Assembly (NCBI RefSeq): GCF_019264345.1 | Contig: NZ_JAHVAO010000001.1 | Location: forward strand, 1,488,001 to 1,552,000 | Reading direction: 5' to 3' | Length of the DNA stretch: 64,000 bases | Origin: Marinobacter arenosus | Lineage (GTDB): Bacteria; Pseudomonadota; Gammaproteobacteria; Pseudomonadales; Oleiphilaceae | Part shown: piece by piece, positions 1-64,000 of the stretch | How positions within the stretch are numbered: the stretch's first letter is position 1 | Layout of the letters: every line of letters starts with the position of its first letter | Position numbers and translations under genes: made by a program | Notes under the pieces: generated by a model | The model's database searches: none | The model's input: the letters and a program-made list of their open reading frames with translations, nothing else | Told to the model about the DNA's origin: nothing

Positions 1-2
1 CA

Positions 3-92
3 TTGCCCATCGCGTTTGCGGAGACGGGGCTGAAGGCGTTTCAGGAAACGGCTTTTATTGCTGCCTATGTGGGGCAGCTGCAAGGTCGTTGA
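3..92 (+). CDS. C-terminal end of an unidentified protein (partial)
   Basis: An open frame enters from the left edge and stops with TGA at 90-92, giving 29 residues that begin LPIAFAETGLKAF and end AAYVGQLQGR. The frame matches codon use of the neighbouring core genes, and the next gene converges from the other strand 31 bases away. Too little is present to assign a family. Confidence 0.5.
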   Translation: MPIAFAETGLKAFQETAFIAAYVGQLQGR

Positions 93-123
93 GCCGGCGA
101 GAGGCTATTCTGGTCACTGACCT

Positions 124-414
124 TCAGCTTTCCCGGACAGTGGAGATACCGTCGATCTCGGTCACCGTTTTGGCATCGGCCCGCTCAATGATTTTGAGGA
201 GTGTGGATTGGATCGTTTCGTCTTCGCGGGCATCACCGCCACTTACAAACGTCTGCTTCTGGGGATCCGTGCCCTCTTCCTCGGTATAGGAAATAACGAC
301 CTCGGTGGCTGAATCCGGCGTTTTGCCAAAGTACTCGAGCGAAACCAACGGATAGCCGTGAAAGCCCTTCTTAACGTGCTTCGCGATACGCTTTTTTGCT
401 TTATCCACATTCAT
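124..414 (-). CDS. Small conserved-looking hypothetical protein (96 aa)
   Basis: Starts at ATG 414 and encodes a charged soluble protein with a basic N-terminus (KAKKRIAKHVKKGFHGYP), a central acidic stretch (YTEEEGTDP) and no signal peptide or membrane segment. It looks like a small alpha/beta protein. I recognise no motif that gives a function. It stands alone: the gene to its left converges and the hydrolase to its right is on the same strand more than 100 bases away. The even codon use and clean start argue for a real gene. Confidence 0.65.
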   Translation of the reverse strand: MNVDKAKKRIAKHVKKGFHGYPLVSLEYFGKTPDSATEVVISYTEEEGTDPQKQTFVSGGDAREDETIQSTLLKIIERADAKTVTEIDGISTVRES

Positions 415-512
415 AGTAAGGGCCTGTCGCTGCGGTTGAAATCTGAGTGCATATCAGCACCCAGTCGATACCCTTCGCCAATTCTATGCCCTTAACCCCA
501 TCCAAAATAGGG

Positions 513-551
513 CTGTCCCGGTTTTTGCTTTCACCGGAAAGACCGGGACAG
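513..551. repeat. Palindromic repeat overlapping the end of the hydrolase gene
   Basis: CTGTCCCGGT at 513-522 is perfectly complementary to ACCGGGACAG at 542-551, with a 19-base loop. The right arm lies inside the last codons of the hydrolase gene and the left arm just beyond its stop. The left arm matches the CTGTCCCGGTTTT unit seen at 2608, 3404 and 3661, so this looks like a paired form of the same dispersed repeat. It could act as a transcription-end hairpin, but no clear T-run follows. Confidence 0.55.
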
Positions 552-1421
552 GAAATCAAGCTGATCGTCGATTGACTGAGCCAGAGCCTCGCCCCGGTAC
601 ACATCAAAATGACCGACCGGATAGTGCTTCACTTCCGCGTTCGGCATTCTCTCGGCCGCTTTGGCGGCAACACTCGCCGGGGCGACCGTATCCTGGTCGC
701 AAATCAACATCAGTGCCGGACAGGCGACTTTGCTGGCCGACTGGATGGGCCGGAAAAAGGGAAACGTGTAACTCACGCCCGCTGCCACGTAATTCGACGC
801 ATTGTCGGCCAGCAAGGGCACGTACCCCTCCAGGCAGTCCTCGGCCGTCATCATGCCCAACTCGCCGGGGCGGGCTGCCGAGGCAATATACCGGGGAGAC
901 ATCCCCAGCCCACGACGAAGCCAGTCCACCGTTCCGTGCCAGGTCAGGCGCATCGCCTGCATAGGGCCGGCATAACCGACAACAGCCAGCAAAGACGCCA
1001 AACCATCCATCATCGGGCACTGGGAGATGATGCATCGCACGTTGCCATCCTTTGCCGCGGCCGCAATCACAAGCCCGCCCGAAAACGACGTCCCCCACAG
1101 ACAAATGCGGTTCCCATCGATACGATCCAGCTGCCGCACAAAATTCAGTGCCGCCAGCCAATCGGCCACCTCCTTCCGAGCACTCAGCGCCTGCCGTGGC
1201 TGACCGTCACTTTCACCAAAATGGCGGTAGTCAAAGGCAAAGACCGCATAACCCGCCTTGCAGAAGGCTTCTTTAAACGGTGCCAGACCACTGGCATGGG
1301 TCAGCCCAAAACCATGCGCCATCACGACACACGGTAAACCTTTACTGTCGGCATCCGGCGTATAAAGAACACCGCGACAGGTTGTACCGTGACTCGGGAA
1401 TTCCAGTGGGGTTTCAATCAT
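531..1421 (-). CDS. Alpha/beta hydrolase (DUF1100/dienelactone-hydrolase-like)
   Basis: 296 residues starting at ATG 1421. Motifs of an alpha/beta hydrolase fold are visible: oxyanion-hole region MAHGFGLTH (about residues 34-42), nucleophile elbow GTSFSGG with Ser112, an acid region CDQDTVAP near residue 245 and a catalytic His in VGHFDVY near residue 270. The elbow has a second Ser where many esterases have Gly, as in the xaa-Pro peptidase/DUF1100-like branch. There is no signal peptide, so it is cytoplasmic. The substrate cannot be told. The last five residues (SRSFR) are encoded by the arm of a palindromic repeat, suggesting the repeat reshaped the 3' end. Confidence 0.85.
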   Translation of the reverse strand: MIETPLEFPSHGTTCRGVLYTPDADSKGLPCVVMAHGFGLTHASGLAPFKEAFCKAGYAVFAFDYRHFGESDGQPRQALSARKEVADWLAALNFVRQLDRIDGNRICLWGTSFSGGLVIAAAAKDGNVRCIISQCPMMDGLASLLAVVGYAGPMQAMRLTWHGTVDWLRRGLGMSPRYIASAARPGELGMMTAEDCLEGYVPLLADNASNYVAAGVSYTFPFFRPIQSASKVACPALMLICDQDTVAPASVAAKAAERMPNAEVKHYPVGHFDVYRGEALAQSIDDQLDFLSRSFR

Positions 1422-1471
1422 TGCCCGGCTCTCGTATGTGAAGGTTCAGAACCTCAGAATAGCTCATGGAT

Positions 1472-2455
1472 TCAAGGCAAGGCCGTATGAGACCCGGGGA
1501 TGTTTTTCAGAAGCTCGGCATTGGTGGGGTACTTCTCGAGCAGCTCAACCAGCTTTTTTGTGCCCTCCAGCGGTTTGAGACCGCCAAGCGCCCGGCGCAA
1601 CGCTCTTATTTTGTCTAAATCTTTTGGATCTAAGAGCAGCTCTTCACGGCGTGTACTGCTTTTCGAAATATCCAGCGCGGGAAAGATCCGCTGATTCGCA
1701 ACGTCTCTCGATAAAACCAGCTCCATGTTCCCCGTGCCCTTAAATTCCTCAAAGATCACCTGGTCCATACGGCTGCCGGTATCCACCAGAACGGTTGCCA
1801 AAATGGTCAGCGAGCCGCCATTCTCAATGTTTCGTGCCGCGCCAAACAACCTCCGCGGGATCTCCATCGCTCGAGCATCCATCCCGCCGGACATAGTACG
1901 ACCGCTGCTCTTTCTCTCCGCATTGTGCACACGCGCAAGCCTGGTGAGAGAATCAATCACAATCATGACGTTGTGACCCTCGCCAGCTTGTTGGCGAGCG
2001 ATATCAAGAAGCTCATTGGCAACGCGAGCGTGATGCGCATAGCTTTCATCCGACGAAGAAGCGTGTACCTCAGCCGGGACGCTACGCCTGAAATCGGTGA
2101 CCTCTTCGGGTCGCTCATCTACCAATAACGCGTAAAGTTTAATCTCGGGATACGCCTTTCCCACCGCCTGGCAAATATGCTTTAAGATCGTCGATTTTCC
2201 AGACCCCGGCGGTGCAACGATCAAACCTCGCTGCCCCATGCCAATCGGCGTGATCAAATCCATCGCGCGCACCGTGAGCTGTTCGGAACCCAACTCCAGG
2301 CGAATCCCCGGCGCCGGATTGATAGCCACAGCATTTAAAAAACGTTTTTGTGGATCAGCGTCACCTTCGACCCCAACCACAGCTTCGGCTTTCTCAGCCA
2401 CGGATTTAGCGTCTTTGTTTCGTTTTCGGGTTAAACCTAATGTCTTTCTCGTCAT
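1472..2455 (-). CDS. Rho-type transcription terminator paralogue lacking the RNA-binding N-domain
   Basis: 327 residues, against about 419 for standard Rho. After a short basic leader ([15 protein letters not shown]) the sequence enters the Rho ATPase core directly. Visible are Walker [10 protein letters not shown] (81-89; standard Rho has PPKAGKT), the catalytic DERPEE (113-118), Walker [13 protein letters not shown], the Q-loop region [14 protein letters not shown], the R-loop [11 protein letters not shown] and an arginine-finger segment STRREELL. All catalytic and ring-contact motifs remain, but the N-terminal OB-fold that makes the primary RNA-binding site is absent. It is therefore probably an active hexameric RNA translocase with altered RNA loading, alongside a normal rho elsewhere. 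No good Shine-Dalgarno is visible at ATG 2455, and no upstream coding sequence for a lost OB domain was seen. Confidence 0.85.
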
Positions 2456-2600
2456 GATTGTTTGATAGCTCGCAAAGGTCTGCGCTGACCGATGGGTTGG
2501 ACGCGTTGTGTGGGATTATTGATCGGGTGTGAACGAACGAAAGTGGGAACAAGGCCGCACTTGGCAGCATTCAGCCTCCGTACAGTATAGTATCCAAACA

Positions 2601-2623
2601 AATAAATCTGTCCCGGTTTTCGG
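2601..2623 (+). repeat. Dispersed repeat unit (ATCTGTCCCGGTTTTC type)
   Basis: AATAAATCTGTCCCGGTTTT at 2601-2620 is followed by CGG. Closely related units occur at 3401-3417 and 3658-3677 in the same orientation, and a paired form at 513-551. All are intergenic or at gene ends. Similar motifs are known around REP-associated tyrosine transposase loci in gammaproteobacteria, but no transposase gene is visible here. Confidence 0.55.
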
Positions 2624-2689
2624 ACCTTCGTGCGACTGCTCCACGGACCCAACGGAGGGCATTCAAACTGCAATCAGGTGACATTGGCA

Positions 2690-3370
2690 ATGAGCGAGAC
2701 AACCGAGGATAAAACCGCATCAGCCCCGCCACCGGCAAAGAAGGGCTTCAGTGGCTTGCATGTCTTTGGCATTGTCCTGCTCACCATCGTTGCCACCGTC
2801 GGCGTCGGTTACTGGTGGTTAAGCCACTATGTGTTTCCTGAGAACTTCGAACCCGTAACCCTGAATGCCAGTGAACAGGATTCCCTCAACAACAAACTGA
2901 ATACGCTGGGCATTGATACCCAAGGCGGCGAATCCGGCCGCCCGTTGCAGCCGGTACCCTACAGTGAGGAAGGCGCCAGCCGGGAAGTACGCTTTAGCGA
3001 GCGGGAACTCAACGGTATGCTGGCCAATAACACTGATCTGGCTCAAAGACTCGCCGTCGACCTTTCGGACGATCTGCTGAGCGCTGTCCTTCTGGTGCCT
3101 CTTGACGAGGACTTCCCGGTACTCGGCGGCCGAACCCTACGAGTCAATGCCGGTGTGGAACTCTCCTTTGCCAACGGTCGCCCCCTGGTCAAGTTAAGGG
3201 GCGTCAGCCTCATGGGCGTACCCATTCCGAATGCCTGGCTAGGCAACCTCAAGAATGTGGACTTGGTCAACGAGTTCGGCGCCAACCCGGGATTCTGGCA
3301 ATCCTTTGCAGCGGGTGTGGATTATATCCAGGTTGAGGATGGCCGGTTGCTCGTCCGGCTTAAGGAATAG
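2690..3370 (+). CDS. Membrane-anchored periplasmic protein of unknown function
   Basis: Start ATG 2690 (MSETTEDKTASAPP) is preferred over the longer frame because AGGTG lies 9 bases upstream. 226 residues: a short charged cytoplasmic tail, one membrane segment at about 25-47 (FGIVLLTIVATVGVGYWW), then a soluble domain that ends LEDGRLLVRL-like (VEDGRLLVRLKE). The domain contains repeated short beta-strand-like stretches and the phrase RFSERELNGMLANN, as in lipid- or membrane-associated arginine-rich anchors of unknown role. It is flanked on both sides by copies of the CTGTCCCGG repeat, so it may be a mobile or recently inserted unit. No function is assigned. Confidence 0.75.
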   Translation: MSETTEDKTASAPPPAKKGFSGLHVFGIVLLTIVATVGVGYWWLSHYVFPENFEPVTLNASEQDSLNNKLNTLGIDTQGGESGRPLQPVPYSEEGASREVRFSERELNGMLANNTDLAQRLAVDLSDDLLSAVLLVPLDEDFPVLGGRTLRVNAGVELSFANGRPLVKLRGVSLMGVPIPNAWLGNLKNVDLVNEFGANPGFWQSFAAGVDYIQVEDGRLLVRLKE

Positions 3371-3400
3371 CGCTGGGCCAGCAGAGAAGCCGAGAAAGTA

Positions 3401-3417
3401 GATCTGTCCCGGTTTTC
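3401..3417 (+). repeat. Dispersed repeat unit
   Basis: GATCTGTCCCGGTTTTC, 31 bases after the stop of the 2690 gene. It shares 16 bases with the unit at 2606-2621, which lies just upstream of the same gene, so this gene is bracketed by direct copies. Confidence 0.55.
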
Positions 3418-3657
3418 CCGGCAATGGCTGCCCGGACGCCGGTGACGACCTCTCCCCCTTCGTGGAGCACACCGGAAATGTTGATACAGAGTCCCTGGGG
3501 TTTTGGCATGGCGTTGGGCCTCAATCGGATTCAGTTAACACTTCAATCATTGCCGTTCCCCCCATCTGCAATAGGCCTTACCTCAGTGTAGTCAACTCGA
3601 CATGGGATTTTTCAGGGGGTAATAAAGGTTGCGCAGCGGGAGCGGGAGCTGTTAATC

Positions 3658-3677
3658 AATCTGTCCCGATTTTCGGC
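3658..3677 (+). repeat. Dispersed repeat unit, diverged
   Basis: CAATCTGTCCCGATTTTCGG, one substitution in the core relative to the other copies. It lies about 45 bases from the 3' end of the 3721 gene and so marks the left edge of the accessory island. Confidence 0.5.
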
Positions 3678-3720
3678 CCGGGGGTTTCCATAGTGAAATA
3701 GCGCGTCGGTTCCGAAAAAT

Positions 3721-4704
3721 TCAACCTTCAAATTTCAACAAAACAATAGGCTCCTCGGATTCATCCTTTAACGATCTGATATATTCAGGCCCGGATATAC
3801 CTCGGGCATCTAATTCCTCGATCAGGATGGGCTTGGTCATCGCGGCATCGGTAACGTCACGGAGTCCAGTCACAAGATTTTTTACCCCTGCGGTCTTGTT
3901 GGCGTGCTCTCCAGAAACCCGCTCTCGGAGGTCCTGATGCATTATCAGACGCTTTTGGCTCAGGTCATAAGGCGTCAATTCGTCAAACAACTCGGAGTAT
4001 GAGTCTGCAATTGAGACTGAGTTATAGTGTGCAGAATCGTATTCATCAGCCAACAGGTAAGCCTCAACCCTCGCATTATCACTTAGCAGGAGCGCACTTG
4101 TGAGTTGGGTGAAGAGTTGTTCGTCAAAGGTATTCTGTTGCAGTTGGTATTCAATATGCCCGCGTATGCCCGACCGAAGCTCACTCAATCTGGATGCTGC
4201 TGACAACAATTCAGCTTTGGGGGCGGAAAGCCTTTTAGTGGCCTCGATACCTTCCAGGACACCGCGAAGACTATGCAAATCCCGATAGAGTTGATTCAGA
4301 TAGAGCTCCGCAAATTTCTGATCAATCTTGCGTGAGAGTTTCTCCAGAGTTTGTTTAATACTGCTGAGCTTTTTGCTGACGACAGCAAAACCAACAACAC
4401 TGACACCAATCCCGGCCAACCCCACGCCAAGGTTTGCGTATTGCAGCACCTGAAGACCTTCAACCATCTTTTTTAGCTGAGCCAGCTGAGCGTTGGCTAC
4501 CAATGAGGAGGTGGCATCCAGGGCGGAGAAAGGTGATCCCGCCAGTGAACCCACCAGCTGTTGACCGAGACTTGTTTCTTGGAGGTGCGCAACAATTTTT
4601 CCAGTTTGGGTGTCTTTTATAATGGAGCCAAACCTTTCCAGCGATTTGGTAGCAATCCCATATTGGAATTCCACTGGCACCTGAAATATAAACTTCTCAA
4701 ACAC
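3721..4704 (-). CDS. Helical protein with a central hydrophobic segment (pair member B)
   Basis: 327 residues from GTG 4704, overlapping the end of the upstream gene by 8 bases in another frame, so the two are translationally coupled. The first ~85 residues are amphipathic. A hydrophobic stretch follows at about 90-112 (YANLGVGLAGIGVSVVGFAVV), then a long heptad-rich helix (KKLSSIKQTLEKLSRKIDQKF) and a helical C-terminal half rich in Leu, Arg and Glu. The pattern of a membrane hairpin followed by coiled coil recalls alpha-pore-forming toxins and dynamin-associated helical proteins, but I see no diagnostic motif and assign no family. It lacks a signal peptide. Confidence 0.75.
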   Translation of the reverse strand: MFEKFIFQVPVEFQYGIATKSLERFGSIIKDTQTGKIVAHLQETSLGQQLVGSLAGSPFSALDATSSLVANAQLAQLKKMVEGLQVLQYANLGVGLAGIGVSVVGFAVVSKKLSSIKQTLEKLSRKIDQKFAELYLNQLYRDLHSLRGVLEGIEATKRLSAPKAELLSAASRLSELRSGIRGHIEYQLQQNTFDEQLFTQLTSALLLSDNARVEAYLLADEYDSAHYNSVSIADSYSELFDELTPYDLSQKRLIMHQDLRERVSGEHANKTAGVKNLVTGLRDVTDAAMTKPILIEELDARGISGPEYIRSLKDESEEPIVLLKFEG

Positions 4705-5389
4705 GGTGCAGCTCCTCCAGGTAAGCAGTTGCGGCAGATCTTATGTGGTGTTGGAGCGCAGTTCTTACGGAAGGCTTTTCAGGTGAGGCGCCCAAAACAG
4801 TCGATTTGATAGTCTCTCCCACTGAATCCTTGAGCTCACGAATGGCTTTATCCTTGAAGGTTGAAAGCCTGGACCCGCCAAAAACCGCCATTGTGCCTAT
4901 AACCGCTGCACCGCCGATAGCAATGGGCCAGCTGACAACTGTCACACCAAGCAACCCGAGACCAAATCCTGCAGACTGGGCTGACAATGTTGCAACAGCC
5001 GGTATGCCCAAAAGCGCAACTCCCGTAGTGGTTGTTGCCAAGCCTAGCTGGGTCACATTTTTAAACGAAGTGTCCGCAGCAACCCATTCGTTAACACTGG
5101 CCTTATATTCCAGAATATTTTGATTAATTGACTCGAGATCCTTCTCGGCTAATCTCATGATCTGTTCGGACTCTCTGCTCACCCAACGTTTATAGGTCGG
5201 CTGAAGGTGTTTTTCAGCAAAGTCCTTCGTTCTAAAGGTTTCCTTAAATGAGATGTGATCAATCTGCACATTAAGAAGTGCAATTAACTCCGGAAGGTCC
5301 TTTTCAAGTGTTGCGGGAACTTGCGTCAACCATTTGTCTCGCCAATCGAGGATTTGGCGCCGCAAACCCATTAATTCCATGTCTCTCAT
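4697..5389 (-). CDS. Helical protein with a long hydrophobic hairpin (pair member A)
   Basis: 230 residues from ATG 5389. The N-terminal ~110 residues are charged helices. A long Gly/Ala-rich hydrophobic hairpin spans about 115-170 (LGLATTTTGVALLGIPAV, then GFGLGLLGVTVVSWPIAIGG), followed by an amphipathic helix (FKDKAIRELKDSVGETIKS). It is the first gene of a two-gene unit with the 3721 gene. Membrane insertion of a paired complex is a reasonable inference, and a toxin or defence effector is possible, but nothing in the sequence proves it. The pair sits beyond the last attC of the cassette array, so it may be a flanking chromosomal unit and not a cassette. Confidence 0.75.
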   Translation of the reverse strand: MRDMELMGLRRQILDWRDKWLTQVPATLEKDLPELIALLNVQIDHISFKETFRTKDFAEKHLQPTYKRWVSRESEQIMRLAEKDLESINQNILEYKASVNEWVAADTSFKNVTQLGLATTTTGVALLGIPAVATLSAQSAGFGLGLLGVTVVSWPIAIGGAAVIGTMAVFGGSRLSTFKDKAIRELKDSVGETIKSTVLGASPEKPSVRTALQHHIRSAATAYLEELHRV

Positions 5390-5453
5390 GAGCCAGCTCG
5401 CTTTTTTATTTTATGTATTATGAGTTACTGCTCAGTTATCTCCAATTTGCAAT

Positions 5454-5537
5454 TTATAACGCCGCCAGCATGCGCGGCTTTTTAGAGGAGGCATAGCCGC
5501 AACGAAAAAGACGTCGCCATGCCTGGCCTTGTTAGGC
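5454..5537 (-). repeat. attC recombination site of cassette 5 (array end)
   Basis: On the minus strand it begins with R'' GCCTAAC (5531-5537), which supplies the TAA stop of the 5532 gene. The fold arms are GCCAGCATG against CATGCCTGGC, with one extra unpaired base as is typical of attC. It ends at GTTATAA (5454-5460). That last core is poor, as expected where an array meets non-cassette DNA. Confidence 0.75.
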
Positions 5538-6230
5538 ACCAACTGCATCCAACGCCTGTTCAGCTGTGAGATATGCTTTGCGTGCTTCATCGAAGCTGAC
5601 ATCTCTGCCATGAACCGCCCGATTGCAAATCGCGATTGAATACGATAGCCGTTCGGCGAGATTAGCCGATATGTACTCGCGCTCTGACAAAATCCGGAGC
5701 ACCTGGCCGGCACTCTTGAGATGCCGATCCTTGAAGCCGTGTTCAGTTGCAAACTTTCTAAGCCGAATTTCAACTTCCCGCCTCAGCCGTGACAGCGCGT
5801 TCCAAACTTCCCCGGCTTCAAGCTCCGAAACGACCTTGGACATGGGACCCTGGGGTGCCTTTCGAGTGAATTTGAGCTCACCAAACTGTGACGTAACGTT
5901 CGAAGTAGCCTCTTCGGCCTTTTCAACTTCTTCATCTGTACCCAGAAAGTCCACTAAACCGGTCAAGTACTTATCAATAGTTTGGGCGACATCGCGATTG
6001 ACGGTGTATTCTGCAACGTTGAATTCGCCAATCGTCTCATCTAAGAAGGCACCTAAAGCATCTAGGTCATTTGCCTCTAGCACTGTCTCAAGCCGCTTGG
6101 CCCGCGCCTCCCTGAGCTTGCGCTTTCTATCCCTTATGCTGTCGAACGCCTGAATGGCAGTAGCCGATATCGAACTTGCGGCAGCCGCCAGAGCGGCAGT
6201 CCCGACTAAGAGGGAAAATGGATCGCTCAT
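5532..6230 (-). CDS. Cassette 5 gene b: membrane-anchored protein with DUF4145/HEPN-like C-terminus
   Basis: 232 residues from ATG 6230, overlapping the stop of the 6227 gene (ATGA), so translationally coupled. A short hydrophobic N-terminus (LLVGTAALAAAASSISATA) is followed by a basic helix (RDRKRKLREARAKRLE), a helical middle, and a C-terminal region from about 150 with the phrase AICNRAVHGRD. That phrase resembles the conserved (R)xxHG segment of DUF4145/HEPN-type helical bundles; the spacing is not the classical Rx4-6H, so nuclease activity is doubtful. The protein ends ...DAVGA with the TAA lying inside the attC core GCCTAAC. Resistance or defence is a guess based on the cassette setting. 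Confidence 0.75.
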   Translation of the reverse strand: MSDPFSLLVGTAALAAAASSISATAIQAFDSIRDRKRKLREARAKRLETVLEANDLDALGAFLDETIGEFNVAEYTVNRDVAQTIDKYLTGLVDFLGTDEEVEKAEEATSNVTSQFGELKFTRKAPQGPMSKVVSELEAGEVWNALSRLRREVEIRLRKFATEHGFKDRHLKSAGQVLRILSEREYISANLAERLSYSIAICNRAVHGRDVSFDEARKAYLTAEQALDAVGA

Positions 6231-6616
6231 GAGGTTTCCCTGTAACGCTGGATGAAGTCCTTGATACCTCGAAATCTACTGTAAAGCTTCAGTGCTGAAG
6301 TGTACTGCTCATGCATTCTTCTAAGCTGAAAAAGTCGAACAACGCCAAATGTAGCACTGGCGGTTGCTAGAACCAGCGCTCCAGTTAATTCTAGTCCGCT
6401 GATTGTGATAGTTGATCCGGTTGCGGCAATAGACAAAGATCGAAAGTAGGCAATCAAAATAGCGACAGCCAAAGAAGCTGAGAGCCCGAGCGACCATTTA
6501 ATTACTGTCATTTCTCGCTCAAAATGCCAACCGAAGATCGTTTCAAGATGCTTTTCACCGTCTGGAACGTCCCCGGACACCAAGTCAATTAGCTGTCTAA
6601 GTTTTATCGACTTCAA
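6227..6616 (-). CDS. Cassette 5 gene a: small two-helix membrane protein (129 aa)
   Basis: The start is TTG 6616, chosen because a full AGGAGGT ribosome site lies 7 bases upstream and no ATG fits as well. Two membrane segments are visible at about 38-58 (IKWSLGLSASLAVAILIAYF) and 70-92 (ISGLELTGALVLATASATF). The soluble ends are charged (RLFQLRRMHEQY). It overlaps the 5532 gene by four bases. The two products probably work together at the membrane. No family recognised. Confidence 0.75.
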   Translation of the reverse strand: MKSIKLRQLIDLVSGDVPDGEKHLETIFGWHFEREMTVIKWSLGLSASLAVAILIAYFRSLSIAATGSTITISGLELTGALVLATASATFGVVRLFQLRRMHEQYTSALKLYSRFRGIKDFIQRYRETS

Positions 6617-6623
6617 ACTAGCA

Positions 6624-6630
6624 ACCTCCT
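6624..6630 (-). promoter_or_regulatory. Strong ribosome-binding site fixing a TTG start
   Basis: AGGAGGT on the minus strand, 7 bases before TTG 6616. It is the best Shine-Dalgarno in the island and decides the start of the 6227 gene. Confidence 0.7.
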
Positions 6631-6640
6631 ATCCCTTGCG

Positions 6641-6699
6641 GCCTAACGCTGCCAGCGGAGCGCAGCCTAGCTTCGTCCTGCTGGCAGGGCATGTTAGCC
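6641..6699 (-). repeat. attC site of cassette 4
   Basis: Minus-strand R'' GGCTAAC (6693-6699), folded arms CTGCCAGC (6649-6656) and GCTGGCAG (6680-6687), and a canonical GTTAGGC (6641-6647) at the far end. 59 bases, close to the classical 59-base element. It starts three bases after the stop of the 6702 gene. Confidence 0.85.
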
Positions 6700-6701
6700 A
6701 A

Positions 6702-7994
6702 TTACCATTGGGGCACATTTGGTTGCTTACCCCTTGATGCAGAAACCCTGTTGATTACACGAGTGTACTCATCCTTGAAATCCCGGGTTTTCAGCAAACC
6801 AATCGCGTGATTTTTCATTTCTAAAACTGTATTTATTGGAATGCTTGCAATTAGTCCAATAACATCTTTTATAAACCCATATATAGTTTCGCAGGCATTA
6901 TCCGGCCCTTCACTCAACTGATAAAAATCTTTACCTTCATGAACGAGCTTGTTCCTTACATCAGTGTATAGTCGATCATATTCTTCAAGTTTCGTTCCAA
7001 AGCTGGCAGGATCCCCACCGGAAAGTAATGATGCGATATAGGTTCTATGCTTCCAACCATTCCAGTCTGGGTCGGCCAGGCCATCTAGAGTAAATACTAA
7101 ATTCAGGAATTGAGATTCATTGCCTATTGAATAGAACGACTGTCGACAAGATCTTAATGCTGAAATAACAGCCTTTGCCATTTCATTCTCAAATTCATTG
7201 CCATATATGAAAGAAAGATAATCAATCCCTGGAACAAAAAAATCATCTACTTGAGGGCCTAGCCAGTTATTACTAACAGAGATTGGCTTAGATATTCCGC
7301 TTAGCTCAAAAGGTTTTAGATGAGTTTCTCCCAGCGGAATAATATTTACAGAATAGAAGCCATCATCCGTTTGGCCAGCGGGGTTTGGTGTGAATTCTGG
7401 AGTCAAAAAAGAGCTATGCGAATACCTCACTATATCCATTGCATGCTCTGCAAGCGATAGGCATTTTTTGATAACGTGGTCGTTATGTTTTATGCTATTA
7501 TTTATACGTAAAAGATCTTTGTATTTTAGGTCTATTTCAAATTGAAGATATTCACACTCGAAATCAGCCAGCCTTTCATAAGGATTTTCATCAAAAATCT
7601 TTTTACAAAAAAAAGTATATTTACCTAATGTTAAAGTTTTTTGAAAATATACTTTTTCAAGAGGGACAATTACTATACAATCCAAGTTTCTTTCATCATC
7701 CTCCAGCTTTGACAATTCAGAATTTGAATCTTGGGTTACTGTCTTTTCAATTACAACCCAATCGAAACACTCCTGGAAATCAGCAAGCATCTCTTCGCCG
7801 TTTCTTTTAATGGAATCATCATAGATATTAAATGTTATGCCATCACCTTCAGGAAAAGGGCTTGCCCAATAGCCTATCTCTCTTAATTTCTCTAAAGATT
7901 TTTCAATTTTCGCCTTCTCATCGATAAATTCGCGCTTATTCCAAAGCAAATTGCCTGAGTAATTCTCTCTTGGAGGTAATAACCTTGCTTTCAT
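6702..7994 (-). CDS. Cassette 4 gene: Apea-like HEPN domain protein
   Basis: 430 residues from ATG 7994, with AAGGA six bases upstream. The C-terminal third carries VRNKLVHEGKDF, with Arg347 and His352 in the Rx4H spacing of HEPN RNases, and preceding helices (LEEYDRLYTD) typical of the Apea-like HEPN family. The first ~300 residues are a mixed alpha/beta region of unknown role, perhaps a sensor. No membrane segment. The gene is notably AT-rich beside the core genes, as expected of a captured cassette. HEPN proteins often cut RNA in phage defence and toxin systems, so an anti-phage role is plausible but not shown; no partner nucleotidyltransferase is adjacent. Confidence 0.75.
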   Translation of the reverse strand: MKARLLPPRENYSGNLLWNKREFIDEKAKIEKSLEKLREIGYWASPFPEGDGITFNIYDDSIKRNGEEMLADFQECFDWVVIEKTVTQDSNSELSKLEDDERNLDCIVIVPLEKVYFQKTLTLGKYTFFCKKIFDENPYERLADFECEYLQFEIDLKYKDLLRINNSIKHNDHVIKKCLSLAEHAMDIVRYSHSSFLTPEFTPNPAGQTDDGFYSVNIIPLGETHLKPFELSGISKPISVSNNWLGPQVDDFFVPGIDYLSFIYGNEFENEMAKAVISALRSCRQSFYSIGNESQFLNLVFTLDGLADPDWNGWKHRTYIASLLSGGDPASFGTKLEEYDRLYTDVRNKLVHEGKDFYQLSEGPDNACETIYGFIKDVIGLIASIPINTVLEMKNHAIGLLKTRDFKDEYTRVINRVSASRGKQPNVPQW

Positions 7995-8008
7995 TCATTT
8001 TCCTTTGG

Positions 8009-8082
8009 CGGCTGACGTCAGTAGTAATGGTCGCCGAGGGGTCGCAGCGTAGTAGGCGCCTCGCTGACCATATGGTTAGGCA
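8009..8082 (-). repeat. attC site of cassette 3
   Basis: R'' GCCTAAC (8076-8082) contains the TAA stop of the 8076 gene. Stem elements are TGGTC with GACCA and CGAGG with CCTCG, separated by a small mismatch. The far core is GTCAGCC (8009-8015), one base off GTTAGCC. That off-consensus core is still the partner of GGCTAAC at 6693-6699, so the variation belongs to cassette 4. Confidence 0.75.
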
Positions 8083-8546
8083 TTTGAATCCTCCGACCAA
8101 GGCTGGTGTGGCTCAGAGTGCGTAAGCCCGTTCTCTTCTAACTCATTAATAGCTCTGTCACCGAGCAGAAGTAGGTTCTCTGCAGCATCAGGGGACAACT
8201 CCCCCGCTTTATAAAGTGGAAGCATCAACTCTAGATTTGCAAGGTAACCAGACAGCCGATCCTGCTCTTTAGGTGTCAAAATCTCCGACTCGGCCATCAA
8301 ATTTTCAAGCCTTTCAAGCATAACGGCTAATTCGTCGCTTGAGACAATAACGGATTCAGGCGTATTGATACTTGGATCGACAAGGGCCCCAAATGTCGGT
8401 CTTAGCCTGTAAATTTTGATGCTGAGCCGCATCCGGAGATTCCTGGCTTTTGACTTAGTCGCCCAGTTGGCTCGAAATATTGGAATCAAGGCAACTATCG
8501 CAGCGAAACATGCGGCTATTGATGAAATTGCCTGCCAAGATTCCAT
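8076..8546 (-). CDS. Cassette 3 gene: small membrane-anchored protein (156 aa)
   Basis: Starts at ATG 8546 with GGAAGG upstream. An N-terminal membrane helix (about 6-25, AISSIAACFAAIVALIPIF) is followed by a basic cluster (RANWATKSKARNLRMR) and an acidic, helical soluble domain with no cysteine or recognisable catalytic motif. The topology suggests a membrane anchor with a cytoplasmic domain. The TAA stop is part of the attC core. No function can be given. Confidence 0.7.
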   Translation of the reverse strand: MESWQAISSIAACFAAIVALIPIFRANWATKSKARNLRMRLSIKIYRLRPTFGALVDPSINTPESVIVSSDELAVMLERLENLMAESEILTPKEQDRLSGYLANLELMLPLYKAGELSPDAAENLLLLGDRAINELEENGLTHSEPHQPWSEDSNA

Positions 8547-8565
8547 TGGGCTTCCCTTCCTTTGT

Positions 8566-8611
8566 GCCTAATGCGGCGTCTCACGCGTCCGTCTTACGTG
8601 ATTTGTTAATG
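8566..8611 (-). repeat. attC site of cassette 2
   Basis: A short site of 46 bases: R'' CATTAAC (8605-8611), arms TCACG and CGTGA, and ATTAGGC (8566-8572), where the usual G of GTT is A. CATTAAC is exactly complementary to GTTAATG at 9824-9830, the other end of the same cassette. Confidence 0.7.
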
Positions 8612-8612
8612 A

Positions 8613-9806
8613 CTACTTCCTACCTAGAGCAGAGATTGCATCCTTCAATAGGGCAATAAGCGATCTGCTACTTACTGATTCTGCATTTGCATCGATATTA
8701 TTATCAAAAGATTGACCGAAGAAACTATTCGAGAGTGCCTCTTTAATCTTATGTTTGGCATCATCCGGCAAATTCTCCAAGTAAGCGTCTATCGATGCCA
8801 GTTCTAGCTCAGTTCTTTTGTTCCGCTCTTCAATCGCCCTATGTCGACTCGACTCTCTTGCGGCATATGTAGCAGGTATTATTAGAATCAAACCGGCCGT
8901 AAACCTAAAGGCTGTTAGCCAAGGATCGAAACCATTCCTTGCCGCAGAAATCAATGTGACCCCTATAACAACAAACATCGCAGAGAAGCATCCGAGTGCT
9001 ATCCAACGCATCAGGTTCGCAGAGCTTCTCTCCCTCTCGGCTATGCCTCTATAGTTGCCCGTTAAGCCGATATTACCTACAAGCTGAACGATTTTCTCTG
9101 CTTCCTTCTTTTTTGAAGTGAGCTCGTCGACAATCTGTTTTGCTGTACCCTTTAACTCACTTTCTACCTCTTCATAACGACCTATCATTTTTTCTTGATT
9201 ATCTTGAAATATATTTTCCCTTTCGGACTCCTTTTCCGATAACGATTTATCTATCTCGTTAAACTTGGTGGAGATCTTTTCGTTCAGAGAGGCTAGCTCG
9301 CCATCAAGCTCATTGACTCGATTTTCGGAAACCTGGAGCGACCCTGAAACTTTATCGGCGATGTCTACTAACTCATCATTTTTCTGACGAAGTTCAGCAA
9401 TTACGTTTTCTGCGAGCTGCTTAAAAGATACTGCTTCGGACGCTCTTACTCCCCCTTCCGGGCTGTCAATACTGATGAGCAAGCGTGCCTGATTCAACGC
9501 AGCATCGGCCTGATTTGATGCGTTGGTCAGATGTCCGGCGTTGCTATTAGTGTTGTATTGGTTCAGTTCGTTGAGTATACCCTGTGCAGATTTTTCAAGA
9601 TTACTGAGTCGTCCTGCACTAGTTAAAACTGGACTGGCAAGCTCTAATCTTTGATCGATATAGCTAACGGCCTGCCGCAATCCGTCGAGATAATCAATAG
9701 CTGGAGAATCTGAGGCTTTGTTCTCAGCTTCCTTGAGCGCTTCCCTCAATTGAGAAACCACTTGGTGTACGTTGTGGTTCTGAAAGTTGTCTTCGAGTAA
9801 AGCCAA
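8613..9806 (-). CDS. Cassette 2 gene: coiled-coil protein with two membrane helices
   Basis: 397 residues. The start is TTG 9806, supported by AGGAG seven bases upstream. Residues 1-110 are helical; about 115-245 form a long coiled coil (LDGELASLNEKISTKFNEID). Two membrane segments follow at about 268-288 (WIALGCFSAMFVVIGVTL) and 298-315 (AFRFTAGLILIIPATYA), then a charged helix and a C-terminal tail of about 80 residues. The layout, coiled coil then hairpin anchor, resembles membrane-tethered sensor or motor-like proteins of phage-defence systems, but no known domain is visible. Confidence 0.75.
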   Translation of the reverse strand: MALLEDNFQNHNVHQVVSQLREALKEAENKASDSPAIDYLDGLRQAVSYIDQRLELASPVLTSAGRLSNLEKSAQGILNELNQYNTNSNAGHLTNASNQADAALNQARLLISIDSPEGGVRASEAVSFKQLAENVIAELRQKNDELVDIADKVSGSLQVSENRVNELDGELASLNEKISTKFNEIDKSLSEKESERENIFQDNQEKMIGRYEEVESELKGTAKQIVDELTSKKKEAEKIVQLVGNIGLTGNYRGIAERERSSANLMRWIALGCFSAMFVVIGVTLISAARNGFDPWLTAFRFTAGLILIIPATYAARESSRHRAIEERNKRTELELASIDAYLENLPDDAKHKIKEALSNSFFGQSFDNNIDANAESVSSRSLIALLKDAISALGRK

Positions 9807-9823
9807 AATCTATCTCCTAGGAT

Positions 9824-9901
9824 CATTAACGCAAAGCGCACCGCTGGCCTTTACAGAGCGAAGCGGCGTAAAGGACATCCGTGTGACGCGCATGGTTAGA
9901 C
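9824..9901 (-). repeat. attC site of cassette 1
   Basis: R'' GTCTAAC (9895-9901), inner arms CCTTTAC and GTAAAGG, outer pairing of GCGCAC-type with GTGTGACGCGC-type sequence, and GTTAATG (9824-9830). R'' is exactly complementary to the cassette's start core GTTAGAC at 10918-10924. It begins 63 bases after the stop of the 9965 gene. Confidence 0.8.
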
Positions 9902-9964
9902 ATCTCTTAAGCATTTCCGCATGTGCCAATTCCGTTCAGCCCTATTAGTCAAATCAGTTCAAGA

Positions 9965-10900
9965 TTATTTCTTCCTGTTACCTTTTCCTACGTTATTCAT
10001 GCTTCTGTAGTATCCTTCAATGTCTCCATACTCAGCAATCATTCTTAAAGGATTGTTAACAAGCGCGTTTTCTACATGATAATCTTCTATCGCGCAAAAA
10101 GAGCATAAATCGTGATCCTCACTTAACGGCTCACCACATTTTTCACAGACAAAATCGTATGATTTAAATCCATCTCCATCATGCTTATACCTTATCCCTT
10201 CATTGTCTACGAAATATGGACTTGGAGAAATTCGACTAATCCTTAGCTCTAGGTAATCAGCACCGATGTTATCCGCCACCTGTTTGGCACTGGTTTTGGC
10301 ATCTTCGTTAGCCTTTCCACCTACGATTATTGCGCTAATACAATCTGACGGGAACTTTAGAAGCATCAAGTCTCCACTGACTTCTACGTCACCATCGCTG
10401 GCAACTAACCTTCGCTCTTGCTCATAAGACCAGTGTGAGTGTTTTGTATAGTAGGCTGCGCTAAAAACACCTTTTTGAAGCAGATAATAATATCTAGGCT
10501 TTCCGATATGACATGCCCGGCTAAGCATATCTAATAGGTGATCACTCGGAGAGTCTTCATAGTCAATATCGCCGAAGCCAATATTCGGAAAGTTTTCTGA
10601 AAATCGCTTTTCATCGAACTCTAAAACAATTCCCGTATGACTGTGTCCATAGTGCGCCCACATGGGAATAACCGCAGGTGACTTAGAAAAGCATGTGGTC
10701 GGAAGTTGCGGCAAATCTCCAATAGCTTCATTGTAAGTCGCCAGCATCTCGGGAGACTGCTCAAAATTTATTGTTAGAAACAGCTCATATGGATCATTAA
10801 AGTCTTTAGGGTATGAACATTTAAAACTGCAGACATTGGGATCTTCTAAAGCCAACTGGAATACGTCCACACCCATATATTTGTATATCTTCGACGACAT
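9965..10900 (-). CDS. Cassette 1 gene: DUF2971 protein with C-terminal zinc ribbon
   Basis: 311 residues from ATG 10900, with a strong AGGGGGG ribosome site. DUF2971 features are clear: PKDFNDPYE (about 31-39), CFSKSP and MWAHYGHSHTGIVLEFD (about 80-96), and YEQERR near 160. A zinc ribbon CEKCGEPL...CSFC follows at about 252-272. DUF2971 proteins are widespread in accessory DNA and some occur in defence clusters, but the biochemical role is not known to me. It is the cassette nearest the attI-like site, so it would be the most recently inserted and the best expressed. Confidence 0.8.
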   Translation of the reverse strand: MSSKIYKYMGVDVFQLALEDPNVCSFKCSYPKDFNDPYELFLTINFEQSPEMLATYNEAIGDLPQLPTTCFSKSPAVIPMWAHYGHSHTGIVLEFDEKRFSENFPNIGFGDIDYEDSPSDHLLDMLSRACHIGKPRYYYLLQKGVFSAAYYTKHSHWSYEQERRLVASDGDVEVSGDLMLLKFPSDCISAIIVGGKANEDAKTSAKQVADNIGADYLELRISRISPSPYFVDNEGIRYKHDGDGFKSYDFVCEKCGEPLSEDHDLCSFCAIEDYHVENALVNNPLRMIAEYGDIEGYYRSMNNVGKGNRKK

Positions 10901-10917
10901 TCGCCGCCCCCCTTTTT

Positions 10918-10934
10918 GTCTAACAGTGTTTAGG
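10918..10934 (-). mobile_element. attI-like simple site at the head of the cassette array
   Basis: On the minus strand it reads CCTAAACACTGTTAGAC: two inverted core boxes, CCTAAA and GTTAGAC, with a 4-base spacer. The attI1 simple site has the same layout, CCTAAA then a short spacer then GTTAGGC. Cassette 1 begins right at this core. An AT-rich stretch at about 10985-11045 upstream could hold a cassette promoter. The integrase expected to the right is replaced by the NERD gene. Confidence 0.5.
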
Positions 10935-11085
10935 TACCGCGCTTCGTTATTGCAATCGTTTTACTGTCACAAAACGCTCCGATACTCACCTCACAATACT
11001 GAATATAATTTTCATGAAATCAATTCTCTATAAATGATCCTAATGCTGCTCACGCTGTAATCATTTGACTGCCTCGTTATTCCAG

Positions 11086-11859
11086 TCATGCAGCACTAAC
11101 AATCCCGCGACACGTCGGAAAGGACTTACAGCCCAAGAACTCCTTTCCTGCATTCGCCCCACGCTTCACCGTGCGCTTAACCATCTCCCCCCGGCACTTC
11201 GGGCACCGCGGCTCACTTTCTTTCTTGACCACGATCTCCTTCACATGCGCAACGTGCCTTCGGTGATTCCTGAATGTTGCCGCCAGTCGTCCGGACTCGA
11301 TAGTTTCGATAACCGTCTGAACCTCGTCATCCGACAGCCGCGTTTCCATTTGGGCTTTAATGAAGCGGATATATCCGCCCCCAGAGGTCACATTTTCTGG
11401 CATAGGCGTTTTGAACGTCGAATCCCCAACGAAAACCACCAACGAATGCACCTGCTCGTCGCCCAAGCCCAACAAGCTTTGCAGCGTTTTGACGTGTTTG
11501 TAGTTCTGGTGCAGCGGGTTCTGGAATTTCTGGGAATGCTTGAAGATTTTCTGGGTCCACTGGCGCTGTTTGGCGCTGCCAAAGATCCAGCCTTTCAGGT
11601 TCTTGGTTTCCACCACGAACATCCCATACCGGGAGACGATGATGTGGTCGATCTGAGTGGTTCCGTCTTCCGTGGGCAGGGTGACATTCTTGATAAGGTG
11701 GTAGTTATCTTTGTCGAGGAACAGGCGAGAAGAGGCGTTAACAATAAATTCGCCCAGATGGCCTTTGAACCAGGGAGAACGCAGGATGGCTAACAGCAGT
11801 ACGAAAGGTATGAAATACCAGAAGTGTAAAAGAGGCTTTATCAGTACTGAGGGGTCCAT
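11086..11859 (-). CDS. NERD-domain nuclease-like membrane protein with zinc ribbon
   Basis: 257 residues. A membrane helix lies at about 12-28 (HFWYFIPFVLLLAIL), followed by a NERD domain with GHLGEF (33-38), IDHIIVSRYGMFVVETKN, and the restriction-endonuclease-fold triad Asp71, Glu84, Lys86 (ExK). The C-terminus is a topoisomerase-type zinc ribbon, CPKCRGEM...GCKSFPTC (about 218-250). NERD proteins are predicted DNA or RNA processing nucleases, often with single-domain zinc ribbons like this. It is not flanked by attC on its far side, so it is chromosomal DNA next to the array. It probably reads toward the array head from its own promoter. Confidence 0.85.
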   Translation of the reverse strand: MDPSVLIKPLLHFWYFIPFVLLLAILRSPWFKGHLGEFIVNASSRLFLDKDNYHLIKNVTLPTEDGTTQIDHIIVSRYGMFVVETKNLKGWIFGSAKQRQWTQKIFKHSQKFQNPLHQNYKHVKTLQSLLGLGDEQVHSLVVFVGDSTFKTPMPENVTSGGGYIRFIKAQMETRLSDDEVQTVIETIESGRLAATFRNHRRHVAHVKEIVVKKESEPRCPKCRGEMVKRTVKRGANAGKEFLGCKSFPTCRGIVSAA

Positions 11860-11969
11860 CGGCCGTCATCCCTAACAATCGGTGCTTCCGTAGTGTTTAG
11901 CTACCTAAGGTAGACCATCCCTTCGCGTCCTGTCTGCTCCATTTACAAAAATATATAAATTTTATGCCA

Positions 11970-12001
11970 CAAAAAAGCTGCTTGGCATTGCCGCGCAGCT
12001 T
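11970..12001 (-). terminator. Rho-independent terminator of the urea operon
   Basis: Minus strand: stem AAGCTGC (11995-12001 complement) and GCAGCTT (11975-11981 complement) with a 13-base loop, followed by a run of six T (complement of 11971-11976). It lies 70 bases after the stop of the 12072 gene, the last gene of the urt-ure operon. Confidence 0.8.
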
Positions 12002-12071
12002 GCTGTTTTACCGATACTTTCTTGTTCGGCCTTGCCAATACTGAGTTTCGTGAGCGCCGCTAATTCGAGCG

Positions 12072-12257
12072 TTAGTCCTGCCCGTCCCGCCTGTGTCGCA
12101 TGACGGCATAGAGGCCCACGGCTGCAGCAGCACCGGCCGCCAGCAGGTACTCAAGATGCACTCCATCACCAAGTGCTTCGTGCCCGGCATGGCCCCAGGC
12201 TAAGCCAGAAACAAGAAGCAGGCTGGCCGTCAGAGTGAGTCGATTGCGTAGTTTCAT
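12072..12257 (-). CDS. Small secreted or membrane protein at the end of the urease operon
   Basis: 61 residues from ATG 12257, GGAG 9 bases upstream. A signal-like N-terminus (LTLTASLLLVSGLAWGHAGH), then GDGVHLEYLLAAGAAAAVGLYAVMRHRR: one membrane helix with a positive stop. The HAGHE phrase near the cleavage point and the position after ureG recall a shortened HupE/UreJ-like nickel protein, but only the first part of such a protein is present. Nickel handling is a guess. Confidence 0.65.
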   Translation of the reverse strand: MKLRNRLTLTASLLLVSGLAWGHAGHEALGDGVHLEYLLAAGAAAAVGLYAVMRHRRDGQD

Positions 12258-12302
12258 GGATGTATCTCCGTAGTGCGTTAAACGTTTAAAGCTTGTCGGT
12301 GA

Positions 12303-12941
<639 letters not shown>

Positions 12942-12979
12942 TGTTTACCTCCTTTCGTTTGTCTCAGTCCGAGTAGGTC

Positions 12980-13085
12980 GGCAAGTAGCAAGAGCTTTTT
13001 GAAAAACGCTACAAGCACATCCCTGTGCGCTTGAGCTCCGCCATCCTTGGCTCCGCACATTTTCAAAAAGCTCTTGCTACTCGCC
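12980..13085. repeat. Variable-arm palindromic repeat, copy 1 (ureF-ureG gap)
   Basis: Arms of 26 bases at 12980-13005 and 13060-13085 pair at 25 of 26 positions (GGCAAGTAGCAAGAGC... with its complement). Between them is a 54-base core holding two small hairpins, GCACATCCCTGTGC and GCCATCCTTGGC. Copies 2 (16088-16201) and 3 (55743-55831, reversed) share the core but have completely different arms. In mRNA it would form a very stable hairpin between the two cistrons. Confidence 0.8.
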
Positions 13086-13108
13086 TTCCCCATCATTGGA
13101 ATTGCTCT

Positions 13109-13816
13109 CTAACTTCTGAAAAGCCGTGAATACTGGGTTTCGTGAAGGGCGCTGCCGAGCGCCAGGCCCGGCAAAACCGGGCCGAGTTCGTGGTCGTCTT
13201 TCTGCAGGGCGTTGTCCACGGCCATCACCAGTTTCGGACGCAGCCGTTCGGTCAGGCGCTGGGCGGCGGTGTGGCCCAGGGGCATGGCCTTGCAGGCGAC
13301 GGCGAGCTGGTTTTCCAGCCAGGCCCAGGCAAAGCCGAGCAGGGTTTGCCTGGCCGGCACGCGGCGCATGTGGGCGGCCCAGGCGAACAGGGTGACGTAA
13401 CCGGGGGCTTCCGGTAGCAGGCCGTCCTCCGGCAGCAGTTCCAGGCTGCCGAGCAGGCGCACCAGGGCGGCGCCGAGGCGGATGTCCTCATCCGTCAGTT
13501 CGGCGGTTTCCCGGGTGGCGTGCAGCCAGTCGTTCCACTGGGCCACGCTTTGGCCATCGCCGTTCGCCCAGGCTTCCTGAACCCGGATCAGCAGGGGCAG
13601 TTCGCAGTTGGTCAGGCCGTCTTCCAGCACGCCTTCCAGCCAGTCCCCCAGCTCGTCTTCATTATTCACCCAGCCCAGCTCAAAGGCGCTTTCCAGGCCC
13701 TGGGACCAGGCAAAGGCACCGATAGGCAGCGCGGGGCTGACCAGTTGCAGCAGGCCCAGCAGGGCGAGATCGCCCACCGCCGTCTGGCTGCTGTCAGTGA
13801 TGGTGAGCGTGGTCAT
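13109..13816 (-). CDS. ureF: Urease accessory protein UreF
   Basis: 235 residues from ATG 13816 (MTTLTITDSS), the usual UreF length. The longer open frame upstream is only the ureE gene read in another frame. Typical UreF sequence follows: LLQLVSPALPIGAFAWSQGLE near the N-terminus, then helices and PLGHTAAQRL in the C-terminal third. UreF acts as an adaptor between UreD and UreG in the nickel insertion complex. Its start lies 23 bases inside the 3' end of ureE, in the stretch coding for the histidine-rich tail. Confidence 0.93.
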   Translation of the reverse strand: MTTLTITDSSQTAVGDLALLGLLQLVSPALPIGAFAWSQGLESAFELGWVNNEDELGDWLEGVLEDGLTNCELPLLIRVQEAWANGDGQSVAQWNDWLHATRETAELTDEDIRLGAALVRLLGSLELLPEDGLLPEAPGYVTLFAWAAHMRRVPARQTLLGFAWAWLENQLAVACKAMPLGHTAAQRLTERLRPKLVMAVDNALQKDDHELGPVLPGLALGSALHETQYSRLFRS

Positions 13817-14324
13817 GGTGATGGCCATGGCTGTGTGAGTGACCGTGGGAATGCCCATTGCTATTGCCGGCTTGTGCATAGGCGCCTGGTTCGGGGTCGA
13901 ACGGTGCGCGGTGGTGTTCCAGCGTCGCGCCCAGGCGGTCGGCCAGTTCTTCCAGCACGTGATCCGGCGGGAAGCGTACCCAGCCGGTTTGGCCGTCTTC
14001 CCTGCCCTCGTCGCTGCCAATCGCCAGCGACACGTGGCGGTTGCCCAGGTGGTAGCACAGCCTTGCCATGGCCAGTCCTGGCTCGATGTAAGCGGTTACT
14101 ACCGGCTCATCGGCGGCGCGGATGCGGATGATCTCGCCGGTCTCGGCCTGCAGGAAAGCGCCTTCGCGCAGCACCGGACCCCGATCGAGGAACAGGCCGA
14201 CGTCGTAACCGGTGTCGGTTTTGGCGCGCAGGCGGCCGCGCATGCGCAGCTCGAAGGGCAGCGTGAGGTGGTCGTGGATTTCTGTGGTCTCGACCGGTCC
14301 GACCCGTTGGGTAAGTTCAAGCAT
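13794..14324 (-). CDS. ureE: Urease accessory nickel chaperone UreE
   Basis: 176 residues, CAGGAG before ATG 14324. An N-terminal UreE domain (MLELTQRVGPVETTEIHDHL, RGRLRAKTDTGYDVGLFLDRG) is followed by a metal-binding domain with CYHLGNRHVSL, and a C-terminal His-rich tail (HSHGHSHSHGHHHDHAHHH) that should store or hand over Ni(II). The tail is longer than in many UreE proteins. Confidence 0.95.
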   Translation of the reverse strand: MLELTQRVGPVETTEIHDHLTLPFELRMRGRLRAKTDTGYDVGLFLDRGPVLREGAFLQAETGEIIRIRAADEPVVTAYIEPGLAMARLCYHLGNRHVSLAIGSDEGREDGQTGWVRFPPDHVLEELADRLGATLEHHRAPFDPEPGAYAQAGNSNGHSHGHSHSHGHHHDHAHHH

Positions 14325-14358
14325 GTCGGTCTCCTGGAACAGCCATGAGCTGTCTCTC

Positions 14359-16062
<1,704 letters not shown>

Positions 16063-16087
16063 TTTTTCCCCTCGTGTTCTGGTGCCT

Positions 16088-16201
16088 GGGCCGGTCGAGA
16101 CATCCCTTCCGGGAAACGCTCCTGGCGGCACATCCATGTGGCGCTTGGGCTCCGCCATCCATGGCTCCGCACATTCCCGGAAGAGATGCCCCGACCGGCC
16201 C
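16088..16201. repeat. Variable-arm palindromic repeat, copy 2 (ureB-ureC gap)
   Basis: Arms of 28 bases (16088-16115 and 16174-16201) pair at 25 of 28 positions and begin GGGCCGGTCGAGACATC. The 58-base core resembles copy 1 almost base for base: AACGCT, GCACATCC, CGCTTG, GCTCCGCCATCC, TGGCTCCGCACATT. The arms share nothing with copy 1. It fills nearly the whole gap between ureB and ureC. Confidence 0.8.
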
Positions 16202-16207
16202 TGCTAA

Positions 16208-16525
16208 TCATTTCTTGGAGTCCAACTGGCCCATGACTTCTTGGCGGAAACCGTAGATTTCGCGGCTGCCGCTGAACGGAATCAGGGTGACTTCCCGGCT
16301 TTGGCCGGGTTCGAATCGGATGGCGGTACCGGCGGCGACGTCGAGTCGGTAGCCCCTGGCCTTGGCGCGGTCGAAATCGAGAGCGGGATTGGCTTCGGCG
16401 AAGTGGTAGTGGGAGCCGATCTGGACCGGGCGGTCGCCGGTGTTGGCCACGTCGATCTGGATGCGTTCGCGGCCTTCGCAGAGTTCGATGTCGCCGTCTT
16501 TCAAATCGTATTCACCGGGGATCAT
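16208..16525 (-). CDS. ureB: Urease beta subunit UreB
   Basis: 105 residues from ATG 16525, AAGGAG upstream. It matches the whole UreB family: [20 protein letters not shown], the [17 protein letters not shown] signature, [14 protein letters not shown] and GSREIYGF. It is a structural subunit of the (alpha-beta-gamma)3 urease trimer. Start 10 bases after ureA. Confidence 0.97.
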
Positions 16526-16535
16526 GGCGCGCTCC

Positions 16536-16838
16536 TTACACGATGGGGTTGTGGACGGTGACGAGTTTGGTGCCGTCCGGGAAGGTGGCTTCCACCTGCA
16601 CTTCGTCGACCATCTCGGCGATGCCGTCCATCACGTCGTCGCGGGTGAGGATTTCGGTGCCGGCGGTCATGAGTTCGGCCACGGTGCGCCCTTCCCTCGC
16701 CCCTTCCATGATTTCGGCGCTGATGAGGGCGACGGCTTCGGGGTAGTTGAGTTTCAATCCCTTGGCTTTGCGACGTTCGGCCAGCAGGGCTGCGGTGAAC
16801 AGCAGCAGTTTGTCTTTGTCTCTGGGCGTTAATTCCAT
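16536..16838 (-). CDS. ureA: Urease gamma subunit UreA
   Basis: 100 residues, full family length. [23 protein letters not shown] at the N-terminus, [22 protein letters not shown] in the middle and [11 protein letters not shown] at the end are diagnostic. Separate ureA and ureB genes are the usual proteobacterial state. Confidence 0.97.
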
Positions 16839-16867
16839 CAGTTATCGCTCCGTTAATCGCATATCGT

Positions 16868-17764
16868 TCAGGTCAGCCAGATTCTTGGAACGCTGGCAGG
16901 CTGGCCGGTGAGTCTTGGTCTGAGCAGTTCCCAGGCTTGCTGGCATATCGCCCAGGCTTCGTTGCGTTCCTGCCCCAGATAGCGCAGCAGCACCACGCCC
17001 CGGCGGCGGGTGACCGCCCAGCGGTGGTTGGCGGGCAGGGTTTCCCGGAGTTCGTCGATGGCGGCGGCTTCGTCGTCCAGGCCGACGACCCACAAGGTGG
17101 CCTGGACGGTGGCGCCGCCCTGGCCCCAGTGGCCTTTGAATCTCGGGTGGTTCGGGTCCATGGGTTGGCGTTCCAGCCACAGGGGACGGCCGTCCATAAG
17201 CAGGCGGAATTTCTGTTCCAGGTGGCCGGAGACGAACGGCAGTTGGCTGGCCGGGCGACCGAGGGCAAGGATTTCCCAGCCGATGCATTGGGCGCCGGTG
17301 GCCAGTTCGATGGTGGTGCTCTGTTCACCCCGGGAGCCGTCGAAGGCGAGGGTTTCCTGGGGCAGGTATTCGAGGGTGCCGCCCTTCTCCACAGTCAAGT
17401 GGGTGTGCTGGGCCCAGGCGACGCCGTGGCTGTCGGCCTTGTAGAGTTTGGCGGCGGCCGGGGTCGTCAGCAGGGTGTGGGCACCCTCGCCGACCCGGGC
17501 CTGGATGCTCAGGGCATCGCCGCTGACCAGCCCACCGGGCGGGTGCAGCAGGTACACGTGGCAGCAGCCGTTGCGACCTTCCGGGTAGAACGGGCGCTGG
17601 ACCCGCAGCGGGCCCTGATGACGCACATGGGTCATGCGGGTGGCGGTGTTGTCGCCATCCGGTCGGGCGTCGAAGCCCAGGGAGATCGACGCCGCCCAGC
17701 GCCGGCCTTCGTCGAAGCGATGGCCGGAGTCGTTGGCGGCAGGCAAAGGCTGAAAGACCGTCAT
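16868..17764 (-). CDS. ureD: Urease accessory protein UreD
   Basis: 298 residues from ATG 17764, its start overlapping the stop of urtE by three bases. UreD/UreH features: LQRPFYPEG-like segment (QRPFYPEGRNGCCHVYLLHPPGG is conserved in spirit), TTPAAAKLYKAD and a beta-rich fold with an arginine-rich C-terminal half. It binds apo-urease first and conducts nickel through its tunnel with UreF and UreG. The tight coupling to urtE joins urea uptake and urease in one transcript. Confidence 0.94.
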   Translation of the reverse strand: MTVFQPLPAANDSGHRFDEGRRWAASISLGFDARPDGDNTATRMTHVRHQGPLRVQRPFYPEGRNGCCHVYLLHPPGGLVSGDALSIQARVGEGAHTLLTTPAAAKLYKADSHGVAWAQHTHLTVEKGGTLEYLPQETLAFDGSRGEQSTTIELATGAQCIGWEILALGRPASQLPFVSGHLEQKFRLLMDGRPLWLERQPMDPNHPRFKGHWGQGGATVQATLWVVGLDDEAAAIDELRETLPANHRWAVTRRRGVVLLRYLGQERNEAWAICQQAWELLRPRLTGQPASVPRIWLT

Positions 17765-18462
17765 ACCGTCAGGTGTTTCTTGATCAGGTCGTCGGTCAGC
17801 TCGGCGATTTCGCCTTCGGCAACGCGGCGGCCCCGGTCGAGGATGGCGAAGCGGTCGGCGTACTTGCGGGCGAACGGGAGCTTCTGTTCCACCAGCAACA
17901 CGGTGAGGCCGTCTTCCTTGATCAGCCGCTGAATGACCTCGCCGATCTGGGCCACGATGTTGGGCTGGATGCCCTCGCCCGGCTCGTCGAGGATCAGCAG
18001 GCGCGGTTCGATCACCAGCGCCCGGCCGATGGCGAGCTGCTGTTGCTGGCCGCCGGAGAGGTCGCCCCCCCGGCGGTGGCGCATTTCTTTCAGCACCGGG
18101 AAGAGTTCGTACACCCGCTCGGGGATTTTCTTGCTGCCGTCTTTGCGCACGGCCAGGCCGGTGCGCAGGTTTTCCTCCACGGTCAGCAGCGGGAAGATCT
18201 GCCGGCCCTGGGGCACGTAGCCGATGCCGAGGCGGGAGCGATCTTCGATTTTCTTCTTGGTGAGTTCCACGTCCTGGGCGAATTCGATGGAGCCGCTTTT
18301 CACGGTTTCCTCACCCATCACACATTTCATCAAGGTGGTCTTGCCCACGCCGTTGCGGCCCATCACGCAGGTGCACTGGCCCTGGGGCACGTCCAGGTCC
18401 AGATCCCAGAGGGTGTGGCTTTCGCCGTAGAACTGGTTCAGTTTTTCGATCTTCAGCATCAC
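17761..18462 (-). CDS. urtE: Urea ABC transporter ATP-binding subunit UrtE
   Basis: 233 residues. Walker A GRNGVGKT near 35-42, Q-loop VPQGRQIFPLLTVEENL, signature LSGGQQQQLAIGRAL, Walker B LLILDEPGEGIQPN and a His-switch-like region LLVEQKLPFA. This is the LivF-type partner in the urea importer. Start overlaps urtD by four bases. Confidence 0.96.
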   Translation of the reverse strand: MMLKIEKLNQFYGESHTLWDLDLDVPQGQCTCVMGRNGVGKTTLMKCVMGEETVKSGSIEFAQDVELTKKKIEDRSRLGIGYVPQGRQIFPLLTVEENLRTGLAVRKDGSKKIPERVYELFPVLKEMRHRRGGDLSGGQQQQLAIGRALVIEPRLLILDEPGEGIQPNIVAQIGEVIQRLIKEDGLTVLLVEQKLPFARKYADRFAILDRGRRVAEGEIAELTDDLIKKHLTV

Positions 18463-19283
18463 GCCTCCTCCCCGAGATACACCTTGATCACTTCCGGGTC
18501 GTTGGAGACCTGGTCCATGGAGCCTTCCGCCAGCACGCTGCCCTGGTGCAGCACGGTGACCTTGCGGGCGATGGAGCGCACGAAGCCCATGTCATGCTCC
18601 ACCACCACCACGGACTGCTTGCCCGCGAGGCTCGTGAGCAGTTCAGCGGTGCGTTCCATTTCCTGTTCGGTCATGCCGGCCACCGGTTCGTCCACCAGCA
18701 GCAGCCGAGGCTTCTGCATCAGCAGCATGCCGATTTCCAGCCACTGCTTCTGGCCGTGGGAGAGGATGCCGGCCAGCGCATCACGCAGCTCCTTGAGACC
18801 GATCATTTCCAGCACTTCGTCGATGCGGTCCCGGTATTCCGGTTTCATAACTGCGGTCAGCGTCGGGAACACGCGCTTGTCCGCCGCCATGGCCAGTTCC
18901 AGGTTTTCGAACACGGTGAGCGCTTCGAACACCGTGGGCTTCTGGAACTTGCGGCCGATGCCGAGGGAGGCGATGTCCGGCTCGTTCAGGGTGAGCAGGT
19001 TGTGGCGGCTGCCGAACCACACCGAACCGGAGTCCGGGCGGGTCTTGCCGGTGATGATGTCCATCATGGTGGTCTTGCCCGCGCCGTTGGGGCCGATGAT
19101 GCAGCGCAGCTCGCCGTCGTCGATGGTGAGGTTGAGGTTGTTGATGGCCTTGAAGCCGTCGAAGCTCACGTTCACGTCCTCCAGGTACAGGATCGGGCCG
19201 TGGCGGACGTCCACCGGCGACTGCACCTGGGTGAGAAACTCGAACACGTGTTCCCGGTCACTCAGCTCCTGAAAAATGCTCAT
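18459..19283 (-). CDS. urtD: Urea ABC transporter ATP-binding subunit UrtD
   Basis: 274 residues. Walker A GPNGAGKTT near 63-71, signature LSHGQKQWLEIGMLL (SHGQ replaces SGGQ, as usual in UrtD/LivG), Walker B LLLVDEPVAGMT and H-loop VVVEHDMGFV. The ~30-residue leader before the first strand is typical of UrtD. ATG overlaps the end of urtC. Confidence 0.96.
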   Translation of the reverse strand: MSIFQELSDREHVFEFLTQVQSPVDVRHGPILYLEDVNVSFDGFKAINNLNLTIDDGELRCIIGPNGAGKTTMMDIITGKTRPDSGSVWFGSRHNLLTLNEPDIASLGIGRKFQKPTVFEALTVFENLELAMAADKRVFPTLTAVMKPEYRDRIDEVLEMIGLKELRDALAGILSHGQKQWLEIGMLLMQKPRLLLVDEPVAGMTEQEMERTAELLTSLAGKQSVVVVEHDMGFVRSIARKVTVLHQGSVLAEGSMDQVSNDPEVIKVYLGEEA

Positions 19284-20404
19284 GCGGTGGCCTCCTGCGC
19301 GGCGGGTGTGTCGCTGGTGTCATCGGCTTTCTTTTTACGGAACAGCAAGCCGGCGATGCCCTTGGGCAGGAACACGGTCACCAGCACGAACAGGCCGCCG
19401 AGGGCGAACAGCCAGGCATCGGGCATGATGCCGGTGAACACGGTCTTGGCGTAGTTCACCAGCAGTGCGCCGATCACCGCGCCATAGAGGGTTGCGCGGC
19501 CACCGAGGGCCACCCACACCACGATCTCGATGGAGAACAGCGGCGAGAATTCGCTGGGGTTAATGATGCCCACCTGGGGCACGTAGAGCGCACCGGCCAC
19601 GCCGGCGAGCATGGCGGAGACCACGAACACGAACAGCTGCACCCGTTCCACCCGGTAGCCCAGGAAGCGGGTACGGGCCTCGGCATCGCGGCAGGCGACG
19701 CTTACCCGGCCGAGCTTGCTGGTGACGATGCCGCGGCAGACCACGTAGCCGATGGCCAGGGCGATGCCGGTGGCAATGAACAGGCCGAGGCGGGTGGCGT
19801 CGGTGCGCAGGTCAAAGCCGAGGATGTCCTTGAAATCGGTCAGGCCGTTGTTGCCGCCAAAGCCCATCTCGTTGCGGAAGAACGCCAGCATCAGCGCAAA
19901 GGTGAGCGCCTGGGTGATGATGGAGAGGTACACCCCGGTCACCCGCGAGCGGAAGGCCAGGAAGCCGAACACCAGGGCGAGGAGGCCCGGGGCCAGCAGC
20001 ACCATCACGAAGGCAAACCAGGCCATGTCGAAGCCGTGCCAGTACCAGGGTAATTCCTGCCAGTTCAGGAACACCATGAAGTCCGGCAGGATCGGATCGC
20101 CGTAGACCCCGCGATCACCAATCTGGCGCATCAGGTACATGCCCATGGCGTAACCGCCTAGGGCAAAGAAGGCGCCGTGGCCGAGGCTGAGGATACCGAG
20201 GTAACCCCAGACCAGGTCCACCGCCACCGCCAGCAGGGCGTAACACAGGTATTTACCCAGCAGGGTGACGGTGTAGGAGCTGACATAGAGCGCGCTGTCC
20301 TGCGGCATGAACACGTGCAGCGCGCTGACGACAACCAGGGCGGTGAACAGCACGCCGAGGAAAATCTGAGTGGACCGTTCCTGCAAGGGTCTTGTTAACC
20401 ACAT
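19280..20404 (-). CDS. urtC: Urea ABC transporter permease UrtC
   Basis: 374 residues with about nine to ten hydrophobic segments of LivM type. The N-terminal SYTVTLLGKYLCYALLAVAVD and the conserved GYLGILSLGHGAFFALGGYAMG, the cytoplasmic EAA-like loop (CRDAEARTRFLGYRVERVQL) and the final GIAGLLF are characteristic. It forms the membrane channel with UrtB. Confidence 0.96.
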   Translation of the reverse strand: MWLTRPLQERSTQIFLGVLFTALVVVSALHVFMPQDSALYVSSYTVTLLGKYLCYALLAVAVDLVWGYLGILSLGHGAFFALGGYAMGMYLMRQIGDRGVYGDPILPDFMVFLNWQELPWYWHGFDMAWFAFVMVLLAPGLLALVFGFLAFRSRVTGVYLSIITQALTFALMLAFFRNEMGFGGNNGLTDFKDILGFDLRTDATRLGLFIATGIALAIGYVVCRGIVTSKLGRVSVACRDAEARTRFLGYRVERVQLFVFVVSAMLAGVAGALYVPQVGIINPSEFSPLFSIEIVVWVALGGRATLYGAVIGALLVNYAKTVFTGIMPDAWLFALGGLFVLVTVFLPKGIAGLLFRKKKADDTSDTPAAQEATA

Positions 20405-20407
20405 ACC

Positions 20408-22012
20408 TCAACCCTCCGCGGCTCGGCCTTTCTGGGGGAAGAGCCCCTTCGGCCGTTTCTGGATGAACAGGATGATCAGTACCAGCACCAGGATCTTGGC
20501 GAGCACGGCGCCGGCCCAGGGTTCCAGAAGCTGGTTGATGGTGCCCAGGGACAGGCCCGCCAGCAGGGTGCCCCAGAGGTTACCGACACCGCCGAACACC
20601 ACCACCATGAACGAATCGATGATGTAGCTCTGGCCCAGGTTGGGGCCGACGTTGGTGATCTGGGACAGCGCGACACCGGCCAGGCCGGCCACACCGGAGC
20701 CCAGGCCGAAGGTCAGGATGTCCACCTTGGTGGCCTTGATGCCCATGGAGCGGGCCATGGCCCGGTTCTGGGTGACGGCGCGCACTTCCAGGCCCAGACG
20801 GGTCTTGCGCATGATCAGCATCAGGCCGGCGAATACCACCAGGGCAAAGCCGATCACGTACATGCGGTTAAGCGTCAGGGAGAGTGCCTCGTTGATCATC
20901 ACCGAACCGCTCATCCAGTCCGGGGTGATCACGGTGCGGTTCAGGGGCGATATCACCGTGCGCACCAGTTGTTGCAGGATCAGGCTGACGCCGAAGGTGG
21001 CCAGCAGGGTTTCCAGCGGGCGGCCCTTGAGGTGCTGGATCACGCTTCGCTCGATGGCGATGCCGGCCAGCGCCGCCACCAGGAATCCGGCGGGAATGGA
21101 CAGCACCAGCGCCAGTCCGGGCTGGCCCGGCAGCAGTTGCTGCATGCCCCAGGTGGTGTAGGCACCGAGCATGATCAGCTCGCCGTGGGCCATGTTGATC
21201 ACGCCCATCACGCCGAAGGTGATGGCCAGGCCGATGGCGGCCAGCACCAGTACCGAGCCGAGGGAGAGCCCAAAGTAGAGGGTCTCGGCGGCGCGGTTCA
21301 GTTTCAGTTTCTGTTCGATGCTTTTCATCGCGGTTTGCGCGGCGGAGACCAGCTGCGAGTTGTCGCTGCGCATGGCCTGCTGCAGGGCGGCCCGGGCCTC
21401 GGAGTTGAGGCTGCCGGAGAGGGTGGCCACGGCGGCCACATCGCCCTGCTCTTCCACGCGGTAAATGGCCAGGGCTTCGGTGAGTGCCTCGGAAACCGAT
21501 GCGCTCTCTTCGGCGTCGATCAGTTCCGGCAGGCGCTCGGCCAGGGTGCCATCCACGCTGCCTTTGAGGGCGCGGGCGGCGGATAAACGGTTGTCCTCAT
21601 CGGGACTCTTGAGGTCGATCACCGACAGGATGCCTTCCAGCTCGTTACGCAGGGCGTTGTTGACGCGGATGGTGTCGATGTCGCGGCGGGAGATTTCGCC
21701 GAGGTTTTCGCCGGTGAGCGCGCTTTCCACGGTCCAGTCGCGGCCCCGGTTTTCCAGCACGATGATGAATTGTCCGCTGGATTCGATGCGGCCCAGTTTG
21801 TTGCTGGCGAAGGCTTCAAGCCAGCCGCGGGCACGTTCGTCGCCACTGCCGGCGATGCGGTTAACGACGTCTTTTTTTTCCTTGAAGGAAGATTCCGCCA
21901 GGGCGGTGAGCAGTTGCTGCGCTTCCGTGTCTTCCACCTGGGCCTGCGTGAGGGCGGGCCAGAGCAGAAAACAGACGACCAGAAGCGGGCTGAGCGATCG
22001 GATGATGCCCAT
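20408..22012 (-). CDS. urtB: Urea ABC transporter permease UrtB
   Basis: 534 residues, with a signal peptide (MGIIRSLSPLLVVCFLLWPALTQAQ, cut near 25) and a ~200-residue helical extracytoplasmic domain before the LivH-type permease, which starts near 240 (LYFGLSLGSVLVLAAIGLAI). This long N-terminal domain is seen in many UrtB proteins and is not a fusion artefact. The GVMGVINMAHGELIMLGAY segment is the permease signature. urtC starts three bases after its stop. Confidence 0.95.
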   Translation of the reverse strand: MGIIRSLSPLLVVCFLLWPALTQAQVEDTEAQQLLTALAESSFKEKKDVVNRIAGSGDERARGWLEAFASNKLGRIESSGQFIIVLENRGRDWTVESALTGENLGEISRRDIDTIRVNNALRNELEGILSVIDLKSPDEDNRLSAARALKGSVDGTLAERLPELIDAEESASVSEALTEALAIYRVEEQGDVAAVATLSGSLNSEARAALQQAMRSDNSQLVSAAQTAMKSIEQKLKLNRAAETLYFGLSLGSVLVLAAIGLAITFGVMGVINMAHGELIMLGAYTTWGMQQLLPGQPGLALVLSIPAGFLVAALAGIAIERSVIQHLKGRPLETLLATFGVSLILQQLVRTVISPLNRTVITPDWMSGSVMINEALSLTLNRMYVIGFALVVFAGLMLIMRKTRLGLEVRAVTQNRAMARSMGIKATKVDILTFGLGSGVAGLAGVALSQITNVGPNLGQSYIIDSFMVVVFGGVGNLWGTLLAGLSLGTINQLLEPWAGAVLAKILVLVLIILFIQKRPKGLFPQKGRAAEG

Positions 22013-22055
22013 GGTTGCGTCCTGTCCTTGAAAATAGGTGTGTTGCCAGGTGAAG

Positions 22056-22082
22056 GCGGGCGGGGAGTGTTTCCCCGCCCGC
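22056..22082 (-). promoter_or_regulatory. GC-rich hairpin between urtA and urtB
   Basis: GCGGGCGGGGA (22056-22066) and TCCCCGCCCGC (22072-22082) form an 11-base-pair stem with a 5-base loop. No T-run follows on the minus strand. It lies between the binding-protein gene and the permease genes, the usual place for a hairpin that shields the urtA message and lowers downstream expression. Confidence 0.7.
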
Positions 22083-22097
22083 AGGCTCAGTCAGCCC

Positions 22098-23396
22098 TTA
22101 CTGGGAAGCAACGTCAGCCTTGCCGCCACAGGTGCCGGAAACCACGTTGAAGTTTCCGCAGAACAGCGGCTTGCGCCAGTCACTGATCAGGTCCTTGGAA
22201 CCCGGCAGGAAGTCAGACCAGGCATCGCCCGCCACGGTGGACGGCGTTTCCCAGACGACGGAGAACTGGCCGTTGTCCTGGATCTCGCCGATCAGCACCG
22301 GCTTGGTGATGTGGTGGTTCGGCATCATGGTGGCGTAGCCGCCGGTGAGGTTGGGCACGCTCACGCCGATGATGGCGTCTTTCACGGCGTCCACATCCAC
22401 GGTGCCGGCTTTCTTGACCGCCTCGATGTACATGTTGAAGCCGATGTAGTGCGCTTCCATCGGATCGTTGGTGACCGCGTCTTCCTGGCCGGTGTACTCA
22501 ACCCAGGCGTCGATGAAGTCGTAGTTGGCGTCGGAATCCACGCTCATGAAGTAGTTCCAGGCCGCCAGGTGGCCGACCAGAGGACCGGTGTCGATACCGG
22601 ACAGCTCCTGCTCGCCCACGGAGAAGGCGACAACCGGGATGTCGGCGGCGTCGATGCCCTGGTTACCCAGCTCGCGGTAGAACGGCACGTTGGCGTCACC
22701 GTTGATGGTGGAGACCACGGCGGTCTTCTTGCCGGCGCTGCCGAACTTCTTGATGTCGGAAACAATGGACTGCCAGTTGGAGTGACCGAACGGCGTGTAG
22801 TTGATCATGATGTCGTCCGCGGCCACGCCCTTGTCCTTGAGGTAGGTCTCGAGGATCTTGTTGGTGGTGCGCGGGTAGACGTAGTCGGTACCGGCCAGCA
22901 CCCAGCGCTCAACGCCGATGTCGTTCATCAGGTAATCCACGGCGGGGATGGCCTGCTGGTTGGGCGCGGCACCGGTGTAGAAGACGTTTTCGGAGGATTC
23001 CTCACCCTCGTACTGCACCGGGTAAAACAGAAGGCCGTTGAGCTCTTCCACCACCGGCAGTACGGACTTGCGGGACACCGAGGTCCAGTTACCGAAGATC
23101 ACGTCCACTTTTTCTTTCGCCAGCAGCTCACGGGCTTTCTCGGCGAACAGCGGCCAGTTGGACGCCGGATCAACCACCACCGGCTCAAGCTGACGACCCA
23201 GCACGCCGCCGGCTTCGTTCTGTTTTTCGATCAGCATCAGCATGGTGTCTTTCAGGGTGGACTCACTGATGGCCATGGTGCCGGACAGGGAATGCAGGAT
23301 ACCAACCTTGATGGGATCTTCCGCAGCGACGGAATTGAAGGAGATGGAAAGCGCCAGTGCAGAGAGTCCCAGTTTCACGTGTTTTTTGATGCTCAT
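22098..23396 (-). CDS. urtA: Urea ABC transporter substrate-binding protein UrtA
   Basis: 432 residues from ATG 23396 (MSIKKHVKLGL). The signal peptide ends near FNSVAA, with the mature protein starting EDPIKVGILHSLSGTMA. Family markers are AISESTLKDTMLMLIEKQNEAGGVLGRQLEPVV (in part), FGNWTSVSRKSVLPV, PVQYEGEESS and NYFMS. It is a periplasmic type I binding protein for urea (or short amides) and the first gene of the operon. Confidence 0.95.
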   Translation of the reverse strand: MSIKKHVKLGLSALALSISFNSVAAEDPIKVGILHSLSGTMAISESTLKDTMLMLIEKQNEAGGVLGRQLEPVVVDPASNWPLFAEKARELLAKEKVDVIFGNWTSVSRKSVLPVVEELNGLLFYPVQYEGEESSENVFYTGAAPNQQAIPAVDYLMNDIGVERWVLAGTDYVYPRTTNKILETYLKDKGVAADDIMINYTPFGHSNWQSIVSDIKKFGSAGKKTAVVSTINGDANVPFYRELGNQGIDAADIPVVAFSVGEQELSGIDTGPLVGHLAAWNYFMSVDSDANYDFIDAWVEYTGQEDAVTNDPMEAHYIGFNMYIEAVKKAGTVDVDAVKDAIIGVSVPNLTGGYATMMPNHHITKPVLIGEIQDNGQFSVVWETPSTVAGDAWSDFLPGSKDLISDWRKPLFCGNFNVVSGTCGGKADVASQ

Positions 23397-23510
23397 GTTG
23401 TGCGTCCTTTTTTTGGTTTGGGGTATGCAGTTCGTCATAAAACCCGACAGAACCTCTGCATCTGCTGTTCCACATTTCACCAATACCTAGCCAAAACAGG
23501 CACTTATCTA

Positions 23511-23519
23511 GTATACAAG
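23511..23519. promoter_or_regulatory. Candidate GntR operator in front of urtA
   Basis: GTATACAAG, built on the palindrome GTATAC and about 115 bases upstream of urtA. The same nine bases recur at 23712-23720 in front of the divergent allophanate hydrolase gene. FadR-type GntR proteins often bind short palindromes of this kind, and a gene for one (29279) ends the plus-strand operon. The link is inferred. Confidence 0.45.
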
Positions 23520-23583
23520 CGATCAAACTGGCCCGGACCCTTTGATATCCCTGCATCGGAGCGCCCTGGAACGGCTCATTTCT

Positions 23584-23597
23584 GGTGCGCTCGCACC
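23584..23597. promoter_or_regulatory. Palindrome of unknown use in the urea intergenic region
   Basis: GGTGCG CT CGCACC, a perfect 6+6 inverted repeat, 90-100 bases upstream of the sigma-54 promoter. Its half-sites face the opposite way to the NtrC consensus, so I do not call it an NtrC site. Confidence 0.35.
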
Positions 23598-23685
23598 GGC
23601 TTTGGGCAACACCAAAAATAAGGGGCTTTCACCAAAAAACTTTAACCCTTTGTTTTTTATATTTTTATAAAGAAAAACCGGCAAA

Positions 23686-23701
23686 TGGCACAGGCATTGC
23701 C
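23686..23701 (+). promoter_or_regulatory. Sigma-54 promoter of the urea carboxylase operon
   Basis: TGGCACAGGCATTGCC matches the -24/-12 consensus TGGCAC-N5-TTGC at every fixed position. Transcription would begin near 23713, about 30 bases before the start codon at 23745. This implies RpoN with an NtrC-type activator, that is, induction by nitrogen limitation. Confidence 0.8.
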
Positions 23702-23710
23702 ATTCCACAT

Positions 23711-23720
23711 GTATACAAGT
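23711..23720. promoter_or_regulatory. Candidate GntR operator at the start site of the allophanate hydrolase gene
   Basis: TGTATACAAG sits right at the predicted transcription start of the sigma-54 promoter, a good place for a repressor. It shares GTATACAAG with 23511-23519. Confidence 0.45.
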
Positions 23721-23744
23721 TGATAACGCACATGAGGACGACCA

Positions 23745-25580
23745 ATGCCTTCAACTCTCGGATGGACCATCAAGGACTGGCAGAACGCCTATAAAGAAGG
23801 CGCCACGCCCGAGTCATTGCTGGGTGAGCTGCTGACGGGGCTGGATACCGAGGATACCGCCTGGATTTCGCTGCTCGATGGCGACGGCCTCGCCAGCGCC
23901 CTCGCCGAACTGGCGAAGACCCTGGACGCCGCCGGCGGCGACAGAAGTGCCCTGCCACTCTATGGCATCCCGTTCGCGGCAAAAGACAACATCGACGCCG
24001 TTGGCTTTGATACGACGGCGGGCTGCCCCGCCTTTGCCTACTCCCCCGCGCGGGACGCCACCACGATTGCCCGACTGAAAGCCGCCGGCGCGGTGGTGAT
24101 CGGCAAGACCAACCTGGACCAGTTCGCCACCGGGCTCGTCGGCACCCGCTCCCCGTACGGTGCGGTGCCAAACAGCTTCAAGCCGGACGTGGTGAGCGGT
24201 GGCTCCAGCTCCGGGTCTGCCTCGGTGGTGGCGCGCGGCCTGGTGCCGTTCTCATTGGGTACCGATACCGCCGGCTCCGGCCGGGTGCCGGCCGGGCTGA
24301 ACAATCTGGTCGGGCTGAAGCCCACCCGGGGGATGTTCAGCATTCGCGGCGTCGTGCCCGCCTGTCGTTCGCTCGATTGCGTGTCCATCTTTGCGCTCAC
24401 CGTGAACGATGCCGGGCTGGTGTCGGAGGCCATGGCCGGTTTCGACGCCGCCGATGCCTTCTCCCGCAAGGCGCCCTACGCCCTGCCCCTGGACGGCCCT
24501 GCCCTGCGCCGGCCGGGCCCGGTCAAACGGCTGGCGATTCCGGAGCACCCTGAATGGTTTGGTGACCAGCAGGCCGAGGCCGCCTGGAACACCGCCATCA
24601 GCCAGTGGCGTCAGCAGGATGTCGAGCTGATTCCGATGGATTTCAGCCCCCTGCTGGAGCTGGCCGCGCTGCTTTATGAGGGCCCCTGGGTGGCCGAACG
24701 CTATGCCGCGGTAGAGACCTTCCGGGCCAGCCATGGCGACGAGATGAACCCGGTGGTCCGGGGCATCATCGACAGTGCGAGCAACTTCAGCGCCACCGAC
24801 ACCTTCAAGGCTCAGTACCGCAAGGAAGAGCTGCAGCGCCAGATTGATGCACGGTTGGTGGATGTGGATGCCCTGCTGGTGCCCACGGCGCCCACCGCTC
24901 CCACCATTGCGGCCGTGAACGCGGACCCGGTCACCCTGAACAGCCAGCTCGGCACCTACACCAACTTCGTGAACCTGGCGGACATGAGTGCGCTGGCCAT
25001 TCCCGCCGGTTTCCGGGACGACGGCCTGCCATTCGGCGTGACCCTGATCAGCGGTGCCTGGAAAGACACCGAACTGCAACACCTGGCCTGCCAGTGGCTG
25101 AACGCCCACCCCACCCCTCTGGGCGCCACCGATAAGGTCCGCCCGGAAGACGCCCCCGGCGCGGCCATCTCCACGCCAACCATCCAGGTCGCGGTGGTGG
25201 GCGCCCACCTGAGTGGCATGCCCCTGAATACCCAGCTCACGGAGCGTTTTTCCGTACTGCAGGAGCAAACCACCACCTCCGCCAACTACCGGCTCTACGC
25301 CCTGCCCAACACCACACCACCCAAGCCGGGACTGAAACGGGTGGCCGCCAGCGAGGGCGAGGAGATCATTGTGGAGGTCTGGGAAATGCCCGCCTCTGCC
25401 TTCGGCTCCTTCGTGGACCTGATCCCTGCCCCGCTGGGCATCGGCAACGTGGAACTGGCAGACGGCCGCTGGGTGAACGGTTTTATCTGTGAAGGCTACG
25501 GCTTCGACGGCGCCCGGGACGTGACCGAGTTCGGCGGCTGGCGCGCCTACATCACCGCCCTGAAATCCGGAAAGGCATAA
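23745..25580 (+). CDS. atzF: Allophanate hydrolase
   Basis: 611 residues from ATG 23745, preceded by GAGGAC. An amidase-signature domain occupies the first ~450 residues with the Ser-cisSer-Lys triad Lys80 (FAAKDN), Ser154 (SGGSSSGSAS) and Ser178 (DTAGSGR). A C-terminal domain of about 130 residues (from ~480) matches the AtzF/DUR1,2 type that decarboxylates the intermediate. It converts allophanate to ammonia and CO2 and is the second half of the urea amidolyase pathway; the first half is encoded 14 bases downstream. Confidence 0.95.
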   Translation: MPSTLGWTIKDWQNAYKEGATPESLLGELLTGLDTEDTAWISLLDGDGLASALAELAKTLDAAGGDRSALPLYGIPFAAKDNIDAVGFDTTAGCPAFAYSPARDATTIARLKAAGAVVIGKTNLDQFATGLVGTRSPYGAVPNSFKPDVVSGGSSSGSASVVARGLVPFSLGTDTAGSGRVPAGLNNLVGLKPTRGMFSIRGVVPACRSLDCVSIFALTVNDAGLVSEAMAGFDAADAFSRKAPYALPLDGPALRRPGPVKRLAIPEHPEWFGDQQAEAAWNTAISQWRQQDVELIPMDFSPLLELAALLYEGPWVAERYAAVETFRASHGDEMNPVVRGIIDSASNFSATDTFKAQYRKEELQRQIDARLVDVDALLVPTAPTAPTIAAVNADPVTLNSQLGTYTNFVNLADMSALAIPAGFRDDGLPFGVTLISGAWKDTELQHLACQWLNAHPTPLGATDKVRPEDAPGAAISTPTIQVAVVGAHLSGMPLNTQLTERFSVLQEQTTTSANYRLYALPNTTPPKPGLKRVAASEGEEIIVEVWEMPASAFGSFVDLIPAPLGIGNVELADGRWVNGFICEGYGFDGARDVTEFGGWRAYITALKSGKA

Positions 25581-25594
25581 GGAGAGCCGCCATC

Positions 25595-28500
25595 ATGTTT
25601 ACCAAAGTACTGATCGCCAACCGGGGTGAAATCGCCGTTCGCACCATTCGCACCCTCAAGGCCATGGGCGTCGGCAGCGTGGCTGTCTATTCCCATCAGG
25701 ACCGGCACAGCCTACACGTGACCCTGGCGGATGAAGCCGTGGCCCTGACCGGCAACGGTGCCAGCGAAACCTACCTCGATAAGGCCCAGATTCTGTCCGC
25801 CGCCAAGCACACCGGTGCCGAGGCGATTATTCCGGGCTATGGCTTTCTCTCCGAGAACGCCGAGTTTGCCGAAGCCTGCGAGGCGGGCGGCATTGCCTTC
25901 ATTGGCCCGACGCCGGACCAGATGCGTGAATTCGGCCTCAAACACCGGGCCCGTGAACTGGCGGAAGCCGCCGGTGTGCCTCTGGCACCGGGCAGTGGCC
26001 TGCTGGACAGTCGGGACGAAGCCGTGGCCACCGCCGAACGCCTCGGCTACCCGGTGATGCTGAAAAGCACCGCCGGCGGTGGCGGCATCGGCCTGACCCG
26101 CTGCAACAGCGAGAGCGAACTGAAAGACGCCTTCGAGACCGTGCGCCGGCAGGGCCAGAGTTTCTTCAATGACAGCGGCGTGTTTCTGGAGCGTTTCATC
26201 GCCCGGGCCCGCCATGTGGAAGTGCAGATCTTTGGCGATGGCGAAGGAAACGTCGTCGCCCTGGGTGAACGGGACTGCTCCCTGCAGCGCCGGAACCAGA
26301 AGGTGGTGGAGGAAACCCCGGCCCCCAACCTGCCGGCGGCCACCCGCCAGAAGATGCTGGATGCGGCCGTGTCCCTCGGCCAGTCGGTCAATTACCGCTC
26401 CGCGGGCACAGTGGAGTACATCTACGACGCCGACCGGGACGAATTCTATTTCCTGGAAGTGAATACCCGCTTACAGGTTGAGCACCCGGTGACCGAGTCC
26501 GTTACCGGACTGGACCTGATCGAGTGGATGCTGAGAATCGCCGCCGGCGAGAGCCCGGCGCTGGCCGGCTTCGAACCCGAGCTGAACGGGGCCTCCATGG
26601 AAGTGCGCATCTACGCCGAGGATCCGCTGAAGGACTTCCAGCCCTCCCCCGGCGAGCTGACCGACGTGCACTGGCCGGAAGACGGCGTGCGGGTGGATAC
26701 CTGGGTGGAAAACGGCAGCGAGGTGTCCGCCCACTACGACCCGATGATCGCCAAGCTGATCGTGCACGGCACCGACCGCGCCGACGCCCTGGCGAAGCTG
26801 AAAGCCGCCCTCGCCGAGACCCGGCTGATGGGCATTGCCACCAACCTGGATTACCTGCGCCAGGTGGTGGCCCAGCCCAGCTTTGCCGAGGGTGTGGTCT
26901 CCACCCGGGCGCTGGAGCGTTTCGAGTTCAACCCGTCCGTGGCGGAGGTGGTCAAGCCGGGCACCTACACCACCGTGCAGGACTACCCCGGGCGCGTCGG
27001 TTACTGGAACATTGGCGTACCGCCCAGTGGCCCCATGGACGACTACGCCTTCCGCATTGCCAACCGTATCGTCGGCAACCACCATGAAGCGGCGGGCCTG
27101 GAGGCGACATTGATCGGCCCCAGCCTGAAATTCCACAAGGATGCCGTGGTGGCGCTGACCGGTGCGCTTACTGAAGCGACCCTCGACGACGAGCCGGTGG
27201 CCTTCTGGGCGCCCATCACCGTCAAGGCCGGTCAGGTTCTGGCGGTCGGCAAGGCCATCAAGGGCTGCCGTACCTATCTCGCGGTGCGCGGCGGGTTCGA
27301 CGTGCCGGTGTACCTCGGCAGCCGTTCCACCTTTGCCCTGGGCCAGTTTGGCGGCCACGGCGGCCGGCCCCTGCGCCCCGGTGACATGCTGGGCATCAGC
27401 CAGATCGCCCTGCCGGCCTGCACAACAACCGCGCCGACGCACGATCCGGCCCCGGCCGATCCGGACCTGATTCCGGACTACCCCGACCACTGGGAAATCG
27501 GCGTGCTTTATGGCCCCCACGGTGCCCCGGACTTCTTCACCGAACAATCGATCGAAACCTTCTTCGAGCAAGATTGGGAAGTGCATTACAACTCCAACCG
27601 CCTGGGCATCCGCCTGAACGGCCCCAAGCCGGCGTTTACCCGCGCCGACGGCGGCGAAGCGGGCCTGCACCCGTCCAATATCCACGACTGCGAGTACGCC
27701 ATCGGCTCCATCAACTTCACCGGTGACATGCCGGTGATCCTTACCAAGGATGGGCCCAGCCTGGGTGGCTTCGTGTGCCCGGTCACCATCGCCAAGGCCG
27801 AACTCTGGAAAGTCGGCCAGGTGAAACCCGGCGATACCATCCGGTTCGTGGCGATGGATAACGACACGGCGGTCCAGCTCGCCAAGCGCCAGGAACTGGC
27901 GATCAAGAGCCTGATAGCGCCGCCCGCCGTGAACCTTGTCAAACCGGACCTGGCACCGTTGAACGGCCTCTCCGCGACGATCCTGGCGCACCTCGACGAA
28001 ACCGACGGCCGGCCGGAAGTCACTTACCGGCAGGCCGGCGACCAGTACATCCTGATGGAATATGGCCCCAACGTGATGGACCTCGGCGTGCGCCTGCGCA
28101 TCCACGCGCTGATGGAGGCGATTGCCGACGTGCAACCCGCCGGCCTCCTGGAATTGTCGCCCGGTGTACGCTCGCTGCAACTGCGATACGACGCGCGCAT
28201 CCTGTCGCAGCAGGCGCTGATGCAGTACCTGCTGGACCTCGAAGCCACGCTGCCACCCACCGACGAGCTGCAGGTTCGAAGCCGGGTGATTCACCTGCCC
28301 ATGGCGTTCGAGGACAGCGCCACCCTGGAGGCCGTGGACAAGTACCGCCAGTCTGTACGCGATACCGCCCCCTGGCTGCCCAACAACGTCGACTTCATGC
28401 AGCGCATCAACGGCCTGCCATCCCGGGAAGACGTGCGGGATATCCTGTTCTCGGCACGGTACCTGGTGCTGGGACTGGGCGACGTCTACCTGGGCGCGCC

Positions 28501-29227
28501 CTGCGCGGTGCCGCTGGACCCGCGCCACCGGATGCTCACCTCCAAATACAACCCGGCCCGGACCTACACCGCCGAGGGCACCGTCGGGATTGGCGGTGTG
28601 TATATGTGCATCTACGGCATGGATTCCCCGGGTGGCTACCAGCTGGTGGGCCGCACCCTGCCGATCTGGAACAAGTACCTGAAGAATCCCCAGTTCGCGG
28701 AGGGCGCGCCCTGGCTGCTGCGGTTCTTCGACCAGGTGTGCTATTACCCGGTCACCGAGGCGGAGCTGGATGAGATGCGCGACCAGTTCCGGGCCGGCCA
28801 GCTGACCGTAAAGATCGAGGAAGAAACCTTCGACCTGAAATCCCATCAGGCCTTCCTGGACGCCAACGCCGATTCCATCGCCGAGTTCCGGGAAATGCAG
28901 CAGGCGGCCTACGCCAAAGAGGTGGCACTGTGGAAGGAAAGCGAGGCCGAAGAACTCGATCGCCTGGCCAAGGCGCCGCCGAAAGCGGACGCCTCTGACC
29001 TGGCCCAATTCGGGGAGCTGGTGAGCGCGGAGATCGCCGGCAACATCTGGAAGTGCCTGGTCAAACCCGGCGACACCGTCGCCCAGGGTGATCCATTGAT
29101 GATTGTCGAGGCTATGAAAATGGAGTTCGAGGTGAATGCTACGCTGACCGGAACGATCAGCGCCATGCACGTTGAGCCCGGCAGGGCCGTCACTCCCGGC
29201 GAACCGTTGTTGAGCATCGAGGTCTGA
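25595..29227 (+). CDS. uca: Urea carboxylase (biotin-dependent)
   Basis: 1210 residues. Biotin carboxylase domain at about 1-450 (MFTKVLIANRGEIAVRTIR, STAGGGGIGL, HVEVQIFGDGEGN), a KipA/KipI-type carboxyltransferase region at about 455-1000 (SGPMDDYAFRIANRIVGN, GPHGAPDFFT), and a biotinyl domain at the end with VEAMKMEF, Lys1175 being the biotin site. Urea plus bicarbonate and ATP gives allophanate. Some such enzymes act on guanidine with helper proteins CgdAB; none is encoded here, and urtA-E and urease lie next door, so urea is the likelier substrate. Confidence 0.95.
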   Translation: MFTKVLIANRGEIAVRTIRTLKAMGVGSVAVYSHQDRHSLHVTLADEAVALTGNGASETYLDKAQILSAAKHTGAEAIIPGYGFLSENAEFAEACEAGGIAFIGPTPDQMREFGLKHRARELAEAAGVPLAPGSGLLDSRDEAVATAERLGYPVMLKSTAGGGGIGLTRCNSESELKDAFETVRRQGQSFFNDSGVFLERFIARARHVEVQIFGDGEGNVVALGERDCSLQRRNQKVVEETPAPNLPAATRQKMLDAAVSLGQSVNYRSAGTVEYIYDADRDEFYFLEVNTRLQVEHPVTESVTGLDLIEWMLRIAAGESPALAGFEPELNGASMEVRIYAEDPLKDFQPSPGELTDVHWPEDGVRVDTWVENGSEVSAHYDPMIAKLIVHGTDRADALAKLKAALAETRLMGIATNLDYLRQVVAQPSFAEGVVSTRALERFEFNPSVAEVVKPGTYTTVQDYPGRVGYWNIGVPPSGPMDDYAFRIANRIVGNHHEAAGLEATLIGPSLKFHKDAVVALTGALTEATLDDEPVAFWAPITVKAGQVLAVGKAIKGCRTYLAVRGGFDVPVYLGSRSTFALGQFGGHGGRPLRPGDMLGISQIALPACTTTAPTHDPAPADPDLIPDYPDHWEIGVLYGPHGAPDFFTEQSIETFFEQDWEVHYNSNRLGIRLNGPKPAFTRADGGEAGLHPSNIHDCEYAIGSINFTGDMPVILTKDGPSLGGFVCPVTIAKAELWKVGQVKPGDTIRFVAMDNDTAVQLAKRQELAIKSLIAPPAVNLVKPDLAPLNGLSATILAHLDETDGRPEVTYRQAGDQYILMEYGPNVMDLGVRLRIHALMEAIADVQPAGLLELSPGVRSLQLRYDARILSQQALMQYLLDLEATLPPTDELQVRSRVIHLPMAFEDSATLEAVDKYRQSVRDTAPWLPNNVDFMQRINGLPSREDVRDILFSARYLVLGLGDVYLGAPCAVPLDPRHRMLTSKYNPARTYTAEGTVGIGGVYMCIYGMDSPGGYQLVGRTLPIWNKYLKNPQFAEGAPWLLRFFDQVCYYPVTEAELDEMRDQFRAGQLTVKIEEETFDLKSHQAFLDANADSIAEFREMQQAAYAKEVALWKESEAEELDRLAKAPPKADASDLAQFGELVSAEIAGNIWKCLVKPGDTVAQGDPLMIVEAMKMEFEVNATLTGTISAMHVEPGRAVTPGEPLLSIEV

Positions 29228-29278
29228 GCGCTTCCCGCTCCCAGGAACAGGGCAACCACGAATAGGGCGAACACGAAA

Positions 29279-29995
29279 ATGGCAACCAACACCAAACGAA
29301 AAGAGTCGATGGCCGACCGGGTCTACGAGGCCCTGAAGGATGACATCTTTGAGTTCCGCCTGATCCCCGGTGACAAGTTCAGCGAGGGCGATGTGGGAAC
29401 TCGCCTGCATGCCAGCCGGACCCCGGTTCGGGAGGCGCTTTACCGGCTGCAGCGGGAGGGCTACGTGGAGGTCCTGTTCCGCAGCGGCTGGCAGGTGAAG
29501 CCGTTTGATTTCCAGCAGGTGGAGGAGCTGTACGATCTGCGGATTACCCTGGAGCGGGCGGCGATGCACAAGATCTGCGCCTTGCCGGAAGAGCCCTCGG
29601 CCATCCGGATGCTCACGGCGATCTGGAACCCGGACCATCCGTCGGAACGGGCGGTGGGCAGCACGGTTCGGGCACTGGACGAAAGCTTTCACTGCGACCT
29701 GGTGGCCGCCGCAGGCAACCGCGAGATGACGCGGATTCACCGGGAGATCACCGATCGCCTGCGCATTATCCGGCGGCTGGACTTCACTCGGGATGACCGG
29801 GTGGATGCCACCTACATCGAACACGCCGCCATTCTGGACGCGATTCGCAAGGGCATGGCCAGCGAGGCGGCGGATCGCCTGACTCACCACATTCGGGCGA
29901 GCCAGAAGGCGGTTCGGGAAATCACCATGGAGCGAATCCGGGAAGCGGCGGAGGCCCACCGCAGCGGGCAAAAGATTGCCTCCCACGGGGTGTAA
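29279..29995 (+). CDS. GntR-family regulator (FadR/FCD type) of the urea genes
   Basis: 238 residues. N-terminal winged helix-turn-helix (MADRVYEALKDDIFEFRLIPGDKF, then VGTRLHASRTPVREALYRLQREGYV) and a C-terminal FCD helical ligand domain with Arg/His metal-site residues (EHAAILDAIRKG, HHIRASQKAV). It closes the plus-strand operon, so it is the obvious local regulator. Candidate binding sites are the two GTATACAAG motifs at 23511 and 23712. Confidence 0.88.
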   Translation: MATNTKRKESMADRVYEALKDDIFEFRLIPGDKFSEGDVGTRLHASRTPVREALYRLQREGYVEVLFRSGWQVKPFDFQQVEELYDLRITLERAAMHKICALPEEPSAIRMLTAIWNPDHPSERAVGSTVRALDESFHCDLVAAAGNREMTRIHREITDRLRIIRRLDFTRDDRVDATYIEHAAILDAIRKGMASEAADRLTHHIRASQKAVREITMERIREAAEAHRSGQKIASHGV

Positions 29996-30043
29996 ATCCT
30001 GAACTCGCGTTCATTCTGTGACTGTCCGGAATGCTTACAGGTC

Positions 30044-30061
30044 TGTAAGACATATCGCACA
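30044..30061 (+). promoter_or_regulatory. Candidate GacA/UvrY binding site
   Basis: TGTAAG ACATAT CGCACA fits the Gac upstream element TGTAAG-NNATNN-CTTACA with a perfect left half, the central AT in place, and 4 of 6 in the right half. An overlapping perfect palindrome, CTTACAG GT CTGTAAG-like (30034-30049), is also present. It lies about 65 bases upstream of the RNA start. Confidence 0.55.
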
Positions 30062-30082
30062 TCCCCCGGAGCGTATCTCCGG

Positions 30083-30110
30083 TTTGTACACACCGGATCC
30101 CCGGTAGAAT
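30083..30110 (+). promoter_or_regulatory. Sigma-70-type promoter of the CsrB-like RNA
   Basis: -35 TTTGTA (30083-30088), 16-base spacer, -10 TAGAAT (30105-30110). It predicts a start near 30117, where the first GGA hairpin begins. Confidence 0.6.
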
Positions 30111-30116
30111 GGGAAC

Positions 30117-30345
30117 TGTCAGGGATGACAAGCCAGCAAGGAACGTTGGCTCATGGAAGATAGCTCCAGGGATTTGGAGTTGCCCTAGGGATCAGGGCTT
30201 ACATGGAAGATCGCATGGATGAAGTGCTCAGGATGAGCGCATAGCCTGAAGGATCAGGCAGGGGTCAGCCACGGAATTCGGGATCACAGGGAATGTGGTC
30301 CTGACCGTGCACTCGTTCCGGCTGTTTGCGTCCCGGCAACATCAC
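30117..30345 (+). ncRNA. CsrB/RsmZ-type RNA that sequesters CsrA (RsmA)
   Basis: About fourteen GGA motifs occur in the 190 bases after 30110, most in small hairpin loops: TGTCA GGGA TGACA (30117-30130), CTCCA GGGATT TGGAG (30164-30179), GCCCT AGGGATC AGGGC (30182-30198), GCTCA GGA TGAGC (30226-30238), GCCTGA AGGA TCAGGC (30244-30259) and GATCACA GGGAA TGTGGTC (30282-30300). Single-stranded AUGGA motifs lie between them. This is the hallmark of RNAs that titrate CsrA and are switched on by the GacS/GacA (BarA/UvrY) system. The 3' end is uncertain because no hairpin with a T-run is evident. Confidence 0.85.
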
Positions 30346-30377
30346 AAGACGACAATCAGTATCAGGAACTCACTTCT

Positions 30378-30647
30378 ATGAACCGTACTCCGTTAATTGC
30401 CACCCTCGTTCTGCTGTTCAGCCTCATGACGGGCTTTGCCCAGGCCGAGCCGGCTGCCATCAACATCAATACCGCCGATGTCACCACCCTCGCCGAGCTT
30501 ACTGGCGTGGGCCAGAGCAAGGCCGAAGCCATTGTGGCCTACCGCGAAGCCAACGGCCCGTTTGCAGCGCCGCAGGACCTGGCGAACGTGAAAGGCATTG
30601 GCGAGCGTACCATCGAGAAGAACGCCGAACGCCTGACCGTGAAGTGA
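30378..30647 (+). CDS. ComEA-type helix-hairpin-helix protein
   Basis: 89 residues: a signal peptide (TPLIATLVLLFSLMTGFAQA, cut before EPAA) and a single helix-hairpin-helix domain with NINTADVTTLAELTGVGQSKA, VAYREANGPFAAP and VKGIGERTIEKNAE. The secreted, single-domain form is the Gram-negative ComEA type that binds DNA in the periplasm and ratchets it in during natural transformation. It stands directly downstream of the CsrB-like RNA. Confidence 0.9.
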   Translation: MNRTPLIATLVLLFSLMTGFAQAEPAAININTADVTTLAELTGVGQSKAEAIVAYREANGPFAAPQDLANVKGIGERTIEKNAERLTVK

Positions 30648-30694
30648 CCTCCTCTGCGGGCGGCGGCCGTGGTCGCTGCCTGCACCCGGCACCC

Positions 30695-31510
30695 CTAGTG
30701 CCGCGCCCTGAAAAGATACTCGTCCGGCGCCAGATCATTGCGGACCGCAGCGCGAATGGACGCGTCAATCCGGCTACTGTTCAACTCATGCAGACCGCAG
30801 CGGGCAAGCGCCTTGCGGACATTCACACTTTGGCCCAGGTATTCGTACAGCACCCTCGCGCAACACGGCATACGTTCACTGTTGTCTGAAACGCCGATCT
30901 TCAACCCGGTCAATCGCGTCACCCGGTTTCTGAAACTGGGGAAGAGAATGGTCTGGGTGATCTCGTGGCAATTCAGCGTTTCATAGTCCACCAGGAACAG
31001 CCTGTCGGTCAGGAGATAGGCGATGCCCTGATACCGATTGTGGCAGGGCGGCTCGTTGCTCGATGCCCGCATCCGTTCCGTGCGCTGGAAAACGACGCGA
31101 TTGCCCTGGCGCTCAAGACACACGAGGTTCTGGAGGACCTTCCCGGGCGCAGACATGGATTGGTAGTACTCGTAGTAGTAGCCCAGGTAGTTCTCAATAT
31201 CGCCCCGAGCCCCGCCATCGAGTCTGTCCAGGTGCGTCTGGATGAGTTCCTCTTCCTGGTTGGGCTGCGCCTTGACCCTCGGGCGCACATCAACCACCCG
31301 TTGAAACTGGCCGTGCGGCAACAGTATTTCCTGTTCGTTTACCCCGAAAAACTCACACAGACGACGCAGCGTGCTCGCTGACGGTTTGTGTTGGCCGCTG
31401 AGATACCGGTTGAATTGCGGGCGGTTGATTCCAAGACGACGACACACCTCTGCAATCGATTTGTAGTAACTGCAGAGCAGCCTGAGATTCTGAGCCAGAT
31501 CCGGATGCAT
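30695..31510 (-). CDS. XRE-family transcriptional regulator
   Basis: 271 residues. The N-terminal Cro/C1-type helix-turn-helix (about 8-60, SIAEVCRRLGINRPQFNRYLS, LRRLCEFFGVNEQEILL) is followed by a ~200-residue domain of unknown fold with several conserved-looking aromatic stretches (NYLGYYYEYYQSM). No helix-turn-helix repeat. It is transcribed away from the AGCS-aspA-ansA operon, 178 bases apart, and may control it, possibly sensing an amino acid. Confidence 0.82.
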   Translation of the reverse strand: MHPDLAQNLRLLCSYYKSIAEVCRRLGINRPQFNRYLSGQHKPSASTLRRLCEFFGVNEQEILLPHGQFQRVVDVRPRVKAQPNQEEELIQTHLDRLDGGARGDIENYLGYYYEYYQSMSAPGKVLQNLVCLERQGNRVVFQRTERMRASSNEPPCHNRYQGIAYLLTDRLFLVDYETLNCHEITQTILFPSFRNRVTRLTGLKIGVSDNSERMPCCARVLYEYLGQSVNVRKALARCGLHELNSSRIDASIRAAVRNDLAPDEYLFRARH

Positions 31511-31688
31511 TGGGTGTATCGCTCTTTTTTACCTAAAGAAAGCCAGTGCGCCAACTTGCACTAGCGCGACTTGACGCTGTTACCGCGCCAGAGTGCGTCT
31601 ACTCATCAATGACCTGCGAATTCTAGCAGGGGTGCCCGGTTGGTTAAATGAAAGCTTCGCACAACAACAATCATTGTCGGAGTTGCTT

Positions 31689-33167
31689 ATGTTCGAGTTT
31701 CTGAGCGAATTGCTATGGGGCAAGATTCTCATTGCGCTGCTGGTCACTGTCGGTATCGGGTTCACCGTTGCCTCCCGTTTCGTTCAATTCCGTTATTTTG
31801 GGCGCATGTTCCGGATTCTGAGCGCCAGTCAGGCCTTTCAGAAAGACAAGCATGGCCATCTCAGTTCCTTCCAGGCGCTGCTGCTCTCGGTGGCCGGTCG
31901 GGTCGGCGGGGGCAATATCGCTGGCGTGGCGGTTGCCATCACGCTGGGCGGTCCCGGCGCCGTTTTCTGGATGTGGGTGGTTGGCCTGATGGGCATGGCC
32001 ACCAGCTTCCTCGAATGTTCACTGGCCCAGACGTACAAGGTGGCTGAACCGGACGGCACGTATCGCGGTGGCCCGGCGCACTACATTTCCCGGGGCCTTG
32101 GCGCCCGCTGGAAGTGGATGGCGGGCCTGTACTCTGTCCTGTTGCTGCTGACCTTCGGCTTTGGGTTTACCGCGCTGCAATCCTATGCGGTTGCGACCTC
32201 GGTAGACGACGCGTTCGGCGTTCCCGTTTTCTATACCGGCATTGCACTGGCGATGGTGGTAGGCCTGATCATCTTTGGTGGTGTTCGCCGCATCGCCCGA
32301 GTGGCTGAATTTCTGGTTCCGCTCATGGCTGGCAGCTATCTGCTGATCACGGCCGTCGTTCTTGCGCTGAACATCGACCACATCCCGGATGTCTTCATGC
32401 TCATCGTCAACAGCGCGTTCGGTCTCGAGCCTGTCGTTGGCGGAGGCATTGGTGCCGCCATTCTGATGGGGGTCAAACGCGGCCTGTTTTCGAATGAGGC
32501 AGGCCTTGGCAGTGCGCCAAACGTCGCGGCGGTGGCCTATGTACCCCACCCCGCCAATCAGGGCATCGTTCAGGCGTTCTCGGTGTTTATCGACACGCTC
32601 ATCATCTGCTCGTCGACGGCGTTTATTATCCTGCTGAGCGGGATTTACGATCCCAACACCCTGAGCGATGTTGGAGGCGTTGCCCTGACGCAATCCGCCC
32701 TTGCAGATCACGTGGGTGACTGGGGCCGCAGCTTTGTAAGTGTTGCGCTGATGCTCTTCGGTTTCAGCACGATTCTCTACAATTACTATCTCGGTGAGAA
32801 CAGCATTAACTTCTTCAGCACCCAGAACCAGAATTTCTTCAACTCGTTCCGAGTGGCCATCATTGGTCTGGTCTGTTGGGGCGCCACCACTGACCTGGGC
32901 ACGGTGTTTGGTTTTGCAGACGTCACTATGGGTCTGCTGGCTCTCGTAAACCTGATCGCCCTGATCGCCCTGTTCAAGCCTGGCCTGCGCATCCTGAAGG
33001 ACTTCGACGGCCAGATTGCCGAGGGAATCGAACAACCCGTTTTCGATGCTGCCCGCTTCCAGGACATGAATGTGGATGCCACAGCGTGGGAGCTCGAACC
33101 GGAAGATATCGAACGGGCTCAGAACCGGGCTCGCCGGGCTCTCGAACCTGCGCCGGAACGATCCTGA
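31689..33167 (+). CDS. Sodium:alanine/glycine symporter family transporter (AGCS)
   Basis: 492 residues from ATG 31689, chosen because GGAG lies six bases upstream and the family begins at this point (MFEFLSELLWGKILIALL). Around ten to eleven membrane helices are visible. AGCS signatures include the SVAGRVGGGNIAGVAVAITLGGPGAVFWMW region, GLFSNEAGLGSAPN and the GxGE-like LGENSINFF. Given aspA and ansA behind it, the substrate may be asparagine or aspartate and not alanine; this is inference from position only. Confidence 0.9.
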   Translation: MFEFLSELLWGKILIALLVTVGIGFTVASRFVQFRYFGRMFRILSASQAFQKDKHGHLSSFQALLLSVAGRVGGGNIAGVAVAITLGGPGAVFWMWVVGLMGMATSFLECSLAQTYKVAEPDGTYRGGPAHYISRGLGARWKWMAGLYSVLLLLTFGFGFTALQSYAVATSVDDAFGVPVFYTGIALAMVVGLIIFGGVRRIARVAEFLVPLMAGSYLLITAVVLALNIDHIPDVFMLIVNSAFGLEPVVGGGIGAAILMGVKRGLFSNEAGLGSAPNVAAVAYVPHPANQGIVQAFSVFIDTLIICSSTAFIILLSGIYDPNTLSDVGGVALTQSALADHVGDWGRSFVSVALMLFGFSTILYNYYLGENSINFFSTQNQNFFNSFRVAIIGLVCWGATTDLGTVFGFADVTMGLLALVNLIALIALFKPGLRILKDFDGQIAEGIEQPVFDAARFQDMNVDATAWELEPEDIERAQNRARRALEPAPERS

Positions 33168-33175
33168 TCGCACCT

Positions 33176-33198
33176 GGCGGCCCCACCTGAGGGCCGCC
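33176..33198 (+). terminator. Intercistronic hairpin after the AGCS gene
   Basis: GGCGGCCC (33176-33183) pairs with GGGCCGCC (33191-33198) around a 7-base loop, followed by a T-rich but broken stretch (TTCCCTGTTCTTGTT). Probably a partial terminator that reduces aspA and ansA expression. Confidence 0.55.
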
Positions 33199-33241
33199 AT
33201 TCCCTGTTCTTGTTGCCTCACCGCAAGGAAACCCCCAAGCC

Positions 33242-34645
33242 ATGAACACTCGCACCGAACACGACCTCCTTGGTGATCTACCCGTACCGGCCGACGCCTG
33301 GTACGGCATCCAGACTCAACGCGCACTGAATAACTTTTCGATCACGGGCGTACCCATCAGCCACTTCCCACACCTGGTTCGGGCCCTGGTGATGGTGAAA
33401 AAGGCAGCGGCCATGGCCAACCGCGACCTTGGAGACCTGGAACCCCATAAGGCGGAGGCCATTATTGCGGCATGCGATGACATAATCGGTGGGACATTGC
33501 ATGACCAGTTTGTGGTCGACCTTATTCAGGGTGGTGCCGGAACCTCCACCAACATGAATGCCAATGAGGTAATCGCCAACCTGGCACTCGAAAAGCTGGG
33601 ACACGGCAAGGGCGAGTACCAACATCTTCATCCGAACGATGACGTCAACCGGTCGCAATCCACGAATGACGCCTACCCCACGGCGGTGTGCCTCGCAGTC
33701 CAGTTTGCTGCGGAACCCCTGGAGCAGGTAATTACCCACCTCAAGGAAAGCCTGGAGGAGAAGGGGCGGCAGTTTGACCACGTCGTGAAGATGGGGCGTA
33801 CCCAGCTTCAGGATGCCGTCCCCATGACCCTGGGCCAGGAATTCGAGGCATTCGGCGTGAACCTCGGCGAGGATATTGATCGCCTGCACGAAGCCAGCCG
33901 ACTGCTCTGTGAAGTAAACCTCGGGGGCACCGCCATTGGCACCGGGATCAATACTCACCCCCTGTACAAGAAACTTGCGGTTGGCTACCTGGCCCAAATC
34001 TCCGGAAAGCCGCTCGTCTCCGCGAGCAATCTGGTGGAGGCGTCTTCGGACATGGGCGCTTTTGTGCTGTTCTCGGGCATCCTCAAGCGCTTCGCGGTCA
34101 AGCTCGGGAAAATGTGCAATGATCTCAGACTGCTGTCGTCTGGTCCGCGGACGGGCCTGGGGGAAATTCTCCTGCCGGCGGTTCAACCGGGCTCTTCGAT
34201 CATGCCCGGCAAAGTCAATCCAGTCATTCCCGAAGCGGTGAATCAAACCGCCTATCAGGTCATTGCCAGTGACCTTGCCGTAACCCTTGCAGCGGAAGCC
34301 GGACAGCTTCAGTTGAATGCGATGGAACCCATGATCGTCTATAACCTGCTCAATTCCATGAAAATGCTGGGGTCCGCCTGCAGCATGCTGGATGACCGAT
34401 GCATTCAGGGCATTCGCGCCAACACCGAGCAGTGCGCGCGGCACCTGGACAACAGCATTGGCATTGTCACGGCCCTCGTTCCGAGGATCGGCTACGCCAA
34501 CGCCACCCGGATTGCCTCGAAAGCACTCAACACCGGATCTACCGTGCGCGAGCTGGTGCTGGACGAAGGCCTGCTGGATGCCGAGGCCCTTGACCGGCTG
34601 CTTTCTCCCAGATCCATGCTCGCGCCGGCGGGAGACTGGCTGTGA
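33242..34645 (+). CDS. aspA: Aspartate ammonia-lyase
   Basis: 467 residues of the fumarase/aspartase superfamily. The signature GSSIMPGKVNPVIPE carries the catalytic Ser loop; NSTNDAYPT-like SQSTNDAYPTAV, GRTQLQDAVPMTLGQEF and NSIGIVTALVPRIGY support aspartase over fumarase. It deaminates aspartate to fumarate plus ammonia in the cytoplasm. Stop overlaps the GTG start of ansA. Confidence 0.92.
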   Translation: MNTRTEHDLLGDLPVPADAWYGIQTQRALNNFSITGVPISHFPHLVRALVMVKKAAAMANRDLGDLEPHKAEAIIAACDDIIGGTLHDQFVVDLIQGGAGTSTNMNANEVIANLALEKLGHGKGEYQHLHPNDDVNRSQSTNDAYPTAVCLAVQFAAEPLEQVITHLKESLEEKGRQFDHVVKMGRTQLQDAVPMTLGQEFEAFGVNLGEDIDRLHEASRLLCEVNLGGTAIGTGINTHPLYKKLAVGYLAQISGKPLVSASNLVEASSDMGAFVLFSGILKRFAVKLGKMCNDLRLLSSGPRTGLGEILLPAVQPGSSIMPGKVNPVIPEAVNQTAYQVIASDLAVTLAAEAGQLQLNAMEPMIVYNLLNSMKMLGSACSMLDDRCIQGIRANTEQCARHLDNSIGIVTALVPRIGYANATRIASKALNTGSTVRELVLDEGLLDAEALDRLLSPRSMLAPAGDWL

Positions 34646-35673
34646 GTCGTCGGATTCTGGTGCTGTACACCGGCGGCACAATTGGAATGGTCGCCTCACA
34701 GGGCGCTTACGTTCCCGGCGCTGATTTCGGCGCGCGCCTCGGACGCTACCTCCGAGAAAGGCTCGATGACCTGCCCGACTACGACGTGGTCGAGCTTGAG
34801 CGGCTTATCGACAGCGCGAATATCACGCCCGAGGACTGGACCATCATTGCCCGCACCCTCGTCGACTACTGGCATCAATACGATGGGTTTGTCCTGCTCC
34901 ATGGTACGGACACCATGGCGGCCACCGCCTCGGCACTGTCGTACATGCTCGGCAGTTGCGACAAGCCAGTGATCTTGACCGGCTCTCAACTTCCGCTTGA
35001 GCAGGCTCGTACCGATGCCATTGAAAACCTGGTCAACTCGCTGGTGTTTGCAGCCTGTGCCGACGTGTCTGAAGTCTGCATCTGTTTCCGGAGCAAACTG
35101 ATTCGTGGGAACCGTGCAAGAAAACTAAAGACCAGTGAACTGGATGCGTTCGATTCCCCGAACGCGCCGTTGCTCGGTCGATGCGGGATCGGTCTCGAAC
35201 TGCGCCGTGACCTGTTGCTTCCGGCGGGCCAACCAAACGTTCAGATCCCTGAGCTCGACCACCGCTCCGTCGCGGTTCTGACCCTTTTTCCGGGCATCTC
35301 ATCCGCTTTGGTTGACGCCGCACTGGCTCTTCCCCAATTGAAGGGATTGATCATCCTCACCTATGGCGCAGGCAATGTTCCTGATGCTGACACCGCATTG
35401 ATCAATGTGCTTGCAGCGGCCATCGATCGGGGCATCGCGATTGTCAATGTGAGCCAATGCCCCGCAGGCCGCGTGGCCCAGAAAACCTACGCTTCGGGTG
35501 CGGTACTCGACCGGATCGGTGTGATCCCGGGAGCAGACCTGACCCCGGAAGCCGCCTTTGCCAAACTGCATGTCCTGCTGGCCACCGGGCATTCCGGTCG
35601 AGCTCTCCAGGAGTCGCTCCAGAGCCCGCTTCAGGGCGATTGCAGCCCGTTCGAATCCGGAGGGCATTGCTGA
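34642..35673 (+). CDS. ansA: L-asparaginase, type I (cytoplasmic)
   Basis: 343 residues from GTG 34642, overlapping the aspA stop (GTGA). First catalytic Thr in VLYTGGTIGM (about 10-15), second Thr in LLHGTDTMAATAS (about 89-93), and TGSQLPL with the Lys/Asp region. No signal peptide, so the low-affinity cytoplasmic type. It feeds asparagine to AspA, giving fumarate. Confidence 0.93.
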   Translation: MSRRILVLYTGGTIGMVASQGAYVPGADFGARLGRYLRERLDDLPDYDVVELERLIDSANITPEDWTIIARTLVDYWHQYDGFVLLHGTDTMAATASALSYMLGSCDKPVILTGSQLPLEQARTDAIENLVNSLVFAACADVSEVCICFRSKLIRGNRARKLKTSELDAFDSPNAPLLGRCGIGLELRRDLLLPAGQPNVQIPELDHRSVAVLTLFPGISSALVDAALALPQLKGLIILTYGAGNVPDADTALINVLAAAIDRGIAIVNVSQCPAGRVAQKTYASGAVLDRIGVIPGADLTPEAAFAKLHVLLATGHSGRALQESLQSPLQGDCSPFESGGHC

Positions 35674-35721
35674 ACCGACCGTACCCATAAAGTCGTCTAG
35701 CAAGAGGACCATCGCCACCCT

Positions 35722-35740
35722 ATTATTACGTGGTAATAAT
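35722..35740. promoter_or_regulatory. Operator-like palindrome before lutABC
   Basis: ATTATTAC GTG GTAATAAT is a perfect 8+8 inverted repeat 25 bases upstream of lutA. The position suits a repressor of the lactate operon. No regulator gene is adjacent. Confidence 0.6.
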
Positions 35741-35764
35741 TCCAAAACGGTTGAGCGTCGGCAC

Positions 35765-36544
35765 ATGGTTGATCCCATCAAGGTTTACCCTGCAAAACCT
35801 TCCAAAGTCTATTTCTTCGGTACCTGCCTGGTGGATATGTTCTACCCGGACGCGGGTATGGCTGGCATTCAGTTGCTGGAGCGGGAAGGCATTGAGGTGA
35901 TCTTTCCCCAGGACCAGACCTGCTGTGGCCAGCCCGCCTACACCTCCGGCTACCACGATGAAGCCCGGGCGGTGGCGATGGCGCAACTGGATCTGTTCCC
36001 CGAGGACTGGCCCATCGTGGTGCCGTCCGGCTCCTGCGGCGGCATGATGCGCAAGCACTACCCGGACCTGTTCAAGGACACCGGGCACGAGGTCAAAGCC
36101 GCCGAAGTCGCCGGGCGGGTCTGGGAACTGACGGATTTCCTGCTGAACGTCTGTCACATCAAACTGGACGATCTGGGTGAACCCACCACCGTTGCCATGC
36201 ACACCTCCTGTTCCGCGCGCCGCGAAATGGGCGTGGCCGAGGTGGGCCCAAAGCTGCTGGGCCAACTCAGCAATGTGAACCTGGTGGAGCAGATCCGGGC
36301 CGAGGAATGCTGCGGGTTCGGGGGCACCTTCGCCATCCGCCACCCGGAGATTTCCGGCGCCATGGTGAGTGAAAAGGTGGATACGCTGGTGGACACCGGC
36401 GCGAAGGCCTTTGTCACCACCGACTGCGGCTGTCTGATGAACATAGACGGCTACGCCGAGAAGAACCGTAAGCCGATCACCGGCCAGCACATCCTCAGTT
36501 TCCTGTGGGAACGCACCAACGGCAAGAAGGGGGACCGGTCATGA
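35765..36544 (+). CDS. lutA: Lactate utilisation protein LutA (YkgE family)
   Basis: 259 residues from ATG 35765 (MVDPIKVYPAKPSK); the longer frame runs back into ansA and is not used. CCG-domain Fe-S protein: FFGTCLVDMFYPD, QTCCGQPAYTSGY, SGSCGGMMRKHY, SCSARREMG, ECCGFGGTFA and DCGCLMN. Together with LutB and LutC it forms the iron-sulphur L-lactate dehydrogenase complex. Confidence 0.93.
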   Translation: MVDPIKVYPAKPSKVYFFGTCLVDMFYPDAGMAGIQLLEREGIEVIFPQDQTCCGQPAYTSGYHDEARAVAMAQLDLFPEDWPIVVPSGSCGGMMRKHYPDLFKDTGHEVKAAEVAGRVWELTDFLLNVCHIKLDDLGEPTTVAMHTSCSARREMGVAEVGPKLLGQLSNVNLVEQIRAEECCGFGGTFAIRHPEISGAMVSEKVDTLVDTGAKAFVTTDCGCLMNIDGYAEKNRKPITGQHILSFLWERTNGKKGDRS

Positions 36545-37980
36545 GCGAGACTGCCGAGCACTCACCCCATCACATTGACGTGAAAGAATTTCACCCGCGT
36601 GCCCAGGCGGCGATTCACAACCCGAAGATTCGCCAGAACTTCCGGAAGGCGATGGACGGGCTGATGACCAAGCGCAAAAGCGCGTTCGAAGGCTGGGATC
36701 TGGAGACCCTGCGGGATCTGGGCGCCAATATCCGGCTGCGGGCCCTGGCCAACCTGCCGGACCTGCTGGAGCAGCTGGAACAGAAGCTGACCGAGAACGG
36801 CATCAAGGTGCACTGGGCGGTGGATGGCGATGAGGCCTGCCGCATCGTTCGCGACATCTGCAAGGCCCGGGACGCAAAAACGGTCATCAAAGGCAAGTCC
36901 ATGGTGTCCGAGGAAATGGAACTGAACCATTACCTCGAGGAACAGGGCATCGAGGCGCTGGAATCGGACCTCGGCGAGTACATCGTGCAGCTGGCCGGGG
37001 AGACACCGTCGCACATCATCATGCCGGCGATTCACAAGAACACCGATGAAATCTCCGAGCTGATGCATGAGAAGACCGGGACCGACCTGTCCCACGACGT
37101 CGAATACCTGACCGCCAGCGCCCGCCTGCAACTGCGGGAGAAGTTCATGAACGCGGATGTGGGCGTTTCCGGCGTGAACTTCGCGGTCGCGGAGACCGGC
37201 ACCCTCTGCCTGGTGGAGAACGAGGGCAACGGCCGGATGACCACCACCGTGCCGCCCTGCCACATTGCGGTGACCGGCATCGAAAAGGTGGTGCCCAACC
37301 TGGAAGACGTGACCGCCCTGCTCGCGCTGCTGACCCGGTCAGCCACCGGCCAGCACATCACCACCTACTTCAACATGATCTCCGGCCCGCGCAAGCCCGA
37401 CGAGCTGGATGGGCCGGAAGAGGTGCACTTGGTGCTGGTGGATAACGGCCGGTCCTCGATCTACCAGGACGACGAATTGCTGGATACCCTGCGCTGCATC
37501 CGCTGCGGCGCCTGCATGAACCACTGCCCGGTTTACACCCGCGTTGGCGGCCACACCTATGGCACCACCTACCCGGGCCCGATCGGCAAGATCCTGATGC
37601 CACACCTGATCGGGCTGGATGAGGGCCGGCACCTGCCCACGGCCTCCAGCCTGTGTGGCGCCTGTGGTGAGGTCTGCCCGGTGAAGATTCCGATCCCGGA
37701 CCTGCTGGTGCGGCTGCGCCAGGAATCCGTGGACGGCGATAAATTGCATCCGGCCAAGGTTCGTGGCCACGGCGCCAAACGCGGTGCCGTGGAAGCGATG
37801 GTCTGGAAAGGCTGGAGCTGGATGCACGCCCACCCCGGCATGTACCGCTTCGGCACCAGTATGGCCGCCCGATTCCGCAAACTTCAGCCCGGGCAGATCG
37901 GCGGCTGGACCCAGTACCGCACGGCCCCGAAACTTGCGCCGAAAACCCTCCATGAACGATTGAAGGAGCGCGGCCAGTGA
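36541..37980 (+). CDS. lutB: Lactate utilisation protein LutB (YkgF family)
   Basis: 479 residues from ATG 36541, overlapping lutA (ATGA). LutB N-domain with KGKSMVSEEMELN and AETGTLCLVENEGNGR, then two 4Fe-4S clusters in CIRCGACMNHCPVYTRVGG and CGACGEVCPVKIPIPDLL, and a C-terminal tail. Electron-transfer subunit of lactate oxidation. Confidence 0.95.
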   Translation: MSETAEHSPHHIDVKEFHPRAQAAIHNPKIRQNFRKAMDGLMTKRKSAFEGWDLETLRDLGANIRLRALANLPDLLEQLEQKLTENGIKVHWAVDGDEACRIVRDICKARDAKTVIKGKSMVSEEMELNHYLEEQGIEALESDLGEYIVQLAGETPSHIIMPAIHKNTDEISELMHEKTGTDLSHDVEYLTASARLQLREKFMNADVGVSGVNFAVAETGTLCLVENEGNGRMTTTVPPCHIAVTGIEKVVPNLEDVTALLALLTRSATGQHITTYFNMISGPRKPDELDGPEEVHLVLVDNGRSSIYQDDELLDTLRCIRCGACMNHCPVYTRVGGHTYGTTYPGPIGKILMPHLIGLDEGRHLPTASSLCGACGEVCPVKIPIPDLLVRLRQESVDGDKLHPAKVRGHGAKRGAVEAMVWKGWSWMHAHPGMYRFGTSMAARFRKLQPGQIGGWTQYRTAPKLAPKTLHERLKERGQ

Positions 37981-38633
37981 GTTCACGCGACACCATCCTC
38001 CAACGCCTGCGCAACCGTTCCGGCGGCAACCTGACGGCACCCAACTGCGACTTTTCCGTGCTCGAACGCCCGGACTGGCCGGTCTCCGAGCGCATTGCGA
38101 TGTTCGAGAAGAACATCGAATCGGTTCATGGCGAAGTCCATCATTGCACCGAGGAAACCTGGCTGGACCGGCTGGCCGAAGTGCTCTCCACTCGCGGCGC
38201 TCGCAACCTGCTGGTTCCGAAGGAACACGAAATCGGCCTCAAGCTCCGGTCCGCGGTTGAGCGCGAGGACCTGCCCAACCTGCTGATCTACGATGAGCCC
38301 ATCGAGAGCTGGCAATCTGTATTGTTCAACGATGTGGACGCGGGCATCACCTCCACCCGGGGCGGCATCGCCGAAACCGGCTCTCTGATCCTCTGGCCCA
38401 CAGCCGACGAGCCGCGGCTGATGAGCCTGGTACCGCCAGTGCACGTGGCGGTGCTGTACGCCAGTGACATCTACACCACCTTCCACGAGGCCATGCAGGT
38501 TCAGGACTGGGGGGCTGGCATGCCCACCAATGCGCTGTTAATCTCCGGACCTTCCAAGACGGCGGACATCGAACAGACCCTGGCCTACGGCGTCCACGGC
38601 CCCAAAGAACTGATCGTGTTGATTATTGAATGA
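37977..38633 (+). CDS. lutC: Lactate utilisation protein LutC (YkgG family)
   Basis: 218 residues from GTG 37977, overlapping the lutB stop. LUD domain with DAGITSTRGGIAETGSLIL, LVPPVHVAVL and the C-terminal SGPSKTADIEQTL-GVHGPKEL. Completes the LutABC set. Confidence 0.93.
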   Translation: MSSRDTILQRLRNRSGGNLTAPNCDFSVLERPDWPVSERIAMFEKNIESVHGEVHHCTEETWLDRLAEVLSTRGARNLLVPKEHEIGLKLRSAVEREDLPNLLIYDEPIESWQSVLFNDVDAGITSTRGGIAETGSLILWPTADEPRLMSLVPPVHVAVLYASDIYTTFHEAMQVQDWGAGMPTNALLISGPSKTADIEQTLAYGVHGPKELIVLIIE

Positions 38634-39586
38634 TTCAAGGCGCTCTGCTGATCGCCCTGGCAGCCCTGCTCTGGGCGACCACGGGGATCGTCGCGAAATT
38701 CCTGTTTACCGGTACCGAGCTTGAAGCCATCACCCTGGGCTTCCTGCGCCTGGTGGTGGCCTTACCGTTTTTCTGGTTGCTGATGCGCCGGGAACAGGCA
38801 CGGCTCAGGCGTACCGGCACCGATGCGTCGATGCCCGGTACGACCCTGCGGCACCTCGGTTTCAAGGCCTTTTTGCCGCTGGCCGCCCTCGGGCTGTTCC
38901 AGGCGTTCTACCAGGGCAGTTACCTGCTGGCCGTCGATCTGACCGGCGCTGGCATCGCGACCCTGATCGCCCTGTGCCTGCCGCCCGTGCTGGTGGCCAT
39001 CCTGGCGGCTCCGCTGCTGGGCGAGAAACCCGGCCTGCTGACCGTACTCTCCCTTGTTGCGGCCATCGTCGGCACCGCCATGCTGGTGCTGAGCGACATG
39101 GACACCACCGGCACCCTGCGACTCGCCGGCATCCTCATGGCCCTCCTGGCGGCCGTGGTCTACACCGGCTTCACTCTCACCAGTCGCTACAGTTCTGCGG
39201 GCACCCCGGTGTTCACCACCGCGTTCATCTGCTTCTTCACCGCGGCACTGATTCTGGGCCCCGTGGTCTGGCTTACCGGGGGCTTTGCAGGGCTGGAAAC
39301 GCTGGGCGTACAGCAGTGGCTGATGGTGGCCTACATCGGCGTGGTGCCCACCTGCATCGGTTACGTCAGTTTCTTCTCCGGCATGCGGACGACACCGGCA
39401 ACACTGTCCAGCATCATAGTGACGCTCGAACCGCTGTTCGTGGCCCTGTTGGCCTGGGTGTTCCTGGGAGAGATCCTGGGGCCGATCGGCATTGCCGGCG
39501 CCCTGATACTGACGGCGGCCGTGATCGTGGCGTCACGTTATGGCGGGAAAGCCGGTACCGGCGCAGAGGCCGATACCGCGGGCTAG
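38630..39586 (+). CDS. EamA/DMT-family transporter
   Basis: 318 residues with ten membrane helices in two EamA repeats (about 5-145 and 155-300). LLWATTGIVAKFLF begins the first repeat, VYTGFTLTSRY the second, and LEPLFVALLAWVFLGE is the usual motif near the end. It overlaps the lutC stop by four bases, so it is probably co-transcribed with lutABC. The substrate is unknown; a lactate-related or amino-acid exporter role is possible. Confidence 0.88.
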   Translation: MIQGALLIALAALLWATTGIVAKFLFTGTELEAITLGFLRLVVALPFFWLLMRREQARLRRTGTDASMPGTTLRHLGFKAFLPLAALGLFQAFYQGSYLLAVDLTGAGIATLIALCLPPVLVAILAAPLLGEKPGLLTVLSLVAAIVGTAMLVLSDMDTTGTLRLAGILMALLAAVVYTGFTLTSRYSSAGTPVFTTAFICFFTAALILGPVVWLTGGFAGLETLGVQQWLMVAYIGVVPTCIGYVSFFSGMRTTPATLSSIIVTLEPLFVALLAWVFLGEILGPIGIAGALILTAAVIVASRYGGKAGTGAEADTAG

Positions 39587-39592
39587 CCGGGA

Positions 39593-40141
39593 TCAGCGTT
39601 CCCGGCTTTGCTTCTGCATCATATTCGGCTGCAGGATTTCGATCCAGTAGCCGTCCGGATCCTTGATGAACGCCAACCCTTTCATCTTGCCATCGTCCGG
39701 CTTCTTCACAAACTCAACCTCAAGCCTTTCAAAGCGCTCACACGCCGCATACACGTCGGGCACGGCAATACCGATGTGACCGAAGCCCTGGGGCTCGTCG
39801 TTACCGCTATGGTAGGCGAAATCGTTGTCGTCCTCGGTGCCCCAGTTGTGGGTCAGCTCAAGCATGGCCTCGCGGCCAAAGGTGTAGGTTGTGCGGTAGG
39901 CGTCGTCGGTCGGGACCTGCTGAGCGTGGCGATCGTCCAGATAGCCCAGGAAGTACAGGGTGAACTTCATTTCGGGGAAGTCGAGCTTCCGAACCAGGCG
40001 CATGCCCATCACTCGGGTGTAAAAGTCCATGGAGCGCTCGGGATCCTTAATGCGCATCATGGTCTGGTTGAAGACATAACCTTCGGTCTCGGGAACGGGG
40101 TCATTGTAAAGGCCGGCAGCTTGTTCAAAATGCTTGGGCAT
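39593..40141 (-). CDS. gloA: Lactoylglutathione lyase (glyoxalase I)
   Basis: 182 residues, the longer eukaryote/proteobacterial type. Features: [46 protein letters not shown] (metal His/Glu), [20 protein letters not shown] and [12 protein letters not shown]. It converts the methylglyoxal-glutathione adduct to lactoylglutathione. It converges with the EamA gene, six bases apart. Confidence 0.95.
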
Positions 40142-40212
40142 GGTTTTCCCTTCTTTGTTCGAGGATTCAGAGCATATACCTGCGTGCGTTTCAGGGGGAT
40201 TTCAAGGGTATG

Positions 40213-40250
40213 AAAAAAGACCCCGCTGGCAGAGACAAACCGGCGGGGTC
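40213..40250 (-). terminator. Rho-independent terminator after alkB
   Basis: GACCCCGCTGG (40219-40229) pairs with CCGGCGGGGTC (40240-40250); on the minus strand six T follow (complement of 40213-40218). Transcription from alkB ends here. It lies 180 bases beyond the alkB stop, after two more hairpins. Confidence 0.85.
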
Positions 40251-40273
40251 GGAGGGCCGCTTCGGCGGCGGTT

Positions 40274-40292
40274 CTTCAGAGACGCTCTGAAG
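40274..40292. repeat. Small perfect hairpin downstream of alkB
   Basis: CTTCAGAG ACG CTCTGAAG, an 8-base-pair stem with a 3-base loop. It lies between the alkB fold-back element and the terminator. Confidence 0.6.
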
Positions 40293-40303
40293 TCGTTTTA
40301 AAC

Positions 40304-40428
40304 TTTGGGGGCTGGCAGGGGTTGGTCGTGGTGATCGGGGGTGTTTTTCGGAAGAAAATCGCTGTCTGAGCGAAGCGAGTTTGCGATTCTTCTGGAGAAA
40401 AATTTCCCCGGTCGCCACCTCCCCCAAA
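40304..40428. repeat. Long imperfect fold-back element at the alkB 3' end
   Basis: Outer arms TTTGGGGG (40304-40311) and CCCCCAAA (40421-40428), inner arms AATCGC and GCGATT plus GAAGAA/TTCTTC-like and TTTTTC/GAAAAA stretches, with the apex CTGTCTGAGCGAAGCGAG. The whole 125 bases fold on themselves. It may be a miniature inverted-repeat element or an mRNA-stabilising structure. It begins two bases after the alkB stop. Confidence 0.55.
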
Positions 40429-40429
40429 A

Positions 40430-41569
40430 TCAGGAAGCCAACTGATGCTCCTCCCCCCGGTAATAGGCCTCCACCCGCGGATTCATAATCCGCTTCCACA
40501 GCGGCGGAACCATGGCGACAACAATCATGGCGGCGTAGCCGGCCGGCAGTTGGGGGGCGATCTCATGGTGCCTCAGGACCTGGTAGCGGCGCTTGGCGTA
40601 GGCGTGGTGATCGCTGTGGCGCTGGAGGTGGAACAGGAACACGTTGGTGAGGAAGTAATTGCTGTTCCAGCTGTGTTCGGGGGTGGTGCGTTCGTAACGG
40701 CCATTGTCCAGCTTGCGGCGATGCAGACCGTAGTGTTCGAGGTAGTTGACGATTTCCAGCAGGGTGAAGGCGATAAAGCTCTGCCCCAGGAAGAAGGCGG
40801 CACCCAGCCACCCGAAGGCAACGGTGAAGGCAACCAGCGCCAGTGCGCTGATGCTGTACCACCAGATCAGTTCATTACGCCAGCTGAAGGCTTTCAGGCC
40901 CTTACGCTCCAGACGCTGGGCCTCCAGCTTCCAGGCATTGACGAAATTGCGCACGTAGGCCTGTGGTAAGAACTCGTAGAGCGACTGGTTGTAACGGGAC
41001 GAGGAAGCGTCCTCCGGCGTGGAAACGTGCACATGGTGGCCACGCAGGTGCTCCACCTTGAAGCCCCCGTAGCAGACCAATGACAGCAGGAATCCGCCGG
41101 CGCGGGTTTCCAGTTTGGCGTCCTTGTGAATCAACTCGTGGGCGACGTTGATGCCGAGGCCGCCAACAATCCCGATGGACAGGATCCAGCCCAGACCGCC
41201 AACCGCACTGAACGTGCCCGAGGCCAGTTCCAGCATGCTCCAGACCAGCAGGGCGGCGAAACCGGCCACCCAGCCAAGGGTAATGAACCGGTAGAAGATT
41301 TCACTGTTCATGCGGGGTACATCGGCTTCTTCATCAGGGTTCAGGGCATCCTTACCCAGCAGCATATCCAGCACCGGAATGATGCCGAACACCACCACGG
41401 GCACGCCCCAGGAGAACAGGTTCACCAGCTGAGTGGCGTGGCCCGCCGCCAACAGCAGTGGCGGCAGGGCCAGGGGGATCATGGCAATCAGGTAGCTGTA
41501 CTTCTTGAGGGTCAGCAGGATTCTACGGCGCGTCGCCTCCCGGCTGATGGACCACTGGCTGGTATTCAT
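40430..41569 (-). CDS. alkB: Alkane 1-monooxygenase (AlkB)
   Basis: 379 residues from ATG 41569 (MNTSQWSISREAT); the 23 extra residues possible upstream overlap the promoter. Six membrane helices and all histidine boxes are present: HELIH (144-148), HLRGHH (174-179) and LQRHSDHH (315-322), with the AlkB-specific NYLEHYG (275-281). It is a di-iron membrane enzyme that hydroxylates the end of n-alkanes, using rubredoxin as electron donor. No rubredoxin gene is adjacent. Confidence 0.95.
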   Translation of the reverse strand: MNTSQWSISREATRRRILLTLKKYSYLIAMIPLALPPLLLAAGHATQLVNLFSWGVPVVVFGIIPVLDMLLGKDALNPDEEADVPRMNSEIFYRFITLGWVAGFAALLVWSMLELASGTFSAVGGLGWILSIGIVGGLGINVAHELIHKDAKLETRAGGFLLSLVCYGGFKVEHLRGHHVHVSTPEDASSSRYNQSLYEFLPQAYVRNFVNAWKLEAQRLERKGLKAFSWRNELIWWYSISALALVAFTVAFGWLGAAFFLGQSFIAFTLLEIVNYLEHYGLHRRKLDNGRYERTTPEHSWNSNYFLTNVFLFHLQRHSDHHAYAKRRYQVLRHHEIAPQLPAGYAAMIVVAMVPPLWKRIMNPRVEAYYRGEEHQLAS

Positions 41570-41636
41570 GGCTCTCTCCTCGCTCTTTCCTTCGGCATTG
41601 ATTTGGGCGAACCATCGCCCGCCTGTTGTTTTCTGC

Positions 41637-41666
41637 ATTATTGTCCTACAATATAGCAGTCGTCAA
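41637..41666 (-). promoter_or_regulatory. alkB promoter with an internal operator
   Basis: Minus strand: -35 TTGACG (complement of 41661-41666), 18-base spacer, -10 AATAAT (complement of 41637-41642). The perfect 5+5 palindrome ATTGT CCT ACAAT (41640-41652) covers the -10 end and part of the spacer, so a bound protein would block the promoter. The divergent GntR gene 130 bases away is the likely source. Confidence 0.55.
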
Positions 41667-41784
41667 CAAATTTTGGAGGTTTTTGAGCACGCCGGGGAAG
41701 CCCCACGGGATCAATGGGTTGTAGCTCCCCTTCCAGATGGCTGTGATAGACTCATGCCCACAGATTCCAGTTCAGAGAGCCCAT

Positions 41785-42444
41785 ATGGATTTTCAGGTGC
41801 CGAACACCCTGGCAGAAGAAATTGCCAACTACCTGGCGGAACGGATCATGACCGGGCAGATCCGCCCGGGTGAGCGTATTCAGGAATTAACCCTGGCGAA
41901 CGAACTGAAAGTGAGCCGGGCCTCGGTAAAGGAAGCCCTGTACACACTGGAACGCTGGCATCTGGTGGAAATCACGCCGCGCAAGGGCGCATCGGCCACC
42001 CGGCTGGACGCGGAACACGCCTCCGAGCTGTACGACGTCTACATGCATCTGCTGATGATGCTTGCCGCCCGGCTATGTGAACGCTGGCAGGAAACGGACC
42101 GGCAGCCCCTGCTGGATGCCGTGGCTCAAGTAGTCGAACAGATGAACCAACCGTCCGCGGACATCACCGCCATTGTCGAAGCCAGTTTTGCGGTCATGGA
42201 CGCCTGTTGCGAGGTGGTGGGCAATCCGTATCTGACCGAAGCCCTGTCGAACTTCAAGCCCGCCGTCAGCCGGGCCTATTACCTCAGTGCCGACCGTTAC
42301 CGCAGAGGCCTGGACCAGACCAGCCAGTTCTTCAGCCACCTGCCACAAGCGGTACTGTCCCGGGATGGCGCCAAGGCCCAGGCGCTGATCCACGACTTCG
42401 CGGAACACCAGAAGTTACTGATCCAGCAGGCGCTGACCTCGTAA
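41785..42444 (+). CDS. GntR-family regulator (FCD type), divergent from alkB
   Basis: 219 residues from ATG 41785 (MDFQVPNTLAEEIANYL). Winged helix-turn-helix with TGQIRPGERIQELTLANELKVSRASVKEALYTLERWHLVEI, then an FCD-like helical ligand domain. Such regulators beside alkB control alkane genes in several marine hydrocarbon degraders, possibly sensing acyl-CoA. The neighbouring palindrome supports autoregulation and alkB repression. Confidence 0.85.
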   Translation: MDFQVPNTLAEEIANYLAERIMTGQIRPGERIQELTLANELKVSRASVKEALYTLERWHLVEITPRKGASATRLDAEHASELYDVYMHLLMMLAARLCERWQETDRQPLLDAVAQVVEQMNQPSADITAIVEASFAVMDACCEVVGNPYLTEALSNFKPAVSRAYYLSADRYRRGLDQTSQFFSHLPQAVLSRDGAKAQALIHDFAEHQKLLIQQALTS

Positions 42445-42623
42445 GACAAGCCACCCTGGGTTGTGATTCAGCTCACAGACCTGTGGCACCATCCCGCCTA
42501 TCGTAACAACGTGTAACAAAACCGAATGTCCGCTGCATGGGTTGCGCTGTCCTGCGGCCCGGAGAGCCCTGACAGGCTTTTCGTACACAACAACAAACAC
42601 CGAAAACGGATTTTGGGGCCACC

Positions 42624-43664
42624 ATGACTCTGTCACACGCCTGTTCCAGCTGCGCAGCACCTGCCCGACACCAACCGTCGTGTTATCTGGCCGTCCTGGC
42701 GTTCGCGCTTTCCCTGCCCTTACCCGCCATGGCTGAATTCAAGTCGCTGGATGACCGTGCCCTTGCCGGCATCACCGGCCAGGCAGGCGTGACAATTGAG
42801 ATGGAAACCAAGGTCTCGGTTGACCGCCTGAGCTGGATTGACGAGGGCTCGATCAACGTGAACGGCCTCCGCCTTTCCGGCCAGAACGACACGGTCCTGG
42901 ACAACATGAAGGTGACCATCGACATCGCCGGCCAGGACGAAGTGCTGGAGCACGGATTCTCGGAGATCGCGCGGCGAGCCGATGCCGGCCTGCTGAGCAC
43001 CAGCAACGCCGATGTCGCAGACGCACTGGCCAAGTACAGCGTTGCCGGCGACTTCGGCAAGCAGTTCAACAGCGGCGACCTGGTCATTCACCTGGGGGCG
43101 ACCGATTACGGCGACCCGACGGTGCTGGACGACTACCTGAGGGCCGTGGATTTTGAACTCGCGGTCGACAGCCTGACCACCAGCGGCAGCGAAGGCACCA
43201 CCAGCCTGTTTTCCAATGTCTTGCTGCAGGGCTACGTGGGCCCGACCGACCTGGTGGTCCGCAACGGTGGAACCGACACCCGCACCCTCGCCAACGGCAA
43301 TACGGTGTCCGGTTCGGAACTGCAGCTGGACACTCACTTCGAGATCACCAACGGCCGCCTCGACTGGGACGCGGCCGACCTGCTCCTGGTTTTCAACTTC
43401 GCCGCCGTCGGCATCGAGGGGCTCCAGATCCATAACCGGCGCGGCAACGACACCCTAGGTCATTTCGGCATGGCCAGCGCCACCGCCAAACTGTCCCGGG
43501 GCACCAGCGCGGCCTCCGGCAAGGATGGCCTGTCGGTGCACGACGTCGAGTTCCGCGCGGATATCGACATGCCGACGTTCCGAATCGGCCCCAACAGCAT
43601 CGGCAGTGTTCAGTTCACCGACTTCGCCATCACCAACACCACCATGATGGTGTATGGCCACTGA
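42624..43664 (+). CDS. Secreted DUF6160/FilA-like surface protein
   Basis: 346 residues with a signal peptide (LAVLAFALSLPLPAMA, cut before EFKS). The mature start LDDRALAGITGQAGVTIEME is typical of DUF6160/FilA-like proteins. The rest is beta-strand repeats rich in Asp, Gly and Thr with phrases such as HLGATDYG and LQIHNRRGNDT, fitting a beta-solenoid exported structure. A role in surface fibrils or attachment, perhaps to oil droplets, is an inference. Confidence 0.75.
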   Translation: MTLSHACSSCAAPARHQPSCYLAVLAFALSLPLPAMAEFKSLDDRALAGITGQAGVTIEMETKVSVDRLSWIDEGSINVNGLRLSGQNDTVLDNMKVTIDIAGQDEVLEHGFSEIARRADAGLLSTSNADVADALAKYSVAGDFGKQFNSGDLVIHLGATDYGDPTVLDDYLRAVDFELAVDSLTTSGSEGTTSLFSNVLLQGYVGPTDLVVRNGGTDTRTLANGNTVSGSELQLDTHFEITNGRLDWDAADLLLVFNFAAVGIEGLQIHNRRGNDTLGHFGMASATAKLSRGTSAASGKDGLSVHDVEFRADIDMPTFRIGPNSIGSVQFTDFAITNTTMMVYGH

Positions 43665-43701
43665 TCCCCGACTGGACAACCCTCGCCTAACCTCCTGTAA
43701 A

Positions 43702-43726
43702 CTGCCCGTCTTAACCTGACGGGCAG
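43702..43726 (+). terminator. Hairpin just before the UPF0104 gene
   Basis: CTGCCCGTC TTAACCT GACGGGCAG, a perfect 9-base-pair stem. No T-run follows and the start codon is 4 bases away, so it may end transcription weakly or hide the ribosome site of the next gene. Confidence 0.5.
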
Positions 43727-43729
43727 CCC

Positions 43730-44788
43730 ATGACCGACTCCACCGACAGTGAATACCCGAAACGGACTTCCTGGCGACGACTCACCGTCTTCAGCCTGAT
43801 TTTCATCGCCATGACCGCGGCCGGTCTGTATGCGGTCTACGATCAGTTCGCCGGGCGCAGCATCACCTTCGATACACGACTCGTCGCACCCTCCACTCTG
43901 CTGATGGCGGGGCTGCTTTTACTGGTCTATTTCGTCTCCGATGGCCTGCGATTGCACTACACCCTGTGCGCCCTCGGACACCGGCTGCCGTTCAAGGTGA
44001 TGTTCAAACTGGTGTTCATCAACCTGTTCTTTTCGAATGTGACGCCCATGGCCACCGGGGGCGGCTTTGCCCAGATCTGGTACCTGCACCGCCACGGCGT
44101 ACCCATGGGGCGCGCCACGGCGGCCACGACGATTCGTACGGTACTGGCCGTTCTGTTTATCTTCACACTGACACCGGTTTTTCTGCTGACCCTGCAGGCG
44201 CTGAAGGACCACACCATCACCGGCAACATTGGCGTTGCCCTGGCGGTGTTCATCTTCCTCTACCTGGGGTTCTTTGCGATCCTGCTGTTCCGGACCCACT
44301 GGCTGATCGTGCCGCTGACCCGGCTGCTGGTCACCCTTCGCCACCTCCATCTCATCAGCGACGCGCGGCACCGACGCTGGCAGTTCAAGGCCCGCCGGGA
44401 GATGCTCCGGTTCTCCGACAGTTTCGGCGATTACATCAAGGGCCGCCCCAAGTACGTGATTCTGTCGATCCTGTTCACCGCCCTGTTCCTGCTCAGCCTG
44501 TTCAGCTTTCCGGCGCTGCTGATTCACAGCCTCGGTTACAACGTGGACTACCTGGTCACCCTGGGTTTGTTGGTCGTGACCACCTTTATCATGTATTTCT
44601 CGCCTACGCCCGGCGCCTCGGGCATTTCCGAAGGTGTATTCGGAAGCTTCTTTCGCGATATTCTGTCGGGCAACCATCTGGTGCTGGTGACCGTCAGCTG
44701 GCGTTTGCTGACCATTTATCTGGGCATGATCATCGGGCTGATCGTGTTGCAGAGGGAACTGATCAACGATCGCAGGAACGTGGAATGA
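43730..44788 (+). CDS. UPF0104/LPG-synthase-like membrane protein (YbhN family)
   Basis: 352 residues with about eight membrane helices. Signature NLFFSNVTPMATGGGFAQIWYL (in order), RTVLAVLFIFTL and SPTPGASGISEGVFGSFF. Members include the flippase part of lysyl-phosphatidylglycerol synthases and many glycolipid-linked transporters. The stop overlaps the start of the glycosyltransferase fusion gene, which suggests one pathway: lipid or lipid-linked sugar handling in the envelope. Confidence 0.88.
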   Translation: MTDSTDSEYPKRTSWRRLTVFSLIFIAMTAAGLYAVYDQFAGRSITFDTRLVAPSTLLMAGLLLLVYFVSDGLRLHYTLCALGHRLPFKVMFKLVFINLFFSNVTPMATGGGFAQIWYLHRHGVPMGRATAATTIRTVLAVLFIFTLTPVFLLTLQALKDHTITGNIGVALAVFIFLYLGFFAILLFRTHWLIVPLTRLLVTLRHLHLISDARHRRWQFKARREMLRFSDSFGDYIKGRPKYVILSILFTALFLLSLFSFPALLIHSLGYNVDYLVTLGLLVVTTFIMYFSPTPGASGISEGVFGSFFRDILSGNHLVLVTVSWRLLTIYLGMIIGLIVLQRELINDRRNVE

Positions 44789-47022
44789 TTCTCCGAAACC
44801 CGTTGAAACTGCTGTTCTACCTGTGTCTGGTGATTGTGACTCTGCTGGTGGGCTACAAGGCCTACCTCAACCTGTTCATGAAGGACTTCAAGGGCCTGCA
44901 CACCGACCAGGTGGAGCGCATCCAGAAACGCACCGGCCCGGAGGCTCCGGTCAGCTTTGCCGTGGTTGGCAACATCAACAACTCCATCGGCATCTTCGAA
45001 GAGCGCATCATTCCCGAGCTGAACAGCTCCGGGATCGATTTCATGGTGTCGGCGGGCAACGCCGTCAGTGGCGGCGGCGAGGACAAGTACCGGGCGCTTT
45101 ATGGCAGCCTTGGGCACCTCACGATTCCGTACCTGCTGACCTTCGGCGCCCACGAATACGAGGACTTCGGCAGCTTTCGTTTCTACGACCATTTTGGCCC
45201 GCACTTCTTCAGTATTCAGGCCGGCAACAGCCGGCTGATTTTCCTGGACAGCACCGGCAAAACGCCCTGGAAGTGGCAGATTCGCTGGCTCAATGACTTG
45301 CTGGCCCAGGACGACTCAAAGGCCCGGATCCTGTTCATCGGCCACCCGCCGATCGAACCGGAGAAGAATGCGCCGTTCGATCAGCGCGAGGATTACCTGC
45401 AACCCCCGGAGTTCCGGAAGGCGCTGCTGCAGGAGATCCAGCGACACGATATCGACCTGGTGTTTTCCGCCAACCTGTCGCTCTATTCGGAAGCGGTCAA
45501 GGGCAACACCACCTTCATTACCACCGGTGGTGCCGGCGGGCTGGTCCTGAACAACGACATCAGTTTCTACCATTTTGTACGGGTCGACGTTGGCGTGGAC
45601 GGCGATATCAGCCATTCCCTGGAGCGGCTCAAGGTAGGCCAGCATCCGTTCCTGAAACAGCTGGAGAGCCTGTGGTTCTTCATCTACTCCCTGATCTACT
45701 CCGGCTACCTGAATTTCATCCTGATCCTCGCGGTGTTCATGGCCATCACTATCAAACTGTACACCACGATTTTCGTTGGCAAGGACTATTACCCGGACTA
45801 CGACCTGGACCCGTCGCCCTGGCTGGAAAAGCCGCTCCGGGTGGCCATGTTCACCAACAACTACCTGCCGTTCATCGGCGGCGTGCCCATTTCCATCGAG
45901 CGCCTGCGCCGGGGACTCGTGGCGCTGGGCGACAACCTCCTCATCGTCGCCCCCCGATACAAGGATCAGCCCGAAAGCGAGGAGCAGGTTCTGCGAGTGC
46001 CCTCCCTGCTCGCCATGGGCGAGAAGCGGGAGTTCCGGCTGGCGAATATTTTCCTGGCCAGGATTCGCCGGGGGGTGAAGGCCTTCCAGCCGGACATCAT
46101 TCACCTGCACCACCCGTTCTGGCTCGGCTCCCTTGGATTGTTCCTGGCCCGGAGGCTCAAGGTTCCCGCCATCTACACCTACCACACCCGGCTGGAGCAC
46201 TACGCCCACTTCGTGCCCTTGCCCGGTATGCTGTTCCGGAACCTGATCTCCCATGCCCTGATCAAGCGCTTCGCCAACAAATGTGATGGCGTGATCGTGC
46301 CCACCTACTCCACCGAAGAGTACCTGCGCATGATTGGCGTGAAGACGCCCACTTACGTGCAGCCCACCGGCATCGAATACCAGCGTTTTCAGGACGTCCG
46401 GGACGAGGACATCCAGCGTTTGCGCAACGAACTGGACCTGAACGATGAGAAAGTGTTCGTCAGCGTCTCCCGTCTCTCCAACGAGAAGAACATCGACTTC
46501 ATGATCGAGGCGATCGACACTCTCCGGAAGGAGACAGACGTGCCCTTCCGGTTCCTGATGATCGGCGATGGGCACCAGCGTGATCGTCTGCAGCAGAAGA
46601 TCGAGGATCTTGACCTGCAGGGACATTTCACCCTCGTGGGCGCCGTGCCGCCCGAGGACATGGCAACCTGGTACCGCCTGGGCGATGCGTTCCTGTTTGC
46701 CTCGAAATCGGAAACCCAGGGCATGGTGATCCTTGAAGCCATGGCGGCTGGTCTGCCGGTGGTGGCGGTGCGATCCAGTGGCATTGAGGACGTGGTTCGC
46801 CATGGCGTCAACGGGTTCAAGACCCCGGAGAATCAGGAGCTTTGGGTGCACGAGGTGAAGCGCCTGCTGGAAGAGGACGAACTTCGCCAGGAGTTGGCGG
46901 AACGGGCCCTGGAATTCGCAGCAGACTACTCGGTTGAGCAGTTCGCCCGGGACGTTCGGAGCATTTACGCCAGTACCCTGGCGCTGGAGGCGAAGAAGCG
47001 GAACCCGCACCGGGAGCACTGA
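44785..47022 (+). CDS. Degenerate phosphoesterase domain fused to a GT4 glycosyltransferase
   Basis: 745 residues from ATG 44785, overlapping the UPF0104 gene (ATGA). Membrane helix at about 9-28; then an extracytoplasmic domain with the strand order of a calcineurin-like phosphoesterase, but with its metal ligands replaced: VVGNINNS for the DxH motif, SAGNAV for GD, FGAHEYE for GNHE and FSANLSLYS for GHxH; only IGHPP (186-189) survives. A second membrane helix lies at about 297-322. From 351 comes a cytoplasmic GT4 enzyme: FTNNYLPFIGGVPISIERL, HLHHPFWLG, TYHTRLEHYAHF, SRLSNEKNIDF and SETQGMVILEAMAAGLPVV. It is like diacylglycerol glucosyltransferases. Confidence 0.85.
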   Translation: MILRNPLKLLFYLCLVIVTLLVGYKAYLNLFMKDFKGLHTDQVERIQKRTGPEAPVSFAVVGNINNSIGIFEERIIPELNSSGIDFMVSAGNAVSGGGEDKYRALYGSLGHLTIPYLLTFGAHEYEDFGSFRFYDHFGPHFFSIQAGNSRLIFLDSTGKTPWKWQIRWLNDLLAQDDSKARILFIGHPPIEPEKNAPFDQREDYLQPPEFRKALLQEIQRHDIDLVFSANLSLYSEAVKGNTTFITTGGAGGLVLNNDISFYHFVRVDVGVDGDISHSLERLKVGQHPFLKQLESLWFFIYSLIYSGYLNFILILAVFMAITIKLYTTIFVGKDYYPDYDLDPSPWLEKPLRVAMFTNNYLPFIGGVPISIERLRRGLVALGDNLLIVAPRYKDQPESEEQVLRVPSLLAMGEKREFRLANIFLARIRRGVKAFQPDIIHLHHPFWLGSLGLFLARRLKVPAIYTYHTRLEHYAHFVPLPGMLFRNLISHALIKRFANKCDGVIVPTYSTEEYLRMIGVKTPTYVQPTGIEYQRFQDVRDEDIQRLRNELDLNDEKVFVSVSRLSNEKNIDFMIEAIDTLRKETDVPFRFLMIGDGHQRDRLQQKIEDLDLQGHFTLVGAVPPEDMATWYRLGDAFLFASKSETQGMVILEAMAAGLPVVAVRSSGIEDVVRHGVNGFKTPENQELWVHEVKRLLEEDELRQELAERALEFAADYSVEQFARDVRSIYASTLALEAKKRNPHREH

Positions 47023-47102
47023 TTGGGTTCACGGCGTGAGCCTGATCGGTTTAGACTGAATTCACGTATTACAAAGGTAGTTTTATTGATCGGAGAGATT
47101 AC

Positions 47103-48050
47103 GTGAGCGAAATTCCCGTCGGTATCAGTACCTGCCTGCTGGGCAAGGAAGTCCGCCACGATGGCGGCCACAAGCACTCCCGCTATTGCACCCAGATTCT
47201 GTCCAGGCATTTTGAATTCCGCTCCATCTGTCCCGAGCTGGAAGCCGGCCTGGGTGTGCCCCGGCCCGCCATTCACCTGAGGGAATACCCCGACGGTCTT
47301 CGGCTCATCGAGACCAGGGGCGAGAACGACCACACCGATGCCATGCAGGCGTTCATCGATACGGTGATGCCATCCTTGGCCAACCTGCGCGGTTACATCC
47401 TGATGGCGAAATCCCCCAGCTGTGGCATGGAACGCATCAAGGTCCATAACGAGGACGGCAAGGTAACGCGCCGGGATGGTCGGGGCATGTTCGCCGAGGC
47501 ACTGATCCGCACCTACCCGCTGATGCCCGTGGAGGAAGAAGGCCGCCTGAACGATGATATGATCCGCGAGAATTTCATCGAGCGGGTCTTCGCCTACGAC
47601 GACTGGATGCATAACGTTGCCGGCGACAACCTGACGGCGAAGGCCCTGATCGAGTTCCACACCCGCCATAAATTCCAGCTTCTGGCACACTCGGAAAAGA
47701 TTTACCGGCAACTGGGCCCGATGCTGGGCGACCTGAAATCGGAGCCCCTCGACACCATTGCCGACCGGTACATTCACCAGTTTATGGAAGCCATGAGCCA
47801 GAAGGTCAGCCGGGGTTCCCACATGAACGCCATGCAGCACCTGATGGGCTACCTTCGGGACTCTATGGGGGATGAGGACCGGAAGGTGCTGATGGAGCAG
47901 ATGGAGGCCTACCGGCGCGGCGAAGTGCCGCTTGTTGTGCCCATGACCCTGTTACGCATGGCCCAGCGCCGGGAGCCGGTGGATTACCTCAGTGTCCAGC
48001 ACTACCTGACTCCCTACCCGGACGAACTCGGGCTCCGGAACAACGTCTGA
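47103..48050 (+). CDS. DUF523-DUF1722 protein (YbgA family; TudS-like N-domain)
   Basis: 315 residues from GTG 47103. The N-terminal DUF523 domain (1-150) has the three cysteines of the thiouracil desulphidase TudS, Cys11 (STCLLG), Cys43 (SICPELEAGLGVPRP) and Cys107 (SPSCGME), expected to hold a 4Fe-4S cluster. A DUF1722 domain follows (about 190-305; FHTRHKFQLLAHSEK, YLSVQHYLTPYP). In many genomes this fusion stands beside a photolyase; none is next to it here. Role: possibly removal of sulphur from modified bases. Confidence 0.85.
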   Translation: MSEIPVGISTCLLGKEVRHDGGHKHSRYCTQILSRHFEFRSICPELEAGLGVPRPAIHLREYPDGLRLIETRGENDHTDAMQAFIDTVMPSLANLRGYILMAKSPSCGMERIKVHNEDGKVTRRDGRGMFAEALIRTYPLMPVEEEGRLNDDMIRENFIERVFAYDDWMHNVAGDNLTAKALIEFHTRHKFQLLAHSEKIYRQLGPMLGDLKSEPLDTIADRYIHQFMEAMSQKVSRGSHMNAMQHLMGYLRDSMGDEDRKVLMEQMEAYRRGEVPLVVPMTLLRMAQRREPVDYLSVQHYLTPYPDELGLRNNV

Positions 48051-48782
48051 TCAGAAGCTGTAGAGCAGGGTCAGGGCGGTTTCGGTATCCGTCCGCTCTT
48101 TTCCTTCAGGCGGGTCGGAGACGTGTTTGACCCGGAACGCGGTTTTCATCGACAGGTTACCGACCACGGTCGCCTGCAACGAGGTTTCCGATTCACTGAT
48201 GGTGTTGTTTTCCTCCAGGCCGACTTCTGTGCTCAGCTTCTGACGAAACAGGGCGCGGTCGGAGATCGCGTAATCAAACTGGGTGGCGAATCGGGCGATT
48301 GCGGAATCCTCGGCGTTTTCGCCGTTCTCATCCGGTTCATCCAGTCGATTGTACCGGTAACCCAGACCCGTCGAGACGCTCCAGAATGACTGATCACCAG
48401 ACTCCCACAGGCGATTACCGTAACCTGCGGTGACCGACGACTCGAAGTCATAACCGGAAAAGCGATCATCCTCCCAGGCGCCCCGAAGAAACCAGTACTG
48501 GCGCTCGTCGAACTTGTAGTTGGTCTCGCCCACAACCTGGTATTGCTCGGCCGTGGTTTCGTCCTCCGACTCAGTGTGCCTGGCACTGAATTCGGCCATG
48601 TTACGCCAGCGCGGAAGTTCATTGCTGATGGCCAGCCGGCCATTCAGGTTGCTTTCCTCGGTGTTGCCTGATGTCACCAGGACTCCAATCTCGAACTCAG
48701 AGGTGACGTCGCCCCGGTCCTGAGCCTGGGCAAGCGGAGCAGCTCCGATAAAGGCAATCGCGACCGCGTTTTTGAGTTCCAT
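48051..48782 (-). CDS. DUF481 outer-membrane protein (YdiY-like)
   Basis: 243 residues from ATG 48782 (MELKNAVAIAFIGAAPLAQA); a signal peptide is clear, cut before QDRG. The longer frame upstream overlaps trhO and is not used. The body alternates polar and aromatic residues as in a small beta-barrel: EIGVLVTSGNTEESNLNGRL, YWFLRGAWEDDRF and a C-terminal aromatic ...LTLLYSF that fits outer-membrane assembly. A sensor or porin-like role is unproven. Confidence 0.85.
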   Translation of the reverse strand: MELKNAVAIAFIGAAPLAQAQDRGDVTSEFEIGVLVTSGNTEESNLNGRLAISNELPRWRNMAEFSARHTESEDETTAEQYQVVGETNYKFDERQYWFLRGAWEDDRFSGYDFESSVTAGYGNRLWESGDQSFWSVSTGLGYRYNRLDEPDENGENAEDSAIARFATQFDYAISDRALFRQKLSTEVGLEENNTISESETSLQATVVGNLSMKTAFRVKHVSDPPEGKERTDTETALTLLYSF

Positions 48783-48804
48783 GAAGTGCTCCTGGTTTGT
48801 CGGT

Positions 48805-49824
48805 TCAGGCTCCTGCGGATTTACGGCGCTTTTCGCCAGCCAGACTTTTCTGTGCCTGCTGTTCACGCTCCGCCTTCTTGCGAGCCTTTCGTTCAGCGAT
48901 GATGCGAGCGGCTTCGCCACCCACATGGGCTTCACCCCGTTGCTCCGCCAGCCTCATCTGACGCTCGCGCTCAGCAAACCGGGCTTTCTGCTCCTCAGTC
49001 AGTGAGTCGATGCACTGGTGACAACTCACGCCCTGTTCGTATTCGGGACGCTGTTTGTCATCTTCGGTGATCGGTCGCCGACAGGCGTGGCATTGATCAT
49101 AGTCACCACGCTCAAGGCGATGGTTCACCGTGACCCGGTCGTCAAAGACGAAGCATTCCCCGTGCCACAGGCTCTGTTCCTCGGGCACTTCCTCAAGGTA
49201 TTTCAGGATGCCGCCCTTGAGGTGGTAGACCTCCTCAAAGCCCTGCTCTTTCAAATAGGCCGTCGATTTCTCGCAACGGATACCGCCGGTACAGAACATG
49301 GCGACTTTCTTGTGCTTCGACGGATCGAGGTTCTGCTTCACGTACTCCGGGAACTCCCGGAAGGTGTCGGTGGATGGGTTCACGGCGTTCCGGAAGGTAC
49401 CGATCTCCACTTCGTACTGATTTCGGGTGTCCACCAGAACGACCTCCGGGTCGGAAATCAGGTCATTCCACTTCGACGCCTCTACGTAGGTGCCTACGAT
49501 GCGCTTCGGATCGATTCCGTCCACGCCCATGGTGACAATCTCTTTCTTGAGCTTCACTTTGGTGCGTTTGAACGGCTGGATGTCCACAAACGATTCCTTG
49601 TAGTCAATGCCATCGAACCGACGATCACTGTCGATCCAGGCCTTGACGGCATCAATGCCTTCACGGCTGCCGGCGATGGTGCCGTTGATACCTTCCCGCG
49701 CCAGCAACAGGGTGCCATGGACGTCGTTGGCCAACATGGTGTCCAGCAGAGGCTGGCGAAGGGACTGGTAATCATTCAGAACTGCGAACTTGTAGAGCGC
49801 GCAGACAACTACATCATTGCTCAT
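48805..49824 (-). CDS. trhO: tRNA uridine(34) hydroxylase TrhO (YceA)
   Basis: 339 residues. N-terminal acylphosphatase-like domain ([15 protein letters not shown]), a rhodanese domain with the catalytic Cys178 in [12 protein letters not shown], then a C-terminal zinc-finger-like region ([23 protein letters not shown]) and a basic tail ([12 protein letters not shown]). It makes 5-hydroxyuridine at the wobble position using oxygen. Precedes the DUF481 gene by 22 bases. Confidence 0.93.
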
Positions 49825-49886
49825 CGATTTCTCCTGCGGGCCGGACCGTAAATCCGGAGCATGGGTTTGGGTTTCTTCAAAGGCGT

Positions 49887-49924
49887 GGGCCAGAGAGGGC
49901 GCAATTTTTCACCAACTCTGGCCC
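49887..49924. repeat. Hairpin between the dsbA-like gene and trhO
   Basis: GGGCCAGAG (49887-49895) and CTCTGGCCC (49916-49924) form a perfect 9-base-pair stem with a 20-base loop, without a T-run. Possibly a processing or termination signal. Confidence 0.45.
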
Positions 49925-49965
49925 GGGATCAAGTCCGGACTGGCCGAACCGATCCCGCCAGCCCA

Positions 49966-50694
49966 TCACTCGGCCGCATTCGCCAGCTCCCGTTCCACCA
50001 CGGCGGACAGCTGCCCCCACCCGGGCCGGGGCAGGCGGATGTTGTCCACCAGCACCGTCGGTGTGCTGGCCACTCGCAGCTGCATGGCCACGCGCCGGCT
50101 CTGCTCCACCGCCTCGCGATGCAGCTCCGTGGTCATGCAGCGGCGAAAGCGCCGTTCATCCAGCCCCAGGTCGCCGGCATAACGGCTGAACGTGGCAACC
50201 GGGTCACCAGAGTCGCTCCACTCCGACTGGGCTGCGAACAGCTTATCGTGCATGTCCCAGTAGGCGTCCTGGTCGCCAGCACAGCGCGCAGCCTGGGCAG
50301 CAGGCATGGCGTTCTGGTGCTGCTGCAACGGCAGGTCGAAATAGACAAAGCGGACCTTTCCGGCCTCAACGTACTGTGCTTTCAGCTTCTGGCTGGCGTC
50401 AGAAAAGCGGGCACAGGCCGGGCACTGGTAGTCGGCAAACTCACGCACCACAACGGGCGCATCGGCCGGACCCACGGACACGCCATACTGGTCCAGCTCG
50501 GCCGGAAACGGATCGGCATTGGGGGCGGCCACCGGCAGTTCATCCGATGACGGCTTGGGCTTGGCCGTCAGAAAAAACAGGCCAATGGCAACGGCAACCA
50601 CAACCAGCACCGTCACCCCGATAAACAAAGGTCTGTTACCGGTTTTCTTTGGCGCAGGGGCTCCGGTTTCCTTGCGACGTTTTGCTTCACCCAT
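49966..50694 (-). CDS. DsbA-family thioredoxin-fold protein, membrane anchored
   Basis: 242 residues from ATG 50694 (MGEAKRRKETG) with GGAG upstream. A basic tail and one membrane helix (about 23-43, LFIGVTVLVVVAVAIGLFF) lead to a periplasmic thioredoxin fold with active site CPAC (91-94) in FADYQCPACARF, cis-Pro region ASTPTVLVDN and the inserted helical domain. Like other DsbA/BdbD-type oxidoreductases it probably handles disulphides of exported proteins. It does not look like the classical DsbA (CPHC). Confidence 0.85.
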   Translation of the reverse strand: MGEAKRRKETGAPAPKKTGNRPLFIGVTVLVVVAVAIGLFFLTAKPKPSSDELPVAAPNADPFPAELDQYGVSVGPADAPVVVREFADYQCPACARFSDASQKLKAQYVEAGKVRFVYFDLPLQQHQNAMPAAQAARCAGDQDAYWDMHDKLFAAQSEWSDSGDPVATFSRYAGDLGLDERRFRRCMTTELHREAVEQSRRVAMQLRVASTPTVLVDNIRLPRPGWGQLSAVVERELANAAE

Positions 50695-50823
50695 TACGGG
50701 CTCCTTTTTTGTTGGTCGTATTTTTCCTCGTATTCCGGGGGCAATGGCCATGTTCAGAGCCACCCCGGCAGGCTAAGATCCTTTATAACCTATATAAGTT
50801 CCAACAAAAATTAAGGAAAACTC

Positions 50824-51789
50824 ATGGCCTTACCTGCATCCCTCGCCGGCAACCTGACTCTGCCCCTGGTGGCAGCGCCCATGTTCCTGATCTCCGGGCC
50901 GGAACTGGCCCTGGCATGCTGCAAGGAGGGCGTGATCGGCAGCTTTCCCGCCCTGAACCAGCGGACCAGCGAGGGGTTCGAGTCCTGGCTCGAACAGATG
51001 AACACCGGGCTCGACAGGCTCCGCCAGCAGCATCCCGACGCCCGGCTGGCCCCCTATGCGGTCAACCTGATCGTCCATCGCACCAACCCCCGCTGGCAGG
51101 TGGACCTGGAGCTTTGCGTCAAACACCGGGTGCCCATCGTCATCACCTCCCTGGGTGCCGCCAGCCAGGTCGTTGAAGCCGTGCACGGCTACGGCGGCCT
51201 GGTCTTCCATGACGTCACCAACCAGAAGCATGCCCGCAAGGCAGCGGAAGCCGGCGTGGATGGCATCATTGCGGTGGCTGCGGGCGCCGGTGGGCACGCC
51301 GGCACCCTCAACCCGGTGGTTCTGGTGCACGAGATCCGGGACGTCTTCGATGGCACCATCCTGCTGGCCGACGGCCTGTCCCATGGGCAGGACCTGTTGG
51401 CAGCCGAGGCCATGGGCGCGGATCTGGCCTACCTGGGAACCCGATTCATCAATACGCTTGAATCCCAGGCCGATGATGCCTATCGCAACATGATCATCGA
51501 GGCGGTGTCGGCAGACATCATCCATACGCCCGCGGTCTCAGGGATTCCCGCGAGCTTTATGCGCCAGAGCCTGGAGGCCGCCGGCTACCCGATGGACAAA
51601 CTGCACCAGGCCGGGGCCATTGATTACGGAGAGAAACTGAAACCGGTGGACGATGAAGCAAAGGCCTGGAAGACGGTCTGGTCCGCCGGCCAGGGGGTCA
51701 GCCAGATTCACGACGTACTCAGCGTCAAGGCACTGGTGAGCCGCCTGACCTCGGAGTACAAGGCCGCCCGGGCCCGGCTCTGCGGTTGA
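50824..51789 (+). CDS. Nitronate monooxygenase (NMO family)
   Basis: 321 residues, single TIM-barrel flavoprotein. LPLVAAPMFLISGPELALACCKEGVIGSFPALN (in parts) contains the FMN-binding start, GVDGIIAVAAGAGGHAGT the phosphate-binding GAGGHxG motif, LLADGLSHGQDLLAAEAMGADLAYLGTRF the second binding segment and SADIIHTPAVSGIPASF the substrate side. It oxidises nitronates such as propionate 3-nitronate, or related flavin chemistry. It converges with the chemoreceptor gene. Confidence 0.88.
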   Translation: MALPASLAGNLTLPLVAAPMFLISGPELALACCKEGVIGSFPALNQRTSEGFESWLEQMNTGLDRLRQQHPDARLAPYAVNLIVHRTNPRWQVDLELCVKHRVPIVITSLGAASQVVEAVHGYGGLVFHDVTNQKHARKAAEAGVDGIIAVAAGAGGHAGTLNPVVLVHEIRDVFDGTILLADGLSHGQDLLAAEAMGADLAYLGTRFINTLESQADDAYRNMIIEAVSADIIHTPAVSGIPASFMRQSLEAAGYPMDKLHQAGAIDYGEKLKPVDDEAKAWKTVWSAGQGVSQIHDVLSVKALVSRLTSEYKAARARLCG

Positions 51790-51832
51790 CGGAAGCGGCC
51801 GCCTCCAGGGTCGGGGCGGCCCGCCCATTCGG

Positions 51833-53773
51833 TTACACCCGGAACTGCGACGCCTTGGCCTGCAGCGCCGCCAGCAGCTCGCCGATGCGATGGCTGGCGT
51901 TGTCCGAGCGGTGGATGGCCTCGACCGTGGCCTCCGAGGACCTGGCAATCTCCTCCACGCTGACGCTGACCTTGCCGGCGTGCCGTCCCTCCTCCTCGGC
52001 CACCGAGGAGATCGTCAATGCCCGGTCCTGCAGGCTGCCCAATAACTGGTTGATCTGCTCGAAGTGCTCGTCGGCCTTGCGGAATTCCGTGGAGGACTCG
52101 GCAACCTGACCGGACACCTGGTCGATGACCGATACGGCCTGGCGACTGCCCCTCTGGAGGCGTTCAATGATGGCCTCGATCTCGGTGGTGGACTCCTGGG
52201 TTCGGCTGGCCAGCGTGCGAACCTCGTCGGCGACCACGGCAAATCCCCGCCCCGACTCACCCGCGCGCGCCGCTTCGATGGCCGCGTTCAACGCCAGCAG
52301 GTTGGTCTGCTCGGCGATGGCACCGATCACCGACAGCACCGAATTGATTTCCGTGCTCTGATGGTTGAGTTCATTGACCGCCGCCACCGCCGAATCAACC
52401 TTGCGCACCACGCCGTCAAGCCGCTCCCGGACGTCCCGGGAAATTCCAGCGGTAGCCTCACTCTCCGCACCAATGGTCTGCACCGATCCGGCCACGTCCT
52501 GAATGCTGTCCGCGACCTCGGCAATGCTTTGGGACATCGCAGCCATGGTCTCGGAGACGTCCGCCACGTCACGTTGCTGATGGTTAACCGCCGATACTGC
52601 GTCGCGGCTGATCTCCCCCTGCTCCCGGGCCTGACCGGCCGCGGCCTCCGCCGAGGCTTTCACATCGGACACCAGCTCCTGGATCCGCGCAATAAACTGG
52701 TTCACGCCCCGCGCCATTTCGGTCAGCTCATCCCGGCCTTTGAGGGACACCCGGCGCGTCAGGTCGGCCTCGCCGTCCGCAATGCTCCAGATCGCCGAGC
52801 TCAACCGAAGCACCCGCGGCAAGAGGCCGCCACCCAATACGGCAGCGACCAGAACAATCAGCACCAGCACCGAGCCGATGGCCAGAATCGAAAGGTTCGC
52901 CGCCAGACTGGAGGCTTCCTTGTTCAGGGAGTCCACGGTGGCCTGGATTCGGTCCTGGGTATCCGCGCCCATGCCCGCCAGCTGTTGCTGTAGTCGCTGA
53001 TTGACCTGCTCCGTTTCGGCTTCCAGGGTCTGGCGCGAGGCCTCAATGCTGCCGGTGATGGTGGCGCTGAATTCCTGTTCGAGCTGGGCCAGGTCGCGGT
53101 TGATGCCCTCGAGTGACAGGCCAAGCTTAAGCTGCCCGATGGCAGAACCCTGAGGCTTTATGTCAGCGGTAATGATCACCACATTGGGGTCACGGCTTGC
53201 CGCATCGAGGACCCGATTTGCCGCACCGCGGCCTTCACCCTGCTCCATCAGGGTGCGGACCCGGTCGTCGGTTCGGTCCACGTAGCGGGTCATGCGCTCG
53301 CCATACTGGTCGTAATAGATGGCAAACAGGACCGACTCCCGGGCATCCGCCAGCTCGACCAGGTCGGTCAGGCGGGGAACGTCCCGGTCCCAGATCAGAG
53401 GCGCTGCAACCGCGGCCAGCACGTTAGCCAGCCCCTGGGCTTCCGCCATGACCGCCGTGCGAACGTTGCTTCCCACCCGCTCCTGCTGCTCCGTCTGCTG
53501 ACGGGTCAGCTCACTGGCCAGTTCGTCGATGGTCTTCTCGCGCATGGTCTGCAGACGTTTTCGGACGTCCTCCCGGGTTTCCCCAAACGACTCACTCACA
53601 TCCTCGCTGCTCGCCTCGAGCGCGGACCCGGCAGTCGCCACCAGGCGCTCCACCTGGTTTGAAATCAGCCACTGGCTGACCACCACCTGTGCCAGACCGG
53701 CGATCACCAGTATCAGGAAAACAGGCCTCAGCAGCCGGCTTGTGGCCAGCTGTTTCAAAAAACGAGGGGTCAT
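51833..53773 (-). CDS. Methyl-accepting chemotaxis protein
   Basis: 646 residues. Helix at about 15-36 ([20 protein letters not shown]), a ~250-residue helical periplasmic sensor region, membrane helix at about 292-316 ([22 protein letters not shown]), HAMP domain ([20 protein letters not shown]) and a signalling domain with the hairpin tip [35 protein letters not shown] (in that order). No PAS domain. Ligand unknown. Confidence 0.93.
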
Positions 53774-54030
53774 AGGGACTCCGTCTACGTAAGTACTGCA
53801 GTTTCCTTCGCGTGTGTTTTCAGCGTCCAGTGCGGTCGGTCTCGCATAGTTTTAGCAAAACCCGGACCATTGGGGAGCGTTTTTATGTAGGATTTTGTTG
53901 CAGTTTTCAGTGCGGGCCGTTGCAGGGCTTCTTGCAAAAATTCTTGCACAGGGGGTTAAGTGAACTATTGAACAGGCGTACCGTACCTCTTCAGGACAGA
54001 CTCAAAACATCCGACCGACGGAGCACGACC

Positions 54031-54204
54031 ATGCTGGGATTTTTGAAAGGCGACCCCAAGAAAAAACTGCAGAAGGCGTACGAGGACAAACTCGAGAAAG
54101 CGCTGCACGCGCAGCGGAACGGGGATCTGCGCACCCACGGCACCTTGATGGAAGAGGCCGAGAAGATCTACGCGGAAATCGAAAAACTCTCCGAGGGTAA
54201 GTGA
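54031..54204 (+). CDS. Small DUF6435-type protein (57 aa)
   Basis: Start ATG 54031 (MLGFLKGDPKKKLQKAYE), with CGGAG-like sequence 13 bases before; the longer upstream frame has no coding character. 57 residues, highly charged and helical (KLEKALHAQRNGDLRTHG, EEAEKIYAEIEKL). It matches the Lacal_2735/DUF6435 type of small protein whose role is unknown. Confidence 0.75.
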   Translation: MLGFLKGDPKKKLQKAYEDKLEKALHAQRNGDLRTHGTLMEEAEKIYAEIEKLSEGK

Positions 54205-54220
54205 ATCGCAGGTTCAGCGG

Positions 54221-54580
54221 TCAGTCATGATCCTCCTCGTGTGAGAATTGGCCCAACTGCTGCCGTAGCCGGCCGATTTCCCGTCGCATGGTTTCCACCT
54301 CATCGAGCAGTTCCAGGGACATGGCCAACCCCGGCAGATTCATTTTCAGATCTCGCTGAAGCCGCATGGCCTTTTGAAGACGAAGGAGAGCGGGAAGGTC
54401 GAATTCCCAGTTATGGACTTCGTCCCTTTCCGGAGCCTCAACCGGCTCAATGATTCCGTAACTCACCATTTTCAGGACCAGTTCTGCATGACACTCGCCC
54501 CGCTCGCAGATCTCACGAAGCGTGAAGGTTGCCTGCGGCTCAACAATCTCGACCGTCAGCGTCTCTGTGTTTCTGCTCAT
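54221..54580 (-). CDS. cbpM: Chaperone modulator CbpM
   Basis: 119 residues. The MerR-like helical domain (FTLREICERGECHAELVLKMVSYGIIEP), DLPALLRLQKAMRLQRDLKMNLPGLAMSLELL and a C-terminal coiled coil (EVETMRREIGRLRQQL) match CbpM, which binds the J-domain of CbpA and blocks its work with DnaK. It follows cbpA by 15 bases. Confidence 0.93.
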   Translation of the reverse strand: MSRNTETLTVEIVEPQATFTLREICERGECHAELVLKMVSYGIIEPVEAPERDEVHNWEFDLPALLRLQKAMRLQRDLKMNLPGLAMSLELLDEVETMRREIGRLRQQLGQFSHEEDHD

Positions 54581-54595
54581 GCCGTTACTCCATGA

Positions 54596-55591
54596 TTACA
54601 CGTGCAGCCTACTGCGTGGATTGAAACTCTTTTCCGCCTCCGCCAGTTGCCTGTAGAGTTTTTCCGCGTCCGGGGCGTGCTGCTCCGGCATCACAATCTG
54701 GAGAACCACTATCTGGTCGCCCGGGTGCTTGCCCGGGAACCCCTTGCCCTTGAGCCGCAGCTTCCGACCGCTGGACGACCCCTTGGGCACTTTCACGTTC
54801 ACCCGTGACCCCACTGTGGGCACGGTGATACTGGCGCCCAGTGCCGCTTCCCAGGGTGTAACGGGGACGGTAACCAGGACATCCCGACCTTCGACCGCAA
54901 ACGTCGGGTGCGGCGCCAGCTCAATTTCCAGCAGCAGGTCACCGGCCTCCCCGCCACCGCTGCCCGGGGAACCCTGCCCTTTCAGACGCAGATGCTGGCC
55001 TTCCCGCATCCCGGCCGGGATTTTGACCTTCAAGGTCTTTTGGCGCGGCATCAGGCGGCCATGCTCGTCCGGCTCATGAACCGTGAAGGAGACCTGTTTC
55101 TCGCAGCCGTGGAAGACCTCCTCCAGGAATAACGCAAGCCGGGCGTGAACGTCCTCACCGCGAATGCGCATGTTCTGGTTAAAACCTCCGGTCCGGCCAG
55201 TCGCACCAAACCCGCCGCGGGAAAAGCCTCGGGCATGACCATGACCGCCACCGCCAAAGATCTCCTCAAAAAAGTCACTGAACTGACGGGCATCGGCTTC
55301 AGTGTAGCCGCCTCCGCCAAATCCGGAGGCACTCTGCCATCCCGGGGGCGGTTCAAACGAACCATCTCTGCGGGCGCCATACCGGCGCAACTGATCGTAT
55401 TCGGCCCGTTTCTCGGGGTCTTTCAGCACCTCGTAGGCCTCGCCAACGTCTTTGAACTTTTCGTCGGCGCCTTCTTCCTTACTGACGTCCGGGTGGTATT
55501 TCCGGGCCAGTTTCCGGTAGGCCTTCTTGATGTCCTCGGGGGAGGCAGACTCGCTCACACCGAGCGCGGCGTAATAGTCTTTGAAGTCCAT
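54596..55591 (-). CDS. cbpA: Curved DNA-binding/J-domain co-chaperone CbpA
   Basis: 331 residues from ATG 55591 ([20 protein letters not shown]). J-domain with the HPD motif ([11 protein letters not shown], about 31-41), a Gly/Phe linker ([16 protein letters not shown]) and two C-terminal DnaJ substrate-binding domains without a zinc finger. It partners DnaK and binds curved DNA in the nucleoid. Confidence 0.95.
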
Positions 55592-55742
55592 TCTGATCCT
55601 CACCACAGTTTCCTGTGTCCGGTCGAATTGTCCGGCTACTACACACAATATTTGATGAGGAGAGGGAAATTACAAGGCTGGTGTTGTTTTCAGTTGAGAC
55701 AGATCAGCTGGGGCGGGAAATCAGGCTCAGAGAGCGCAGGGG

Positions 55743-55831
55743 GAGCAACCGTTCAGAAATGTGGAGTGCCAGGGATGGCGCGACCAAGCCCTACAGGGAT
55801 GTATTCACGGGCGTTTTCTGAACGGTTGTTC
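55743..55831. repeat. Variable-arm palindromic repeat, copy 3 (cbpA-fba gap, reversed)
   Basis: Arms of 17 bases (55743-55759 and 55815-55831; 16 of 17 paired, 14 contiguous: CAACCGTTCAGAAA) flank a core which, read on the minus strand, repeats the pattern of copies 1 and 2: AACGC, TACATCCCTGTA, GGCTTG, CGCCATCCCTGGC, CTCCACATT. Pairing of the arms continues imperfectly outward for some bases. Arms are again unrelated to the other copies. Confidence 0.75.
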
Positions 55832-55841
55832 GTCCTGGGCT

Positions 55842-55872
55842 CTGCCCCCGAGCTCTTAAAGCAGGGGGGCAG
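55842..55872 (-). terminator. Hairpin downstream of fba
   Basis: CTGCCCCC (55842-55849) and GGGGGCAG (55865-55872) pair across a 15-base loop, 13 bases beyond the fba stop. No clear T-run, so it is a weak or Rho-assisted terminator at best. Confidence 0.4.
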
Positions 55873-55884
55873 TAGCACCGGAAC

Positions 55885-56949
55885 TTACTTCACTTTCGGA
55901 TCCAGCTCGCCGGAGGCATAACGCTCAAACATCTGCTCCAGGTTGATCGGCTTGATCTTGCTGGCGTTGCCCGCGGTGCCGAAGGCCTCGTAGCGGTCAA
56001 TGCAGACCTCGGTCATGGCCTTCATGGTTTCCTTCAGGAATTTGCGCGGATCGAACTCGGCGCGATTCTGTGCCAGGAACCGGCGCACGGCACCGGTGCT
56101 CGCGAGGCGCAGGTCGGTGTCGATGTTGACCTTGCGAACGCCATGCTTGATGCCCTCAACGATCTCCTCGACCGGAACGCCGTAGGTTTCCGGAATCTCG
56201 CCACCGAACTCGTTGATGATCTTCAGCCACTCCTGGGGCACGGAGCTGGAACCGTGCATAACCAGGTGGGTGTCCGGGATACGGGCGTGGATGGCCTTGA
56301 TCTGGTCAATGGCCAGAATGTCACCGGTCGGCGGACGGGTGAACTTGTAAGCCCCGTGGCTGGTGCCGATGGCGATGGCGAGGGCATCGACGTGGGTTTT
56401 CTGTACGAAGTCGGCCGCCTCTTCCGGATCGGTCAGCATCTGGCTGTGATCCAGGGTGCCTTCGGCGCCAATGCCGTCCTCTTCACCGGCCTGCCCCGTC
56501 TCCAGGGAGCCCAGGCAACCCAGCTCACCTTCGACGGAAACGCCACAGGCGTGGGCCATTTCCACGGTGCGACGGGTCACGTCGACGTTGTAATCGTACT
56601 CGGTCGGCGTCTTGCCGTCCTCACCGAGGGAGCCGTCCATCATCACGGAGCTGAAGCCCAGCTGGATGGAGCGCTGGCACACGGACGGGCTGGTGCCGTG
56701 ATCCTGGTGCATAACCACCGGGATGTGCGGGAATTCCTCAATGGCCGCGAGGATCAGGTGGCGCAGGAACGGCGCACCGGCGTATTTACGGGCACCGGCA
56801 GAGGCCTGAACAATGACCGGGGAGTCGGTCTTGTCAGCCGCTTCCATGATGGCGCGCATCTGTTCCAGGTTGTTCACGTTAAAGGCTGGCACACCGTAAC
56901 CGTGCTCGGCGGCGTGATCCAGCAGTTGCCGCATCGAAATCAGGGCCAT
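55885..56949 (-). CDS. fba: Fructose-bisphosphate aldolase, class II
   Basis: 354 residues. Zinc His ligand region [15 protein letters not shown], substrate loop [17 protein letters not shown], and [37 protein letters not shown] segments, matching the Calvin-cycle-subtype class II enzyme. Last gene of tkt-epd-pgk-fba. It cleaves or makes fructose 1,6-bisphosphate. Confidence 0.96.
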
Positions 56950-57015
56950 GGATCGTCTCCTTCGTCTAGACGTTGATTAATCGAAAATCGTGTATGCAGG
57001 CTTTGGCGAAAACGC

Positions 57016-58176
57016 TCAGGCGCCGCGCTCTTCCAACACTGCAACAGCCGGCAGGGTCTTCCCTTCCACAAACTCCAGGAAGGCGCCACCGCCCGTGGAA
57101 ATGTACGAAATCTTGTCGGCTACGCCGTATTTGTCAACGGCGGCCACCGTGTCACCACCGCCGGCCAGGGAGAAGGCGTCGCTCTCAGCAATGGCATTGG
57201 CCAGTGCCTTGGTGCCGTTGCCGAACTGGTCAAATTCGAACACGCCGACCGGACCGTTCCACAGGATGGTCTTCGCATTCTTGAGCAGGTCTGCGAACTT
57301 GCCGGCGGTTTCGGGGCCAACGTCCAGGATCATGTCGTCGTCGGACACGTCCGAGATGTTCTTCGTTGTGGCGGTGGCGGTCTCGGCAAACTCACTGGCA
57401 ACCACAACGTCCACCGGCAGCGGAATTTCCACGCGGCCGGCAATGTCTTTGGCGGTATCCACCAGATCGTGTTCGCACAGGGACTTACCCACCGGGTGAC
57501 CGGCTGCGGCCAGGAAGGTGTTGGCAATGCCGCCACCAACGATGATCTGGTCGCACACCTTTTCAAGGGCGTTCAGCACGTCCAGCTTGGTGGACACCTT
57601 GGATCCACCGACGATGGCAACGACCGGCTTGGCCGGGTTGTCCAGCGCCTTACCCAGGGCTTCCAGTTCCGCGGCGAGCAGCGGACCGGCGCAGGCTTCC
57701 GGGGCAAAACGGGCAACGCCGTGGGTGGAGGCCTGGGCCCGGTGTGCCGTACCGAAGGCATCCATGACATAGACGTCACAAAGAGCGGCGTACTTTCTGG
57801 ACAATTCTTCATCGTCCTTCTTCTCGCCCTTGTTGAAACGCACGTTCTCGAACAGCACCACTTCGCCGTCAGCCACTTCGACGCCGTCGAGGTAGTCCGT
57901 GATCAGGCGGACGTCCTGGCCCAACATGCCGGACAGGTGCTCGGCCACGGGCTTCATGGAGGAAGCCTCGTCGTAGACACCTTCTTCCGGACGGCCAAGA
58001 TGGGACATCAACATGACCTTGGCGCCGGCGTCTCGCGCTGCCTTTATGGTCGGCAGGGATGCGCGGATGCGGGCATCGCTGGTTACCTTGCCGGCCTTGA
58101 CCGGCACGTTCAGATCTTCACGGATCAGCACCCGCTTGCCGGCGAGGTTCAGGTCAGTCATCTTTTTGATGGCCAT
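57016..58176 (-). CDS. pgk: Phosphoglycerate kinase
   Basis: 386 residues, normal size. [15 protein letters not shown] (active-site Arg), [57 protein letters not shown] and the C-terminal GGGDTVAAV and [14 protein letters not shown]. It follows epd by 29 bases. Confidence 0.97.
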
Positions 58177-58205
58177 ACTCTTGTTCCCTTGATTTGGTCT
58201 GTCAT

Positions 58206-59240
58206 TCAGTTGTCAGTCTTGCTCAGCCAACAGCGGCTGACATCGAGCATCCGGTTCGCAAAACCCCACTCGTTATCGAACCAGCACAATACTTTCACCA
58301 GGTTGCCCCCGGTTACCCGCGTCTGCCCGCCGTCGACCACCCCGGAATGGGAGTCGTGGTTGAAGTCGGAGCTGGCGAGCAACTCGTCGGTGTACCCAAG
58401 GATACCGGTTAAGGCACCCTTTGCGGCGCCCTCTAACAGTTTGTTAACCGCGTCCACCGATGTAGCGGTGCGAACATTAACCACCATATCGATGGCCGAC
58501 ACGTTCAGGGTTGGCACCCGCATGGCCACGGAGCTGAATCGCCCCTCCATGTGCGGGAGTAAACGCTCAATCCCGCGGGCCAGCCCGGTTTCGACCGGCA
58601 CAATGTTATGGAGGGCGCTACGGGTACGGCGCAGATCCTGATGGTGATAGGCATCGATTACCGGCTGGTCGTTCATCGCGGCGTGGATGGTGGTGGTGGT
58701 GCCCCAGTCAACGCCCAGGGCATCATCCAGCACCTTGATCACCGGGACCAGGCAGTTGGTGGTACAGGAACCGGCGGCGACGATCTGATCGCTGCCGGTC
58801 AGTTCACCGTCGTTGATGCCGAAGACCACGGTACGGTCGACATCGGATTCGGCGGGCTGGGAGAACAGCAGGTGCCCGGCGCCGGAATCGATGTGCTTCT
58901 GCGCCGTCGACCGGTCCGAGAAGGCGCCCGAGCACTCCAGCACCAGGTCCACGTCCAACAGGCGCCACGGCAGGTCTGCGGGGTCCGGATGGTTCAGTAT
59001 CCGGATCCGGTCGCCGTTCACGATCAGATCGCTGCCTTCAACGTCAATGGCTCCCTGGAACCGGCCATGGGTGGAGTCATAGCGCGTCAGGTGGGCAATG
59101 GTGTCGATATCCGACAGCTCATTGATCGCGACCACCTGCAGGTGGTCGCGATAGCCGTTTTCATAGAGTGCCCGCAACACGCACTGACCGATTCGGCCGT
59201 ACCCGTTGATGGCGATGCGAAACGGCGCGGTCTCTGTCAT
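58206..59240 (-). CDS. epd: Erythrose-4-phosphate dehydrogenase
   Basis: 344 residues from ATG 59240, one base into the tkt stop (TGATG). The frame could begin one codon earlier at GTG 59243. NAD-binding [15 protein letters not shown], catalytic Cys in [11 protein letters not shown], and the Epd-type [20 protein letters not shown] in place of the GAPDH segment. It makes 4-phosphoerythronate for pyridoxal phosphate synthesis; a GAPDH role is less likely. Confidence 0.9.
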
Positions 59241-61240
59241 CACGCGTCCAGAAGTTCGGAGGCCACCTCGAGGATGTTATCGACGGTGAAGCCGAATTCC
59301 TTGAACAGCTCACCCGCCGGCGCGGACTCACCAAAGGTGGTCATGCCGATAACGCGACCGTCGAGGCCAACGTACTTGTACCAGTAGTCAGCAATGGCGG
59401 CCTCGATGGCAATGCGGTTGGTCACTTCCAGCGGCAGCACCTGCTGCCTGTAGGCCGCACTCTGGGCCTCGAACACATCGGTGGACGGCATGGACACGAC
59501 ACGGACCTTCTTGCCCTGCTCCCGCAGTTTGCTGGCGGCATCCTGGGCCAGCGCCACTTCCGAACCGGTGGCGATGAGGATCAGGTCCGGTGTCCCTTCG
59601 CTGTCGGACAGCACGTAACCGCCCTTGGCGACATCGGCCAGTTGCTGGGCATCACGGGCCTGGGCCGGCAGGCCCTGACGGGAGAACACCATGGCCGTCG
59701 GGCCATCCTTGCGCTCAAGCGCCGCTTTCCAGGCCACCGCGGATTCCACGGTGTCGGCCGGGCGCCAGGTGCTCATGTTCGGGGTGGTGCGCAGGCTGGC
59801 CAGCTGTTCGACCGGCTGGTGCGTGGGGCCATCTTCACCCAGGCCAATGGAGTCGTGAGTAAAGACAAAGATGGAACGCTGCTTCATCAGCGCCGCCATG
59901 CGAACGGCATTGCGGCAGTATTCCATGAAGATCAGGAAGGTCGCGCCGTAGGGCACGAAGCCGCCGTGCAGGGCAATGCCGTTCATGATCGCCGCCATGC
60001 CGAACTCGCGCACGCCGTAGAAGATGTAGTTACCGCTGGCGTCTTCCTTGGTCAGCCCCTTGGTGTCGCTCCAGATGGTGAGGTTAGAGCCGGCCAGGTC
60101 GGCCGAGCCACCCATCAGTTCCGGGAGCAACGGGCCGTAGGCGTTCAGGGTGTTCTGGGAGGCCTTGCGGCTGGCGATGGTTTCGCCCTTGTCCTGACAC
60201 TCCTGGATATAGGCCTGGGCCTTCTCAGAGAAGTCCGCAGGCAGTTCACCCGCCATCCGGCGCTTGAACTCGGCCGCCAACTCGGGCTCAGCTTTTTCAT
60301 AGGCCGCGAACTTCTGCTCCCACTCGGACTGGGCCGCGGCACCTTTCTCGCGCGCATTCCAGGCCGCCGCAATTTCCGACGGGATCTCGAACGCACCGTG
60401 GTGCCAGCCCAGTTGCTCGCGAGTCAGGGCAATTTCGTCGTCGCCCAGCGGCGCGCCGTGGCAGCTTTCCTTGCCCTGTTTGTTCGGCGAGCCGAAGCCG
60501 ATGATGGTCTTGCAGCAGATCAGGGTCGGCTGCTCGGTGTTGGCGCGGCCCGCTTCGATCGCCGCGCGGATGGCGTCCGGATCGTGCCCGTCAACGGCGG
60601 GAATGACCTGCCAGCCGTAGGATTCGAAACGCTGCGGGGTATTGTCGGTGAACCAGCCGTCAACCTCACCGTCAATGGAAATGCCGTTGTCGTCGTAGAA
60701 GAAGATCAGTTTGCCGAGGCCCAGGGTACCGGCCAGTGACGACACCTCGTGGGAGATGCCCTCCATCAGGCAGCCATCACCGAGGAAAGCGTAGGTGTAG
60801 TGATCCACAATTTCGTGGCCAGGGCGGTTGAACTGCGCGGCCATCGCCTTTTCGGCAATCGCAAACCCGACGGCATTGGCGATGCCCTGGCCCAGCGGGC
60901 CGGTCGTGGTTTCAACGCCCGGGGTGTAGCCGTACTCCGGGTGACCCGGGGTCTTGGAATGCAGCTGGCGGAAATTCTGGAGATCATCAATGGAAACGTC
61001 GTACCCGCTCAGGTGCAGCAGTGAATACTGCAGCATGGAGCCGTGACCGTTGGACAGCACGAAGCGGTCACGGTTGGCCCACTGAGGGTTGGCCGGGTTG
61101 TGGCTCAGGTAGTCGTTCCACAGTACCTCGGCGATATCCGCCATACCCATGGGCGCACCCGGGTGGCCGGACTTGGCTTTCTGAACCGCATCCATGCTCA
61201 GCGCGCGAATGGCGTTGGCGAGATCTTTACGGGACGGCAT
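59240..61240 (-). CDS. tkt: Transketolase
   Basis: 666 residues, GGAG before ATG 61240. N-terminal [18 protein letters not shown], thiamine-diphosphate motif [18 protein letters not shown] with the NN-type [12 protein letters not shown], and the second domain [21 protein letters not shown]. First gene of the four-gene sugar-phosphate operon. It moves two-carbon units in the pentose phosphate pathway. Confidence 0.97.
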
Positions 61241-61403
61241 TGACGTTTCTCCAGTGTTTTTCGGGAAAGAATTCGGACTGTCTAAAAAAGAGGCGCGTAT
61301 TTTCGCCGATTACTGTGTGCCGGGGCAAATCGGTATGTGGGGATTGGTGAAAACTGCCCCTGTGGATTCCCGAAACGACCTGATTTCAAAGAATGATAAA
61401 TCT

Positions 61404-61423
61404 ATATCAAAATTTTTTGATAT
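61404..61423. promoter_or_regulatory. Operator 1 of the ArsR-methyltransferase regulator
   Basis: ATATCAA AATTTT TTGATAT, a perfect 7+7 inverted repeat with 6-base spacer, 43 bases before the regulator's start. The same arms and spacing recur at 62488-62507 in front of metK. Confidence 0.7.
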
Positions 61424-61465
61424 GGCTATTGATTGACCACCGGAACCGACCTACACTTCGCAACC

Positions 61466-62467
61466 ATGACATCCATGAATGCACACGCGACTGACCTGTC
61501 CTCGGTGGACGCCCTGGCTCCGATCTTCAAGGCGAGCGGCGACCCCCTGCGCCTGGAGATCCTGCGTGTGCTGCGCCGGGATACCTTCGGCGTACTGGAA
61601 CTGAGCCAGTTGTTCGAGATGCGCCAGTCCGGCATGAGCCACCACCTGAAGGTGATGCACAAGGCCGGCCTGCTGGAACCGCAGCGTGAAGGCAACGCCA
61701 TTTTTTACCGTCGCCCCCTGCACCTGGACAGCGACAAACTGACGGACCAGACCATCCGCCAGATCTTTGAAACGGTGGACAAGGTGCCCCTGCCAGGCCA
61801 TCTGCAGGAGAAGATCGAGGCCATCCGGACCCAGCGGGCGGACCAGTCGCAGGTGTTCTTTGCCCGGCACGCGGAACAGTTCCGGGAGCAGCAGGAGCTG
61901 ATTGCTGCCTTCGACCTGTACGCCGAACCGGTAGCGGAGCTGCTGCGCAAGCGGGCGTCCAAACAGTCGTGGCAGACGAGCCTGGAAATCGGTCCGGGCG
62001 AAGGAGCCTTCCTGAAGGTCCTGTCTGAGCTATCCGGTCATGTGGTCGCGCTGGATAACAGCCGGGACATGCTCGCCAAAGCCACCCGGACCTGCATCGA
62101 AGAACGGCTGAACAACGTGGACATGATTGAGGGCGTGACGGACACCCTGCTCGCCCGGGGCGATGCGTTCGACCTTGTGGTCGCCAACATGGTGTTGCAC
62201 CACGTGCCCAGCCCGGCGGACATCTTCCTGGACGCGGCGGCCCTGATGAACAACGGGGGCTGCTTCGTGATCAGTGAACTGTGCAGCCACGATCAGGACT
62301 GGGCCAAGGAAAACTGCGGCGATCTCTGGCTTGGCTTCGAGCCGGAGGAGCTGACGGCCTGGGCGGCAGAGGCCGGCCTGAGTGCCGGGGAACAACTGTT
62401 TATCGGCCTGCGCAACGGTTTCCAGGTGCAGGTCCGGGAATTCTGGAAGACAACGGCCCAGCCCTGA
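61466..62467 (+). CDS. ArsR-family regulator fused to a SAM-dependent methyltransferase domain (SahR-like)
   Basis: 333 residues from ATG 61466; a TTG at 61433 is possible but lies closer to the operator. An ArsR winged helix (about 20-85; LRLEILRVLRRDTFGVLELSQLFEMRQSGMSHHLKVMHKAGLL in order) is followed by a class I methyltransferase fold with LEIGPGEG (173-180), VVALDNSRDM and DLVVANMVLHHV. This layout next to metK-ahcY fits SahR, which senses S-adenosylhomocysteine and controls the methionine cycle. The methyltransferase part probably serves as ligand sensor. Confidence 0.85.
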   Translation: MTSMNAHATDLSSVDALAPIFKASGDPLRLEILRVLRRDTFGVLELSQLFEMRQSGMSHHLKVMHKAGLLEPQREGNAIFYRRPLHLDSDKLTDQTIRQIFETVDKVPLPGHLQEKIEAIRTQRADQSQVFFARHAEQFREQQELIAAFDLYAEPVAELLRKRASKQSWQTSLEIGPGEGAFLKVLSELSGHVVALDNSRDMLAKATRTCIEERLNNVDMIEGVTDTLLARGDAFDLVVANMVLHHVPSPADIFLDAAALMNNGGCFVISELCSHDQDWAKENCGDLWLGFEPEELTAWAAEAGLSAGEQLFIGLRNGFQVQVREFWKTTAQP

Positions 62468-62487
62468 AACGGGACTGCCGAACAGGA

Positions 62488-62507
62488 ATATCAAAAAACA
62501 TTGATAT
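62488..62507. promoter_or_regulatory. Operator 2 of the ArsR-methyltransferase regulator, before metK
   Basis: ATATCAA AAAACA TTGATAT, identical arms to operator 1. It lies 113 bases before the metK start, in position to control metK and ahcY. Confidence 0.7.
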
Positions 62508-62508
62508 A

Positions 62509-62532
62509 GGTGTACGTAGTTCTACGTACACC
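62509..62532. promoter_or_regulatory. Perfect hairpin next to operator 2
   Basis: GGTGTACGTAG TT CTACGTACACC, an 11-base-pair stem with a 2-base loop, one base after operator 2. It could end the regulator's transcript or be a leader structure of metK; there is no T-run. Confidence 0.55.
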
Positions 62533-62619
62533 CGCACACACTAACCAAGCTGGCGCCGGCACCTGTCATTTTTGACACCCACCGGCACGAATTTGAATCG
62601 CTCAACGAGGAGCAACGCT

Positions 62620-63810
62620 ATGGCTGACTACAACATCTTCACTTCCGAGTCGGTTTCCGAGGGCCACCCGGACAAACTCGCGGACCAGATTTCTGACGCG
62701 GTTCTGGACGCCATCCTGACCGACGACCCCCACGCCCGGGTTGCCTGCGAAACCATGGTAAAGACCGGTGTTGCCATTGTCGGTGGTGAGATCACCACCA
62801 GCGCGTGGGTGGACCTGGAAGATCTGGTGCGTGGTGTGATCAAGGACATCGGCTACACCTCCTCCGAAGTCGGCTATGACGGCGACACCTGCGGCGTGAT
62901 CAACATCATCGGCAAACAGTCTGTCGACATCGCCCAGGGCGTGGATCGCCAGAAGCCGGAAGATCAGGGCGCAGGCGACCAGGGCCTGATGTTCGGCTAC
63001 GCCAGCAACGAAACCGACGTACTCATGCCGGCGCCGATCACCTTTGCCCACCGGCTGGTCGAGCGCCAGGCCGAAGCCCGCAAGAGCGGCCTGCTGCCCT
63101 GGCTGCGTCCGGATGCCAAGAGCCAGGTCACCTGCCGCTATGAGAACGGCAAGGTCTCCGGCATCGATGCCGTGGTTCTGTCCACCCAGCACGACGAAGA
63201 CGTGACCCAGGCCGATCTGAAGGAAGCCGTGATGGAGCTGATCGTCAAGAACGTGCTGCCCGCTGAACTGCTGCACAAGGACACCCAGTTCCACATCAAC
63301 CCGACCGGCAAGTTCGTGATCGGTGGCCCGGTAGGCGACTGCGGCCTGACCGGCCGGAAGATCATCGTGGACACCTACGGCGGCATGGCGCGGCATGGCG
63401 GTGGCGCCTTCTCTGGCAAGGACCCGTCCAAGGTTGACCGTTCCGCCGCCTACGCTGGCCGGTACGTTGCCAAGAACATCGTGGCTGCCGGACTGGCCGA
63501 CAAGTGCGAGATCCAGGTGTCCTACGCCATCGGTGTCGCACAGCCCACGTCCATCTCCCTGAACACGTTTGGCACGGGCAAGATCAGCGACGACAAGATC
63601 ATCCAGCTGGTACGTGAGCACTTCGACCTGCGCCCGTACGCCATCACCAACATGCTCGACCTGCTGCACCCGATGTACCGGGCCACAGCAGCCTACGGCC
63701 ACTTTGGCCGCGAGCCATTCGAGATGACCGTTGGCGGCAAGTCCTTTACTGCATTCCCGTGGGAGAAGACCGACCGCGCGGCCGCACTGAAAGACGCCGC
63801 TGGTATCTAA
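62620..63810 (+). CDS. metK: S-adenosylmethionine synthetase
   Basis: 396 residues from ATG 62620 ([19 protein letters not shown]), GAGGAG upstream. ATP-site [52 protein letters not shown] and [17 protein letters not shown] segments. It makes SAM from methionine and ATP. Ahead of ahcY by 64 bases. Confidence 0.98.
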
Positions 63811-63874
63811 TTCGGTTTCGGGCGTATGACAAAAGGCATGCGCCCAAGCCCAAATGACTGACAGGAGAACATCC

Positions 63875-64000
63875 ATGAGCACTCCGGCAGAAAAGCTGAA
63901 CCAATTTGACGACTACAAAGTCCGCGATATTTCCCTTGCCGGCTGGGGCCGCAAGGAAATCAACATCGCCGAGGGCGAGATGCCTGCCCTGATGGCCCTG
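63875..64000 (+). CDS. ahcY: Adenosylhomocysteinase (N-terminal part)
   Basis: 42 codons run off the right edge: [20 protein letters not shown] then [20 protein letters not shown], the conserved start of SAH hydrolase. CAGGAG lies 8 bases before the ATG. It splits S-adenosylhomocysteine, closing the methionine cycle with metK. Confidence 0.93.

Follow-up and report, generated by a model that had tools for sequence, protein, structure and literature searches.

Integron cassette arrays that stand apart from an integrase gene are known as CALINs, in which cassette genes and at least two attC sites lie on one strand and no intI is near (PMC12444791), and in one large survey they were as common as complete integrons (2961 vs 2760; PMC9024848). 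The array described here lies in a stretch of 64,000 nucleotides from Marinobacter arenosus (assembly GCF_019264345.1, contig NZ_JAHVAO010000001.1, positions 1,488,001 to 1,552,000), the whole of which is referred to below as the window. It shares these features with CALINs and differs from them, as they are described in PMC12444791, in being headed by what appears to be an attI-type site belonging to a defined type of integron, and in standing at a locus common to other species.

In Xanthomonas the ancestral integron lies at ilvD, intI has been lost repeatedly and CALINs are found at other recurring or conserved loci (PMC12444791). An ancestral home locus of intI, its repeated loss and CALINs at recurring loci elsewhere are common to both genera; the Marinobacter arrays, in contrast, start with an attI and their cassettes differ, whereas the part of that account drawn on here describes no attI at Xanthomonas CALINs. 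The attI of the Delta-attI cassettes of class 1 and class 2 integrons is likewise found away from its place beside intI, although there it takes the place of attC at a cassette's end within one array (PMC12901181), whereas here it heads a separate, distant array. The nearest precedent found in a literature search for orphan attI sites (those without an adjoining intI) is a CALIN in a Shewanella prophage, in which an attI also stands at the start of an array lacking its own intI (PMC9892861). That case, as reported, concerns one cryptic prophage with an identical attI nearby, whereas the Marinobacter sites are chromosomal, occupy 48 loci and are mostly far from intI. A genus-wide family of orphan attI platforms was not found in the literature searched and is, as far as that search extends, new, the CALIN kind itself being known.

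The cassette array

An earlier note, made from the letters of the window alone, had claimed five minus-strand units separated by attC-like sites. These are present as follows (R1 and the family match are explained below).

5454-10924, minus strand: integron cassette array of five units parted by attC-type sites
10918..10924, minus strand: insertion core GTTAGAC, the start of cassette 1; 7/7 complementary to the R'' of attC1
9824..9901, minus strand: attC1 (R1 48.4 bits, E 2.1e-8; family match 105, shuffle maximum 66)
8566..8611, minus strand: attC2, truncated (family match 60, shuffle maximum 38, the right arm aligned with gaps of 13 nt; no R1 match)
8010..8081, minus strand: attC3, degenerate (R1 6.8 bits, E 5.3, filters off; family match 90, shuffle maximum 60.5)
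6641..6699, minus strand: attC4, borderline (R1 11.6 bits, E 0.45, filters off; family match 58, shuffle maximum 55.5; fold z -2.0)
5454..5537, minus strand: attC5, intact (R1 61.3 bits, E 2.8e-11; family match 120, shuffle maximum 70.5)

As in integron cassettes generally, and as the note had observed, the core at the upstream end of each unit is complementary to the R'' of its own attC. The pairs (own R''/upstream core) agree at seven of seven positions in cassettes 1 (GTCTAAC/GTTAGAC), 2 (CATTAAC/GTTAATG) and 5 (GCCTAAC/GTTAGGC) and at six of seven in cassettes 3 (GCCTAAC/ATTAGGC) and 4 (GGCTAAC/GTCAGCC). Over the six positions scored per unit there are 29 matches out of 30, a result equalled by 2 of 120 permutations, the tie arising because the R'' sequences of cassettes 3 and 5 are identical. 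Two genes, that of cassette 3 and the second of cassette 5, do indeed stop at the TAA inside GCCTAAC.

The attC sites were assessed with a covariance model (R1; 65 positions, 17 pairs) built from 52 intI-linked attC sites of other Marinobacter genomes, with no window site in training. Its paired cells hold 92.6% standard pairs, compared with 69.5% in shuffles and 28.7-41.7% with the partners slid. Over the 64 kb, with default filters and E<=10, this check (one of those proposed in the note) matched attC5 and attC1 only; an unfiltered scan of 8.7 kb at E<=10 also reached attC4 and attC3, and attC2 was absent from its matches. The family match is the best global alignment to 219 attC sites of the genus, set against 60 shuffles of the inner part, and here all five sites exceeded every shuffle, attC4 narrowly and attC2 and attC3 by far. 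In folding of the bottom strands, also proposed, attC5 stands out (z -3.4, 0 of 200 shuffles as good) and attC4 weakly so (z -2.0, 8 of 200), while attC1, attC3 and attC2 were not distinct from 200 shuffles (17, 44 and 85 as good, respectively). An Rfam scan of 12 kb gave no match at E<=1.

The window array is a real integron cassette array, partly decayed. Its five units are genuine; what the claim of five cassettes left out is that attC2 is truncated and that attC3 and attC4 fall below the model threshold; at least one of the five cassettes has therefore probably lost its mobility. The two sites matched by R1, attC1 and attC5, lie 4.3 kb apart on one strand with the weak sites between them, which is the clustering by which CALINs are recognised.

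An attI-type site at the upstream edge

On its sequence homology, the upstream edge of the array is an orphan attI-type site of B type (the integrase types are given in the next section). The note, whose reading of a cassette array without an integrase stands, had seen there merely the first core and missed the rest of the site.

10918..11084, minus strand: putative orphan attI platform, with a distal box (11056-11084), a proximal part (10921-10977) and the core GTTA (10921-10924)
11086..11859, minus strand: gene with a NERD domain, upstream of the platform and not a cassette (Pfam NERD, 5.7e-35)

A 45-nt PWM from 14 intI-linked B-type attI sites has its best match in the window at 10921-10965 on the minus strand (18.5 bits), the next best scoring 5.0 bits; among 20 shuffled windows the highest score was 4.5. 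Left out in turn, the training sites score 48.6-58.2 bits, and the window copy is therefore diverged. With R2, a 60-nt attI profile from 31 sites (the window excluded, some of the sites orphan), the proximal part of the edge (10921-10977) scores 31.3 bits and the distal box (11056-11084) 13.5. The edge thus resembles, and is homologous to, the sequence that separates intI from the first cassette in one Marinobacter integron group, and this extended homology distinguishes it from an attG, a GTT core with neither attI nor attC homology. Nucleotide homology to G092 (85%) and G067 (77%) ends at 10920/10921, within the core, and in several relatives the sequence from the NERD gene to the array is conserved as far as GTTA, beyond which each differs. 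Counterparts at the same place score 41.3 (G067), 37.7 (G092), 33.3 (G005), 30.5 (G023), 20.9 (G102), 17.1 (G020), 8.9 (G050) and 5.4 (G054) bits with the B-type PWM; five other NERD loci score below zero. No intI remnant adjoins the window attI.

The A-type attI of the strain's own integron was considered as parent of the edge and rejected: with an A-type PWM that includes this very attI, the best match in the window scores -0.8 bits and lies elsewhere. The NERD gene, considered as a required partner of the orphan attI, was dropped because urease and attI are joined without it in G013, G031 and G051; it is not constant at the locus, and in G113 its N-terminus has decayed.

Integrase and recombination sites elsewhere in the genome

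The genome-wide search for intI that the note had called for gave nine TIGR02249 matches, none of them within the window, as the note had stated for the window itself. An integrase was found away from it: the sole match over the cut-off (427 bits) is on contig C5, in an ORF 465 nt from the contig end. The window array is therefore not a complete integron, in which intI adjoins attI, and by this search has, like a CALIN, no integrase nearby. The nearest named relatives of the strain's IntI are in Marinobacter (e.g. M. algicola, 85%, and M. iranensis, 87%). In a tree of 41 IntI rows, B type (15 rows, support 100/99) is separate from A type (17 rows, 100/97) and from two smaller groups; the strain falls in A type and its integron integrase is A-type only. 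Elsewhere, type was called from where the TIGR02249 match begins; for the 41 rows of the tree, this criterion and the tree agree. Counting truncated copies, 94 of 124 Marinobacter genomes have a TIGR02249 match at E<=1e-40.

At least 87 attC matches to R1 at E<=1 were found in the strain's genome among the best 150 of 3255 candidates scored. They form rows at C1:65-12212, C2:329989-337646 and C3:311216-313233 and along the small contigs C6 and C7, with isolated ones that include those of the window. R2 gave five attI matches (36.0, 33.0, 31.3 and 30.3 bits and a partial one of 17.6), every one of which has attC downstream on the same strand. Three of the five have a broken or missing core.

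Orphan attI sites across Marinobacter

A pattern derived from the edge (<=3 mismatches) has 19 occurrences, spread over 18 of 124 genomes, with an attC at E<=1 within 1.5 kb at 16 of the 19 places; the reversed pattern does not occur. At 40 bits or more, R2 finds at least 111 attI matches in at least 70 of the 124 Marinobacter genomes. At least 28 stand beside intI (within 600 nt of a divergent intI match) and at least 83, in at least 60 genomes, are orphan. These counts are lower bounds, because at most the best 44 candidates per genome were scored and the filters were strict; the window (31.3 bits) and the other sites of its genome lie under the 40-bit line and so outside the census.

Neighbourhoods were retrieved for 80 of the 83 orphan loci, 75 of them with at least 1 kb upstream. 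At 72 of the 80 an attC follows on the same strand (median distance to the first one, 594 nt), and of the 187 attC matches (E<=0.01) around the 80 orphans 186 are downstream on the same strand, one is upstream and none is on the opposite strand. No attC was found at eight of the 80 (L278, with 41 nt of downstream sequence, L296, L337, L341, L347, L348, L350 and L364). Since R2 was trained partly on orphans, the set was rechecked with a PWM from intI-linked sites only: all 80 reach 11.4 bits and 79 reach 15, and nowhere else in 453 kb, both strands, is 15 bits reached. The NERD-attI joins of G054, G020, G050 and G102 (5.4 to 20.9 bits) are outside the 80.

Grouped by upstream ORFs, the 80 orphans and the window make up 48 loci, the largest of which is the urease locus (12 genomes). 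Among 1768 cross-locus alignments that reach the core, 370 start at -190 to -171, 811 at -60 to -41 and 89 past -200; the first of these peaks fits a unit of about 185 nt, and many copies appear to share just the proximal 60 nt. Half of a LexA-like box is kept in all 14 intI-linked sites vs 28 of 81 orphan copies (22 of 81 orphan locus copies being set aside). Orphan loci L291 and L299 start in a transposon end at the LexA-like box. Remnants of intI were seen at six of the orphan loci with at least 1 kb upstream. Of the 60 orphan-bearing genomes counted, 18 have a full-length match to B-type IntI (one with an internal stop), 20 have other types only and 22 have none, which counts against loading in trans.

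Across the order, R2 at E<=1e-5 matches 15 of 293 genomes in 4 of 118 genera: 12 are Marinobacter, one belongs to another genus of the family (six matches) and two others are weak. The platform of G092 had no match in plasmids or phages, and the intI-linked platform of G001 none in plasmids.

Turnover at the urease locus and loss of intI

The first ORF after attI, picked mechanically, is common to none of the 66 genome pairs at the urease locus, and any ORF within 4.2 kb to four of them. Over ten locus groups with several genomes, the first ORF is common to 0 of 111 pairs and any ORF to 12. The earlier note had tied its reading to the presence of attC model matches and to gene order that varies, and both were found; its array without an adjacent integrase is supported by attC sites of genus families, by the footprints at cassette ends and by the differing cassettes at the same locus in related species. 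No trace of intI was seen upstream at this locus in the 11 genomes retrieved, nor at the window. Among its 12 genomes, full-length B-type IntI is encoded in one, other types only in four and none in seven, which again counts against loading in trans.

A derived palindromic left end, CTTCGTTATTGCAATAAYGAAG, is present in 9 of the 12 urease-locus genomes and in none of 14 intI-linked sites. It also occurs at three other loci, making four unrelated ones, and all 16 of its matches in 451,585 bp lie at platform ends. It was not seen in G075, G042 or the window, at whose attI it is unrecognisable.

B-type intI adjoins nrdB in 14 of 17 loci examined (one copy truncated), as do 5 of 79 orphans, four of which hold intI remnants. 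In G095 and G116 the intI at nrdB has an internal deletion with attI and attC retained, so that loss of intI in place does happen. We read this as two likely routes: at some loci intI was lost in place, and at others a bare platform spread.

Origin of the array

We favour, with a probability of roughly 0.68, the reading of the locus as a satellite integron platform: a B-type attI without intI at the urease/NERD locus, with its own cassettes. Into the GTTA core of this platform, of about 170-185 nt, cassettes would have entered through attI x attC recombination, carried out, at present or in ancestral times, by an integron integrase whose gene lies at another place in the genome. The platform of this strain would be ageing, with attI diverged, attC2 truncated and attC3 and attC4 degenerate. 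Loading in trans by an integron integrase appears most likely because cassettes turn over at a locus with neither intI nor its trace; we infer it, as we do the identity of the integrase and the arrival of the platform at the locus, whereas the anatomy of the cassettes, the homology of the edge to intI-linked attI, the lack of intI, the repeated presence of the platform at many loci and the cassettes that differ between species at one locus are seen in the sequences themselves. Only 18 of 60 orphan-bearing genomes have a full-length match to B-type IntI, and the loading may therefore be past, occasional or through a non-cognate integrase. Also against this reading are the loss of intI in place seen at other loci (remnants at six orphan loci, deletions in G095 and G116), the unrecognisable left end at the window attI and the broken or missing core in three of the strain's five attI matches.

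The array could instead be the fossil of a complete integron that lost its local intI, by deletion or by replacement with the NERD gene, after cassettes had been inserted in cis, and that has been static since. The decay of intI in place at nrdB in other species, the half LexA-like box of the intI promoter retained in 28 of 81 orphan copies and the decaying attC sites of the window would all suit this. It is nevertheless unlikely given the lack of any intI trace at the urease locus in the 11 retrieved genomes or the window, a palindromic left end found in 9 of 12 genomes there and absent from 14 of 14 intI-linked sites, an intact B-type intI that adjoins nrdB in 14 of 17 loci (one copy truncated), and first cassettes that differ in 66 of 66 urease-locus pairs. 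Far less probable still is that IntI placed cassettes of the main integron into a chance chromosomal GTT with no attI involved; such attG insertion has been described (PMC12444791; PMC12901181) and the strain has both an IntI and many cassettes, but the match to intI-linked attI extends over the 45-60 nt preceding the core, the distal box lies at attI spacing and the same element heads arrays at 48 loci.

That intI and the array are true neighbours parted by assembly or by a transposon is hardly credible. Many of the genomes are drafts and the transposon ends at L291 and L299 would fit, but the window lies inside a 3.1 Mb contig and its urease neighbours are those found in relatives, and the single-contig genomes G011, G026 and G115 each hold an intI-linked attI and an attC-bearing orphan at least 0.7 Mb apart, so draft splitting cannot explain all orphans. 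At default filters the attC model misses three of the five sites, as would be the case if repeats and short cores merely resembled an array by chance; this is already refuted by the two strong model matches, the family matches over all shuffles (attC4 narrowly), the paired cores and the attI edge.

Related species have many comparable outposts that hold different genes, and Marinobacter integrons therefore seem to be distributed over several chromosomal sites instead of one. More tentatively, an integrase could serve many scattered attI platforms of about 185 nt, the platform itself being a spreading unit with defined ends; as each gathers its own cassettes, several cassettes would be in first position beside the attI leader at once. 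If many CALINs start at an orphan attI they would be docking sites, not only random insertions or debris, and attI models specific to a genus could locate their edges; standard tools have no such models outside class 1, the attI detection of IntegronFinder being described as limited to that class (PMC9024848). One genome's integron could then have several first positions, and loading in trans would become directly testable.

Cassette genes and downstream tail

The genes of the array and of the tail that follows attC5 are listed below.

9965..10900, minus strand: cassette 1 gene, DUF2971, candidate defence family PDC-S31 (Pfam 3.2e-9; PADLOC 3.8e-27)
8613..9806, minus strand: cassette 2 gene, coiled coil (weak coiled-coil matches only) and one segment by hydropathy
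8076..8546, minus strand: cassette 3 gene, N-terminal hydropathic segment; stop inside the R'' of attC3
6702..7994, minus strand: cassette 4 gene, no family found
6227..6616, minus strand: cassette 5 first gene, two hydropathic segments
5532..6230, minus strand: cassette 5 second gene, N-terminal hydropathic segment; stop inside the R'' of attC5
3721..5389, minus strand: tail after attC5, with a LeoBC-like gene at 4697-5389 (PADLOC 1.1e-6) and a JukB-like gene at 3721-4704 (PADLOC 2.6e-11)

No attC was found beyond the tail, which is thus not shown to be a cassette; the equivalent place in G092 is without it. The cassette genes look accessory and are perhaps anti-phage, given PDC-S31 in cassette 1 and the JukB-like/LeoBC-like pair in the tail. 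A hydropathic segment is present in four of the six cassette proteins.

Main integron and isolated attC sites

Genome-wide, the strain carries at least 87 attC matches at E<=1. Its main chromosomal integron is split across several contigs (C1 to C7 being contigs of the assembly), with the following pieces:

C1:65-12212, integron piece
C2:329989-337646, integron piece
C3:311216-313233, integron piece
C6 and C7, integron pieces
C5:465-1460, intI

Isolated attC matches lie at C1:1636273 (43.7 bits), C1:2393727 (37.4 bits) and C3:277486 (48.9 bits), and an attI search of the genome gave no match near any of the three.

attI upstream region and IntI relatives

By eye, a block resembling GGGCTAAGCTNTTGTTTTATAAATTTATG is conserved from about -115 to -90 relative to the core in many attI copies, both orphan and intI-linked, and is perhaps a promoter. 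In two relatives a transposon end breaks the LexA-like box that lies between the integrase gene and attI (L291, L196 and L197, all of G020, and L299 of G109). The IntI of two Oceanisphaera records (L120 and L125) shows 68% identity to that of the strain, a level equal to that of several Marinobacter IntI, and intI may possibly have been transferred between the two genera.

Flanks of the window's array

Between attC5, the last attC of the array, and the left flank lies the following pair:

3721-5389, JukB-like gene (PADLOC 2.6e-11) overlapping a LeoBC-like gene (PADLOC 1.1e-6)

This could be a two-gene defence module without an attC of its own. When the far side of the array (window 1472-3370) was compared with the corresponding locus of a relative (G092, L226:5517-7421), the order of the rho-like gene and its neighbour (2630-3370) was reversed with strands unchanged. 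At the urease-attI join of another relative (L254 of G113) the N-terminus of the NERD gene is present in decayed form, and because of this decay the gene seems to have been lost there secondarily.

What the first reader, a model, noticed from the sequence alone, without database searches (positions are those of the whole stretch)
5460..10934. Five-cassette integron array without an integrase, confirmed by matching cassette ends
Five minus-strand units are separated by attC-like sites. In each unit the R'' core of its own attC is complementary to the core at its own upstream end, although the cores differ between units (GTCTAAC/GTTAGAC, CATTAAC/GTTAATG, GCCTAAC/TTAGGC, GGCTAAC/GTCAGCC, GCCTAAC/GTTAGGC). 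That is the footprint left by insertion of circular cassettes. Two genes use the TAA inside GCCTAAC as their stop. No intI is in the window.
Basis: partly seen in the sequence, partly recalled or inferred. Interest (0 to 1): 0.8.

Follow-up and report, generated by a model that had tools for sequence, protein, structure and literature searches.

The report
Integron array at an integrase-less attI
The five gene cassettes are real, and they are attached to an integron docking site that has no integrase gene beside it, lies after the urease genes, and carries different cassettes in related marine bacteria, which suggests that an integrase made elsewhere can load it.

Summary
In detail: five minus-strand cassettes at 10923-5460, each R'' matching its own upstream core (29 of 30 bases; 2 of 720 assignments do as well). 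An attC model built without window sequence finds two sites strongly and one weakly, and misses two; one of the missed sites is truncated. An intact intI exists on another contig.

Window 10921-11069 resembles the attI beside intact intI genes (28 of 38 core bases to G123; GTCAAATGATT at -149 against -147). It lies 3' of the urease operon. By strict pattern 14 of 124 Marinobacter genomes have such a site, 11 after ure genes. Uncut alignments of 49 of 55 species pairs stop 0-13 bases past GTTA; cassettes beyond differ. The first cassette's R'' equals the junction core in 8 of 12 integrase-less loci.

Best reading: a decapitated integron whose attI stayed usable, probably through IntI in trans (not shown). 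Twelve of 20 other integrase-less arrays also start at an attI-like site. Known parts, new arrangement.

The parts
10921..11069 (-). Integrase-less attI: core ...GCAATAACGAAGCGCGGTACCTAAACACTGTTA (10921-10953), distal motif GTCAAATGATT (11059-11069)
   Evidence: the window site is in the profile, so its hit there is by construction
10918..10924 (-). Junction core GTTAGAC (attI G, cassette TTAGAC)
9830..10923 (-). Cassette 1; gene 9965-10900, DUF2971, candidate defence family PDC-S31
9824..9901 (-). attC of cassette 1
   Evidence: R3 44.5 bits E 3.7e-8
8572..9829 (-). Cassette 2; gene 8613-9806, coiled-coil protein, no assigned function
8566..8611 (-). attC of cassette 2, truncated, R' ATTAGGC
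8016..8571 (-). Cassette 3; gene 8076-8546, no family match
8010..8081 (-). attC of cassette 3, R' GTCAGCC
   Evidence: R3 15.3 bits E 0.33, weak; fold z -0.70
6647..8015 (-). Cassette 4; gene 6702-7994, homologues named Apea-like HEPN by a source
6641..6699 (-). attC of cassette 4
   Evidence: fold z -2.10, 7 of 200 shuffles; not found by R3
5460..6646 (-). Cassette 5; two overlapping genes 6227-6616 and 5532-6230
5454..5537 (-). attC of cassette 5
   Evidence: R3 60.2 bits E 7e-12; fold z -3.11
11086..11859 (-). NERD-domain gene between the urease operon and attI
   Evidence: PF08378 E 5.7e-35
12303..17764 (-). Urease genes upstream of attI on the same strand (ureG, ureC, ureD tested)
   Evidence: Pfam; Rfam 5_ureB_sRNA

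Best explanation
This is a decapitated chromosomal integron. The integrase gene is gone, but the attI remains, after the urease operon and here a NERD gene. Circular cassettes recombine there by the usual attC x attI reaction, cut between G and TT. Shown by sequence: similarity to attI sites beside intact intI genes, a conserved upstream flank that stops at the core, exact cassette junctions, different cassettes in related species, and no intI in the stretches read. Inferred: that intI was lost before these species split, that an IntI made elsewhere in the cell, or one since lost, loaded the site afterwards in trans, and that the cassettes are transcribed from upstream (urease/NERD read-through or a promoter in attI).
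For: Blastn: homology after the NERD gene with four relatives stops at window 10920 or 10921, inside GTTA|GAC. Of 55 pairs among 11 urease-linked genomes, 49 align across the site on uncut sequence, and the alignment ends 0-4 bases past GTTA in 45 and 6-13 in 4. Pattern (the G061 site, up to 3 mismatches) in 14 of 124 genomes, once each, 0 for the reversed pattern; one place, in G123, is within 0.2 kb of an intact intI. GTCAAATGATT lies at -149 in the window and -147 in the intI-linked G123 and G042 sites; window against the G123 distal 127 bases z 4.7, 0 of 300 shuffles. First-attC R'' equals the junction core in 8 of 12 integrase-less loci, permutation mean 0.83, never 8 in 200,000. G031 and G106: flank before GTTA 87-90% identical, then 2 and 4 attC hits in different DNA, then 94.8% identity from base 1985/2019, at the R' core of the last attC of each. 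tblastn with two IntI finds none in the window or the urease-linked loci.
Against: No recombination was observed. The window genome's only intact intI has a different attI beside it, so whether it acts on this site is unknown. Distal-part similarity is uneven: z from -0.8 to 6.3 over 18 pairs. First-attC match is inexact in 4 of the 12 loci, and G077 and G037 have mutated cores that do not match. Over all 34 integrase-less attI loci with an attC hit, 21 match exactly. G061 and G105 have no intI match at E<=1e-60, so their arrays may be frozen. One window attC is truncated.
Confidence: 0.7

Rival explanations
1. Frozen remnant: intI was lost lineage by lineage, and the cassettes date from before the loss and have not moved since except by deletion.
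For: CALINs are proposed to be degraded integrons (PMC9024848 passages). Four of 20 other integrase-less array starts keep intI fragments. The second window attC is truncated. Some genomes have no full intI.
Against: Species with the same upstream flank and no intI there carry different first cassettes with exact junctions. Deletion of cassettes alone could give different first cassettes from one long ancestral array, so this is not excluded.
Confidence: 0.2
2. Secondary site: cassettes landed at a chance GTT site after the NERD gene, and the likeness to attI is convergent.
For: Off-target IntI activity is on record (PMC10127599, search listing and start of abstract only). The distal motif was not found by the expression used in G105 and G109.
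Against: The G061 site shares 30 of 33 bases with the attI of an intact intI, the distal motif has the same spacing within 2 bases, and 12 of 20 other integrase-less array starts have an attI-like hit, all in the array direction, 0 on reversed sequence.
Confidence: 0.07
3. The arrays differ because whole blocks were exchanged by homologous recombination through the shared flanks, without IntI.
For: Flanks are 87-95% identical between several species, enough for homologous exchange.
Against: The change points lie at cassette cores on both sides in G031/G106 and at GTTA in the pairs tested, which homologous exchange does not predict.
Confidence: 0.03

Closest known systems
CALIN (cluster of attC sites lacking an integron-integrase)
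   Same: Two or more attC sites, no intI nearby; known at conserved loci in Xanthomonas and said to be mobilised in trans (PMC12444791 passages)
   Different: Here the cluster has an attI at its start; IntegronFinder does not look for attI outside class 1 (PMC9024848 passages)
Sedentary chromosomal integron
   Same: attI, attC array, cassettes of mostly unknown genes; the G123 integron of the genus is the intact counterpart
   Different: intI is missing and host genes (urease operon, NERD) take its place
Integron remnant of Treponema phagedenis
   Same: attC sites kept at the old integron locus after loss of intI (PMC3607928 passages)
   Different: There no attI was described for the remnant in the passages read and it was judged static
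Delta-attI-type gene cassettes of mobile integrons
   Same: attI sequence away from its intI and still used by IntI (PMC12901181 abstract)
   Different: There attI stands in a cassette; here it is a chromosomal docking site

Membership tests
Integron cassette array | attC sites by sequence and structure | tested here: met
   two strong and one weak hit of five with model R3
Integron cassette array | R'' of a cassette pairs with the core at its own start | tested here: met
   29 of 30 bases, 2 of 720 assignments
Integron cassette array | every attC recombinogenic | tested here: not met
   site 8566-8611 is truncated and its R' lacks the cleaved G
CALIN | at least two attC and no nearby intI | tested here: met
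   threshold of two from PMC9024848
Complete integron | intI next to attI | tested here: not met
   no TIGR02249 or tblastn match in the window at the array
attI | sequence related to attI sites beside intI genes | tested here: met
   28 of 38 core bases to G123, motif spacing -149 and -147, distal z 4.7; weaker against G055 and G042
attI | cassettes inserted at G|TT of its core | tested here: met
   exact R''/core match in the window and in 8 of 12 loci
attI | bound and cut by an IntI | not testable with these tools
   needs a recombination assay

The most novel reading that the evidence does not exclude
Integrase-less attI sites are a standing second set of docking platforms in Marinobacter: attI modules of at least three types, fixed at chromosomal loci such as the 3' end of the urease operon, loaded and emptied in trans by IntI made elsewhere. 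Many integrase-less cassette clusters would then be attI-anchored outposts of the resident integron and not random insertions or dead remnants, and cassettes at the urease site could be expressed with that operon.
Probability: 0.45. Interest if true: 0.75.

Novelty: new variant of a known kind. Interest (0 to 1): 0.6.

Why it matters
Integrase-less clusters are about as numerous as complete integrons in one census (2961 CALIN, 2760 complete; PMC9024848 passages), and their origin is little tested because attI is not searched for outside class 1. If many keep a usable attI, one integrase could feed several sites, including sites next to host operons, and attI profiles would separate dead remnants from live outposts.

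Tried and rejected
Considered and set aside. (1) The short Rho paralogue (1472-2455) as a cassette gene: 61 of 61 attC hits near it in 38 Marinobacter loci are on its strand, but I saw no attC of its own, DNA just upstream of its start is alike in several other genera, and an intI lies within 10 kb of it in Endozoicomonas and Gilvimarinus, so I read it as a neighbour of integrons. (2) The repeat CCGGGACAGA as a second cassette system: transposase-like DNA lies beside it in L034 and L036 (my reading, no family search). (3) A sixth cassette 3721-5389: its expected R'' TTATAAC was not found after the gene, only one-mismatch words.

Led nowhere. RNAalifold gave no pairs for the first attC alignment, so model R1 is sequence only; I set pairs by column complementarity and rebuilt from its matches. 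Phrase searches for attI-like sites returned mostly unrelated papers. The intI column is void, the query having been translated in the wrong frame; replace it. In one search the upstream stretches were cut at GTTA, so their common end there means nothing; one search repeats the comparison uncut. Pfam, NCBIfam and PHROGs gave little for cassette genes 2 to 5. No structure was predicted.

Not done: other genera were not searched for integrase-less attI; no strains of the window species were compared (one genome per species is held).

Full report
WHAT WAS CHECKED. The array is on the minus strand. Cores and R'' boxes were read directly. In each cassette R'' pairs with the core at its own start (29 of 30 bases) and less well with the next core (18 of 30); 2 of 720 assignments are as good. 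That is the footprint of circular cassettes. No IntegronFinder model was at hand, so I built one. A simple R''/R' and fold rule gave 47 attC sites on the array strand of loci beside intI. With pairs set by column complementarity the model found 303 matches at E up to 0.1 in 22 loci; the best 150, and all 120 of a second search over 14 loci, are on the expected strand. Model R3 is built from those 120, with no window sequence. In the window it gives two strong hits and one weak one and misses two sites.

THE GENOME. The window is G000:C1:1488001-1552000. An intact intI lies at C5:513-1448. R3 finds 85 attC sites in the genome (150 of 2323 first-look candidates were scored). All but nine lie at the start of C1, the ends of C2 and C3, and on C6 and C7. 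The window array shares only attC stretches with the rest of the genome, 34 to 82 bases long.

THE ARRAY STARTS AT AN attI. Homology after the NERD gene with G061, G095, G079 and G014 stops at window 10920 or 10921, inside GTTA|GAC. The stretch resembles the attI beside intI in G042, G072 and G055. The G061 33-mer, with up to 3 mismatches, occurs in 14 of 124 genomes, once each, and the reversed pattern in none. The G123 place is within 0.2 kb of an intact intI. Direct comparison of the window with the G123 attI: 28 of 38 core bases, GTCAAATGATT at -149 against -147, distal 127 bases z 4.7 with 0 of 300 shuffles. Against G055 and G042 the window's distal part is weak (z 1.7 and 1.0), and over 18 pairs z runs from -0.8 to 6.3. 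So the core is well supported and the distal part unevenly so.

WHERE IT SITS. Of the 14 genomes, 11 have the site after ure genes on the same strand: G000, G014, G030, G031, G061, G076, G078, G079, G095, G105, G106. G109 has no ure gene in the stretches read and 16 attC hits after the site at E up to 0.1 or more (one search lists its rows). G120:C46 is a 4-kb contig. G123 is the intI-linked one. By profile G005, G072 and G038 are also urease-linked, and G037, G120:C1 and G018 have mutated cores there.

CASSETTES DIFFER THERE. First-attC R'' against junction core: exact in G000, G061, G095, G079, G030, G031, G106, G109; one mismatch in G078, G105, G076; two in G014; no attC hit in G082; no match in G077 and G037, whose cores are mutated; exact in the intI-linked G123. 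Permuting R'' among the 12 gives a mean of 0.83 and never 8 in 200,000; with six more loci, all exact, 14 of 18, mean 1.22, never reached. Sixteen further loci with an attC hit give 7 exact; for eleven of these I supplied one attC each from the genome-wide lists, which may not be the first of the array. In all 21 of 34; four loci with an attI hit had no attC hit supplied (L265, L024, L261, L259). On uncut sequence 49 of 55 pairs of the 11 urease-linked genomes align across the site; 45 end 0-4 bases past GTTA and 4 end 6-13 past it. G031 and G106 then differ for 2 kb (2 and 4 attC hits) and resume at 94.8% identity at base 1985/2019, at the R' core GTTAACT of the last attC of each. G076 and G105 resume at 3349/4460 (93.6%). 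G014 and G095 are 92.9% identical for 1.2 kb before GTTA and share nothing of 110 bases or more in the first 5.5 kb after it.

OTHER INTEGRASE-LESS ARRAYS. I fetched the 5' ends of 20 clusters in 9 genomes, picked from the hit lists, not at random. Twelve have an attI profile hit (E up to 0.002) in the array direction, 7 of them at E below 1e-5: eight of type A (L272, L273, L275, L276, L278, L279, L281, L284) and four of type C (L271, L277, L287 with a mutated core, L288). The reversed sequences give none. Eight have none, one of them cut to 1 kb by its contig end. intI fragments lie in L273, L278, L284 and L286. A type B attI stands before arrays near the Rho paralogue in G056 and G023. The window genome has another such site at C1:456195 with an attC 376 bases on, but with three mismatches to the core. 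Types A, B and C are my labels.

HOW IT PROBABLY WORKS. Published assays place IntI and attI on separate plasmids (PMC9668308 passages), so cis linkage is not needed. I infer that intI was lost from the urease-linked platform before these species split and that an IntI made elsewhere loaded it since. For the window genome this is the weakest step, as its intI has another attI type beside it. The promoter scan found 1 site with 1.1 expected, so expression by read-through from ure/NERD is a guess.

CARGO. Cassette 1 matches PDC-S31, E 3.8e-27. Cassette 4 has homologues that a source calls Apea-like HEPN. Past the last attC, 3721-4704 matches JukB (E 2.6e-11) and 4697-5389 LeoBC (E 1.1e-6). These are model matches, not tested functions.

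LITERATURE. Ten searches. I saw passages of PMC9892861, PMC9024848, PMC12444791, PMC3607928, PMC9668308 and PMC9229058 and the abstract and outline of PMC12901181. Trans mobilisation of CALINs and CALINs at conserved loci are in print. I saw no report of a conserved integrase-less attI used across species, but only open-licence papers are held and attI is hard to search for, so this is weak.

LIMITS. One genome per species, many drafts. Model E-values are rough. The species are related and not independent samples. Absence of intI means no match in the stretches fetched or at the thresholds.

Noticed in passing
window 1472-2455: Short Rho paralogue without the N-terminal RNA-binding part. attC hits near it are on its strand in 61 of 61 cases over 38 Marinobacter loci and 24 of 24 over 55 loci of other genera; intI lies within 10 kb of it in Endozoicomonas (L151) and Gilvimarinus (L157). 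It may mark an old integron locus.
   Followed up: partly
window 2598-2616 and 3394-3412: Repeat with CCGGGACAGA on the minus strand flanking an 800-base unit (gene 2630-3370) that occurs at other positions around the Rho paralogue in G061, G072, G091, G002 and G039.
   Followed up: partly
window 3721-5389: Two overlapping genes just past the last attC match JukB and LeoBC defence models.
   Followed up: no
window 11060-11090 and relatives L021, L202: A palindrome GCTTCGTTATTGCAATAACGAAGC after the NERD stop in relatives repeats the TTGCAATAACGAAGC of the attI core 150 bases on; its role is unknown.
   Followed up: no
L129: A Rho paralogue 95% identical to the Marinobacter one in a record titled Desulfobacterales, probably a misbinned contig.
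   Followed up: no
L048:6513-6752: An 80-residue intI fragment, 81% identical to the G123 integrase, beside the array near the Rho paralogue in G009.
   Followed up: no
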